NCBI RefSeq assembly: GCF_024220515.1
Contig: NZ_JAMXOT010000102.1
Span: forward strand, 1-40,670
Length of the DNA: 40,670 nucleotides
Source of the DNA: Oscillatoria sp. HE19RPO
GTDB taxonomy: Bacteria > Cyanobacteriota > Cyanobacteriia > Cyanobacteriales > Laspinemataceae
Direction: 5' to 3'
In this document: positions 1 through 40,670 of the stretch, one piece after another
Layout: each line of letters starts with the position of its first letter
Numbering within the stretch: position 1 is the first letter of the stretch
Notes under the pieces: generated by a model
The model's database searches: none
What the model saw: the letters and a program-made list of their open reading frames with translations, nothing else
Told to the model about the DNA's origin: nothing
Made by a program: the position numbers and the translations under genes

Positions 1-68
1 GCACAGGCTTCGCCAACGCACTCCTATAAATATCTGTACCCCACAAGTCTGGGAACCGCTATAGAGTT

Positions 69-1547
69 CTAATCCCTTTTAATTTGGTCCAACAACTCAT
101 AAAACGGCTGCCAATTATCTTCCTGGGCGATCGGTTCCCACACCGCCTCAATTTTGGGGCGGAGTATCACCGTTTGCGGATTATATTTTGCCATCCGTTC
201 TCGCATTCCCTCTAAATCTGCTGTTCCCACAAACTGCAATAAATGAAAATAGGCTCGTTGCCAAGAGGCGAACAGTTCGGAATCGGTTTCCATCGGGCCA
301 AAAATGCAGTCACAGTTTTCCCGCCACTCCGGAGAAAACTGCTGTCTGAGTTGCCAAAAGAACTCCGGATACTCCACCTGAGACTCAGCCAAAAGTTGCA
401 GAGTTAATTGCACCAACTCCGTTCCTGCCTCTTCCGGCATTTCTGCCCCAAATCCCAACTTACTCAGCATCAGTTGGCGATATTCTCGGTTATAATGGTC
501 ATAATATTCCTCTAATGCGGCTTCCATGTCAGCCTCATTAATCACCGCCTTTAACGGCACTTGCAACATTTGCAGATTCCAACGACAGATTGCCGGTTGA
601 TTCCCGTAACTGTAGCGACCATAATAATCAAAGTAGGCAGCGGTAAATTTTAAGTTGTAAGTGGGAATAAAGGCAAAAGGTCCATAATCGAAACTTTCCC
701 CGGTGATGGACATATTATCCGTATTTAACACCGCATGACAAAATCCGGCTGCCATCCATTGTGCCGTCAAGGTAGCCACCCGTTGCACCAGTTCTTGATA
801 AAATCGGGCGTATTTTTCTTTTGGGTTTCCCGTACCCTCGGAGGTCAAGGGCGGTAGAGTATCATTGAGATGAGGATAATAATGGGCGATTACCCAATCT
901 AAGAGTTTTTCGATTAAATCTTTTCGTCCTAAATAGTGCAACCGTTCAAAAGTGCCAAATCGAATATGAGATTCACTAAAGCGGATCATCACCGATGATC
1001 GCGTCGGAGAAGGTTCGTCTCCTCGCCACAATTGTTCGCCGGTTTCAACTAAACTGAAACAGCGAGAGGTTCTAACTCCCATCCGATGCAACATTTCGGC
1101 AGCTAAAACTTCTCTGACTCCGCCTTTGAGGGTTAACCGTCCATCGGCATGACGGGAATAAGGGGTTCTGCCACTGCCTTTGGTGCCGAAGTCGTAGAGT
1201 TTGCCATCGGTCCCCCGGACTTGTGCGTAGACAAAGCCCCGGCCATCCCCTAAATTGGGATTATATTCGCCAAATTGATAACCATGATAGCGCAGGGCTA
1301 AAAATGGTCGAACGCCCTGAAAATAACCAAAAGCTTCGATAAAATCTTCATCGGTTACGGTGGAGGGTTCTAATCCTAATTTTTGTAATAATTCGTCATT
1401 CCGAAACCGGAGAATCTGCTGGGGAAATTCAGCAGCCGGAACGATATCGTAGTAGTCTTCCCCCAAGGATTCCAGGGCAGTTTCCAGGTTGAGGGACAAA
1501 AATGGATTGGCGCGTTTTGGAGTTTGAGCGGAGTCAGCCACAGTCAT
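69..1547 (-). CDS. selO: Protein adenylyltransferase SelO (YdiU/UPF0061 family)
   Basis: SelO is a pseudokinase that transfers AMP from ATP to Ser, Thr or Tyr of other proteins, with a role in redox homeostasis in characterised members. At 492 aa it has full family length. Visible motifs are GDGRG (100-104), [10 protein letters not shown] (123-132), [12 protein letters not shown] (140-151) and the metal/catalytic stretch [10 protein letters not shown] (271-280) followed by GESFDYGPF (283-291), with the Asp/Asn pair intact. The last 65 residues contain no cysteine, whereas the E. coli enzyme is reported to be redox-gated by a disulfide involving a C-terminal Cys, so that switch is probably absent (inference). 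It starts at ATG 1547 and stands alone on the minus strand, divergent from the CP12 gene. Confidence 0.95.
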
Positions 1548-1891
1548 AAAAGCAACGGTTCTTTACATTGGATGATCTATTTTAATCTATTTTAATAAAC
1601 CTCTTACAAAAATTCGGATTGATCCCCCCAACCCCCCTTCCCAAGGGGGGCTTAAGACAATTCTGCAAGAAGTCTAATGTTTTGGAATGATAAATCAAGT
1701 GCAGTCCCCGGAAAAGGCTTTCAGGGCGTGGTATTGATGGGAGTGAAACCTTTTGCAATAAAGTGTTACGGTTATTTACACCCCCAAGGTCGGGTGGTCA
1801 AGCTACAATACAAGTATGAGGTTTTCTCGAAGGAATCGACTAGAGTCGGGTGCTTGAGAAACCTATTAATTTTTGGATGAGGTAATCCATC
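1548..1891. other. Intergenic region between selO and the CP12 gene
   Basis: A 344-bp divergent promoter region. It holds a C/G-rich palindrome at 1632-1650 (CCCCCCTT, 3-nt loop, AAGGGGGG), a type seen at three more places in this window. A possible GAGG ribosome-binding site lies about 9 nt before the CP12 ATG. A 67-codon open frame (1677-1880) has no recognisable similarity and no good ribosome-binding site, so I do not call it. No clear promoter box could be assigned. Confidence 0.5.
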
Positions 1892-2194
1892 ATGGCTCAA
1901 GTTTTAACTAGAACCCAAAGGCTCGCAAATACCCGGAATTATGGGGCAAATTCCCAAGAAAATCAAGGCCACTCCATTCCCCTGAGCCTACGCATTGATA
2001 TGGCACGGGATGAAGCCAGGGCGATCGCAGCAGAAAAAGGCATTGAATCTCCCGAAAGCGCAGTAGCATGGGATATTGTCGAGGAACTCCTCAGCATCGC
2101 AGCCCACAGAAGAACCCAAGAACCAAAATCGGCTTTTGAACGCTACTGTTTAGAGCATCCAGGTGCTTCTGAAGCTCGGATTTACGATGTATAA
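1892..2194 (+). CDS. CP12 domain protein lacking the redox cysteine pairs
   Basis: CP12 is a small, largely disordered protein that ties GAPDH and phosphoribulokinase into an inactive complex in the dark, switched by two disulfides. This 100-aa protein has the CP12 core: ARDEARAI (39-46), SPESAVAWDIVEEL (53-66) with the AWD-VEEL signature, and the C-terminal ERYCLEHPG...RIYDV. Canonical cysteines of the N-terminal pair are Ala46 and Ser56, and the second C-terminal cysteine is Ala95; only Cys86 remains. Neither disulfide can form. Residues 1-35 are an extra N-terminal extension rich in Asn, Gln and Arg. A strong terminator follows. It is probably a redox-insensitive CP12 variant; whether it still binds GAPDH/PRK is unknown. 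Confidence 0.88.
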   Translation: MAQVLTRTQRLANTRNYGANSQENQGHSIPLSLRIDMARDEARAIAAEKGIESPESAVAWDIVEELLSIAAHRRTQEPKSAFERYCLEHPGASEARIYDV

Positions 2195-2220
2195 GTTTTC
2201 AGTAAAATAGTTGATTTGAT

Positions 2221-2255
2221 AGCCCAATCTTACTCTCCAGATTGGGCTTTTTTTC
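2221..2255 (+). terminator. Intrinsic terminator of the CP12 gene
   Basis: Perfect 10-bp stem AGCCCAATCT / AGATTGGGCT followed by seven T and a C, 26 nt after the CP12 stop codon. Classical Rho-independent architecture. Confidence 0.92.
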
Positions 2256-2478
2256 TGGATGTTTTACATTAATAATTATTACAATTTTGTAAATTTAGTC
2301 AAAAATGCGGTATGGCGGGATAGCTTTGAGGCGCAACTGCCGGAAACTTTTTTGTCAGTGATGATAATCAGAGTCAAGGATGATCTCGATCGCAGGGTAG
2401 TCATGAATGCGATCGCACCCAAATCCCCCCCTTGCCGCCAGAATTGAAAGACTTATTTACGAAATCTCTTTAACCCTT

Positions 2479-2679
2479 ATGAAAATTTTCGATAGCAAGC
2501 ACCCCAAACCCCTGGAAGAATTATTTGGTGATATCTTGTTCTCGGGCCAAATGACAAAGAGCGATCGCTATCGTCTACGGATGGCAATCTTACGCAACTC
2601 CCTGACTGAGGAGCATCAGGATATTATCAATCGCCTAATCTACAGCACTAAACGCGGCAGACTCCGCATGATGGATTAA
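2479..2679 (+). CDS. Small conserved cyanobacterial protein of unknown function
   Basis: A 66-aa acidic/basic mixed protein starting at ATG 2479 (MKIFDSKHPKPLEELF...). An in-frame upstream ATG at 2407 would give 90 aa, but the extra 24 residues are proline/arginine-rich and look like translated intergenic sequence. The pattern of SGQMTKSDRYRLRMAIL, then LTEEHQDIINRLIYSTKRGRLRMMD resembles a short helical protein family common in cyanobacteria that ends in RGRL plus a short tail. No function is known to me. It is followed within 17 bp by the 72-bp tandem repeat. Confidence 0.6.
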   Translation: MKIFDSKHPKPLEELFGDILFSGQMTKSDRYRLRMAILRNSLTEEHQDIINRLIYSTKRGRLRMMD

Positions 2680-2696
2680 TCAAATTCTCTTCCGAT

Positions 2697-2941
2697 GTTC
2701 AACGTCCCGACTTCAGTCGTTATCCCCAGTCGTTCGCAACAATTCACCAACCCAAAATCACTTCCCCCGTTCAACGTCCCGACTTCAGTCGTTATCTTCA
2801 GTCCTTCGCCACAATTCACCCACCCCAAACCACTTCCCCCGTTCAACGTCCCGACTTCAGTCGTTATCTTCAGTCCTTCGCCACAATTCACCAACCCAAA
2901 ACCCATCTCCCCGTTCAACGTCCCGACTTCAGTCGTTGTGA
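2697..2941. repeat. 72-bp tandem repeat, about 3.4 copies, with palindromic core
   Basis: The unit start GTTCAACGTCCCGACTTCAG recurs at 2697, 2769, 2841 and 2913, exactly 72 bp apart, with the intervening CTTCGCCACAATTCACC stretch also repeated. Each unit contains CGACTTCAGTCG, a near-palindrome (CGACT-TC-AGTCG) that is also the core of the arrays at 20471-21088. Because 72 is divisible by 3, both strands stay open and give spurious repetitive reading frames (2695-2958 plus, 2676-2918 minus), which I do not call as genes. Confidence 0.95.
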
Positions 2942-3017
2942 CGGATCAGACGGAGTAGCCCCTACAGATACCTTCCTTTCAGTTGAACGGTGGGATGATT
3001 TATATTTTGCAATCGCC

Positions 3018-3269
3018 TTATTTTTCCACTCCCATCGATTCAGTGTTTTTTTCAGGCACCTCCGGTACAGGGTCATATCCTCCCGGATGTAACGGATGAC
3101 AGCGCAACACCCGACGGAATGCCATCCATCCCCCGCGCCTAGGTCCAAAACGGTCGATCGCCTCGATTGCATATTGGGAACAAGTCGGATGAAATCGACA
3201 AGTGGGCGGAAATAAGGGAGAAATTAACAGTCGATATCCTCGAATTAACCGAATCATCAGCCATTTCAT
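3018..3269 (-). CDS. yidD: Membrane protein insertion efficiency factor YidD
   Basis: YidD is a small inner-membrane-associated protein that assists YidC/Sec-dependent insertion. The 83-aa sequence has every family mark: an amphipathic N-terminal helix ([19 protein letters not shown]), the [10 protein letters not shown] signature (24-33), [21 protein letters not shown] and a DPVP ending. Three conserved cysteines are present. The start used is ATG 3269. It is not next to rnpA or yidC here; it stands alone, divergent from the phytol kinase gene. Confidence 0.95.
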
Positions 3270-3320
3270 AACTTAATCCAATAGAGAATTGCCAGGGTTT
3301 ATTTATTTTGACTCGTTCTG

Positions 3321-3355
3321 GGACTTCCCGAGATTAGGGAAGTCCTAAATTTTTT
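3321..3355 (+). terminator. Terminator-like hairpin in front of the phytol kinase gene
   Basis: GGACTTCCC (3321-3329) and GGGAAGTCC (3337-3345) form a perfect 9-bp stem with a 7-nt loop, followed by TAAATTTTTT. On the plus strand it has the form of an intrinsic terminator, but no plus-strand gene ends nearby. It sits directly before the next reading frame, so it may be a leader attenuator or insulator. Confidence 0.6.
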
Positions 3356-3360
3356 AGAGA

Positions 3361-4131
3361 TTGCCGATCGCCCGATGGCCTCAATCCCCTACACTCATAG
3401 AAACCTTTAAGCTGTTTTACTCCTTAAATTCTGTGTTGACTTCCCTATTCCCATTAGAATCCATTTTACCCCTGGGGTTACAAGTAGCAGCCGTTGGGTT
3501 GTGGTTGGGGTTGCTCCTGATTTTTGCTGAAGGGTTGCATCGTTTTACCCAAACTGATTCCGAAGTGGTTCGCAAGGTCGTTCATATTGGCACCGGCAAT
3601 GTGATTTTGTTGGCATGGTGGCTACAGATTCCCGGTTGGGTGGCGATCGCAGCTTCTATTATAGCCGGGACGATTGCCCTAATTTCTTACCAATTTCCCA
3701 TTCTCCCGGGAATTAATAGTGTCGGACGCCAAAGTTTAGGAACATTTTTCTATGCCATTAGTATCGGCATTTTGGTGGCCTGGTTTTGGCCGTTAGAACT
3801 TCCCCAATATGCCGCCATCGGAATTTTAATCATGACTTATGGAGATGGTTTAGCCGCTTTAATCGGTCAGCGGTTTGGTCAGCATCCCTATCAACTTTGG
3901 GGAGAAAAGAAGAGTTGGGAAGGGTCGGCGACAATGGCTCTGGTGAGTTTCCTGGTCACCGCTTCTATCTTAGCCCTTGTCGAGGGAAATCTCTGGAATA
4001 TTGGGTTGATTGCTCTTGGGGTGGCTGGGGTGGCAACCGTCTTAGAAGCGTTTTCTAAACTGGGAATTGATAATCTCACGGTTCCCATTGGGAGTGCGGC
4101 GTTCTGCTTTTTCTTGCATCAAATTTTGTAA
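3361..4131 (+). CDS. Phytol/polyprenol kinase family membrane protein (VTE5/SEC59-like)
   Basis: This is an integral membrane CTP-dependent kinase of the phytol/farnesol/dolichol kinase family, which in cyanobacteria recycles phytol released from chlorophyll toward tocopherol or phylloquinone. Six to seven hydrophobic segments are visible. Family motifs are VVRKVVHIGTGN (the RK-hH motif), MTYGDGLAALIGQRFG and GEKKSWEGSATM, then the C-terminal DNLTVPIGSA. The longest frame begins with TTG at 3361, right after a terminator-like hairpin, giving 256 aa. GTG 3433 or TTG 3436 would trim a non-conserved N-terminus, so the start is uncertain. The exact substrate (phytol, farnesol, geranylgeraniol) cannot be read from the sequence. 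Confidence 0.85.
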   Translation: MPIARWPQSPTLIETFKLFYSLNSVLTSLFPLESILPLGLQVAAVGLWLGLLLIFAEGLHRFTQTDSEVVRKVVHIGTGNVILLAWWLQIPGWVAIAASIIAGTIALISYQFPILPGINSVGRQSLGTFFYAISIGILVAWFWPLELPQYAAIGILIMTYGDGLAALIGQRFGQHPYQLWGEKKSWEGSATMALVSFLVTASILALVEGNLWNIGLIALGVAGVATVLEAFSKLGIDNLTVPIGSAAFCFFLHQIL

Positions 4132-4187
4132 AGGTTGTCCCTGGAAATTTCACCTGAACTGGGGAGGTGTTGTGTCAAATTCTCCAT

Positions 4188-4233
4188 AAAAAGAACCCCA
4201 TCGGAAGGATAGGGTAGGGATGGGGTTCTTTTT
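4188..4233. terminator. Bidirectional intrinsic terminator
   Basis: A perfect 15-bp inverted repeat AAAAAGAACCCCATC (4188-4202) / GATGGGGTTCTTTTT (4219-4233), with A/T tracts on both sides. It can end the phytol kinase gene on the plus strand and the 48-aa ORF at 4292-4438 on the minus strand. Confidence 0.93.
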
Positions 4234-4291
4234 AGGTATTTCAACTAATTTCAACACTCAGGTTTTGTTACACTCCTGTCCTAACTACAAT

Positions 4292-4438
4292 CTAGGACCA
4301 TTCTTCTCCTCGGTTGGGGTCGCCGTCAAAGGGTTGAACCCCGGTTTCCGGATATTTATCATCGTTGGGTCCAAAGATTCGAGCGGCTGCTTCTGAAACG
4401 TATTGGAAAAAGTCACCAATGGTTTTTGAAAGGTTCAT
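4292..4438 (-). CDS. 48-aa small conserved-looking protein, function unknown
   Basis: This minus-strand frame begins at ATG 4438, preceded 8 nt upstream by GAGGAG, and ends with TAG at 4292, just before the shared terminator at 4188-4233. The product starts MNLSKTIGDFFQYVSEAAAR, an amphipathic helix, and continues with IFGPNDDKYPETGVQPFDGDP and a C-terminal GEEWS. The helix-plus-acidic proline-containing tail resembles short cyanobacterial proteins I have seen without assigned function. The combination of ribosome-binding site, start, composition and terminator makes it a credible gene. No partner or role can be assigned. Confidence 0.65.
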   Translation of the reverse strand: MNLSKTIGDFFQYVSEAAARIFGPNDDKYPETGVQPFDGDPNRGEEWS

Positions 4439-4796
4439 GATAAAACTCCTCATTAGGTTCATTTAGGTTAACCGAGTCAGCGATCGCAATCCCTAGACCT
4501 CGTTACTTTTTACTTTACCTGAGTTCCCCAGGGAGCGGTCAATTTTGCAATAATTTTTAGGATAACTTATTAGTTCGCAATACTTGAATCCAGGGATTAA
4601 CCGGAATGGGGCGCTAGGATGGGTTTACAATTTGTTACGATTTTAACTCAGCATAAATCCCTAGAAAATTATAGCATATTTGTTGTTAATTTGGTCTGTT
4701 TCTTTCAAGGTCGCCCAGAGAAATGCCCTCGGGAAAACGATGAGACCCGAGATTTTTAATGAATTCCACTATAACCCTGGTTGGAAAAATTGCCGA
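4439..4796. other. Intergenic leader region upstream of pncB
   Basis: The stretch before pncB has no convincing gene. It contains a hairpin CTCGGG / CCCGAG (4728-4751) followed by ATTTTT, and the 9-mer CCACTATAA at 4766-4774 that recurs at 4874-4882 around the pncB promoter. It could encode a short untranslated RNA ending at one of the hairpins, but no start site can be defined. Confidence 0.4.
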
Positions 4797-4842
4797 AAAT
4801 CCCAGGAGATGGGGGCGATGGTCCCCATCTCCTGGGATTTTT
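4797..4842 (+). terminator. Strong hairpin with T-run upstream of pncB
   Basis: AAATCCCAGGAGATGGGG and CCCCATCTCCTGGGATTT form a perfect stem of about 18 bp followed by further T residues. It lies just upstream of the pncB promoter, so it either ends an upstream transcript or insulates the operon. Confidence 0.8.
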
Positions 4843-4853
4843 ATCCGGATCCG

Positions 4854-4883
4854 GTGACAGATTTTGGTAAATGCCACTATAAT
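4854..4883 (+). promoter_or_regulatory. Likely sigma-70-type promoter of pncB
   Basis: GTGACA (4854-4859, five of six matches to TTGACA), an 18-nt spacer and a perfect TATAAT (4878-4883), 33 bp before the pncB ATG. The -10 box overlaps the repeated 9-mer CCACTATAA, so a regulator bound there would block the promoter. Confidence 0.7.
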
Positions 4884-4916
4884 TAAACCAACCCCTCTCA
4901 GCAAGGAAGCTGGCAC

Positions 4917-6329
4917 ATGGCAACTGCCACTGAACCCAACGATCTCAATCCGCAACCCCCTTCCCAAGCGGGTAAAGACGGATCAGAACTGACTGTTGTC
5001 CCAGAAGACTATAGTCTGTTAACCGATCTCTATCAATTGACAATGGCCGCCTGTTACACCGGGGAAGGTCTCGACGGCAGAACCGCCAGCTTTGAGCTGT
5101 TTGTTCGTAAACTTCCCGAAGGCTTCGGTTATTTAATTGCAATGGGGTTAGCTCAAGTCTTTGAGTACCTAGAGCAATTCCGGTTCACCGAGGTCCAGAT
5201 AGCCAGTTTGCAAGCCACCGGAATTTTTTCCAGGGCTTCTGATAAGTTTTGGTCCCTCCTGGCCGATGCCCGGTTTGAGGGTAATGTGTGGGCGGTTCCC
5301 GAAGGAACGGCAGTCTTTGCCAATGAACCGTTGCTGCGGGTGGAGGCCCCCCTGTGGCAAGCTCAAATCGTCGAAACCTATTTACTGAATACGATTAATT
5401 ATCAGACCCTTGTCGCGACGCGATCGGCGCGCATTCGCGATGTCGCCGGTCCCGAAGCCTCCATTTTGGAGTTTGGTACCCGACGAGCCTTTAGTCCTCA
5501 AGCCTCCCTGTGGGCCGCCCGTGCTGCTTTAGCAGCCGGAATGGATGCCACCTCGAATGTGTTGGCCGCACTTAAATTAGGTCGGAAACCTTCGGGAACG
5601 ATGGCTCACGCTCTGGTGATGGCCCTCTCGGCGACAGAAGGGAGTGAGATGCAGGCGTTTCGAGCGTTTCAGCATTATTTTCCCGGTTCTCCCTTACTCA
5701 TTGATACTTATGATCCGATTGAAGCGGCCCGGAAAATCGCCGATCGCCTCCAAGCCGGAGAAATGGAAGTCGGAGGAGTGCGCCTGGATTCCGGGGATTT
5801 AATCCAATTGTCCAAACAGGTGCAAGAACTGCTTCCCGATGTCCCCATTTTTGTGAGTGGGGATTTGGATGAGTGGAAAATTGCCGACTTGAAAGCCTCG
5901 GGTTGTCCCATTGATGGCTTTGGCATCGGGACTAAGTTAGTTACAGGTGTTCCGGTAAATGGGGTTTATAAAATTGTAGAGATTGATGGGGTGCCGGTGA
6001 TGAAAAATTCTAGCGGCAAAGTCAGCTATCCCGGACGGAAGCAGATTTTCCGACGCTATGAGGATGGACAGATTGTGGGCGATCGCCTGGGATTGGTCAG
6101 TGAGGCCATTCAACCTGGTGAAGTGCCAATGATGCAGCTATTTTTCAAAGAGGGACAGCGGGTTCATCCTCCGGAAATGTTAGAGGCGATCGCCGAAAGA
6201 ACTAGACATTCCGTGGCGTCTCTTCCCCCAGAACTTCGCCGGATCAATCGACCCAGTGGTGCATCGGTAGAGATTTCGACTGCCTTACAAACCCTGACCG
6301 CAGAAACCTTACAGAATTATAAAATGTGA
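4917..6329 (+). CDS. pncB: Nicotinate phosphoribosyltransferase
   Basis: Converts nicotinate and PRPP to nicotinate mononucleotide with ATP hydrolysis, the entry step of the Preiss-Handler NAD salvage route in the cytoplasm. The 470-aa protein has the family motifs LTDLYQLTM (35-43), the phosphoribosyl-binding EFGTRRAFSP (185-194), GTMAHALVMA with the conserved His231, and GVRLDSGDL, FVSGDLDE and GFGIGTKLVTG in the C-terminal half. It starts at ATG 4917 after an AAGGAAG ribosome-binding site and leads the NAD cluster pncB - nadD - nrtR - nadE. The promoter and hairpins in front of it make it the likely control point. Confidence 0.96.
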   Translation: MATATEPNDLNPQPPSQAGKDGSELTVVPEDYSLLTDLYQLTMAACYTGEGLDGRTASFELFVRKLPEGFGYLIAMGLAQVFEYLEQFRFTEVQIASLQATGIFSRASDKFWSLLADARFEGNVWAVPEGTAVFANEPLLRVEAPLWQAQIVETYLLNTINYQTLVATRSARIRDVAGPEASILEFGTRRAFSPQASLWAARAALAAGMDATSNVLAALKLGRKPSGTMAHALVMALSATEGSEMQAFRAFQHYFPGSPLLIDTYDPIEAARKIADRLQAGEMEVGGVRLDSGDLIQLSKQVQELLPDVPIFVSGDLDEWKIADLKASGCPIDGFGIGTKLVTGVPVNGVYKIVEIDGVPVMKNSSGKVSYPGRKQIFRRYEDGQIVGDRLGLVSEAIQPGEVPMMQLFFKEGQRVHPPEMLEAIAERTRHSVASLPPELRRINRPSGASVEISTALQTLTAETLQNYKM

Positions 6330-6624
6330 GCCTTTTTTTCAAACTCTGACTATTTTCACCAGTCCGGGTGCACCATCGGCGAGTTTTGTCTTGATCCTCA
6401 ATTTCTGTTTTCCTCCGGGAGTGGTGAGTGATAGGGAATTCGGTTGGGATAAAAAACCCACACCCTCAAGGGTGGAGGCTCACAAGACGAAGCCTGCCTC
6501 CGCAGGCTAAAGAGAAATATAGACTTGAGACAACCGGATTGGGTATGATTCATCCCCCGGATGACTTGGAAACTCAGCACTCTAGCATTGATAGATTTTG
6601 TCGTTCTCACCCCCTCATTGAAAG
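6330..6624. other. Intra-cluster gap pncB-nadD carrying a dispersed repeat
   Basis: A 295-bp gap with no gene. Its main content is the repeat at 6454-6515. There is no obvious terminator apart from a T-rich stretch right after pncB, so read-through into nadD is possible. Confidence 0.5.
6454..6515. repeat. Dispersed two-hairpin repeat, copy 1
   Basis: About 61 bp beginning AAACCCACACCCTCAAGGGT, closely matching 40561-40620. It holds two small hairpins, CACCCT-CA-AGGGTG and AGCCTGC-CTCC-GCAGGCT. Paired hairpins like these resemble REP/IS200-IS605-type ends, but no transposase is near. Confidence 0.8.
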
Positions 6625-7203
6625 ATGATTACCCTTGCACTCTTTGGTACCAGTGCCGACCCCCCGACCAAAGCCCATGAAGAGATAGTCAGTTGGCTGT
6701 CTCAAGAGTTTGATGCCGTGGCAATTTGGGCGTCGGATAATCCCTTTAAGTCTCATCAAACCCCCCTGTCCCATCGATCGCAGATGTTGCAGTTGCTGAT
6801 GGAAGACCCGGAGAATCCTCGGGATAATCTCTACTTTGATGCGGAACTCAGCCAACCCCGGACCTTAGAAACGGTGCGAATTGCCCGCCAAAAATGGCCC
6901 GAGGCTGAACTGTATCTGGTAATTGGGTCAGACTTAATTCCCCAGTTGCCTCGGTGGTATCAGGTGGAGGAATTGCTCTGTCTAGTCAATCTGCTGGTTG
7001 TCCCGCGACCCGGAAACCCCATTCACGAACCGGAACTAGACCGACTCCGGGAACTGGGTGCATCGGTGGCGATCGCCGACTTGCATCTTCCCGATGTTTC
7101 CTCTACCGCCTATCGTCAAACCCAAACCTCACAAGTCCTCACCCCCCCAGTGGCCCGTTATATCCAACGGGAAAACTTATACGCCTATCAGGATGTGAGC
7201 TAA
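6625..7203 (+). CDS. nadD: Nicotinate-nucleotide adenylyltransferase
   Basis: Adenylates nicotinate mononucleotide to nicotinate adenine dinucleotide, the second step of the NAD pathway. It is a 192-aa nucleotidyltransferase of the HxGH superfamily. The nucleotide-binding motif reads GTSADPPTKAH (8-18), a cyanobacterial form of GGTFDPxHxGH with Lys in place of the first His. DNPFK (38-42), the IGSDLIPQLPRW block (100-111) and SSTAYR (159-164, the ISST-x-R motif) are all present. It starts at ATG 6625 with only a weak AAAG before it. The stop is 4 nt before the nrtR-like start, so the two are almost certainly cotranscribed. Confidence 0.93.
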   Translation: MITLALFGTSADPPTKAHEEIVSWLSQEFDAVAIWASDNPFKSHQTPLSHRSQMLQLLMEDPENPRDNLYFDAELSQPRTLETVRIARQKWPEAELYLVIGSDLIPQLPRWYQVEELLCLVNLLVVPRPGNPIHEPELDRLRELGASVAIADLHLPDVSSTAYRQTQTSQVLTPPVARYIQRENLYAYQDVS

Positions 7204-7207
7204 ACCA

Positions 7208-7924
7208 ATGGCAGCGTCTTTGGGCCTTCCACTCAACTTTAAAGTGGGAGTCGATAATGCAATCTTCTCTGTCGATCCCGCACAAAATCGCTTGCTGGTT
7301 CTCCTCGTCATGCGCGAAAGTGACCCCTTTCTCGGACAATGGAGTTTACCCGGTACTTTAGTTCGTCACGGTGAATCCCTGGAGGATGCGGCCTATCGCA
7401 TTTTATCCGAAAAAATCCAAGTCCAAAATCTCTACCTAGAGCAACTATACACCTTTGCCGGACCCGGACGCGACCCCCGGGAACTTTCCGACTCTCAACC
7501 CTTGCGCTATCTGTCCGTGAGCTATTTTGCCTTAGTCCGGTTTGAAGAAGCTCAACTGATGGGCACTGGAGTCCGGGGGATTGCCTGGTATCCCCTGGAT
7601 GAAGTGCCGCATCTGGCTTTCGATCACAATTGCATGGTTGAATATGGTCATCGCCGCCTGCGAAACAAACTGGAATACAGCCCGATCGCCTTTGATGTGC
7701 TGCCGGAATTATTTACCTTAAGTGAACTGTATCAACTCTATGCAACCGTTTTAGGAGAAAATTTCTCCGATTATTCTAATTTTCGGGCCAAAATTCTCAA
7801 ACTGGGCTTTTTATCGGATACAAAAATGAAAGTGTCTCGCGGCGCAGGGCGGCCAGCAGCCCTCTACCGCTTTGATGCCGAGGCATTTGCGCCGTTGAAA
7901 GATAAACCCTTAGTGTTTATTTAA
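7208..7924 (+). CDS. nrtR: NrtR-family NAD regulator (degenerate Nudix plus winged helix)
   Basis: NrtR proteins sense ADP-ribose-type NAD metabolites through a non-catalytic Nudix domain and repress NAD genes through a C-terminal winged helix. The N-terminal 150 aa show a Nudix fold with the box at 49-72 (GTLVRHGESLEDAAYRIL...), where the catalytic REUxEE becomes R-I-L-S-E-K, so the metal-binding glutamates are broken and hydrolysis is unlikely. Residues 165-235 (LPELFTLSELYQLYATVLG, then FRAKILKLGFL, ending AGRPAALYRF) match the NrtR DNA-binding domain. Its location inside the NAD cluster supports autoregulation with pncB, nadD and nadE. It could be mistaken for a Nudix hydrolase on domain search alone. 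Confidence 0.87.
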   Translation: MAASLGLPLNFKVGVDNAIFSVDPAQNRLLVLLVMRESDPFLGQWSLPGTLVRHGESLEDAAYRILSEKIQVQNLYLEQLYTFAGPGRDPRELSDSQPLRYLSVSYFALVRFEEAQLMGTGVRGIAWYPLDEVPHLAFDHNCMVEYGHRRLRNKLEYSPIAFDVLPELFTLSELYQLYATVLGENFSDYSNFRAKILKLGFLSDTKMKVSRGAGRPAALYRFDAEAFAPLKDKPLVFI

Positions 7925-7982
7925 GGAGAGTTTTAATATCATGTTTGTTTGCTGGATCGCCCACATTGACCTAACCCCCCAA

Positions 7983-8007
7983 CCCCCTTCCCTCAGAGGG
8001 AAGGGGG
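7983..8007. repeat. C/G-rich perfect palindrome between nrtR and nadE
   Basis: CCCCCTTCCCTC (7983-7994), one A, then GAGGGAAGGGGG (7996-8007): a perfect 12-bp inverted repeat in the 189-bp gap between nrtR and nadE. Related palindromes occur at 1632-1650, 27784-27812 and 32842-32866. It could weaken read-through into nadE. Confidence 0.85.
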
Positions 8008-8113
8008 AGAAGATGGGAGGAGAAGAGGAAGAAGTCGTTTTTTAGGCTCATTTTTCTCACTTGAAATAATTTTAAATTTTACCCGTTTATTCCCCAATTG
8101 GTTACTCAATCTT

Positions 8114-9880
8114 ATGAAAATTGCGATCGCCCAACTCAATCCCACCATTGGAGATCTCCAAGGCAATTCCCAACAGATTCTGGAAGCTGCCACCCAAGCT
8201 GCCACCCAGGGAATTGACCTGATGCTGACTCCAGAACTCTCTTTGTGCGGTTATCCCCCTCGGGATTTGCTCTTGCGTCCGAGTTTTATCCAGGCGATGT
8301 CCGCGCAATTACAACAACTGGCCCAAGAATTACCTCCGGCAGTCGCTGTCTTGGTGGGAACCGTGGAAACCCATACCCTCGCCCATACCACCGGAGGCAA
8401 ATCCTTATATAATAGTATCGCCTTACTTTTCAAGGGCAAAATTCAACACTATTTCCACAAACGCCTATTGCCGACCTACGATGTATTTGATGAAAATCGC
8501 TATTTTGAACCCTCCTATGTCAGTAATTATTTTAATTTAGGAGAATTCGGCATTCCCGCCAATCCCGAGGTTTCTCCCCCCATCCGCATCGGGGTAACGA
8601 TTTGCGAAGACTTATGGAATGATGAAGAATTTTGGGGAAAACGGCAATACCCCACTAATCCCATTGCCAATTTAGTCGAAGAAGGAGCGGATATCATTAT
8701 TAATTTATCCGCCTCTCCCTACAGTATGGGGAAACAAAAACTCCGAGAAGCCATGCTCAATCATATCGCCGTCCGATATCACAAACCAATTATCTATGCT
8801 AATCAAGTCGGGGGCAATGATGACTTGATTTTTGATGGATATAGCATTGCCTTCAATGGAGTGGGAGAACGGGTGGCCCTCGCTGCGGGATTTCAAGCGG
8901 ATTTAGTGGCGGTGGAGTTAGATGAAAACAGCCGAGATTTACGTCCGCTTTCCTTCAACAGTGGGGCGATCGCCTCTGAACCTGTCACCCCATCCCCCGC
9001 AAAACCCCTGAGTCAAGCCGAAGAAATCTGGTCCGCCTTGGTGTTGGGAGTGCGAGACTATACCCGCAAATGTGGATTTTCTAAAGTGGTGATTGGGTTA
9101 AGTGGGGGGATTGACTCGTCCCTAGTGGCGGCGATCGCTAGTGAGGCGATCGGACCCTCCAATGTTCTCGGCGTCCTCATGTCTTCCCCCCATACCTCCC
9201 AACAATCCGTTATTGATGCACAGGAACTCGCCGAAAACCTCGGCATAAAAACCTACTCCCTTCCCATCGAGAATTTAATGGCAGGGTATGACAAGACCCT
9301 GGAAGATTTGTTTGCCGACTCTCCCCGGGATGTCACTGAAGAAAATCTGCAAGCGCGGATTCGCGGGAATTTATTAATGGCAATCTCCAATAAATTTGGA
9401 TATCTGCTCATTTCTACTGGGAATAAATCAGAAATGGCTGTGGGATATTGTACCTTGTATGGGGATATGAATGGGGGATTAGCCGCTATTTCTGATGTGC
9501 CGAAAACTCAAGTTTATGCCATTTGCCAATGGCTCAATTCCCGAGAACCGGGGAAAATTATTATTCCTGAAAGTGTCCTGAGTAAACCCCCGAGTGCCGA
9601 ACTCAAACCGGGACAAATTGACCAAGATTCCCTGCCGCCTTATGACATTCTGGATGATATTCTCGATCGCCTGATTCACAATCATGAATCGATTCCCCAA
9701 ATTGTCGCGGCAGGATATGAACCGGCCTTAGTGCAACGGGTGGTGAAGTTGTTAAATGGGGCGGAATTTAAGCGCCGACAAGCCCCCCCGGGATTGAAAG
9801 TCACCGATCGCGCCTTTGGAACAGGGTGGCGAATGCCGATCGCCGCCAAGGTGCCGCAGGTTCCCCTCTCTGCTGAATAA
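8114..9880 (+). CDS. nadE: Glutamine-dependent NAD+ synthetase
   Basis: Amidates nicotinate adenine dinucleotide to NAD+ using ATP and glutamine, the last step of the pathway. The 588-aa protein has two domains. The N-terminal carbon-nitrogen hydrolase (about 1-280) has a complete triad: Glu41 in LTPELSLCGYPP, Lys116 in HKRLLPTYDVFDE and Cys164 in GVTICEDLW. The C-terminal synthetase has the ATP pyrophosphatase P-loop SGGIDSS (330-336), then GNKSEMAVGYCTLYGDMNGG and KPPSAELKPGQ. It is of the glutaminase-containing type usual in cyanobacteria. It closes the NAD cluster and is followed by a hairpin with a T-run. Confidence 0.97.
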   Translation: MKIAIAQLNPTIGDLQGNSQQILEAATQAATQGIDLMLTPELSLCGYPPRDLLLRPSFIQAMSAQLQQLAQELPPAVAVLVGTVETHTLAHTTGGKSLYNSIALLFKGKIQHYFHKRLLPTYDVFDENRYFEPSYVSNYFNLGEFGIPANPEVSPPIRIGVTICEDLWNDEEFWGKRQYPTNPIANLVEEGADIIINLSASPYSMGKQKLREAMLNHIAVRYHKPIIYANQVGGNDDLIFDGYSIAFNGVGERVALAAGFQADLVAVELDENSRDLRPLSFNSGAIASEPVTPSPAKPLSQAEEIWSALVLGVRDYTRKCGFSKVVIGLSGGIDSSLVAAIASEAIGPSNVLGVLMSSPHTSQQSVIDAQELAENLGIKTYSLPIENLMAGYDKTLEDLFADSPRDVTEENLQARIRGNLLMAISNKFGYLLISTGNKSEMAVGYCTLYGDMNGGLAAISDVPKTQVYAICQWLNSREPGKIIIPESVLSKPPSAELKPGQIDQDSLPPYDILDDILDRLIHNHESIPQIVAAGYEPALVQRVVKLLNGAEFKRRQAPPGLKVTDRAFGTGWRMPIAAKVPQVPLSAE

Positions 9881-9890
9881 GGAAACATCG

Positions 9891-9926
9891 AAAACCGGCG
9901 AGGGGTTTAACCTTCGTCGGTTTTGT
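9891..9926 (+). terminator. Probable terminator after nadE
   Basis: AAAACCGGCGA (from 9891) pairs with TCGTCGGTTTT (to 9924) with one G-T wobble, ending in four T, 10 bp after the nadE stop. Confidence 0.7.
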
Positions 9927-10481
9927 TGATCCGCCCCGTCTACCTCCACCCCCATGCTGTAGCGGGAATCGGGGTGGGAGAGGGGTGATGATTGATGCGA
10001 TCGGTCTATCGGGTTTCTAGGATAAAAAATTGTAAAAGTAGATGCACGGAATTAGAGACAATCGACTCGATGGCGGAGTTATTTAATCAGCATGACCAGG
10101 GGGGATAGGGAACCCCGATCCGATTGATGAGAGTGTCGTTGCGGGGCAAATTGGTCAGAACCACTCGCAAAAACACTGAGTATTAAGGTAATTATCGCTG
10201 ATAAAAATAGTTTTTCCCATATCATTGGCGCACCTTCCTTTTCAATGGCCGATTCAACTCCTCTATTAGTAGAATCGCTGATTAACCAGAGCCAGTGAGT
10301 GATTCAGATCGCAAAGGATTGGTGAGATTTGAGCAAATGGGAATGCGATCGAGATCGCACTCCCTGCGTAAATTCACCCAGAATTGGTACTCCCAAGCCT
10401 GGGATCGCCTATTCTTCAGTAAATTGAATCCCTTTAGCCTGAAGCCGGTCAAATCCAAAAGCTCACCATTCTACAAAAGGT
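9927..10481. other. Gene-poor region after nadE
   Basis: Between the nadE terminator and the pentapeptide gene I see only the tentative small membrane ORF at 10079-10225. A plus-strand GTG frame (10295-10534) is arginine/serine-rich without similarity and runs into the opposite gene, so it is not called. Confidence 0.5.
10079..10225 (-). CDS. Tentative 48-aa small membrane or secreted protein
   Basis: Minus-strand frame from ATG 10225 to TAA 10079. GGAAGG lies about 7 nt before the start. The product begins MIWEKLFLSAIITLILSVFA, a single hydrophobic segment like a signal anchor, followed by a short polar His/Ser/Arg stretch and LVMLIK. Ribosome-binding site and membrane segment argue for a real small protein; the short length and lack of any recognised relative argue for caution. 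Confidence 0.35.
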   Translation of the reverse strand: MIWEKLFLSAIITLILSVFASGSDQFAPQRHSHQSDRGSLSPLVMLIK

Positions 10482-11252
10482 TTACAACATTAATCGCAGC
10501 AACAGTACCCCCATCGACCCGACAAACCGCATAAATCCGCCCCCGCCTGCCCCGGCTTCTTCTGGATTTTGAGCCGCTTCAATTTGAGCAATCAGGGCTT
10601 CTGTCGCTTCAAAAGCCTGAGTATTGTTTTGAATCGCAAACAATTGTTTCGCATATTCGGCATCGCCCTGAGCACCGGAGAAATCGCCTGTATCCGCCCG
10701 CACGATACTGCGTGCGAGATAGGCGGGGGCAAATTCCGGATCCAGGACTAATGCCTGATTGAAATAGGCGATCGCCTTCTTGTGATTGTTGCGCTGGGCT
10801 TCGGCAACCCCCCAGTTATAAACATCCTCTACCGCTAAGGCGGTCCTCGGAGCTCCGATCGCCCCTTGGAGGTTTGCCCCATCCAACTGTGCGCCGGTTA
10901 AGTCCACATCCACGAGATATGCCTCGCGTAAATCGGCACCCCGCAGATCCGCACCCTGGAAATTCACCCCCATCAGGTTCGCGCCAAAGAACGATGCCCC
11001 TTGGAGGTTCGCACCACTGAGGTCCGCCCCGGTTAGTTGAGCACGACTCAGATTCGCCCGGACTAAATTGGCCCCACTCAGTTGAGCATTCGCCAGATCT
11101 GCCATCACCAAACCAGCACCACTGAGGTCGCACTGGGGACATTGCTTGGTGGAAAGCAGTTGTTGAGTATGTTGAACATTTTCGGCAGTGGCAACACTCG
11201 TCAAGCACAGGGAACTGAACAAGACGGCAGGAAGGAGAAATTTTCGGTTCAT
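10482..11252 (-). CDS. Secreted pentapeptide-repeat protein with TPR-like region
   Basis: A 256-aa protein with a signal peptide (MNRKFLLPAVLFSSLCLTSVATA, cleavage about 23) and a CPQC pair (about 38-41) opening the pentapeptide domain. Roughly 18 A(D/N)LxG-type repeats follow (about 42-132), which fold into a right-handed quadrilateral helix. Residues about 143-215 (VYNWGVAEAQRNNHKKAIAYFNQAL, then a second helical pair) look like TPR units. A Gly-rich linker and a hydrophobic C-terminal tail (FVGSMGVLLLRLML) follow, possibly a membrane anchor. Such proteins are abundant in cyanobacteria and mostly of unknown function; protein-protein contacts in the periplasm or lumen are a guess. Confidence 0.85.
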   Translation of the reverse strand: MNRKFLLPAVLFSSLCLTSVATAENVQHTQQLLSTKQCPQCDLSGAGLVMADLANAQLSGANLVRANLSRAQLTGADLSGANLQGASFFGANLMGVNFQGADLRGADLREAYLVDVDLTGAQLDGANLQGAIGAPRTALAVEDVYNWGVAEAQRNNHKKAIAYFNQALVLDPEFAPAYLARSIVRADTGDFSGAQGDAEYAKQLFAIQNNTQAFEATEALIAQIEAAQNPEEAGAGGGGFMRFVGSMGVLLLRLML

Positions 11253-11573
11253 AGTCGATCCTTAATGGCTACAGAAACACAGGAATCTCGCCCTGGGAAA
11301 AACCCGTGGAATCAATGCTGGAATCAACACCTTGACCCCAGAGGTCACTTGATTATTTTAAAGGGTTTGGGGAGTTGCCAACGGGTGAATCCCGGGGATC
11401 GCCAGGGTGGTGGTGAGTTTCCCCCCGGGTGGCGATGCGATCGGCCTCACTGAGTTCTGTAGAGTTCAGTCACAAGGTCAACCCAGGCGGACTCACCGGA
11501 CCCCTCGCCCGCGATCGCTGCATTAGGAAAACTTTTAGGGAATATTAGTTATATTAATGATTGGGAAATCGCT
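11253..11573. other. Intergenic region before the DHp-like mini-protein
   Basis: No gene seen. The last 40 bp hold TTAGGGAATATTAGTTAT (11535-11552), nearly identical to 25813-25830 upstream of patX and at a similar distance from the start codon. Confidence 0.45.
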
Positions 11574-11834
11574 ATGTCAACTTCGCCTTACTCGGGCCAA
11601 TCCCCAGAACCCAAGCCCCTGTGCGATTTGAAAGCACGTCTGATTCAGACGGTGAGCAACGAGTTTCTGGGTCCCTTAGAGATCGTTCACCAGTCTACCT
11701 ATTTATTAGCCTGTTTTGGCAATACCTGGGAAATCACCACCTGCATTCAACATTTGCATCGCATTCAAGAGGCGGTTGAACAAATGAATGCTGTCTTAGA
11801 AAAGTGTCTGGAGACCGAGAGAAAAGGGGACTGA
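11574..11834 (+). CDS. Orphan DHp (HisKA)-like mini-protein without the phosphorylated His
   Basis: An 86-aa protein. After a polar N-terminus, residues 18-80 follow the pattern of the histidine-kinase dimerisation/phosphotransfer helices: DLKARLIQTVSNEFLGPLEI aligns with the usual LK-RFI---SHEFRTPL-- H-box. The phosphorylated His is Asn29 and the R-T before Pro34 is L-G. The second helix, with HLHRIQEAVEQMNAVLEKCLE, fits the DHp hairpin. There is no ATPase domain: the gene ends at 11834 and downstream sequence shows no HATPase_c motif. It may be a decoy or dimerisation modulator of a histidine kinase, or a decaying fragment; codon use looks normal and the frame is intact. Confidence 0.68.
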   Translation: MSTSPYSGQSPEPKPLCDLKARLIQTVSNEFLGPLEIVHQSTYLLACFGNTWEITTCIQHLHRIQEAVEQMNAVLEKCLETERKGD

Positions 11835-12992
11835 ATTAAAGCTATTGCCCTAGCCTGTTTTCAGGTTTTCTGATAGTATCTAGTCAAGTTAGACCTTAGC
11901 CGTTGCTTTCTAATTCGTTATCTTTCTAATCTTTTTATTCCCCGGAACCAGCATTCAAATCCATATTTTCTGAGCCAGACCTCGGGGTTGGTTGGCTGGC
12001 TCTCTCTTCTGGAGTGATGAATCCTGAACACCAGACCGATTCAGATAGAGGATCGGGTAATTCAACTCGTTCAAAAGCGTTTAATGGGCTGAATCATCCA
12101 GGCTTGTAAATCAGGATAATAATTGTCAAATATTTCAATAGGGATTCTCTTCAAGATTTCAGTATTTTATTGCCTAAATCCTAGGAAAGCATGAGAGATT
12201 GGGCTTAAATGTACTCAACCCCATGACTAGGAGTGCGAGCAAGATGCTCGCTTTCTCAATGACCAACTGATTATAGATTGGCTATATGATCAAGTCGTCC
12301 CGATCGCCTTGAGGACAAACCTCAGACGGGAATGGCCACCCGAGTCTCTGACACAGAGGCTCAATGGGGCAGATCTGCCACAAGATAGCCCGGGAAATTT
12401 TCATGGGGAATCCGTGACCTAAATTTTAGCGACCCAGTGGTACGCTTAGAAAGGCAAGGGTGAACATTGCTTTAGACAATGCAGTGATACAGCAGACCTG
12501 GAGCGGTTCCTGTGGTGCTATTTGCCACGATCCAAGAGGCGATCGCATCTGGTTGATTGATCGCCAGGGAGAAGAGACATTGATCCCCAGTCCATTCCGC
12601 AGTTGCAAGGCGATCGCTACCGGGTTAGGTGTGGGACCCCATGAACAACCCTAAGCCATAATCTTGCGCCCAGACAATCCCAGAGTTCCTCAACTGGGAG
12701 ATCCCCGGGCGATCGGACTGGTTGAGATCCCAGTCAGCACTTTTGAAAGAGTCCCTTATCAGGGAAATCAACTGAGAAAGTCCGGCGATCGCCTGCATGA
12801 TGCGATCGCGCACTGAAGTCAACTCAATCTCCCTTCGCAGATCTCCCCGTCGAGGCTAAATTCCGGGACACCGCGATCGGGCAAACAATCCCGATCTAGA
12901 TTGCCTCAATCGGTACTCTTTTAACAAACCCTAGGGCGAAATCTTTTTTCTCGTTCTCGTTATTTACCTGCATTATTATAGACGGGCATTTC
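11835..12992. other. 1.16-kb region without recognisable genes
   Basis: Short open frames occur (for example 12460-12654 plus and 12426-12608 minus) but none resembles a known protein or has a good ribosome-binding site. It contains a partial repeat at 12230-12251 and several HIP1 sites. Either decayed coding sequence or a long regulatory/untranslated region. Confidence 0.5.
12230..12251. repeat. Single copy of the GAGTGCGAGC palindrome family
   Basis: GGAGTGCGAGC followed by AAGATGCTCGC. It matches the arms of the inverted pairs at 30781-30834 and 30998-31060, but its 3-nt centre is flipped relative to the flanking GGAGT. Confidence 0.8.
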
Positions 12993-13745
12993 ATGAAACT
13001 TAAGTGGCTGTTTTTTTTAGCAATATTCACCCTCTTTTTCTTGGGGGCTCGCGAGGTGACCCAGGTCCAAAAAGACCCGATTCCCCCTGTCACTGTTACC
13101 CCAGAAACAGAGCGCGTAGATTTTCCCCTCATTCCTGGAAGCTACTGGGTTTATGAAGGAATGACTCAGTGGATATCCCCCAATTCAGGTCAAATCAACC
13201 AAACCCCGATCGCCTGGAAAATGGAAGTGGTCGATACCTTTGAACGCGGACCTTTGAAAATTGCGATTTTAAAAGGATATCCCGCTGATGTCGCCTGGTA
13301 TAGTCAGGGAAAAGAACGGGGAGACCATTTAATGATTGAAGTATCCCCGGGAAAGTTTTATTTAGTCAGTGATGAAAGAGCCAGACTGGTCTTGCAACGG
13401 TTAACCGATGAGGCGGATGTGTTAGTTAACCTACTAGAAGACTTAGAACTCTTGCTAGATCTGCCTTTAATTCCGGGGAAAGTATTTGGTTCCTCAGAAC
13501 AAATTACGCGGCTTGATGGGGGATATCGATGGAATGTTGAGGCAGTTGAGCAAGTGAAGTTAGACGCCGAGGGGATTTCATCAAGGGAGAGTCATATTCA
13601 GTATCATTTAACCTTCCGAACTGCACCGGATCTGATTAATATTTATTTTGTACCCGGCATCGGGATTACTCGATATCAATATCAACATCAGGGGGCGAAC
13701 GCAGAAACCGACCTCAAATTAATTGAATATTATCCGGGAAATTAA
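12993..13745 (+). CDS. Anchored hypothetical protein, function unknown
   Basis: A 250-aa protein with an N-terminal membrane anchor or signal peptide (MKLKWLFFLAIFTLFFLGA), a Pro/Thr-rich linker (26-40) and a soluble, probably beta-rich domain. FPLIPGSYWVYEG (44-56) and the ending FVPGIGITRYQYQHQG, ETDLKLIEY resemble uncharacterised bacterial extracytoplasmic domains with the SYWVYEG and PGxG(I/V)xRxxY patterns. No catalytic motif is visible. It stands alone between two gene-poor stretches. Confidence 0.7.
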   Translation: MKLKWLFFLAIFTLFFLGAREVTQVQKDPIPPVTVTPETERVDFPLIPGSYWVYEGMTQWISPNSGQINQTPIAWKMEVVDTFERGPLKIAILKGYPADVAWYSQGKERGDHLMIEVSPGKFYLVSDERARLVLQRLTDEADVLVNLLEDLELLLDLPLIPGKVFGSSEQITRLDGGYRWNVEAVEQVKLDAEGISSRESHIQYHLTFRTAPDLINIYFVPGIGITRYQYQHQGANAETDLKLIEYYPGN

Positions 13746-13971
13746 GGCTCTTGAGAGGGGCAGAATCAACCTGAATTGAGGCGGTGCGATCGCCTTCTTC
13801 ATTAAAGCCCTGTTCATCCAGATATCGGGGCAAAAGCCGTTCAGCTCCATCTGACTGACCTATTTTAGAATTCCAAAACCCTGAGTTGGTCAGGGTTTAG
13901 AAGTTCATAAATTGAAGCTGATTTTTCAATCGGGTTGAGTTGGTTGAGTCTGTATTTCTCATTAAGCTACA

Positions 13972-14616
13972 CTAGCTCACTGCGGGAGCAGCAACCAACT
14001 GGGTTACCCCTCTATTCATTTGGTAAGAGTTGGATTGAGTCGGAGAAACCGAGAGTTCATTGACTCGCTGAATCACATCCAAAAAGTCTTTAACCTCTGA
14101 GGGACTGCGAAGAATAAAAACTCGTTTATCTCCACAACATTGGTCAATTTTTTCCCGGACTAGGGAACGCTCTTGTTTCATATAGTTCCAAGTTTGGATC
14201 AACCCTTGTAAAAACCCATACTCCTGAATATTCCTAGGGTAATTACTTAAGAAAAATCCCCCAAATCTACCCTGAGATTGAAATAATCTTTTTAACAGTC
14301 TCCACACACAAACATTGTGGGGTAAGTCTAACCATATAATTGTATCAGCCGCAGCAAAACGCCGCTCGTAAATAAAATCTGGATTTGTAGTATCTCCATT
14401 TCCTTCGATAATCCAAGCCGGTTGTTGGAGATAGCTTTCTAAGCAGTTTTTGCTTTGAAACTCGGTTTTCACACCCTCTCCCGATTGGTTCAGTACGGCA
14501 TCGGCATGAATGACCTCTACATTCACAATTGAACAGAGGTGATGAGCCAGGGTGGTTTTTCCCGATCCTTTAGGGCCGATAATTGCTATTTTTTTCATAT
14601 TTCTATTATTCTTCAT
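13972..14616 (-). CDS. P-loop NTPase of the adenylate-kinase-like/FlaR type
   Basis: A 214-aa cytoplasmic protein. Walker A is GPKGSGKTT (14-22); then HADAV (36-40) and the substrate-site-like stretch AWIIEGNGD. IIWLDLPHNVCVWRLLKRLFQSQGR matches the IIWLD-P---C--R-L-R block of small kinases annotated as DNA topology modulation (FlaR)-related. The substrate is unknown. The start at ATG 14616 has AAGAG about 11 nt upstream; Met7 is an alternative. The last 30 residues are not conserved-looking. It is a single gene. Confidence 0.75.
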   Translation of the reverse strand: MKNNRNMKKIAIIGPKGSGKTTLAHHLCSIVNVEVIHADAVLNQSGEGVKTEFQSKNCLESYLQQPAWIIEGNGDTTNPDFIYERRFAAADTIIWLDLPHNVCVWRLLKRLFQSQGRFGGFFLSNYPRNIQEYGFLQGLIQTWNYMKQERSLVREKIDQCCGDKRVFILRSPSEVKDFLDVIQRVNELSVSPTQSNSYQMNRGVTQLVAAPAVS

Positions 14617-15877
14617 GAATTGGGTCGCTCTTCAGTTGTTAAGTTTAATTTTAGTTTAAGGTTCACGAAATAATGATCTACCTAGCAGCATAGATTTTTT
14701 GAATCAGTCTGGACGAATCGGTGAAATTGGATATCTCTAAACCCATCAATGTCTAATTAATTGATGACTTCCAGCACTCCAGTTGAATTAATAGACCTTC
14801 TGAATGACCGAGTTATATCGCTTCTCTATCTAAATGAATTAGACAATTCCTCAACGGACTGGGAGCAGCTGGCTCCCTTCAAGTCGTCGGGAGTCAGATG
14901 CTCCTAATCCTGAATCTTCTAGTAATAATGATTTAGACCGGCCTAGGGTTGACTAACTTCATAAATTCTCACCTATAGAATTAGGGAAAATTAAAGTTTT
15001 GTCCTCAAGTTTAAACGGGGGGAAATCGGTAAATTTAGATACAAAACTTAGAATATTTGGAGACCCGTGTGAAGAACGGGTTCCCCCTGCCTCCTGAACC
15101 CCAGTTGTTAGGTATGGTAAAGCCTATTTTAGTATTTTGAAATCTATCCAAATATATATCTCAGTATATTCCCCAGGTTGTAGCTACAAGCCGGAACACC
15201 CCTGCAATTCAAAAGTCTTTTAGAATTGAGGGGACGGGTTTCTCTCCTTCTCCTCTAGGTTTCAGGTTGTTTGACCCTAATGCCATGAGCAGCTCGGTTT
15301 TGAGATCTATCTCTAGAGTTAGTTTAACTGACGAGGCCGGTCTGATGAATCTATCTAATTGTAGATTTGTTAAGTTATCTGTATTTTCACGGAGTCCAAA
15401 GCCAGGGGGAAGAGGGGGAAAAGCGGAAAGATTGGAGGGAGGTTCTGACCCGTTCAGATTTTTGACCCAAATGCGGATAGAGACAGCCTCCGGTCCCCTC
15501 TTCTCGGTCTTGGGGAGGGCGATCGCCCCCCAAACTGTAGCGGCATCCTAGACGAGTAAGATGGGGAAGACTGGAGAGAGAGTCTCGGGGTGGGAGTTCA
15601 TAAAATTTAACAATCAGCCGATGGGGATTGGGGAGAATTTTGGAAAGGTCGCGCGTATCGATGGCGATCGCCCCGCTTAATCGAGAAACACCTGCATAGG
15701 AACCGAGATCCCAGGCGATCGCCTGAAGCATTCCCACCCCAATTCCCCCAGACAACCCCATCATCTAACCCCCCGAGTCCCGCCATTGCCCCGATCCCCA
15801 CCGCCAATTCCAGGCAAGTAGTGCGGTAGTCTATATTGAAGTACCGTATTCGGCATCAGCCACGCAACCTCAAGATT
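14617..15877. other. 1.26-kb region without recognisable genes
   Basis: The longest frames (15267-15551 plus, 15387-15764 minus) have skewed composition and no family resemblance. The part nearest hemC (15590-15830) is C/G-rich with several HIP1 sites. I see no RNA gene or clear repeat. The hemC promoter must lie near the 3' end. Confidence 0.45.
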
Positions 15878-16846
15878 ATGACCTCTACTGTTTCCGGTCC
15901 TCCCCTCACGGTTCATATTGGATCGAGAAAAAGCCAATTGGCTTTAGTGCAAACCCATTGGGTGCAAGAACAACTCCAAAAACATTTTCCCGATCGCCGG
16001 TTTGAAGTTCATACCATGAGCACTCAAGGGGACATCATCCTCGATGTCGCCCTTGCCAAAATTGGGGATAAAGGACTGTTCACCAAAGAATTAGAAGTCG
16101 GAATGCTGCAACGAGAAACCGATCTCGCCGTCCATTCCCTCAAGGACCTCCCTACCAATCTCCCGGAAGGACTCATCCTCGGATGCATCACCGAACGGGA
16201 AAATCCCGCAGATGCTCTCGTAGTCCATGAGAAACACCGAGATAAACAACTGGAAACCCTCCCGGCAGGGGCCGTGATTGGCACCTCTTCCCTGAGACGC
16301 CTAGCCCAGTTGCGCCATCACTATCCCCATTTGGAGTTTAAAGACATTCGGGGAAACCTCAACACCCGATTAGCCAAACTGGATGAAGGACAGTATGACG
16401 CGATTATCCTCGCCTTCGCAGGATTACACCGCCTGGGAATGGCCGATCGCATTCATCAAGTCATTCCCCCGGAAATCTCCCTCCATGCCGTCGGACAAGG
16501 CGCACTCGGCATCGAATGCCGCGCCAACGACCCGGAAATCCTGGACCTACTCAAAGTCCTGGAACATCCGGAAACCGCTCAACGCTGTCATGCAGAACGG
16601 GCCTTTTTACGCAGACTGGAAGGGGGTTGTCAAGTCCCGATCGGGGTCAATACCCAGATTCAGGACAACACCCTCACCTTAACCGGCATGGTTGCCAGTC
16701 TCGATGGCAAGCGACTCCTCAAAGAGAAAGTCACAGGTCCCGCCACTGACGCAGAAAAACTCGGCATCCAACTCGCCGAAACCTTGCGTCAAATGGGTGC
16801 TCAGGAAATCCTCGATGAAATCTTTGCTCAAATTCAGCGCAGTTAA
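15878..16846 (+). CDS. hemC: Hydroxymethylbilane synthase (porphobilinogen deaminase)
   Basis: Joins four porphobilinogens into hydroxymethylbilane in the tetrapyrrole pathway that supplies chlorophyll, bilins and haem. The 322-aa protein shows [12 protein letters not shown] (14-25), the catalytic Asp90 in HSLKDLP, GTSSLRR (135-141), [11 protein letters not shown] (155-165) and the dipyrromethane-cofactor Cys251 in [11 protein letters not shown] start it at ATG 15878; a TTG frame from 15836 would add 14 basic residues not typical of the family. It is followed by the GH108 gene after 128 bp. Confidence 0.96.
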
Positions 16847-16974
16847 TCCAGGCAAGGGAGAAATTTTACCGGGAGAGTACGGGTCAGTACCTTGACCGAG
16901 TGAATTTTAGTAGAGACGCTGCTATGGAATGCGTCTCTACTTCACCCTTGCGATCGGAGTACCCAAGATTTCAA

Positions 16975-17700
16975 ATGACTCATTCCATCAACCCCTTTGC
17001 CACTGCGCTACAGTTTACCCTCAAATGGGAAGGCGGGGCCGGACACCCGCAGGACCTCGCTGGTGCCGTCAATCGCGGGATTAGCCAAGGCACCTATGAT
17101 ACCTATCGTCGCAATAAAGGCTTATCGGTTCAATCGGTCCAGTTGCTGAGTGACTCAGAACTGGAAGAGATTTATTTTCACAGTTACTGGAAACTGTCCA
17201 AAGCGGATTTGATGTGTTTGCCGTTGAGTATCGTGCACTTCGATACTGCCGTGAATTTTCATGTCCCCGGCAGCATTGAGTTTTTACAAGAAGCGATCGG
17301 GGGGTTAAGCATTGATGGCAAATTTGGACCGAATACCCAACGCGCTTTGGAGAAATACAACAATCTCGAAACTGCGAAACGGTATTGTCATAGCCGAATT
17401 GCTTATCGTCATCAGCGCGTTAAAGCCGATCCCAGTCAGGAGATATTTTTAGAGGGATGGTTACGGCGCGATCGCGATTTACTCGCCTATATTGAGCAAT
17501 TGGCTCAATCCGCCACCGAGACGCCACCGGAGAAATCTCCCATCTTCTCCTCCGTCCCCCCATTGCCGGAGCAAACGCGAGTCCAGGAACCCGCGAACCC
17601 GACAACATCCGAGGAAAAATCAGAAGAAGTCTTCAAAAAACTCCAGCAGGCGATCGCCTTGCTGCAAGATATCGTCGATACCCTCAAAACCACCCGATAG
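16975..17700 (+). CDS. GH108-family muramidase (phage-type endolysin-like)
   Basis: A 241-aa protein with an N-terminal glycoside hydrolase 108 domain: FTLKWEGGAGHPQDLAGAVN (14-33) carries the catalytic Glu19 in the EGG motif, then NRGISQGTYDTYR. After it comes a peptidoglycan-binding-like block with FDTAVNFHVPGSIEFLQEA, IDGKFGPNTQRAL and a conserved HSRIAYRHQRV. Residues about 165-215 are a Pro/Glu/Ser linker and the last 25 form an amphipathic helix (VFKKLQQAIALLQDIVDTL). GH108 enzymes cleave the glycan strands of peptidoglycan. No signal peptide or holin is visible and no other phage gene lies nearby. ATG 16975 is preferred over the upstream ATG 16900, which adds unrelated sequence. Confidence 0.85.
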   Translation: MTHSINPFATALQFTLKWEGGAGHPQDLAGAVNRGISQGTYDTYRRNKGLSVQSVQLLSDSELEEIYFHSYWKLSKADLMCLPLSIVHFDTAVNFHVPGSIEFLQEAIGGLSIDGKFGPNTQRALEKYNNLETAKRYCHSRIAYRHQRVKADPSQEIFLEGWLRRDRDLLAYIEQLAQSATETPPEKSPIFSSVPPLPEQTRVQEPANPTTSEEKSEEVFKKLQQAIALLQDIVDTLKTTR

Positions 17701-17843
17701 TCGTCATCTCTCAGCAGCCACCCCTGAAGCATTGCCTTCCTCGTCATCCAGTTTTTCATCCCAACATCTATTCCCTGTCTCAGATTTACGATACCCGTCG
17801 GCAGGTATGATGGCGGTACGGATAATTTAAGGGAACTACGCGA

Positions 17844-19274
17844 GTGAAGTTAAAAATATTATTTGTTGCCGCAGAAGCGGCTCCCATTGCTAAAGTGGGT
17901 GGCATGGCAGATGTCGTCGGAGCCTTGCCTAAAATTCTCAGACAGATGGGACATGATGTCCGCATCTTTCTTCCCTACTACGGCTTTCTCCCGGATAAAA
18001 TGGACATTCCCGAGGACCCCGTATGGTCCGGCTATGCCATGTTCCAGGATTTCTCCGTCTATGAAAGCGTCCTTCCCGGAACCGATGTCCCCTTGTATTT
18101 ATTTGGACATCCCTCCTTTATCCCTCGGCGGATTTATGCCGGAGACGATGAAGATTGGCGCTTTACCCTGTTTTCCAATGGTGCAGCAGAATTTGCTTGG
18201 AACTACTGGAAACCCGATTTAATCCATTGCCACGATTGGCATACCGGCATGATTCCAGTTTGGATGAATCAATCCCCGGATATTGCCACCGCCTTCACGA
18301 TTCATAACTTAGCCTATCAAGGACCTTGGCGCTGGAAGTTAGAGCAGATGACCTGGTGTCCCTGGTATATGCAGGGTCATAATACAATGGCCGCAGCGGT
18401 GCAGTATGCCAATCTGGTCAATACGGTTTCTCCCACTTATGCGGAGCAAATTAAGACCCCAGCTTATGGCGAAACCCTAGAAGGGTTAATGTCTTTTATC
18501 AGCAGTAAATTAGTGGGAATTGTCAACGGGATTGATATCGATTCTTACAATCCCGCCACTGATAAATATTTGGAGCAAAATTTCACCGCTGAAACCATCG
18601 AAAAGCGGATGGCGAACAAGATTGCTCTGCAAGAAGAAGTGGGACTGGAGGTTAATAAAAAAGCCTTCTTAATTGGGATGGTGACCCGATTGGTGGAGCA
18701 AAAAGGTTTGGATTTGACCATTCAGATCCTGGACCGATTTATGGCTTATACCGATTCCCAGTTTATTTTACTCGGGACTGGCGATCGCAACTATGAAACC
18801 CAAATGTGGCAACTCGCCACCCGCTATCCCGGACGCATGGCCACCTATTTACTCTACAATGATTCCCTATCGCGCCGCATCTATGCGGGAAGTGATGCCT
18901 TCCTGATGCCGAGTCGCTTTGAACCCTGTGGAATCAGTCAATTATTAGCCATGCGCTATGGTTCTGTTCCCATCGTTCGTCGCACCGGGGGTTTAGTCGA
19001 TACCGTCAGTCACCATGATCCCGTCAATAAACAAGGAACGGGTTACTGTTTCGATCGCTATGAAACCTTAGACCTATTTACCTGTATGATTCGCGCCTGG
19101 GAAGGCTATCGTTATCAGGATTATTGGCAACAACTCCAAATCCGAGGTATGCAACAGGACTTTAGCTGGAATAAATCCGCCAAAGAATATGTCAAGATGT
19201 ATCATTCCATCTATGGCATTACCGAAGAACCCGACGACGCCGTAGAAGCAGCAGCAGAAACCGCTAAATCCTAG
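17844..19274 (+). CDS. glgA: Glycogen synthase (ADP-glucose)
   Basis: Extends alpha-1,4-glucan chains from ADP-glucose in the cytoplasm (GT5 family). The 476-aa protein begins with GTG 17844 after [19 protein letters not shown] (17-29) is the ADP-glucose-binding motif; [11 protein letters not shown] and TIHNLAYQG mark the N-terminal Rossmann domain; [14 protein letters not shown] and [17 protein letters not shown] (the E-x7-E region) mark the C-terminal one. The acidic, Ala-rich tail is not conserved. It is monocistronic, with a hairpin after the stop. Confidence 0.96.
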
Positions 19275-19310
19275 GGGATGATTACATAATTAAATAGCCA
19301 TGAACCCAAG

Positions 19311-19373
19311 CCGGGTTTCTGCTCCTAATTTATGGCTTTTAGTGCCAAAATTGGGGTCAGAAACCCGGTTTTT
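19311..19373 (+). terminator. Terminator of glgA built from the AAACCGGGTTTCT repeat
   Basis: CCGGGTTTCTG (19311-19321) and CAGAAACCCGG (19358-19368) pair over 11 bp, followed by five T. The arms belong to the same palindrome family as the 75-bp repeats at 30916-30990 and 31104-31178, suggesting a mobile palindrome adopted as a terminator. Confidence 0.75.
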
Positions 19374-19414
19374 AACCGTTAGATTACTGATGCTATCTTG
19401 GAGGATTTGAGAGA

Positions 19415-20329
19415 TTACCGCCCTAAAATTTGAGCGCGGATGAAATCTTCGGGATTTTCTGCTACCCATCCCTCCTCAGAAGTAGCGCGAACTTCAAAAT
19501 GGAGATGGGGTTCAGTGCTGTCAGGATTGCCCGAATAACCGACCCTGCCAATTTGTTGAGACTGCCGTACCTGTTCACCGAGAGTAACAGAGATATCACT
19601 CAAATGGGCGTAGCGAGTTTGTTTACCCCCGGCATGATTAATCACAATCAGATTGCCATAGGCACCCCGCTCTCCAGCAAAAACCACCACCCCTTGATCC
19701 GCCGCCAATACTGCGGTCCCGATCGCCGCCTTGTAATCAATCCCACTATGAAACTGCGGTTCTCCACTGCCTGAATTTAACCGAGTATTGCCAAATCTTA
19801 AAATCGGTTCCGCTTCTACCGGCAGAGGATAACCAGGAATCGGATTCAAGGTAGGATCTACAACCGATGACACCGTTCCGGACCCTTCTGGATTGGTACT
19901 GGACCAGATTACTCCCGGAACAAAAACAACCAGAGGAGGGGAGACTAAACAGCCATTATTATCAAAAATTGCCGCTGCCGGTATCTTATAAATTGCTTCT
20001 AAGTCGTTCCAACTTTGTCCCGGTTGGACTCGGACCTCTATCCCATCAACGGGAGGAATCCGAATCGACGTTCCCACCGGCGCTAAACCGCTTTGTAGCT
20101 GCGGATTCATCCCCATAATTGTTTCCGGTTTCAGGTTATATTGGGCGGCGATACTTTCCAGGGTTTCACCATTGGCAATCTGATGACGTTGAATGCGATC
20201 GAGTATCGGAAGTCCCAACATTGCCGGACAATTATTCGTCGGCGATTCGGTATTGGCGGTGGCACTCCAGGGAGTCAGAGTCAGGGAGAGAAGGGCAGGC
20301 AAGAAAATCAGCCAACGAGATAACATCAT
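19415..20329 (-). CDS. Secreted LysM plus M23 peptidoglycan endopeptidase
   Basis: A 304-aa protein with a signal peptide (MMLSRWLIFLPALLSLTLTPWSATA), a LysM domain (about 48-93, HQIANGETLESIAAQYNL...), a second LysM-like stretch (about 97-138) and a C-terminal LytM/M23 metallopeptidase. The zinc ligands are in place: His194 and Asp198 in FHSGIDY, His242 in RYAHLSD and His275/His277 in HLHFE. It should cleave peptide cross-links of peptidoglycan in the periplasm, or act as an amidase activator of the NlpD type; the intact ligands favour an active enzyme. It is convergent with glgA. Confidence 0.93.
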   Translation of the reverse strand: MMLSRWLIFLPALLSLTLTPWSATANTESPTNNCPAMLGLPILDRIQRHQIANGETLESIAAQYNLKPETIMGMNPQLQSGLAPVGTSIRIPPVDGIEVRVQPGQSWNDLEAIYKIPAAAIFDNNGCLVSPPLVVFVPGVIWSSTNPEGSGTVSSVVDPTLNPIPGYPLPVEAEPILRFGNTRLNSGSGEPQFHSGIDYKAAIGTAVLAADQGVVVFAGERGAYGNLIVINHAGGKQTRYAHLSDISVTLGEQVRQSQQIGRVGYSGNPDSTEPHLHFEVRATSEEGWVAENPEDFIRAQILGR

Positions 20330-20470
20330 AGCAATTCCAGGGTAAGTATCGAGAGTGAACCCTATATCAAAGTTCAGGCTAATTTCGGAAAATCAAGGTT
20401 TTTGGTTGGATTTTACCATAATTTTTCAACCCCTGCACTCCTGCTATGGTTTCCCCTCTTAGTTCGTAGT

Positions 20471-20657
20471 AACGACTTCAGTCGTTTCTTATCTTAGTTT
20501 GTAGTAACGACTTCAGTCGTTCTTCTTCGTTCGTAGTAACGACTTCAGTCGTTTCTTATCTTAGTTTTTAGTAACGACTTCAGTCGTTTCCCTCTTAGTT
20601 CGTAGTAACGACTTCAGTCGTTATCTTTCTTCGTTCGTAGTAACGACTTCAGTCGTT
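20471..20657. repeat. Array A: six copies of AACGACTTCAGTCGTT
   Basis: The 16-mer begins at 20471, 20506, 20538, 20573, 20607 and 20642, so the period is 32-35 bp. Most copies are preceded by TTCGTAGT. Each is a near-perfect palindrome (AACGACT-TC-AGTCGTT), and the central TC gives it a direction. All six point the same way. The spacers are short, partly repeated T/C-rich strings, unlike unique CRISPR spacers. Confidence 0.96.
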
Positions 20658-20818
20658 TCCCCTCTTAGTTTACAATCTCCATAAATTAAAAATATTATTT
20701 TGTTACAAAAACTATTATTATTGTTATTTTTTGCCATAACCATTCCAATAAATTCAAATAATTTGATTGGGCAATATTAATTAACCCAAGATTCACGTAT
20801 CACCTATAAAAATGTAGG

Positions 20819-20836
20819 GGCGATTCGCGAATCGCC
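20819..20836. repeat. Perfect 18-bp palindrome of the GTAGGGGCRATTC family
   Basis: GGCGATTCGCGAATCGCC, preceded by GTAGG, lies 8 bp before the second array. A relative is at 37281-37310. It belongs to a palindrome type common in filamentous cyanobacterial genomes. Confidence 0.8.
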
Positions 20837-20843
20837 TTTAAGA

Positions 20844-21088
20844 AACGACTGAAGTCGTTACTACGAACGAAGAAGAACGACTGAAGTCGTTACTACGAAC
20901 TAAGAAGAACGACTGAAGTCGTTACTACGAACTAAGATAAGAAACGACTGAAGTCGTTACTACGAACTAAGAGGGGAAACGACTGAAGTCGTTACTACGA
21001 ACACCGGATAACGACTGAAGTCGTTACTACGAACACCGGATAACGACTGAAGTCGTTACTACGAACTTAAGAAACGACTGAAGTCGTT
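20844..21088. repeat. Array B: eight copies of AACGACTGAAGTCGTT, opposite orientation
   Basis: The reverse complement of the array A unit begins at 20844, 20876, 20908, 20943, 20978, 21010, 21042 and 21073, each followed by ACTACGAAC. Spacing is 31-35 bp. Arrays A and B face each other around a 186-bp centre, so the locus is one large inverted repeat. Confidence 0.96.
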
Positions 21089-21144
21089 ACTACGAACTGG
21101 GGGAAATGCTTGAAATTGGGCGGTTGCAAGGGATCCAAATACCA

Positions 21145-21177
21145 ACAATCCCGTCCGAATGATTCGGGCGGGATTGT
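21145..21177. repeat. 15-bp hairpin near the ubiA 3' end
   Basis: ACAATCCCGTCCGAA (21145-21159), a TGA loop and TTCGGGCGGGATTGT (21163-21177), with one T-G wobble. No T-run follows directly on either strand, so a terminator role for ubiA (minus strand) is only possible. Confidence 0.7.
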
Positions 21178-21334
21178 CTGTTATAAAGATTTTTAAAAAG
21201 GCCAAGGGCCTGTCTTATGAACACCTGCAAGGGGTGCGGTTTGTTATGGTTCTACTCTATCTGAACCTAGGGCGGAAGATGATCCCCCTTTGGATAGAAC
21301 TGAATGAACCAGCAGACAGAGACTAGGACGGGAT

Positions 21335-22219
21335 TTAGGCTAAAATTCCGGCAATCATGCCAGCGAGTAAGACAAATCCGATCGCCACATTTTGACCAAA
21401 AATCTGGCCGTAAGTGGTTCTGGGAATGTCTTCCTGGCGCAGTTGGAGATATTCCCAACTCCACAGCAGAACAGCGATCGCCACGGCAATCCAAAAGGGG
21501 AAAGTTAAATCTAGCCGGATCCCCTCCCAAATCAACAATCCCGCAGTCGCCACAAAGAACAAAGCAACAGCTTCTGCCGCCCGACTGCCAAAAAATAAGG
21601 CGCTGGAGTTCACCCCCAACCGGCGATCGTCCTCGCGATCGCTCATGGCATACACCGTATCAAATCCCAAGGTCCATAACACCGTGGCCCCCCATAAAAT
21701 CCAGGTTGCGGTCTCTAAGTGAGATGCTGCGGCACTCCAGCTAATTAGCACCGCAAATCCCCAGGCGATGGACAACACCAACTGAGGCACCGGAAACACT
21801 CGTTTCGCCAGAGGATAGCCAATAATCACCGGGACTGCCGCCACCGATAAGCCAAAACTCAGGGGATTGAGATACAGTGCCAGAATCCCTGCACAGGCAA
21901 AGGCGACGACTGCGACTACAATGCCAATTTTGATAGACAATTCGCGGGATGCCAACGGGCGATCGCGCGTGCGTTCCACTTGCGGATCAATATCCCGATC
22001 CCACAAATCATTCACCACGCAACCGGCGGCACTGGTTGCCAGGGACCCTAAAATAATCACCCCAACCAGAAGTACCGGGGGGGTTCCTTCCGCCGCTAAA
22101 AATACGGCCCACAGCGCCGGAATCATTAAAATCAGACGTCCGGCAGGTTTATTCCACCGTAACAGCCGGATGACTGCTTGCCAAGTCGGTTCGCTCGGGT
22201 TGGGTTGTGACGTTACCAT
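21335..22219 (-). CDS. ubiA: 4-hydroxybenzoate polyprenyltransferase (plastoquinone synthesis)
   Basis: Attaches the solanesyl chain to 4-hydroxybenzoate, which in cyanobacteria leads to plastoquinone-9. The 294-aa integral membrane protein has about nine helices and both Asp-rich motifs of the UbiA superfamily: NDLWDRDID (70-78) and YAMSDREDD (190-198). RTRDRPLASRELS follows the first motif as usual. It starts at ATG 22219 and is divergent from ppx, with 297 bp between them. Confidence 0.93.
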   Translation of the reverse strand: MVTSQPNPSEPTWQAVIRLLRWNKPAGRLILMIPALWAVFLAAEGTPPVLLVGVIILGSLATSAAGCVVNDLWDRDIDPQVERTRDRPLASRELSIKIGIVVAVVAFACAGILALYLNPLSFGLSVAAVPVIIGYPLAKRVFPVPQLVLSIAWGFAVLISWSAAASHLETATWILWGATVLWTLGFDTVYAMSDREDDRRLGVNSSALFFGSRAAEAVALFFVATAGLLIWEGIRLDLTFPFWIAVAIAVLLWSWEYLQLRQEDIPRTTYGQIFGQNVAIGFVLLAGMIAGILA

Positions 22220-22516
22220 TACATTTACTTAAATTAATTCGCGACAGGTTTCATTAATACGATATCGTTAATCTTGGGTTCAACAGTGGAATCGATCCCT
22301 GACCCCGGGATATCGGTTGGATGCAGTCTCGTCATCCAGAGCGAAAATTTGTCAATGCTTTAATCAGCAACCTCCGGGTGAGTTAAGTCAATCCAACATC
22401 AAGGATGCAACGTTTGCCTCTTTAACCGGAGATTTTCCTCAATTCCGGTTCGATTCCGGCTTGCACCCCAGTCTTAGTCAGGCGATCGCCGCCTTAATCT
22501 CCTGGAGGGAAAAACA

Positions 22517-24166
22517 ATGACCTTGAGCAAATCCGTTCCCATCGTGAGGATTACGGACCCCGATGTGGGGAAACAACATATTCTCGCTGCAGTCGATATG
22601 GGGACGAACTCCCTGCACATGGTCGTGGTCAAAATCGACCCAACCCTACCGGCCTTTACAATTATCACCCGGGAAAAAGAAACCGTCCGTCTGGGCGATC
22701 GCGACATCAAAACCGGCAACCTCAAACCGGAAGTTATGGCACGCACCCTCAAAGCGCTGCGCCGCTTCCAGCAACGCGCCGAGAGTCTCAATGCGGAACA
22801 AGTGGTTGCGGTTGCCACCTCTGCCATGCGCGAAGCCCCCAATGGAAGGGACTTTCTCAAAGAAATCGAAACCGAACTGGGACTGCGGGTCAGTTTAATT
22901 TCTGGACAGGAAGAGGCGCGACGGATCTACCTTGGCGTTCTCTCGGGAATGGACTTTAACGAAGAACCGCATATCATTATTGATATTGGGGGCGGTTCTA
23001 CGGAACTGATTTTAGGGGATGGTCAGGAACCCCGTTCCCTGAGTAGCACGAAAATTGGGGCCGTGCGTCTGACCAGCGAATTTATTACCACGGACCCCAT
23101 TAGTAACAGCGAGTTTGACTTTTTGCAAGCCTACATTCGCGGGATGTTAGAGCGTCCAGTGGAGGAGTTGCAGGCGCGGTTGTACTTGGAGGAACAGCCT
23201 CGGTTGGTGGGGACTTCGGGAACCATTGAAACCCTAGCTGTGGCGATCGCCCGGGAAAAACAGGGAGTCGAACCCTCTCCCTTAACCGGCTATCAATTCA
23301 AATTAAAAGACTTATCCGATTTTGTCCAACGCTTGCGGAAACTCTCCTACAATCAACGGTTAGACATTCCGGGGATGTCGGACAAGCGCGCCGAAATTAT
23401 CCTCCCGGGGGCTTTGATTTTGCTCGAAGCGATGACCCTGTTGAAGATGGACTCCCTCACCGTCTGCGAGCGATCGCTGCGGGAAGGGGTGATCGTTGAT
23501 TGGATGCTCACCCACGGATTCATTGAGGACCGTCTGCGCTATCAGAGTTCCATCCGTCAACGTAGTACCCTGAAAATTGCCCAAAAACATCACGTTAATC
23601 TCGACTCTGCCGAACGAATTGCGGGATTTGTGCTGACTCTATTCGATCGCACCCAAGGGTTACTTCATGACTGGGGTTTAAATGAACGAGAATTACTCTG
23701 GTCAGCGGCAATTTTGCATAACTGCGGGATTCATATTAGTCATTCGGCTCATCACAAACACTCCTATTATCTAATTCGCAATGGGGAGTTGCTGGGATAT
23801 ACGGATACTGAGGTGGAAATCATCGCCAATCTGGCTCGCTATCATCGCCAGAGTGCACCGAAGAAGAAGCATGATAATTATCGGAATTTGCCGAGTAAGC
23901 AACATCGCAAAATGGTCAGTCAATTGAGTGCGTTGTTACGGTTGGCTGTTGCCTTGGACCGCCGCCAAGTTGGGGCGATCGCTCAACTCGGTTGCCGCTA
24001 TTTCCCCGACACCCAACAACTGCATTTAATCCTCCATCCCAATGCACCCGATGACCCTTGCGTGTTAGAACTCTGGAGTCTCGACCAGAAAAAAGTCGTA
24101 TTTGAAGAAGAATATGACGTTCAATTAATCCCCAAACTAGAAGCGGTTCCGGCTGCCCTGCGCTAA
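22517..24166 (+). CDS. ppx: Exopolyphosphatase Ppx/GppA family
   Basis: Releases phosphate from polyphosphate ends and/or hydrolyses pppGpp in the cytoplasm. The 549-aa protein has the ASKHA phosphate motif DMGTNSLHMVV (27-37), the second motif IIDIGGGSTELI (about 154-165) and SGTIETLAVAI. The C-terminal half carries the HD-like helical domain (LLWSAAILHNCGIHISHSAHHKHS, about 394 onward). That is the long Ppx form rather than a short GppA. ATG 22517 follows a GGAGGG ribosome-binding site. A Wzz-like gene follows after 50 bp on the same strand, probably cotranscribed. Confidence 0.94.
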   Translation: MTLSKSVPIVRITDPDVGKQHILAAVDMGTNSLHMVVVKIDPTLPAFTIITREKETVRLGDRDIKTGNLKPEVMARTLKALRRFQQRAESLNAEQVVAVATSAMREAPNGRDFLKEIETELGLRVSLISGQEEARRIYLGVLSGMDFNEEPHIIIDIGGGSTELILGDGQEPRSLSSTKIGAVRLTSEFITTDPISNSEFDFLQAYIRGMLERPVEELQARLYLEEQPRLVGTSGTIETLAVAIAREKQGVEPSPLTGYQFKLKDLSDFVQRLRKLSYNQRLDIPGMSDKRAEIILPGALILLEAMTLLKMDSLTVCERSLREGVIVDWMLTHGFIEDRLRYQSSIRQRSTLKIAQKHHVNLDSAERIAGFVLTLFDRTQGLLHDWGLNERELLWSAAILHNCGIHISHSAHHKHSYYLIRNGELLGYTDTEVEIIANLARYHRQSAPKKKHDNYRNLPSKQHRKMVSQLSALLRLAVALDRRQVGAIAQLGCRYFPDTQQLHLILHPNAPDDPCVLELWSLDQKKVVFEEEYDVQLIPKLEAVPAALR

Positions 24167-24216
24167 CGGTTTTAGTTGCTCATTTTGCTAACCCTTTAAT
24201 CCGGTGTCTGCAAGCC

Positions 24217-25431
24217 ATGAATCTTTCTTTTGTTTCCCGATATGTTCACAGCTTAAATCGTTACAAATGGCTAGTTTTGGCGCTGATTACTGCCGGATTG
24301 GGCATCGGAGGCGTCATGGCTTTGCAGATAGAACCCGTTCCCAAATATATTGCCACGGGTTCTTTACGCGGGAATCAAACCACAGATTCTTTATCGGAAA
24401 CTACCCGGCAAATTATTAATCAAGGGCAGCAATTTTCTCAGCCGGAAGAGTTGGTGCGGTTGCTGTTGGCGGATAATGTGATTCAGGCGGTGGCGGATAA
24501 TGTGAATCTGTCTGCGGTGGAAGTCCGCGATCGCCTATTATTGAAACTCCCCAGTCCCGAAACCTCCGGGTCTCTGCGGGTGATGTATCGAGATAATAAC
24601 TCCGAACGCGCCCTCCAAACTGCATCGGGACTGATGCAGGCAATGGTTCAACAGAGTCAACTGATTAATAAAGCTCGTCTCAATGGCGTGGTGGAACAGC
24701 TCAATCTCCGCCTCTCCCAAGCGCGGCAAGAACTCCAGTCCGCCCAACAAAATTTGGATGAGTATTATGGCTATGATGAGGCCGAGCGATCGCAACTGCA
24801 ACAAGAGGTGACCCTCAAACAAGAAAGACTGACTCAACTCCAAACTGCTGTGACTGAAGCAACAACGGCGCAAGGGGAAATGATCAGTAGTTTGAAGATT
24901 GCCGAATCCCCCCAAGTTGCCGAAACCCACGCCAATCAACCCTTTATTACAACCTTAGCCCTCGGGGCGATCGCCGGATTAGCCCTCAGTGCCCTGGTGA
25001 TTTTAGTCTTAGCTTTAGTCACGAACCCACTCCATTACAAAGCATTTCGCCGTCAGTTACTGGCCGCTTATCAAGGACGATGCCCCATTACCGGCTGTGA
25101 TGTAGAAGCGGCCCTGGAAGTGGTTCGTCTCGACCCCAGTCAGGTAACCCGTTCTAGTGATATCTGGAATGGCTTAATTTTACGGGCGGATATTCAACGG
25201 TTATTCGCCGCCAAGCAAATCGCGATCGAACCGGGAACGTTACAGGTGATGCTGTCTCCCGAATTAAGTAAAACTAACTATGGCAAATTAGCCCGTCGGC
25301 GGCTGACTGTCCCAGAGGAGGAAGCGGATCAACCGAACCTAGATGCCCTAGACGCACATTATCGCCAATGTTCGTGGATTACAGACTTTACTCCAAAACC
25401 GAGAGAAACCGAAGATTTAAAATCAATTTAA
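24217..25431 (+). CDS. Wzz-like membrane protein fused to a degenerate HNH_2 domain
   Basis: A 404-aa two-part protein. Residues 1-266 look like a polysaccharide co-polymerase/chain-length regulator: TM1 about 18-38 (WLVLALITAGLGIGGVMAL), an extracytoplasmic region with YIATGSLRGN and a long coiled coil (about 160-225, Gln/Glu-rich), and TM2 about 242-266. The cytoplasmic tail (about 274-390) follows the HNH_2 pattern: FRRQLLAAYQGRCPITGCDV, ALEVVRLDP, NGLILRADIQRLF, then a VMLSPEL-K--YG--R-L-VP block. The C-x4-C pair (Cys289, Cys294) is kept, but the H-N-H triad reads Arg304, Asn318, Gln327, so nuclease activity is unlikely. In Wzc-type proteins a tyrosine kinase occupies this position. It follows ppx by 50 bp. 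Confidence 0.8.
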   Translation: MNLSFVSRYVHSLNRYKWLVLALITAGLGIGGVMALQIEPVPKYIATGSLRGNQTTDSLSETTRQIINQGQQFSQPEELVRLLLADNVIQAVADNVNLSAVEVRDRLLLKLPSPETSGSLRVMYRDNNSERALQTASGLMQAMVQQSQLINKARLNGVVEQLNLRLSQARQELQSAQQNLDEYYGYDEAERSQLQQEVTLKQERLTQLQTAVTEATTAQGEMISSLKIAESPQVAETHANQPFITTLALGAIAGLALSALVILVLALVTNPLHYKAFRRQLLAAYQGRCPITGCDVEAALEVVRLDPSQVTRSSDIWNGLILRADIQRLFAAKQIAIEPGTLQVMLSPELSKTNYGKLARRRLTVPEEEADQPNLDALDAHYRQCSWITDFTPKPRETEDLKSI

Positions 25432-25847
25432 ATTTTCGGTAGTATTTTCCGTAATTCTACGGATAAAATCCCAATTTGCGGATTTTAAATCCTTGAGTTT
25501 TGTGCAGTTTAGGTCAACCGTTTTTATAAAGATAAAGCCATAAACCGGAAAAACTTCATCAAAATTTCATACAAATGGGGAACTATTTAGAAATAAAATG
25601 AGCAATGACTCCCTGGGCAGATAAAAAGTTCAACCCTTTTTAAATTCGGGGGTATAGAGGGGGATTGAAGAGCAAACTAAACGGATGAAAAATGCTAAAA
25701 ACCTTTTGTATTCATCTCTTCGGGAGTTGCAGGCTGGGCGATTTTCAACCCCCTACAAAAACAATTTATTTTTTCTATCTTTCTTGTCCAGATAGAGCAT
25801 AAGGAATGCGTATTAGGGAATATCAGTTATCCTAAGCACTTCCTTAT
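25432..25847. other. Intergenic region upstream of patX
   Basis: A 416-bp AT-rich gap. A weak hairpin TTTTCCGTA / TACGGATAAAA at about 25447-25471 may end the Wzz-HNH transcript. Close to patX lies TTAGGGAATATCAGTTAT (25813-25830), shared with 11535-11552. No gene is visible. Confidence 0.5.
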
Positions 25848-26204
25848 ATGCGCTTCTCTACTATTCTTGTTCTCTCTACCCTCTTAGTTTCCAATCTTGC
25901 TCCGAGTGCCAAATCTTACTCAGTAGACCTTTTGGCTACCTACAATGAGGGCTTCTTTTCTCATGCCTCGTTAGCACGCTTCACCTTACCCTCAGAAACC
26001 AGCCAGATTAATCCCTGCGAGACCGAAGATAGCAAACCAGGTTGCAGCCGCCGGGACTTCCGCGCTTCTGGGGGAGAACAGTCTCAGACTGATAGCATCC
26101 TGCTGGCGCAAAAGCTCATCAATTCTCAGCAAGCTGAACCTAACTGTCCGATGATGAAAACTCATCACCAAGTTGGACGCGGTAGTGGGCGATGCGAACC
26201 CTAG
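25848..26204 (+). CDS. patX: PatX-like secreted RGSGR peptide precursor
   Basis: A 118-aa protein with an N-terminal signal peptide (MRFSTILVLSTLLVSNLAPS, cleavage about 20-24), a low-complexity middle and a C-terminal RGSGR (111-115) in GRGSGRCEP. RGSGR is the pentapeptide of PatS and PatX that binds HetR and sets heterocyst spacing in Nostoc/Anabaena. PatX-type precursors, with signal peptide and near-terminal RGSGR, also occur in filamentous species that make no heterocysts. Four cysteines (57, 65, 99, 116) are present, unusual for the short PatS peptides. A terminator hairpin follows at 26288. The middle region is too variable for a firm homology call, so the assignment rests on signal peptide, size and pentapeptide position. 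Confidence 0.75.
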   Translation: MRFSTILVLSTLLVSNLAPSAKSYSVDLLATYNEGFFSHASLARFTLPSETSQINPCETEDSKPGCSRRDFRASGGEQSQTDSILLAQKLINSQQAEPNCPMMKTHHQVGRGSGRCEP

Positions 26205-26287
26205 GTCACGAACAGACTTTTCCTCACCGCAAACATTCCTATCCAATACCCTTTTCCTCTTGGGTATAGCAATGTTTGATTCCTCTA

Positions 26288-26329
26288 ATCAAAAGCCGGT
26301 TGTCACGTTGAGTGCGACCGGCTTTTGAT
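26288..26329. terminator. Bidirectional terminator after patX
   Basis: ATCAAAAGCCGGT (26288-26300) and ACCGGCTTTTGAT (26317-26329) form a perfect 13-bp stem with A/T tracts on both outer strands. Confidence 0.85.
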
Positions 26330-26340
26330 TGGGGGGATGG

Positions 26341-26445
26341 GTCATTTGTCATTTGTCCTGGGTCATTTGTCATTTGTCCTGGGTCATTTGTCATTTGTCC
26401 TGGGTCATTTGTCATTTGTCCTGGGTCATTTGTCATTTGTCCTGG
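26341..26445. repeat. 21-bp tandem repeat, five copies
   Basis: GTCATTTGTCATTTGTCCTG plus G repeats at 26341, 26362, 26383, 26404 and 26425 without change. The period of seven codons keeps all frames open and produces artefactual repeat peptides. It lies between the patX terminator and the end of the small membrane protein gene. Confidence 0.97.
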
Positions 26446-26458
26446 GTGGAGGGGGGGT

Positions 26459-26755
26459 TTATTCGGGTCCTCGGAGGTTTTGATAGCGGTATAAGGCGTA
26501 TGCATCAAATAAGACTCCAACTAAGCTACAGGTGAGTCCAATGACGATGGCCCCTTGGAGGGGATGACCACTGCCAAAGGTGGATAAGAATTGTAACAAC
26601 TGCTTCACAGTGGATTGACCGAGGTTTGTCAGTCCGGGAAGGTGGGCGATCGCCTCGGCCATGACGAATCCACCGGCCAAGGTGAGCGTCGGGACGGCAA
26701 AACTCAGTAAACTGGTTAATAATAGCGATCGCAGAAAATGAGGAAAACTATTCAT
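26459..26755 (-). CDS. Small membrane protein of unknown function
   Basis: 98 aa from ATG 26755: MNSFPHFLRSLLLTSLLSFA opens the first hydrophobic segment (about 7-40, Gly/Ala-rich), and a second lies near 70-90 (QGAIVIGLTCSLVGVLFDAYALYRY). The layout of two helices around a short polar loop suggests a small integral membrane protein; I do not recognise the family. A GTG start at 26857 would add 34 polar residues without improving the ribosome-binding site. The 21-bp tandem repeat begins just after its stop. Confidence 0.6.
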   Translation of the reverse strand: MNSFPHFLRSLLLTSLLSFAVPTLTLAGGFVMAEAIAHLPGLTNLGQSTVKQLLQFLSTFGSGHPLQGAIVIGLTCSLVGVLFDAYALYRYQNLRGPE

Positions 26756-26938
26756 AAAATCAAAAAGGGATACCGATAAACTATCTTTTTCGCCTGAATC
26801 TGAAACGCTTTGATTTATAAGATAGGCGCGATCGCAGCCCTCAAACAGTTCTGTCACAAATATTAAATTTTGATTAAAAAAGTTGTTTAAAATTTGTAAA
26901 CAACTCCCCCCTCTCCTGTCGTCACCCCCCTCAAACTC

Positions 26939-27727
26939 GTGACTAAGACTAAGTCAACCTCCAACTTAAGCCAGTGGTTTCAACGGTTGCTCTCGGCAGT
27001 CATCCTCGCCGGACAGGTGATCTTTCACCTGTTCTCCGGAAAAATCCACCGACGCAACACCATCGAACAAATGGCCCTCGTCGGACCCGATTCCCTATTT
27101 ATCGCCCTCCTCACCGCCAGCTTTGTCGGCATGGTGTTCACCATCCAGGTGGCGCGGGAGTTTCTCAACTTTGGGGCCGGAAGCGCCGTCGGTGGGGTGC
27201 TGGCCATCGCCCTAGCGCGGGAACTCGCCCCAGTTTTGACCGCGATCGTTCTCGCCGGACGAGTCGGTTCCGCCTTTGCCGCAGAAATCGGCACCATGCA
27301 AGTCACCGAACAAATCGACGCCCTCTATATTCTCAAAACCGACCCCATCGATTACCTCGTCATTCCCCGAGTCCTCGCCTGCTGTATCATGCTACCCGTG
27401 TTGACCCTCCTCTCCTTTGCCACGGGAATGATCGGGGGAATGCTGATCGCCACCAATTTCTATCCCATTTCCCAAACCGTCTTTCTCGATTCCGTGCGCA
27501 GCTTAGTTCAAACCTGGGATTTAATCACCGCCTCGGTTAAAGCCTTGTGCTTTGGCGGGTTAATTGGCATCATTGGCTGTAGCTGGGGCTTGACCACCAC
27601 CGGAGGGGCCAAAGGCGTGGGACAATCCACCACCACTGCCGTCGTCACCTCCCTACTCGCCATCTTTACCTCCAACTTCTTTCTCTCTTGGCTAATGTTT
27701 CGCGGCATGGGGAGTGGCGTCTTCTAA
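26939..27727 (+). CDS. mlaE: MlaE-family ABC transporter permease (lipid transport)
   Basis: Permease subunit of a Mla/TGD-type transporter that moves phospholipid-like molecules between membranes. The 262-aa protein has five to six membrane helices and the MlaE signatures FVGMVFTIQVAREF, LARELAPVLTAIVLAGRVGSAFAAEIGTM (the EQ-loop-like coupling region), TEQIDALYIL and the C-terminal GGAKGVGQSTTTAVV. The start is GTG 26939; no strong ribosome-binding site is seen. The ATPase and MCE partner are not in this window. Downstream lie DUF3119, DUF3086 and plsY, all on the same strand. Confidence 0.93.
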   Translation: MTKTKSTSNLSQWFQRLLSAVILAGQVIFHLFSGKIHRRNTIEQMALVGPDSLFIALLTASFVGMVFTIQVAREFLNFGAGSAVGGVLAIALARELAPVLTAIVLAGRVGSAFAAEIGTMQVTEQIDALYILKTDPIDYLVIPRVLACCIMLPVLTLLSFATGMIGGMLIATNFYPISQTVFLDSVRSLVQTWDLITASVKALCFGGLIGIIGCSWGLTTTGGAKGVGQSTTTAVVTSLLAIFTSNFFLSWLMFRGMGSGVF

Positions 27728-27748
27728 CCGGATTGAGTGACTGAGCCT

Positions 27749-27865
27749 CTAAAATAGGGAGCATCTCATTTTAGAACAGTTCACCCCCCTCCCCTTGGCA
27801 AGGGGAGGGGGGCAGGGGGGGTGGGGTCAGGTCTTCGGGCAAAAATGAGATGCTCCCCTAAAATA
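27749..27865. mobile_element. MITE-like element with 16-bp TIRs and 8-bp target duplication
   Basis: The element spans 27757-27857 (101 bp). Terminal inverted repeats are GGGAGCATCTCATTTT (27757-27772) and AAAATGAGATGCTCCC (27842-27857), a perfect 16-bp match. CTAAAATA flanks both sides exactly (27749-27756 and 27858-27865), as expected for an 8-bp target-site duplication. Inside is a 14-bp C/G palindrome (27784-27797 / 27799-27812). It codes for nothing and lies between mlaE and the DUF3119 gene. Confidence 0.82.
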
Positions 27866-27914
27866 GAAACATTAAATTCTCCATTCAGCCTCGATCGCAA
27901 TACAGGGTACTGTT

Positions 27915-28310
27915 GTGACCACACCTACTTCCACCTCAACCTCAACCTCAACCTCAACTCAAGAACTGGCTCCCAGCTACGTCCTACCTTGGGCTTTTAT
28001 CATCGGCAGTATTCCGCTGTTGGCGGTGCAACCTTTGGCGAGTTTACCTGTGGCCGCTTTCGGGTTATTTTTAATGGTCCAAGCGGCAACCATTCGCCTG
28101 CAATTTACCCCAAAAGCCTTAGATGTTTATCGCTCGGGAAACTTGATTCGCTCCTTTCCTTACGCCGAATGGAGCAATTGGCGAATTTTCTGGCCCCCAG
28201 TTCCAATTTTGTTTTACTTTAAAGAAGTGAAAAGCATCCATTTCCTGCCAGTTTTGTTCGATCCCAAACAACTTCAAGCCTGTTTGGAAGAACGCTGTCC
28301 CCGGATTTAA
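27915..28310 (+). CDS. DUF3119 family membrane protein
   Basis: 131 aa, start GTG 27915. The N-terminus is a Thr-Ser tract written by a hexanucleotide (CCTCAA) microsatellite, so its length probably varies between strains. Two hydrophobic segments follow (VLPWAFIIGSIPLLAVQPLA; LPVAAFGLFLMVQAATIRL), then a PH-like soluble domain with FPYAEWSNWRIFWPPVPILFY, FKEVKSIHFLPVLFDPKQL and the terminal LEERCPRI, which is the DUF3119 pattern. It is a cyanobacterial/plastid family without assigned function. Its position between mlaE and DUF3086/plsY suggests an envelope-lipid role (inference). Confidence 0.87.
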   Translation: MTTPTSTSTSTSTSTQELAPSYVLPWAFIIGSIPLLAVQPLASLPVAAFGLFLMVQAATIRLQFTPKALDVYRSGNLIRSFPYAEWSNWRIFWPPVPILFYFKEVKSIHFLPVLFDPKQLQACLEERCPRI

Positions 28311-28487
28311 GGGCGATCGCCATCGTTGGGCCACCGCTTCTTTTACCCCTTTGAAAACCCACCCTATCCCCAAGCTGGGGCTAGAGGCGCGATCGGGCCC
28401 TTGAATGGTTCATTTCCAGCACAAATCCCCGCCTTCCTAACTCCCCGATCGGCTCTGGGTCCCCTCTAAAGTTTAAAAAATTTTGCC

Positions 28488-29909
28488 ATGAATTCAGACG
28501 AAACCAACAATCCAGAACCCTTAGAAACTCAGGACCAATCCGACTCCCCAGAACCGTTTGAGGCGGACTCCTCCGAATCGCTTTCGGCAGATTCCACTCA
28601 GGGGATAAATCTCTCCGAAGACCTCTGGAAAGAGCCTGAACCTTCTGTCCCCGATGAAGCGGCACTACCCCTACCAGAGTTGACCTTACCAGAGGCAGAG
28701 TCCCAGAACTGGGAACCGGAAGCAGAACTCCCAGTGGAACCCTCAGAACCACCGGCTGAAGAACCACCGGCTGAAGAAATCACGGCTGAAGAAATCACGG
28801 CTGAAGAACAACCGCCTGAAGAACAACCGCCTGAAGAACAACCGCCTGAAGAACAACCTACTGAAGAACAACCTACTAAGGAACCCGTGTCTCCCCCCTT
28901 GGCGATTGAGGATGAAGCGGCATCCTTGGCGCGACGGGTGGCGCAATTACAGGAACAAGAACAGGAACTCAAAGCCTCTATTCTGCAATTGCAAGCGAAT
29001 CGTGCCGAACTCTTGCAAGAACAGACAGAAACCCAAGCGGCGATCGGTCGCTTGGTCCAAGATGCCTTAACCGAACTGGAACAGCGCAAGCATAATTTAC
29101 AAATCTCCGTCGAACAACTCGAACGCCGCCAAGAACGCATCCGCACGGAAATGCGAACCACCTTTGCTGGGGTCTCCCAAGACCTGGCAATTCGGGTTCA
29201 GGGCTTTAAAGACTATCTTTCCGGCAGTTTGCAGGATTTGGTCAATTCTGTGGAACAACTGGAGTTAACCCCTCCAGAACCGGAACCGGCGAAGATGCCT
29301 CCTAAAACCGCAAAAGGTGGCGATTCTCGTTCCGAGACGCTTCGCGATCGCACGGGCGGACCCACTCCAACCTTTGCCGAACAGCCGTTTCAAGACCGCG
29401 CCAAACAGATTCGCCGCTTGTTGGATAAATATCGCACCATGCCGGACTATTATGGTCCTCCGTGGCAAGTCCGACGCACCTTTGAACCCGTACACGCCGA
29501 ACGTCTCTCCAACTGGTTTTTTACCCAAGGTGCCAGAGGCGCAGTCCGGAGTTTGGGGAGTCGCTTGCAAAATATTCTGGTGGCGTCCGCAGCCATTTCA
29601 GTCCTGAAGAGTCTCTATGGCGATCGCCTCCGCACCCTCGTCCTCGCCAATTCTCCCGAACGTCTCGGCGAATGGCGCAGGGGTTTGCAGGACTGTCTCG
29701 GCATTTCCCGGATTGATTTTGGTCCCGAAGGCGGCGTGGTTCTGTTTGAGGCTCCCGAAGCCCTCTCTCAAAAAGCAGACCGCTTGCTCAAACAGAAGCA
29801 AGTTCCGCTAATTTTGATTGATGAAACGGAAAACCAAATCAACCTTTCCTTACTACAATTCCCCCTCTGGTTAGCATTTGCCGCTGATCCAGAACTCCCA
29901 ACCTTTTAA
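28488..29909 (+). CDS. DUF3086 family protein with repetitive acidic N-terminus
   Basis: 473 aa. Residues 1-140 are acidic and Pro/Glu-rich, with EEQPP and EEITA repeats encoded by 15-bp tandem units (28749-28879). Residues about 145-260 form a long coiled coil (LARRVAQLQEQEQELKASIL onward). The C-terminal 170 aa are the DUF3086 domain: YYGPPWQVRRTFEPVHAERL, then LQNILVASAAISVLKSLYGD and FPLWLAFAADPELPTF. No signal peptide or membrane helix is seen, so it is cytoplasmic or peripheral. It lies between the DUF3119 gene and plsY on one strand; function is unknown. Confidence 0.88.
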   Translation: MNSDETNNPEPLETQDQSDSPEPFEADSSESLSADSTQGINLSEDLWKEPEPSVPDEAALPLPELTLPEAESQNWEPEAELPVEPSEPPAEEPPAEEITAEEITAEEQPPEEQPPEEQPPEEQPTEEQPTKEPVSPPLAIEDEAASLARRVAQLQEQEQELKASILQLQANRAELLQEQTETQAAIGRLVQDALTELEQRKHNLQISVEQLERRQERIRTEMRTTFAGVSQDLAIRVQGFKDYLSGSLQDLVNSVEQLELTPPEPEPAKMPPKTAKGGDSRSETLRDRTGGPTPTFAEQPFQDRAKQIRRLLDKYRTMPDYYGPPWQVRRTFEPVHAERLSNWFFTQGARGAVRSLGSRLQNILVASAAISVLKSLYGDRLRTLVLANSPERLGEWRRGLQDCLGISRIDFGPEGGVVLFEAPEALSQKADRLLKQKQVPLILIDETENQINLSLLQFPLWLAFAADPELPTF

Positions 29910-29988
29910 CCCTTTGGGTCTTTGGTCCTTACCTAAGGACCAACCCCCAACTTGACTCTAAATTGCTTAAAACTGAGGATCAAATTTT

Positions 29989-30672
29989 ATGAGTTTGTGG
30001 CTACTTTTAAATGGGTTGTTGTTACTCGCGGCCTACCTATTTGGTTCATTCCCTACAGGGTATATTGTGGCTCGACAGTTGAAGGGAATTGATATTCGGC
30101 AAGAAGGTTCGGGTTCCACCGGGGCGACCAATGTCCTGAGAACTGTGGGGAAAGGACCGGCCTTGGGGGTGTTTCTGGTGGATATTTTAAAAGGGATGGC
30201 GGCGATCGCCTTGATGCGTTTTGCTTATGCTTTACCAGGGGTCCAGGAACTCGCTGCAAATATTGGACTCGCTGCCAGTGGGTTGTCTTGGATGGTCATC
30301 CTCGCTGGATTAGGGGCGTTGTTGGGTCATACCAAATCAGTCTGGATTAATTTCAAAGGTGGAAAAGCGGTTGCTACCAGTCTAGGGGTGTTATTTGCCC
30401 TCAATTGGGCGATCGCCCTCGCCGGGTTTGGCGTCTTTGGAATTGTCCTAGCCTTTACCCGCATTGTCTCCCTCAGTTCCATGTTAGCCGCCCTCGCCCT
30501 ACCGGGGATCATGTTTGCCATGCATCAACCCCTGTCCTATCAAATTTTTATGTTAGCGGCTTCCCTCTATGTCATTTGGCTACACCGCAGCAATATCAAT
30601 CGCCTACTTTCGGGCACAGAACCCCGCATCGGCCAAAAGTTACCGCAACCCTCGGAAAGTGTTCCCTCTTAG
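29989..30672 (+). CDS. plsY: Glycerol-3-phosphate acyltransferase PlsY
   Basis: Transfers the acyl group of acyl-phosphate to glycerol-3-phosphate, the first step of membrane glycerolipid synthesis. The 227-aa integral membrane protein carries the three PlsY motifs: GSFPTGYIVAR (19-29) with SGSTGATNVLRT (41-52), GHTKSVWINFKGGKAVATSLG (motif 2, around 112-132) and HRSNINRLLSGTEPRIG (motif 3, around 199-215). ATG 29989 follows GAGG. It ends the mlaE - DUF3119 - DUF3086 - plsY group. Confidence 0.96.
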   Translation: MSLWLLLNGLLLLAAYLFGSFPTGYIVARQLKGIDIRQEGSGSTGATNVLRTVGKGPALGVFLVDILKGMAAIALMRFAYALPGVQELAANIGLAASGLSWMVILAGLGALLGHTKSVWINFKGGKAVATSLGVLFALNWAIALAGFGVFGIVLAFTRIVSLSSMLAALALPGIMFAMHQPLSYQIFMLAASLYVIWLHRSNINRLLSGTEPRIGQKLPQPSESVPS

Positions 30673-30780
30673 GATGTCAGTACAGTCTTAGGATGTCGGT
30701 ACAGTAGCCAGAAAACCACGGGATTTGGGTTACAAAAATGCGGGTAATAGCGTTTCCCACAGTTATTCGCGTACAATTTG

Positions 30781-30834
30781 GGAGTGCGAGCATCTTGCTC
30801 GCTAGAGTAATAGCGAGCAAGATGCTCGCACTCC
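30781..30834. repeat. 23-bp inverted repeat, GAGTGCGAGC family
   Basis: GGAGTGCGAGCATCTTGCTC... (30781-30803) and its reverse complement (30812-30834) with an 8-nt loop. Each arm contains its own small palindrome GCGAGCA-TCT-TGCTCGC. Confidence 0.95.
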
Positions 30835-30915
30835 TCAAAATCCGGTTTCTTGTCTATCTAATCCTCTTATTAAAATGTCCTAGGAATAGATACGGTTTTA
30901 GTTAGTTAAAAAGGG

Positions 30916-30990
30916 CAAGAAACCGGGTTTCTGACAAAGATTGGTGACGGATTGCCAGAGATTGTCTCAAGAAACCCGGTTTCTAACCCC
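30916..30990. repeat. 75-bp repeat bounded by AGAAACCGGGTTTCT, copy 1
   Basis: It starts with AAGAAACCGGGTTTCT and ends with AAGAAACCCGGTTTCT plus AACCCC, so the ends are inverted. The interior AAGATTGGTGAC...GTCTC is shared with copy 2 at 31104-31178; 68 of 75 bases match. Confidence 0.92.
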
Positions 30991-30997
30991 TTAATTA

Positions 30998-31060
30998 TTA
31001 AGGAGTGCGAGCATCTTGCTCGCTTGTCTGTGGAGCGAGCAAGATGCTCGCACTCCTTAA
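30998..31060. repeat. 27-bp inverted repeat, GAGTGCGAGC family
   Basis: Arms 30998-31024 and 31034-31060 pair perfectly over 27 bp (TTAAGGAGTGCGAGCATCTT... and complement) around a 9-nt loop. The arms match those at 30781-30834. Confidence 0.95.
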
Positions 31061-31103
31061 GACTGTACCTCCTAACAGTGGGAAGCGTTATAGCTCCAAA
31101 GGA

Positions 31104-31178
31104 CAAGAAACCGGGTTTCTAGCCAAGATTGGTGACAAATTGCCACAGATGGTCTCAAGAAACCCGGTTTCTAACCCC
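31104..31178. repeat. 75-bp repeat bounded by AGAAACCGGGTTTCT, copy 2
   Basis: Direct repeat of 30916-30990, offset by exactly 188 bp, with seven mismatches, all in the interior; the palindromic ends are identical. Confidence 0.92.
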
Positions 31179-31216
31179 TAGGGTACTCCTGGACTAGACG
31201 CAGATCCCTAGTTCTT

Positions 31217-32026
31217 TTATGTTCCCAGTTGGCGCGATCGCTCAGTTGCCGCTTGGACGGCTTCGATGCAGGCGGACCGAAATCCGGCTTTTTCTAATTG
31301 AGCAACTCCGGCTATAGTCGTGCCTCCGGGACTGGTTACCCGGTCTTTCAGTTCTGCTGGGTGCAGTTGAGTTTCTTGCATCAGAGTCGCTGTCCCCAAT
31401 ACAGTTTGTAAGGCGAGTTGGGCGGCAATGGCTCGGGGCAGACCAGCACGAACGCCGCCATCTGTCAAGGCTTCGATAAAAATTGCTACATAAGCCGGTC
31501 CGGAACCAGATAGGCCGGTGACGGCATCCATCAGGGACTCGGGAACCTGGACCACTTCCCCCACGGCTTGTAACACGGTTTTGGCCCGGTCGAGGTGTTC
31601 GGGTTGGACCTGAGTTCCCGGGGCGATCGCCGTAATCCCAGCGCCGACAGTAGCAGGGGTGTTCGGCATGGAGCGGACAATCGGTGCGCCGGGAAAAGCC
31701 CCTTCTAATTTACTCAGGGGGACTCCAGCTAAAATAGACAGGATGACTGGCACTTGTCCATTCTGGCCGAGAGACGGTAAGGCAGTGGAGACGGACTCGA
31801 AAACTTGGGGTTTGATGGCGAGGAGCAAGACTTCTGTCGCTGCCGCTACCTCAGAATTGTCAGCGGTGACGCCGACGCCATATTGTTTCGCTAAAAACTC
31901 GCGGCGCTGCTGCATGGGGTCACTAATCAGAATTTCCCCTGGCTGGAAAGTGCCACGAGCAATTAGGCGGGATAGGAGCGCTTCTCCCATGACCCCGCCT
32001 CCAATAATTCCTAGTTTTACCAACAA
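31217..32026 (-). CDS. proC: Pyrroline-5-carboxylate reductase
   Basis: Reduces pyrroline-5-carboxylate to proline with NAD(P)H, the last step of proline synthesis. The 269-aa protein has the Rossmann motif GIIGGGVMGEALL (7-19), LLAIKPQVF, VRSMPNTPATVGAG and the substrate/dimer region DAVTGLSGSGPAYV with DRVTSPGGTTIAG. The only usable starts are two adjacent TTG codons (32026 and 32023), because an in-frame TAA lies three codons upstream; AGGA precedes them. It follows sepF by 81 bp on the same strand. Confidence 0.95.
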   Translation of the reverse strand: MLVKLGIIGGGVMGEALLSRLIARGTFQPGEILISDPMQQRREFLAKQYGVGVTADNSEVAAATEVLLLAIKPQVFESVSTALPSLGQNGQVPVILSILAGVPLSKLEGAFPGAPIVRSMPNTPATVGAGITAIAPGTQVQPEHLDRAKTVLQAVGEVVQVPESLMDAVTGLSGSGPAYVAIFIEALTDGGVRAGLPRAIAAQLALQTVLGTATLMQETQLHPAELKDRVTSPGGTTIAGVAQLEKAGFRSACIEAVQAATERSRQLGT

Positions 32027-32107
32027 CGGTCGTTAATTTCCTGTAAAGGGTGTAAGGTCCTTGGTCAACTTGGCTATAAGGGCGATCGCTGACCAAGAAC
32101 GGTTCAT

Positions 32108-32713
32108 TTACTGTGCCATCCGGACTTGTTCCGGGGTCCAGCTTGTTTGGGGTGCTGGAGGACGAGCAGTCCGCAGGTGGGGTTGCAGGACATCGTGAAC
32201 CACACCGCTTTGAGTGCTGACTTGAACACAACTGGGGGTAAACAGGAAAATGCTTTCCCCAATTCTTTCTTGATGCCCATCTAAGGCATAAGTCCCACCG
32301 GCAATAAAATCAACGGCTCTTTGAGCTTGGTCCGGATCCATCATCGTCAGATTGAGGACGACGGATTTGCGTTCCCGCAGAGCTTGAATCGCTTGAGGCA
32401 TTTCCTCAAAGGATTTCGGCTCCATCACTACCACTTCAGAGATGCCATTGGCGGCTCCCGGTAGACCGATCACGTTATTGATAGCATTCATACTTGATCC
32501 CATTGCGCCTTCTGATCCAACCATTCCCATTCCGGTTGGGGTCGTCCGCAAAGGAGTGCGATTCCGGCGAGCTTCTGCTTCGGGAGAGGCGGAGGGTTGG
32601 TCTTGGTAAAGGTTTTGGTATCCTTCTCCTTCTATTTCGTCGTACTCATACTCATAATCCACGGATTCGTTGAGTCCGACCATATCTCGTAGCTTAGAAA
32701 AAATCGTATTCAC
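32108..32713 (-). CDS. sepF: Cell division protein SepF
   Basis: SepF anchors and bundles FtsZ filaments at the division site. The 201-aa protein has a membrane-targeting amphipathic N-terminus ([14 protein letters not shown]), a disordered acidic and Gly/Met-rich linker (15-90) and the SepF core (about 91-175): [60 protein letters not shown]. The start is GTG 32713 with GGAG 9 nt upstream. The order pipX, pipY, sepF, proC on one strand is a familiar cyanobacterial arrangement. Confidence 0.95.
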
Positions 32714-33357
32714 GGTGTTTGCTCCATCAAAACTAGGGTAACATCAGGGCATTCTCTATAAAATCCCCATTCCAGGCCAAATCAATTTTGGATGTTAGTT
32801 CGGTATATAGCAATCCTAAATGATTTGTAACATTTCTTGCTCCCCTCTCCCGTTCTGGGAGAGGGGTTGGGGGTGAGGGCATTCCACAACTGATTTAGGA
32901 CTGCTATAGACTCAGGTTCCGACTCAATCAACCCATAATCAGGGTTGGAGTTCCAACGACTGAGTGCGGCTTAACCCTTGGCTCCCGCTTCGGTTAATAG
33001 ATGCCCTTGAGCGTGACTGAGCGCCGGGGCAAACCCCGTGGAGGAAGGAACTCTCTCCTAATAGGAAATGCGCTCCATTCGCCATGCCCAACCCTACCCA
33101 AGTTATCAGTTTATTGTATATTGCCATAAGTTGCCGATTATGCCCAAAATTTTCCAGACTTTTTGGTGGGAATTTGGTGCAATCGGGGGCGGTGGTTGAT
33201 CGCTATAATTGAAAACTGGATTTGAACGGGATTTGAACGGGTTTTTTGGGTGTTGGAACCCGCAGAAAAGCCGATTGCGATTGGGACTGAACTAAAGGGG
33301 GTGAGGGGGAATGATTCGCCCACCTTTTCCTCAATTCTAACGGTCCTGGGTTTGATT
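32714..33357. other. Intergenic region between pipY and sepF
   Basis: 644 bp on the path from pipY to sepF. It contains the MITE-like element at 32806-32908. The remaining frames (32939-33127 and 33138-33377, minus) have no resemblance to proteins. A short duplication GGATTTGAACGGGATTTGAA lies near 33220. The sepF promoter should lie here. Confidence 0.5.
32806..32908. mobile_element. MITE-like element with 23-bp imperfect TIRs
   Basis: Ends TATAGCAATCCTAAAT... (32806-32828) and ...ATTTAGGACTGCTATA (32886-32908) match as inverted repeats at 20 of 23 positions. The 103-bp element starts and ends in TA, as expected for IS630/Tc1-type target choice, and its centre is a C/G palindrome (CCCCTCTCCC 32842-32851 / GGGAGAGGGG 32857-32866). 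It is non-coding and sits upstream of sepF. Confidence 0.75.
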
Positions 33358-34023
33358 TTACAGCGATCGCTCTCCAAATAGGATTGTCCCCAGTCTCACC
33401 ATTGTGGACCCGGCTTGGACAGCTAAATGATAATCTCCTGACATTCCCATCGATAACTCCTGCATGGAAATCCTATCCCAATTTTGGGCTTGGATTTCTT
33501 GAGCGAGTTGATGAGCGCGCTCGAACAGGGCCAGGGTTTTTTCTTGATCCAATCCCAAGGGGGGAATGGTCATTAATCCTTTGATTTCTAAGTTTTCACA
33601 CTGATTTAGGGTCGCTAAATCCTCGATGAGTTCCGGAATCTGCCAACCCGATTTGTTGGGGTCCGGTTCGATTTTTACTTGGAGGCAGACTTTGGGTTTA
33701 ACTTCGAGTCCTTCCGCCAAGCGATCGACTCGTTGCGCTAATTTCAAACTATCAATAGAATGGATCCACTGAAAGCGGTCTAAAGCCGGTTTAACTTTAT
33801 TACTTTGCAGATGTCCAATCAGGTGCCAGGTTAGACCGGGCAGGTCCCCGAGTTGCTCCGATTTCCCTTGGGCTTCCTGAATTCGACTTTCCCCAAAATC
33901 TCGAATTCCCGCCTGATAAGCTTGCATCATGGCATCCACCGACACCTGTTTGGTGACGGCAATCAATCGGACTGATTCGGGTAAGTGGGCGCGGATCTGT
34001 GCAATCCGTTGGGCGATCGTCAT
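33358..34023 (-). CDS. pipY: PLP homeostasis protein PipY (YggS/PROSC family)
   Basis: A 221-aa single-domain PLP-binding protein with the alanine-racemase-type TIM barrel but no known enzyme activity; it controls free PLP and amino/keto-acid balance. The PLP lysine is Lys25 in IAVTKQVS. FGESRIQEAQGK, WHLIGHLQSNKVK, SIDSLKLA and ELSMGMSGDYHLAVQAGSTMVRLGTILFG are all family motifs. Its ATG overlaps the pipX stop (ATGA), so they are translationally coupled. In Synechococcus the pair is cotranscribed and linked to nitrogen signalling. Confidence 0.95.
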   Translation of the reverse strand: MTIAQRIAQIRAHLPESVRLIAVTKQVSVDAMMQAYQAGIRDFGESRIQEAQGKSEQLGDLPGLTWHLIGHLQSNKVKPALDRFQWIHSIDSLKLAQRVDRLAEGLEVKPKVCLQVKIEPDPNKSGWQIPELIEDLATLNQCENLEIKGLMTIPPLGLDQEKTLALFERAHQLAQEIQAQNWDRISMQELSMGMSGDYHLAVQAGSTMVRLGTILFGERSL

Positions 34024-34289
34024 TGAAACGTGCGTTTGTGAATGAGTTGAAGTTCAGCAAATTCCTGAGTTTGCCCCATTCGTCTGAGCAATCGCAAGCG
34101 GTTTTCGACGAGGAGGCGAGCATCGGCACGGGTGACCGGCTCAAATCTTAACCCGTCTAAGCCAGAAAGCGCTAAAAAAAATAGGCGTTGGGCATAGAGG
34201 GTCGTGAACAACTCCTGATTTTGTTCGATCAGACACACCCGATAGAGCAGACCAAAAGTAGGATGATTTAAGTAAGTTTCAGTGTTCAT
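34020..34289 (-). CDS. pipX: PII-interacting protein PipX
   Basis: PipX shuttles between PII and the nitrogen regulator NtcA, acting as NtcA coactivator when 2-oxoglutarate is high. The 89-aa protein matches the family over its length: ETYLNHPTFGLLYRVCLIEQ (Tudor-like domain, 3-22), LYAQRLFFLAL, then the two C-terminal helices with ADARLLVENRLRLLRRM and TQEFAELQLIHKRTF. ATG 34289 is the start. Its last four bases overlap pipY. Confidence 0.96.
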   Translation of the reverse strand: MNTETYLNHPTFGLLYRVCLIEQNQELFTTLYAQRLFFLALSGLDGLRFEPVTRADARLLVENRLRLLRRMGQTQEFAELQLIHKRTFQ

Positions 34290-34709
34290 TCAGGTTCAGA
34301 TGAGTACCGTTAATCATAACGGTTATAGATTCACTAAGGTCCCCCTGGCGGAGTCAGCTAGCATGGAGTTTCGGGATATGACCCGTTTCCCACCCTGAGT
34401 TTTTGCCGCAAGCTTGGACGGGGATAATTTTATCAGAAATCGTGAAAATCCCCATGCTCTTAGGCTAGGGATAGATCATAAATTGAATATTTCTTAGACG
34501 CAGTGGCAGCGTCTGGTTCTCTACTACTCATCACCGAGGGAGACGCTCCCTCTCCTCAATTCTATTGTCTAACTGCTACAAGATGGTCTATCTTGCTGTT
34601 TTAACCTGGAGCTAGATTCTCCTGTGCGGCACCGCCATCAAATTAGAGCGATTGCTGCATTAATCATCGCCATTTTCATAACACCGGGCGCAGGCGATCG
34701 CCTCTTTCC
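34290..34709. other. Intergenic region between pabB-like gene and pipX
   Basis: A 420-bp gap. It holds two hairpins, AGACGC / GCGTCT (34496-34514) and GAGGGAG / CTCCCTC (34536-34552). No gene or clear NtcA site (GTA-N8-TAC) was recognised by eye. Confidence 0.45.
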
Positions 34710-36230
34710 TCACCCTTCACCGGAGGCGATCGCCATCTGCAATGCTGCCAATTGGGCACGGGCTTTATCTAGGGACTCATACCATTCTTTTTCCGGTTCA
34801 CTATCAGCCACAATTCCGGCCCCCACTTGTCCCCAAACTTGATAGGTTTTTCCCTCATTTTTGGCCGTTCCCGATGTCTCTGGCGCAAATAATAAGGTCC
34901 GAATCAAAATATTCAAATCCATCTGTCCTCGCCAGTCTAAATAGCCACAGGAACCATAAAACAGACTGCGCCGCACGGGTTCTAATTCTTCAATAATTTC
35001 CATGCATCGAACTTTGGGACAGCCGGTAATGGTGCCACCGGGAAAGGTAGCGCGAATTAAATCAATACTATCGCGATCGCCCCTGAGAGTACCCACCGCA
35101 TTACTCACCAAGTGCATCACATGACTATACCGTTCAATGGTCAACAATTCATTAACTTGGACCGTTCCCCATTCGCAAACTCTCCCTAAATCATTCCGTT
35201 CCAAATCCACTAACATAATATGTTCGGCCCGTTCTTTCCGGTTAGCGAGTAATTCGGTAGCCAGTTGTTCATCCTCCTCTGGTGTTTTCCCCCGGGCACG
35301 AGTTCCAGCAATCGGACGAGTCTGTGCAGTTTTTCCTTGTAATTGCACCAATCTCTCCGGAGAACAACTCACCACATCTCCCCAGGGAGTCCGCCAATAA
35401 CTGGCAAACGGAGAGGGATTAATGGTCTGCAAGCTGCGATAAACATCCCAACTCTCCTGCTGAGTTGTCGTTTCAAATCGCAGAGACAAATTGGCTTGAA
35501 ATATATCCCCAGCAGTGATATATTTTTGAGCTTTCCTGACCCGTTCTTCATAGTCAAATTGCGACAAATGAAATTGGGGGTAAGGGGGAATCAAACCCTC
35601 GGTTTCAGGTGAGGGGTGAGGAGAGTTTTCCTTGGCAAAAGAGCTTTCTAGCTTCTGTTCGAGGAGGTCCAGTTCAGCGCGATCGCTACTGGCAATCCAC
35701 AACTGTTGTTGATGATGGTCCAGGACCGCAAAGTTGGCCGGTTCATACCAGTAACTCACCGGAAAGGGCAGGGGATCATCGTTCAAATGGGGAAGATTTT
35801 CAATTTCCCAGGCTAAATCATACCCCAACCATCCTAACCATCCTCCAGTGAAAGGAAGCGCATCGCGATTCAGAATTTCAGGGTTATCAAGTGCTTGAAT
35901 GAGTTTGGGTTGTTCGGGCTGTTTGCGATGCAATAGTTGCCGCAAACTGGGCAGAATTTCTCCAACTTTTGGCGTCCACAATTGAGGACGGTTGTCAATC
36001 CATCTCGGGGCACCGGCACAGATAGAATATCTCGCTTCGGGGATGGGGGTGGGAGTGGGATAAGGACTTTCTAGGAGGGTGGCGATCGCCGCTTCCGGTT
36101 GCTTGTTCTGAGATGGGGGAATGAGAAACAATGCCTCAAATACTTGAGTTCCCGTCCGTTGTTTTAAGGGCAGCGATCGCCAATACCAAGGGGGGAGGGG
36201 TTTTGTGTTTAATGGATTCACGCTTGCCAT
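34710..36230 (-). CDS. pabB: Chorismate-utilising enzyme, PabB/TrpE component I family
   Basis: Converts chorismate to aminodeoxychorismate (folate) or anthranilate (tryptophan) with an amidotransferase partner. From ATG 36230 it is 506 aa; the longer frame from 36314 reads into ecfT and is rejected. Motifs: ATLLESP in the N-terminal domain, SPFASYWRTPWGDVVSCSPE, RPIAGTRARGKT, RAEHIMLVDLERNDLGRV, FPGGTITGCPKVRCMEII and the terminal VWGQVGAGIVADSEPEKEW. The diagnostic position in PI(A/K)GT is Ala, as in TrpE; E. coli PabB has Lys, although some PabB proteins also have Ala. Cyanobacteria usually carry a separate trpE, and the operon with der and ecfT favours PabB, but this is not certain. Confidence 0.78.
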   Translation of the reverse strand: MASVNPLNTKPLPPWYWRSLPLKQRTGTQVFEALFLIPPSQNKQPEAAIATLLESPYPTPTPIPEARYSICAGAPRWIDNRPQLWTPKVGEILPSLRQLLHRKQPEQPKLIQALDNPEILNRDALPFTGGWLGWLGYDLAWEIENLPHLNDDPLPFPVSYWYEPANFAVLDHHQQQLWIASSDRAELDLLEQKLESSFAKENSPHPSPETEGLIPPYPQFHLSQFDYEERVRKAQKYITAGDIFQANLSLRFETTTQQESWDVYRSLQTINPSPFASYWRTPWGDVVSCSPERLVQLQGKTAQTRPIAGTRARGKTPEEDEQLATELLANRKERAEHIMLVDLERNDLGRVCEWGTVQVNELLTIERYSHVMHLVSNAVGTLRGDRDSIDLIRATFPGGTITGCPKVRCMEIIEELEPVRRSLFYGSCGYLDWRGQMDLNILIRTLLFAPETSGTAKNEGKTYQVWGQVGAGIVADSEPEKEWYESLDKARAQLAALQMAIASGEG

Positions 36231-37207
36231 CCCCAGATGAAACGTATCCCCCAAAATCCGAACAAGATGGCGATCGCCACCCAGTCTCCATTTCTGAGTT
36301 TTAACGGATGCCATTGCACCCGATGGGTATTCGGCGTCGTAAATCCTCGCACCTGCATCCCTCCCGCAATTTGTTTAGCACGCAATAGCAGATTTTCTAG
36401 CAATCTTTCTACTACACTAAACCATACTTTGGTTGTTCCCCGCAAGCCCAATTTTTTCCAATTAATTGCCCGAGTTCGCACGGAACGAATTAAGTTCTGA
36501 ACTTCTTCTAACACCAGGGGGATAAACCGCAGGGATAGAGTTAAAGTTAGGGCTATTTCTGTGGTGGGAATATTAAACCGTTTCAGAGGACTCATTAAAT
36601 CTTCAATTCCCGCCGTAATCTCTTCCGGGGCTGTCGTCAAAAGGTACAGATTGGTGCTATAAATTAAGGTGAAAAATAAAGTACCAATCCGGATTCCTAA
36701 ATCCAGAGAACGACGGGTAACCGTAAACCGCCCTTGTTCAAAGAGGACGTAACGGTAATCCGTGGGTTGGGGGAGTTCACTGTCAATCGTCTCCTCGGGT
36801 TCGGGGGTTTCTTGACCCCAGCCAAAGGGATTGTACCACGGATTTCTGACCGGGGTTGGAGGGAGGGTGAGGGGTTGGCGATCGAAGGTTAGTTCTTGAG
36901 AAGGAAGGCGGGGTTGGTGTTCTACCGGGAGTCCATCGGGGGCGATCGCTGTAATCAGGCAAATTAACAAAGACAGGGTTAACAACCACCCCATTTGTTT
37001 GCGCCAGACTCGCAGGGGAATCAAGGCACTAATCGTAATCAAAATTAGCAGTAAAACCAACCCAATCCGCCAAATCGGATTCGCTAAGACGGGCGCAATT
37101 AAAAAGCTCATCAACCACAGCAGTTTGACTCGCGCATCTAAGTGATGTAACCAGGTAATGGGTTGTTCTAAATACAAGCCGATAGGCAGCGATCGCAATA
37201 AATCCAT
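36218..37207 (-). CDS. ecfT: ECF transporter transmembrane component EcfT (CbiQ family)
   Basis: Scaffold subunit of energy-coupling-factor vitamin/metal importers. The 329-aa protein starts PIGLYLEQPITWLHHLDARVKLLW, the typical EcfT N-terminus, followed by three to four helices. Residues about 92-150 are a Pro-rich polar insertion absent from standard EcfT. The C-terminal half has LTLSLRFIPLVLEEVQNLIRS and the coupling helices with RTRAI and GGMQVRGF, the two Ala/Gly-Arg-Gly-type motifs that contact the ATPases. Substrate subunit and ATPases are not in the window. It lies between der and pabB on one strand and overlaps pabB by 13 bp. Confidence 0.88.
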   Translation of the reverse strand: MDLLRSLPIGLYLEQPITWLHHLDARVKLLWLMSFLIAPVLANPIWRIGLVLLLILITISALIPLRVWRKQMGWLLTLSLLICLITAIAPDGLPVEHQPRLPSQELTFDRQPLTLPPTPVRNPWYNPFGWGQETPEPEETIDSELPQPTDYRYVLFEQGRFTVTRRSLDLGIRIGTLFFTLIYSTNLYLLTTAPEEITAGIEDLMSPLKRFNIPTTEIALTLTLSLRFIPLVLEEVQNLIRSVRTRAINWKKLGLRGTTKVWFSVVERLLENLLLRAKQIAGGMQVRGFTTPNTHRVQWHPLKLRNGDWVAIAILFGFWGIRFIWGWQA

Positions 37208-37280
37208 CGGATTCGAGAAAGTAAATGTTCAAAGCGTCTAAAACCGCTGTCCCAGGGGTTCGGGTTCACCCTGTCTTTTT

Positions 37281-37310
37281 TGTAGGGGCATTTCATAAAT
37301 TGCCCCCACG
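37281..37310. repeat. GTAGGGGCRATTC-family palindrome in the der-ecfT gap
   Basis: TGTAGGGGCATTTCATAAAT followed by TGCCCCCACG: an imperfect palindrome related to 20819-20836. It occupies the 128-bp gap between der and ecfT. Confidence 0.75.
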
Positions 37311-37335
37311 CCGAATAGCCAGTTATTGGAACAAC

Positions 37336-38700
37336 CTAAACCTTAACGGCTCGATTGGTGGTATTATTATCCTCAAAGTCCCGAGCTTTTTTACCCCGCC
37401 ATAACAACCGCAATGGACTGCCGGTAAATCCCAGTTGCTCACGGAATTGACGCTCGATATAACGGCGATAATTATCGTTAAATCGTTTCGGGTCATTCAC
37501 AAACAGGGCAATGGTCGGAGGTTGACTGGTAACCTGAGTTCCATAATAGATTTTACCCTGTTTTCCTTGGCGGCTAGTCGGAGGACTATGCCAATGCAAG
37601 GCATCTTTTAGCACTTCATTAATCACCGAAGTGGAAACCCGACGACGATGTTCATCGGCGGATTTATCGACTAAATCCAGGATGTTTTCCACCCGTTTCC
37701 CCGTGGCGGCACTCACAAAAATTGCTTCCGCCCATTCTAGGAAATAGAGGCGACTCTTAATATCCCGTTCATAGTCATAAATGGTATAGGAATCTTTCTC
37801 GATCGCATCCCATTTGTTGATGACAATGACGCAGGCCCTTCCATCTTCTTCGATTCGTCCCGCCAGTTTTTGGTCCTGTTCCGTTACCCCATCGACTGCA
37901 TCAATGACCAACAGCACCACATCTGCCCGACGAATCGCTTTAAACGCCCGGTTGATGCCAAAAAATTCCGGTCCATATTCGACATTTTTCTTTTTACGAA
38001 TCCCGGCAGTATCGATAATTCGGTAGTTCGTGCCGTTCCGTTCCACAAAGGTATCGATACTGTCGCGAGTCGTTCCAGAAATTGGACTAACAATCGCCCG
38101 TTTTTCTCCCACAAAGGCATTGAGTAAGCTGGATTTTCCCACATTGGGACGGCCAACGATCGCCACTTTAATTTCCGGCGTTTCTTCGATTTCAGAAGTC
38201 GGCGGCAAGTGGGGAATCACCACATCCAATAAATCCCCTGTTCCGCTGCCGTGAATGGCAGAAATGGGATAAGGTTCACCCATGCCTAATTCCCAAAATT
38301 CTGCCGCTTGGGTCAATCCTTCCATTAAGGATTCACATTTATTCACGGCAAGGACAACGGGGACTTTTTGATGCCGCAACCAGTTGGCAATTTCGCGATC
38401 GGCTTCCGTGACCCCGAGTTGTCCATCTACCACAAATAGGGCAACGCTCGATTCCGAAAGGGCTGCCAGCACTTGTTCTCGAATTAAGGGTAAAAATTCG
38501 GTCTCATCATCAAAGACTAATCCGCCGGTATCGACAATCTGAAAGTCTCGGTCTTGCCAGAAGGCATCTCGATAGGTGCGATCGCGGGTGACTCCCGGTT
38601 CATCATGGACGATCGCCTGTTTACCCCCAGCAATCCGATTGACAAGGGTTGATTTGCCCACGTTTGGGCGTCCGATAATAGCAACTATAGGTAAAGCCAT
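37336..38700 (-). CDS. der: Ribosome biogenesis GTPase Der (EngA)
   Basis: Tandem-GTPase needed for 50S subunit maturation. From ATG 38700 the protein is 454 aa; the frame open to 38733 adds 11 residues not seen in the family. The first G domain has GRPNVGKST (10-18), DTGG and NKCE; the second has [17 protein letters not shown] and NKWD. The C-terminal KH-like domain includes [40 protein letters not shown] and LLWRGKK. It leads the der - ecfT - pabB group. Confidence 0.97.
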
Positions 38701-38860
38701 AGAGGTGAAGGTTCCTGGGATTGAGCGCAGCAATCATATCTGTTTATTTTTTTATTATAGCGAACCGAGGCGATCGGCACGCTTATTAATTACCCCACAT
38801 CTTTACCCTGGGGCTTCCCCTCTCCAGGTGACTCGGACTCTTTAATTGCTTTTCGTCTTA

Positions 38861-39235
38861 TTACCGACAGGTTAAACTTTCATTCACCGCAGCAAAATCT
38901 TCGGGGGTTTCTTTGTCAATCAGTCGCTTATAGTGCTCTGGGTTTTGAATCAAGATGACTCGGGCAGTATCTAAGTCCGTATTTCTATAGGTTAACTCTC
39001 GCCTTCCTGAAAGTTCAATCGTCTGATCTAGCATTTCGCTGGGGTCCGGTTGATAGGTGAAAATTGTATCTCCCGCTTCTTCTCGAACCCTGAAACTCGC
39101 TTGTTCGCCTAATGGGTTGGGTTGGCCCGCAGCCGGAGTATATTCGCAAATTCTGCCCGTTGTCTGTTCAGTACAGCCAATCAGTCCGATTAAGCCGACT
39201 AGGCTCAAACTTAGGGATAGTTGATTAATTTTCAT
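38861..39235 (-). CDS. Putative lipoprotein of unknown function
   Basis: 124 aa. A short signal sequence ends in the lipobox LIGC with Cys21 as the likely lipidated residue. The mature part has two further cysteines (29 and 123) that could form a disulfide, and no recognised domain. ATG 39235 is the start. It stands between der and the Uma2 gene, all on the minus strand. Confidence 0.7.
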   Translation of the reverse strand: MKINQLSLSLSLVGLIGLIGCTEQTTGRICEYTPAAGQPNPLGEQASFRVREEAGDTIFTYQPDPSEMLDQTIELSGRRELTYRNTDLDTARVILIQNPEHYKRLIDKETPEDFAAVNESLTCR

Positions 39236-39425
39236 GAGTTTTCTGAGGGGTCATGTTCTATCATTTTCACTGCTTATCATATCATATAAGAGCTTCTAAT
39301 TAATTATTAATCTTACCAAATTTACCCAATTTAATAGTCTATCTATAGAACAAATTATGGGAAGGTAGGATTCCTTTAAAAGGAGGGATTTATCACAGGA
39401 TTCCGGTTTGATCAGAGCTTTGAAT

Positions 39426-39455
39426 AAAAAAGCGCCCCCTATCGGGATCGCTTTT
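39426..39455 (-). terminator. Terminator of the Uma2-family gene
   Basis: On the minus strand AAAAGCGATCCC, a GATA loop and GGGGGCGCTTTTTT, about 35 bp after the stop of the Uma2 gene. One mismatch in the stem. Confidence 0.75.
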
Positions 39456-39491
39456 GGTTTGTGGATTCGTACAGATGCAGGGGCGATCGGC

Positions 39492-40361
39492 TTAGATATC
39501 CGCCTCCGCATCCGGATCAATTCCTAGCGATCGCAAACGTTCCGCTAATCGTGCCGCTTTGCGTTCTGCCGCTTCCGCGCGCTGTTTTTCCTGTTCGGCG
39601 CGCTGTTTTTCCTGTTCGGCACGCTGTTTTTCCTGTTCGGCACGCTGTTTTTCCTGTTCCGTTCGCTGTTTTTCCAATTCAGCGCGTTCCGAACCAATCA
39701 ACAACAGATTCCCTTCCAAATCCCACCAACGTAACCAGAATTGGTTTTGATTTTGATAAGTCCCCTGCCATAAACCCAACTCCACTCCCATCGGCACAAT
39801 CGGATAATGACCTCGTTCATTCGGTTCTATCATTTGATAAGAAAAATCCGTCAAATGATAAACCTCTAACTGACCCGACTTGATTTCATAAATTCCATAG
39901 TAGGGAATGCGGATAATCTGTTCATACACCCAAAACTTACCCGGTTTAACCGTTTTTCCCTCCATAGACACCCCCAGGGGAGTTCTATCCCGTTCTTCCG
40001 CGCCATTGCCACTGGCAAATTCTAAGGCAATCAAAGGGGCCCTCAATTCTCGCCACAGCACATAAGAACGACGCACCTCCCCATCCAGGTTCTGTGGGAC
40101 ATTCGGCACATAAAACCAATCCGGGGCCTCCGCTCCCTTTTCCGGGGGATCCGTTTCTCGCCAGTAAATGCCGCTATCTTGTCCAATACAATACTGTCCA
40201 TCCGGATGCCTTGCCTCTAAGACTGGCCCCAGGGAATCCGTCAACAGAATACTTTGTGGATGCTCCTGAAAATTTTTCACAAAGGTGCCATCTTCTTCTG
40301 GTAGTTGCGTATGGTCAGGGAATGGCGCTGGCAGATTGATATCGGTTACTGTTTCGCTCAT
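39492..40361 (-). CDS. Uma2 family (DUF820) protein with repeat coiled-coil tail
   Basis: A 289-aa protein. Residues 1-205 carry the PD-(D/E)XK-like Uma2 fold common in cyanobacteria: PDWFYVPNVP (80-89), LRAPLIALEFASGNGAEERD (107-126) with the acidic/Glu pair typical of the active site, and KFWVYEQIIRIPYYGIYEI (143-161) with the conserved Y-x3-I-x-Y pattern. Residues about 227-272 are an EKQRAEQ heptad repeat (five near-identical copies, from a 21-bp DNA tandem at about 39580-39675), predicted to be a long coiled coil. The tail ends LAERLRSLGIDPDAE, frequent in this family. Nuclease activity is presumed, not shown. ATG 40361 is the start. Confidence 0.88.
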   Translation of the reverse strand: MSETVTDINLPAPFPDHTQLPEEDGTFVKNFQEHPQSILLTDSLGPVLEARHPDGQYCIGQDSGIYWRETDPPEKGAEAPDWFYVPNVPQNLDGEVRRSYVLWRELRAPLIALEFASGNGAEERDRTPLGVSMEGKTVKPGKFWVYEQIIRIPYYGIYEIKSGQLEVYHLTDFSYQMIEPNERGHYPIVPMGVELGLWQGTYQNQNQFWLRWWDLEGNLLLIGSERAELEKQRTEQEKQRAEQEKQRAEQEKQRAEQEKQRAEAAERKAARLAERLRSLGIDPDAEADI

Positions 40362-40670
40362 AAAAAAATGTTTCCCTTAGCTTTTATTTATTATCCCAAA
40401 TTGGCGTGCAAATAGGCTAAATCCTCGGGACAAATCCTAAGTCTCTAATGAAGTTGAGAAGTTGAAAAGCCTCAGAAATGCCTTGAAAACTCGCCATCAG
40501 CAATTCGTAAAGTCTGACTCTGGCTGCATACTAAGGGAACTCCAAAAAATAAAATACCCAAAACCCACACCCTCAAGGGTGGGGCTATACGGACAAAGCC
40601 TGCCTACGCAGGCTGAAGAGTCAAGTTTTTCACCGCAGAACTTGGATAATTTATTTTTTTGGACTCCCTA
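40362..40670. other. Terminal intergenic segment
   Basis: Contains the upstream region of the Uma2 gene and the second copy of the two-hairpin repeat. No gene is visible before the window ends. Confidence 0.6.
40561..40620. repeat. Dispersed two-hairpin repeat, copy 2
   Basis: AAACCCACACCCTCAAGGGT... with the second hairpin AGCCTGC-CTAC-GCAGGCT and a terminal GAAGAG. It matches copy 1 at 6454-6515 over about 60 bp, apart from a few changes between the hairpins. Confidence 0.82.

Follow-up and report, generated by a model that had tools for sequence, protein, structure and literature searches.

Organization of the locus

The window analyzed here is a stretch of 40,670 nucleotides from Oscillatoria sp. 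HE19RPO (contig NZ_JAMXOT010000102.1). Downstream of ppx it contains a single uninterrupted open reading frame of 404 codons, with an ATG start and zero internal stops. The gene product combines a short, kinase-less body that has the predicted fold of a polysaccharide co-polymerase (PCP) with a C-terminal domain of the HNH fold, called pseudo-HNH below, whose catalytic residues are lost. The coordinates are given in Table 1. Scans for promoters and terminators gave results at chance level.

Table 1. The fusion gene, its predicted domains and key residues, and the upstream neighbour (positions in the window)
Feature	Position	Strand	Evidence
ppx, upstream neighbour (50 bp gap)	22517..24166	+	Pfam; linkage kept in four genera
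Fusion gene, short kinase-less PCP + pseudo-HNH domain, 404 aa	24217..25431	+	ORF; full-length orthologues
TM helix 1, residues 17-37	24265..24327	+	Hydropathy, model
Predicted periplasmic PCP domain, residues 38-240 (long helices 129-182 and 188-221)	24328..24936	+	Model; fold matches to Wzc, KpsE, WzzE
TM helix 2, residues 241-268	24937..25020	+	Hydropathy, model
Pseudo-HNH domain, residues 272-388, predicted cytoplasmic	25030..25380	+	Model; TagI/VcaM4I fold matches; dN/dS 0.175
C289-x4-C294 pair	25081..25098	+	Sequence, alignment
R304, replaces water-activating His (VcaM4I H224)	25126..25128	+	Alignment; codon CGT
N318, structural Asn retained (VcaM4I N241)	25168..25170	+	Alignment
Q327, replaces metal-ligand His (VcaM4I D250)	25195..25197	+	Alignment
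A331, replaces second metal-ligand Asp (VcaM4I D254)	25207..25209	+	Alignment

In each of the four genera with the fusion gene, it lies 3' of ppx. The gap between the two genes is similar in G157 (53 bp) and reaches several hundred bases in G096 and some congeners. In every genome compared, ubiA and ppx are adjacent, usually in divergent orientation. Two genomes of two other families (G104 and G011) carry the block ubiA-ppx-...-mlaE-DUF-DUF3086-plsY without the fusion gene and otherwise as in the window; the fifth genus of the family has no comparable gene after ppx. The simplest reading is that an ancestor of the family acquired the fusion gene by insertion between ppx and mlaE of a housekeeping block. 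In the neighbourhoods read, no neighbour was an exopolysaccharide (EPS) gene. An initial annotation of this DNA had suggested that ppx could tie the fusion protein to the phosphate or (p)ppGpp state. The persistent linkage in four genera allows a functional tie; the evidence for it is adjacency, and the block exists without the fusion gene in other families, so this suggestion was not upheld.

Several other features of the region were seen in passing. An ORF at 26239-26520(-) of the window encodes five tandem GQMTNDP heptads and is probably a simple 21-bp DNA repeat, not a gene. A SelO/YdiU-like gene, named by eye, recurs in the region (window 69-1547(-), L092:2102-3583 and L158:3744-5174); its distance from ppx is ~22 kb in the window and < 1 kb in G056, and in G157 it lies 3.5 kb from the fusion gene. 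A pair of serine-recombinase and TnpB-like genes (by eye) lies between ubiA and ppx in G157 (L092:10080-11821), that is, a mobile-element insertion beside the fusion locus. The window also holds an apparent, ordinary NAD salvage cluster at 4917-9880(+), read by eye as nicotinate phosphoribosyltransferase, nucleotidyltransferase, Nudix regulator-like and NAD synthetase genes.

The N-terminal half has the predicted fold of a PCP

Hydrophobic stretches at residues ~17-39 and 242-274 flank a domain with two long helices. In this half, the AlphaFold2 model (pLDDT 86, pTM 0.55) shows the two TM helices, a small alpha/beta base and these long helices. Residues 5-270 of the model matched the solved PCPs Wzc (9r6b, Z 13.5), KpsE (8tsh, Z 13.4) and WzzE (3b8o, Z 10.2), and Foldseek matches of the N-half to PCPs reached E values down to 8e-9. 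Hydropathy and the model also gave the topology of a PCP, with two TM helices around a periplasmic domain and both protein ends predicted to be cytoplasmic; the orientation was deduced from positive residues at both cytoplasmic ends. Pfam model PF02706 scored 11.3 bits, below its cut-off of 25.5, which is a threshold of the model and not a biological feature. Ninety-nine divergent cyanobacterial PCPs without a PF02706 domain have been reported (Pereira et al. 2015, PMC4594306). Despite the PF02706 miss, the N-half is thus a PCP by its modelled fold, and the Wzz-like, two-helix N-terminus proposed in the initial annotation is borne out at this level. The same annotation had placed the protein at an EPS machine. 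Of this proposal the PCP part stands; EPS membership is suggested by the fold only, and no EPS gene adjoins. No kinase model matched the fusion protein, in which the pseudo-HNH domain occupies the position of the kinase domain with its Walker motifs.

Related short PCPs carry a different tail

The closest relatives of the N-half were found by sequence search in family f2 of the order. These are short, kinase-less PCPs (L018-L035) with N-halves 38-41% identical to that of the fusion protein. In a tree, the N-halves of the f2 proteins and of the fusion protein fell on one side of a branch and 21 sampled kinases on the other (99/98). The fusion protein thus probably groups with the f2 short PCPs apart from the kinases, in a tree with long branches. 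The f2 proteins end in a segment of ~60 residues without an HNH domain. The segment looks winged-helix-like, a label given by eye; no Pfam model matched it. By sequence, related short PCPs therefore carry different tails, an aspect absent from the initial annotation. The window's own genome has the same winged-helix-like segment at the end of one 236-aa protein and of two small proteins encoded side by side (G000:C348, L151, and C103, L153); the small proteins appear to be membrane-bound.

Kinase-type PCPs were the next sequence relatives of the N-half after the short PCPs. One encoded in the same genome (contig C62) aligns over residues 1-183 and the alignment resumes after ~160 residues that have no counterpart in the fusion protein. 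The gene for this nearest kinase-type PCP (L186, C62:62000-72000) adjoins a Poly_export (OPX) gene and, going by a reading of the ORFs by eye, a gene for a putative exosortase.

The C-terminal half is a pseudo-HNH domain

A model of the C-terminal half, built with 43 sequences, had a pLDDT of 92.7. Its best fold match was TagI (6ghs; Z 13.5, 108 residues, 2.3 Å, match region 272-393), followed by VcaM4I (6yex, Z 11.2). Cas9 and other HNH structures ranked well below these, from Z 7.1. DotN of the Legionella type IV coupling complex was a weak match (Z 5.5 over 64 residues), and values of Z < 8 may reflect a common arrangement only. The fold of the C-half is thus that of an HNH domain, which rules out a non-HNH alternative and agrees with the earlier proposal of a decayed HNH domain at the place where Wzc has its kinase. 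Pfam was less decisive: against a cut-off of 21, PF13391 (HNH_2) scored 16.6 bits with the whole protein, 19.5 bits with the domain alone and 21.8 bits with the neighbours in the frame. Although Pfam alone is weak, the relationship to HNH_2 is beyond doubt because the C-half aligns with intact HNH domains, at 35-50% identity, and has their fold.

A PDB sequence search with the domain alone was unproductive, and a profile had to be used. The profile of domain relatives matched VcaM4I by sequence (E 6e-6) and supplied the residue register listed in Table 1. The C-x4-C pair, Arg304, Asn318 and Gln327 were exactly as placed in the initial annotation; according to the alignment, A331 is a fourth lost functional position. 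In VcaM4I, H224 activates the attacking water, N241 is structural, D250 is a metal ligand and D254 its likely partner; H224A, D250A and D254A cause a drastic loss of activity, whereas exchange of N241 has a very mild effect (PMC7897488). Read against these roles, the window protein appears to have retained the structural residue and lost the chemistry. We therefore class the C-half, by sequence, as a homologue of the HNH fold and not as a nuclease.

The fusion is conserved within one family

Full-length fusion genes were found in 11 of the 14 genomes of the family, distributed over four of its five genera (Laspinema and relatives); the three genomes of the fifth genus have none. Orthologues from other genera have the same architecture at 41-43% identity, and the ten orthologues other than the window gene are single intact ORFs. 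The catalytic positions are lost in all 11. The H-N-H-D positions read R-N-Q-A in the window and R-N-H-N, Y-H-R-D or T-N-K-E elsewhere. The congener L011 has a His at 304, yet Gln and Thr at the metal positions, and L015 retains one metal-position His. The dN/dS values within the genus, calculated by the Nei-Gojobori method as a ratio of means, were 0.175 (residues 276-390), 0.164 (periplasmic part) and 0.43 (TM2); the final 14 residues of the protein are unconstrained. Judged from these sequences, the domain is dead as a nuclease yet maintained under purifying selection, which supports the view in the initial annotation that it is non-catalytic.

No full-length match outside the family was listed among 293 genomes of the order, and the ORFs examined from a tail-only search of the class had partners other than a PCP. 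A pattern scan of ~85,000 species genomes gave full-length matches only in Laspinema-group and Oscillatoria-type records; sampling and the pattern-based method limit what this absence elsewhere can tell. The fusion is real, conserved and lineage-restricted. In the literature searched, we found no relevant description of a PCP–HNH fusion or of an inactive HNH domain on pentapeptide repeats.

Loss of H-N-H residues among related domains

We aligned 95 domains gathered by their similarity to that of the window, so that the proportions among them are no census. H-N-H was kept in all 58 relatives without pentapeptide repeats or a PCP, of which 15 came from named genome records and 43 were counted under other partners (among them WD40, leucine-rich repeats and EVE-like). 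At least one of the residues, nearly always the first His, was lost in 22 of 26 pentapeptide-fused domains, and H-N-H was lost in 11 of 11 PCP-fused domains. The pentapeptide-fused class includes L048, L054 and L055; L054 has N-terminal repeats and the other two are its close relatives. Going by the aligned residues, then, the dead form of HNH is common on cyanobacterial pentapeptide-repeat proteins, a finding not anticipated in the initial annotation.

Five long cyanobacterial proteins (L048, L052, L054, L055 and L116) have the dead HNH domain just before a TM helix, so that it is again membrane-adjacent, and a further domain beyond. Pentapeptide repeats were seen in L052, L054 and L116, and the far domain of L048 gave a sub-threshold Cu_amine_oxidN1 match.

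The window's own genome encodes a pentapeptide-repeat protein with a dead HNH domain (L003:1492-3033, contig C74), which has Tyr for the first His and Ser for the Asn. Of the 13 other genomes in the family, 12 have a copy. It thus occurs in 10 of the 11 genomes with the fusion (it is missing in G203, which is 92% complete) and in all three family genomes that lack the fusion. Since the fusion-less genomes carry the protein too, its co-occurrence with the fusion is uninformative as proof of a partnership.

The PCP tails formed one clade (99/96) in the domain tree, which has only 112 columns. Without constraints the tree requires four changes between dead and intact domains. Neither a single clade of all dead domains (AU p 0.31) nor a clade of the PCP tails with the family's pentapeptide tails (p 0.43) was rejected. 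The tree therefore neither supports nor rejects an origin of the PCP tail from the pentapeptide pseudo-HNH protein of the same genome.

Discussion

Discussion of how PCPs control polysaccharide export usually centres on the tyrosine phosphorylation of Wzc. The fusion gene would encode a short inner-membrane PCP-like protein with a two-TM body and no kinase. We suggest, with roughly an even chance of being right, that it is a kinase-less PCP with an interchangeable non-catalytic tail, most likely a protein-docking or oligomerisation module at the PCP ring. By its PCP fold, the body would form an inner-membrane ring, as other PCPs do, and take part in polysaccharide assembly. With the tail on the cytoplasmic side, as the topology predicts, such a ring would present several pseudo-HNH copies at its cytoplasmic face. 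The tail could then take the place of control by phosphorylation, tying either adjacent PCP subunits or some cytosolic protein to the ring; in the same genomes, the pentapeptide-repeat protein with the pseudo-HNH domain is a candidate partner. Docking or dimerisation is proposed as the job of the tail because TagI (PMC6212794) and VcaM4I (PMC7897488) both dimerise through their HNH domains, and because the tail is near neutral in charge. In domains of this type, the dimer contact is made by the helix of the beta-beta-alpha motif. The two fold assignments, the loss of catalytic positions in a conserved architecture, the purifying selection on the dead domain and the different tail of the sister PCPs also speak for this reading. 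We count the missing EPS neighbour, the PF02706 miss and the His at 304 of L011 against the docking reading.

The main alternative, which we consider unlikely, is that the pseudo-HNH domain still binds a nucleotide or nucleic acid, though it no longer cuts, and so tethers or senses it at the PCP. The fold descends from DNA-cutting domains, a few basic residues lie near TM2, and the tails of the sister PCPs are of a winged-helix-like type (by eye) that often binds DNA. However, the tail has a net charge of about zero (mean +0.6 over the 11 orthologues, pI 7.3) and is not strongly basic, although the same is true of the intact relatives, and the protein has no sensor domain. A relic tail, which would have no partner of its own and serve chiefly as a folded extension to stabilise the protein, is rather improbable: free drift of the catalytic positions between genera and the unconstrained last 14 residues would fit such a relic, whereas the dN/dS of the domain, which equals that of the periplasmic part, and the retention of the full length across four genera, despite their divergence, argue for constraint.

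HNH enzymes can swap their moniker residues for functional equivalents (PMC7897488), which, together with the single His residues of L015 and L011, is what could be said for continued nuclease activity of the tail through an unusual active site. This is highly improbable on sequence grounds: Arg, Gln and Ala stand at the water-activator and metal positions, none of them suitable, and in VcaM4I any one of the three corresponding exchanges leads to a drastic drop in activity. We reject the possibility, negligible in our estimate and with nothing seen in its favour, that the fusion is an assembly join or a frameshift of two genes, since it is a single ORF in 11 genomes, including one in which it lies on a 7.7-Mb contig (G113) and one assembled as a single contig (G157).

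A broader proposal, which we regard as speculative, extends the docking reading. In cyanobacteria, the dead HNH domain may serve as an adaptor of general use in the cytoplasm, often close to the membrane, in pentapeptide proteins, in proteins with pentapeptide repeats, a TM helix and an extracytoplasmic domain, and in PCPs. In the present family, such modules would then bind one another and link a cytosolic solenoid protein with an envelope polysaccharide machine, in this way substituting for tyrosine phosphorylation.

Comparison with known systems

Kinase-less PCPs with dead HNH or winged-helix-like tails would suggest a second means of controlling or anchoring PCP rings. The dead HNH domain would also be a clear-cut and testable example of how a restriction-type nuclease fold becomes a structural module, with H-N-H residues lost on pentapeptide and PCP proteins and intact in 58 of 58 other relatives sampled. 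DotN is a possible precedent for an HNH-like fold serving as a scaffold at a membrane machine; nothing relevant to DotN was found in the literature searched. Unlike the tail described here, DotN is a stand-alone protein of another system.

The PCP-2a tyrosine kinases of the Wzc type, KpsE and WzzE share the two-TM topology, the alpha/beta base and the long helices with the fusion protein. Compared with the Wzc type, the fusion protein lacks ~160 coiled-coil residues and any kinase or Walker motif, has the pseudo-HNH domain instead, and is encoded outside an EPS cluster. The f2 short PCPs are alike in the N-half and differ in their winged-helix-like tail. TagI (SRA-HNH) and VcaM4I (EVE-HNH), both modification-dependent restriction enzymes, have the fold, the C-x4-C context and the structural Asn in common with the tail of the fusion protein. 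In contrast to these enzymes, the tail has lost the water activator and both metal ligands, and it is fused to a membrane protein where they have a modification sensor. The cyanobacterial pentapeptide proteins with an HNH_2-like C-terminus (such as L003) contain a closely related domain that has often lost H-N-H as well; theirs is joined to a pentapeptide solenoid rather than to a PCP body, and most of them keep the metal positions.

Follow-up and report, generated by a model that had tools for sequence, protein, structure and literature searches.

A divergent, putatively exported PatX-type RGSGR precursor in Laspinema and multi-copy RGSGR precursors in other cyanobacteria

The stretch of DNA analysed here (40,670 nt from Oscillatoria sp. 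HE19RPO, hereafter the window) contains a small gene that, by analogy to PatX of Nostoc, most likely encodes an exported PatX-type precursor of a HetR-inhibitory RGSGR peptide; we put the probability of this reading at roughly 0.6. Judged by its sequence, the gene is a divergent variant of the PatX-type precursors and lies outside the NF047413 equivalog as that model is calibrated. It is maintained throughout the sampled Laspinema genomes, and in other genera precursors repeat the pentapeptide as many as 17 times.

The window gene and its product

The window gene spans 118 codons from an ATG to a TAG (25848–26204, + strand). Its product begins with MRFSTILVLSTLLVSNLAPSAKS and ends with VGRGSGRCEP, which places RGSGR at residues 111–115 of 118, and it contains four cysteines at residues 57, 66, 100 and 116, the last directly after the pentapeptide. 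The reading frame, the three residues between RGSGR and the end, and the cysteines are all as the sequence-only reading had described them. The parts of the gene are as follows:

25848..26204, + strand: CDS of the 118-aa PatX-like RGSGR precursor, with orthologues in 8/8 congeneric genomes
25848..25916, + strand: signal-peptide-like N-terminus (residues 1–23), predicted by inspection
26016..26045, + strand: C-x8-C module CETEDSKPGC (residues 57–66), both cysteines invariant in 8/8
26178..26192, + strand: RGSGR pentapeptide (residues 111–115), codons identical in 8/8, pentapeptide retained at the locus in G010 and G008
26193..26201, + strand: C-terminal tail CEP, starting with Cys116; relatives end RGSGR-VHNI, -VDA, -VEA, -LEA or -VE
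26287..26330, no strand assigned: inverted repeat 3´ of the gene, a probable intrinsic terminator by its sequence, the repeat being kept across eight aligned genomes

The N-terminus is composed of an n-region (MR), a hydrophobic segment at residues 3–18 and A-x-S sites near residues 21–23, in agreement with the signal peptide that had been proposed, which is a prediction from sequence. It scores 14.0 bits against an HMM built from 16 PatX N-termini and outranks 33 of 35 hydrophobic control N-termini; the two controls that outscore it are PatX-like themselves. Pfam has no family for the protein. Against the PatX model NF047413 it reaches 12.2 bits, under the cut-off of 30, although this is a strict threshold, which a short HRGSGR PatX in the source genome (29.1 bits) and the PatX adjoining hetR in G009 (27.8 bits) also fail to reach.

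PatX (NF047413; asl2332 of Anabaena/Nostoc PCC 7120) and the window protein are both small and hydrophobic at the N-terminus, carry RG(S/T)GR close to the C-terminus and come from genomes with hetR; the candidate DIF1-like element of the window gene, about 60 nt upstream, would be a further likeness. Unlike PatX, the window protein has four cysteines, carries G for H before the pentapeptide and ends in CEP, and its length is twice that of the PatX proteins (58 and 59 aa) in its own genome; its promoter element is TCCAGA for TCCGGA, its score is far from the cut-off (12.2 against 30 bits) and its gene is unlinked to hetR. PatS (NF047415) is also the RGSGR-bearing precursor of a HetR inhibitor, as the window protein putatively is, but it is a 17-aa peptide with no signal peptide and a C-terminal RGSGR, whereas the window protein has 118 residues and a signal-like N-terminus; NF047415 was not among the model matches of the window protein. 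HetN is a reductase-like enzyme. It shares RGSGR with the window protein and restrains HetR in Anabaena (PMC7761841), but its RGSGR is internal. The processing of PatS presumably takes place in the cytoplasm (PMC12756182).

Two further features of the window were observed. Past the terminator, tandem copies of about 21 bp (GGGTCATTTGTCATTTGTCCT) occupy 26338–26450 and vary among the aligned congeneric genomes. A second RGSGR word at 39517–39678 (− strand) lies in a short repetitive frame with RTGKTA repeats and no signal, and is probably due to chance.

Conservation of the gene and its locus

The RGSGR word by itself has no discriminating power. In the 7.67-Mb source genome (G000), the degenerate word CGN-GGN-WSN-GGN-CGN occurs 54 times, which is the chance level (57 for the reversed control); the scan covered CGN-coded arginines and left AGR-coded ones out. 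Twenty of the 54 sites encode RGSGR or RGTGR in frame and ten of these lie within 20 codons of a stop, among which small ORFs with a hydrophobic N-terminus number only three: the window gene and two short PatX genes.

A full-length orthologue of the window gene is present once in each of eight Laspinema genomes (8/8) at the same locus, the other seven proteins being 81–90% identical to the window protein. RGSGR-CEP and the four cysteines are invariant in all eight, and the eight RGSGRCEP codons show no base difference; since 52 of the 76 amino-acid-invariant degenerate codons in the alignment are codon-invariant as well, the unchanged codons are only a modest extra point. A 42% match in G004 (L010) was dropped as an unrelated short frame without RGSGR.

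The genes at the locus encode, in this order, Ppx/GppA phosphatase, a 404-aa protein that no Pfam family matches, the RGSGR precursor, a small membrane-like protein (opposite strand), MlaE permease, DUF3119, DUF3086 and glycerol-3-phosphate acyltransferase. Each of the other seven Laspinema genomes shows the same order over the stretch available from it, except that the small membrane protein had no match in G001. With MlaE as the anchor, 18 further genomes were examined and 17 gave a match. Two of these, from two other genera of the family, carry a small gene at the locus with RGSGR 3–4 residues from the end: a 97-aa protein ending GGRGSGRVHNI in G010 and a 105-aa protein with a GTG start ending DQRGSGRVDA in G008. 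The other 15 show no RGSGR frame within at most 1.5 kb on each side of MlaE, where some loci are cut by contig ends, and wider stretches around MlaE in G009, G011 and G012 show none either. In its mature region the syntenic G010 protein resembles the window protein weakly (137 of 3000 shuffles did as well), and that of G008 shows no similarity (1577 of 3000); the case for orthology of the two is made by synteny, size, the N-terminus and the RGSGR end.

Because it is conserved in 8/8 Laspinema genomes with the same codons, and because RGSGR stands near the end of the gene at this locus in two other genera, the window gene is, on sequence grounds, a conserved gene and not a chance word. The sequence-only reading had named two findings that would count against it, an RGSGR not conserved in orthologues here and a genome without hetR; instead, the motif is kept in the eight Laspinema genomes as well as in G010 and G008, and hetR is found once elsewhere in the source genome. 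We regard as very improbable the alternative that a small exported protein with some other function ends in RGSGR by accident. The chance-level count of the word and the rejection of the protein by the PatX model would fit such an accident, but the fixation of the word with its codons, its retention at the locus in other genera and the PatX-type promoter position described below would not.

The cysteines had been taken to suggest a disulfide-stabilised or tethered precursor, with conservation among relatives as a check. Cys57, 66, 100 and 116 are invariant in 8/8 Laspinema, but all four are missing from the mature parts of the syntenic proteins in G010 and G008 (the single Cys of the G010 protein sits in its signal-like part), which makes the cysteines dispensable at the locus and limits the idea to Laspinema at most. 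Outside the genus only the C-x8-C module recurs, as CDSESDKPGC in a 17-copy precursor of G010, and a Cys directly after RGSGR is also seen in precursors of G009 and G032. These recurrences and the invariance within Laspinema would be consistent with a stored precursor in which disulfides hold RGSGR near the surface until reduction or proteolysis frees it. We consider this quite improbable; most of the other RG(S/T)GR precursors compared carry no comparable set of cysteines.

Promoter position and leader

The region upstream of the start codon contains three elements:

25787..25792, + strand: TCCAGA, a DIF1-like promoter element one base away from the core TCCGGA, at −61 from the ATG; at −60/−61 in 8/8 Laspinema
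25811..25816, + strand: TATTAG, a −10-like element 18 nt past the DIF1-like core; at −36/−37 in 8/8
25800..25846, + strand: imperfect inverted repeat, a hairpin that adjoins the start codon; z of −2.9 to −3.1, also −3.7, for the window gene

In the alignment of eight genomes, 92 of 110 columns are invariant at −110 to −1, compared with 268 of 357 in the CDS and 95 of 190 in the region above. A short upstream reading frame in the aligned leader was set aside, as the promoter and the inverted repeat explain the region better. The exact DIF1 core TCCGGA was not found within 350 nt upstream of the window gene. The syntenic genes in G010 and G008 have CGTATTA in their upstream regions as well, and five multi-copy precursor genes adjacent to hetR carry TCCTGA at −59 to −62.

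Scanning from −50 to −72 detected TCCNGA in 30 of 42 RG(S/T)GR genes, always at −57 to −64, whereas windows of the same width further upstream gave 13 of 462 and none of 76 control genes had it at −57 to −64. The 42 genes are not independent: eight are orthologues of the window gene, and the five from which the pattern was taken are also among them; with the orthologues reduced to one (the seven outside G000 removed), the count is 23 of 35. Elhai and Khudyakov (2018) reportedly place a DIF1 motif no more than 69 nt upstream of patX, and the position of TCCNGA agrees with that criterion. The proposal that the gene is PatX-like is supported, and its leader resembles that of PatX genes. In Anabaena, the DIF1 promoters of patS, patX and hetR are reported to need HetZ (PMC7377430).

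The hairpin potential of the leader is a shared property. Over −50 to −1 the median z is −1.6 for 34 precursor genes; the values for comparison are +0.18 in the stretch upstream of these genes and +0.37 in 76 control genes (Wilcoxon against the upstream stretch, p about 1e-4, with relatives that are not independent). Among the leaders of these 34 RG(S/T)GR genes, the hairpin arms differ in sequence from gene to gene. Transcription of patS is reported to start about 35 nt past the DIF1 core (PMC7377430); with a similar start here the left arm would fall outside the RNA, and the inverted repeat may act as RNA or as DNA.

HetR and PatX genes in the source genome and its relatives

The source genome has one hetR, at G000:C61, whose product aligns over nearly its full length with the solved HetR chains 3qod and 4hri (554 bits over 298 residues), and each of the eight Laspinema genomes has one HetR gene. 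Two short PatX genes, G000:C330 (59 aa, 36.0 bits) and G000:C125 (58 aa, 29.1 bits; NF047413, cut-off 30), both end in HRGSGR. The view of the window gene as the PatX of this genome therefore needs qualification: it is PatX-like, but it is a third, divergent gene under the cut-off, next to two short HRGSGR PatX genes elsewhere. The sequence-only reading had also let PatX-type proteins accompany hetR. The window gene is not adjacent to hetR. On one chromosome of the near-complete G004 assembly (3 contigs), hetR is at 2.16 Mb, the two short PatX genes are at 0.91 and 4.06 Mb and the orthologue of the window gene is at 5.87 Mb, all far from one another, which does not bear out an association by position.

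Related arrangements were noted in passing. G000:C451 (L043 from base 318, + strand) encodes a small protein whose N-terminus, MRLSTSVLLFGLV, is PatX-like and which ends in CGLHDGRRCDDRS without RGSGR, perhaps a degenerate or altered paralogue. Shortly before its hetR, G014 carries a tandem pair of similar patX genes (L113, 2862–3110 and 3659–3901, both + strand), and at the hetR locus of G023 a PatX-like protein has RGTSR in place of RG(S/T)GR (L073 from base 608 on the carrying strand).

No nifH was found over the model cut-off in the 14 genomes of the family that were searched, which indicates that the circuit here is not about nitrogen-fixing cells. Matches of about 220 bits to the nifH model are presumably the related ChlL.

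Among 39 relatives, 17 have both HetR and a PatX-model match over the cut-off, one has PatX only (G008), eight have HetR only and 13 have neither, and this co-occurrence counts in favour of a peptide that acts on HetR. G008 points the other way. It encodes an 11-copy precursor (L108, 7989–8609, + strand), the syntenic single-copy precursor (L218, 5395–5736, − strand) and a short HRGSGR precursor (L216, 1986–2186, − strand), and yet it gave no match to PF03574 and none over the cut-off to PF18460, the HetR domains; three precursors without a detectable HetR count against HetR as the reader. The window gene might thus make an RGSGR signal for a different receptor, for example an exported or membrane protein, with HetR as one of several readers. 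The deletions in Leptolyngbya BL0902, where the effects of PatX are described by the authors as largely HetR-independent (PMC11298460), lend weight to such a receptor and count against the preferred reading. We nevertheless consider it unlikely. G008 is a single draft of 320 contigs and the sole genome of its genus in the sample, so hetR may have been lost in assembly; the other 38 relatives show clear co-occurrence; and multi-copy precursors adjoin hetR in seven of nine genomes of other orders, as described next.

Multi-copy RG(S/T)GR precursors

Within the family of the window, precursors with three (G011, G012, G013), 11 (G008) and 17 (G010) copies of RGSGR were found. They have signal-like N-termini, and their ends are -RGSGRLEA, -RGSGRVEA and -RGSGRVE. 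The 17-copy precursor, G010:C95 (L107, 7248–8288, − strand), is a 338-aa protein in which the tandem copies are arranged in units of about 15–16 residues (RGSGRIKSDFQSFDD(G)). Its segment CDSESDKPGCSR matches CETEDSKPGCSR of the window protein and none of 3000 shuffles was as good; the two proteins have in common the C-x8-C module and the GRGSGR context. With the multi-copy precursors in general, the window protein shares a signal-peptide-like N-terminus and an RGSGR near the C-terminus, but it has one copy. Kinship of the window protein with the three-copy and 11-copy precursors through mature-region similarity was rejected (1477, 1915 and 365 of 3000 shuffles as good for the three-copy proteins of G012 and G013 and the 11-copy protein of G008). 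From the search with the 11-copy precursor, L086–L089, L091–L094, L097 and L098 were dropped before counting as low-complexity or coiled-coil sequences without RGSGR.

A class-wide DNA pattern of three close copies was run on 388 genomes with the first arginine restricted to CGC, which gives an undercount. It matched 12 genomes, in nine of which the match is a small frame with 3–5 copies; these nine belong to families f43, f45 and f48, outside the order of the window. No RG(S/T)GR frame was present at the matches in G264, G468 and G432, nor at one of the two in G473, and L139, L141, L146 and L149 were dropped before counting for lack of such a frame. HetR is present in all nine genomes (9/9), and seven of them have the precursor a short way upstream of hetR in the same orientation, at most about 1.1 kb from the HetR domain. 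Precursors with 4–5 copies, some mixing RGSGR and RGTGR, lie directly upstream of hetR in these other orders at the following positions:

L219, 3186–3554, − strand
L220, 2795–3040, − strand
L221, 2652–3002, − strand
L222, 2593–2844, − strand
L223, 1600–1965, + strand

Where the chain continues after the pentapeptide, the next residue is I, V or L in 65 of 81 copies from 32 precursors (repeats counted singly), a preference that may point to cleavage behind the arginine; the window protein has Cys at that place. In the literature searched for PatX and RGSGR, no title or abstract opening describes multi-copy RGSGR precursors or the window gene, and the multi-copy forms may be new. A more far-reaching view would make the window gene the single-copy end of an exported RGSGR lineage that grew from one to 17 copies, a bacterial counterpart of the yeast alpha-factor polyprecursors in which dose is set by repeat number, with the peptide of G008 read by a receptor other than HetR. 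We regard this combination as rather unlikely.

Proposed function

For the preferred reading, an exported precursor of a HetR-inhibitory peptide, the steps of export, cleavage, HetR binding and inhibition are modelled on work in Nostoc PCC 7120, where PatX is exported and cut by PatP and an HRGTGR peptide binds and inhibits HetR (PMC12756182). The window gene would probably be transcribed alone, from the degenerate DIF1-type promoter to its own terminator. The precursor would then be exported by Sec and cut outside the cytoplasm to release a peptide that contains RGSGR, namely (G)RGSGR, possibly still carrying CEP, which would enter the same or neighbouring cells, bind the hood domain of HetR and restrain it. 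In this non-heterocystous host without nifH the circuit would control something else; necridium formation, filament breakage or growth is our guess. Necridia and filament fragmentation have been suggested as an old role of the HetR/PatX circuit (PMC7761841, PMC12756182). Several observations count against the preferred reading: CEP follows RGSGR, so that an extra cut on the carboxyl side may be needed, the protein scores 12.2 bits against a cut-off of 30, the exact TCCGGA is missing, and the gene is unlinked to hetR.

Implications

Filamentous cyanobacteria that never form heterocysts have HetR and PatX in common. Here, three RGSGR precursors of two types are retained by a single organism that lacks nifH, and one of the three scores far under the cut-off of the PatX model. 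A published survey of 474 genomes relied on Pfam and NCBI PGAP models over their trusted cut-offs and on strict domain presence (PMC12756182); with such settings it likely missed precursors of the window type, and probably the three-copy, 11-copy and 17-copy forms as well. Our observations suggest that present gene surveys capture only part of the RGSGR peptide language. The multi-copy precursors beside hetR are natural variants of signal dose and provide material on dose versus receptor choice in the patterning of simple filaments.
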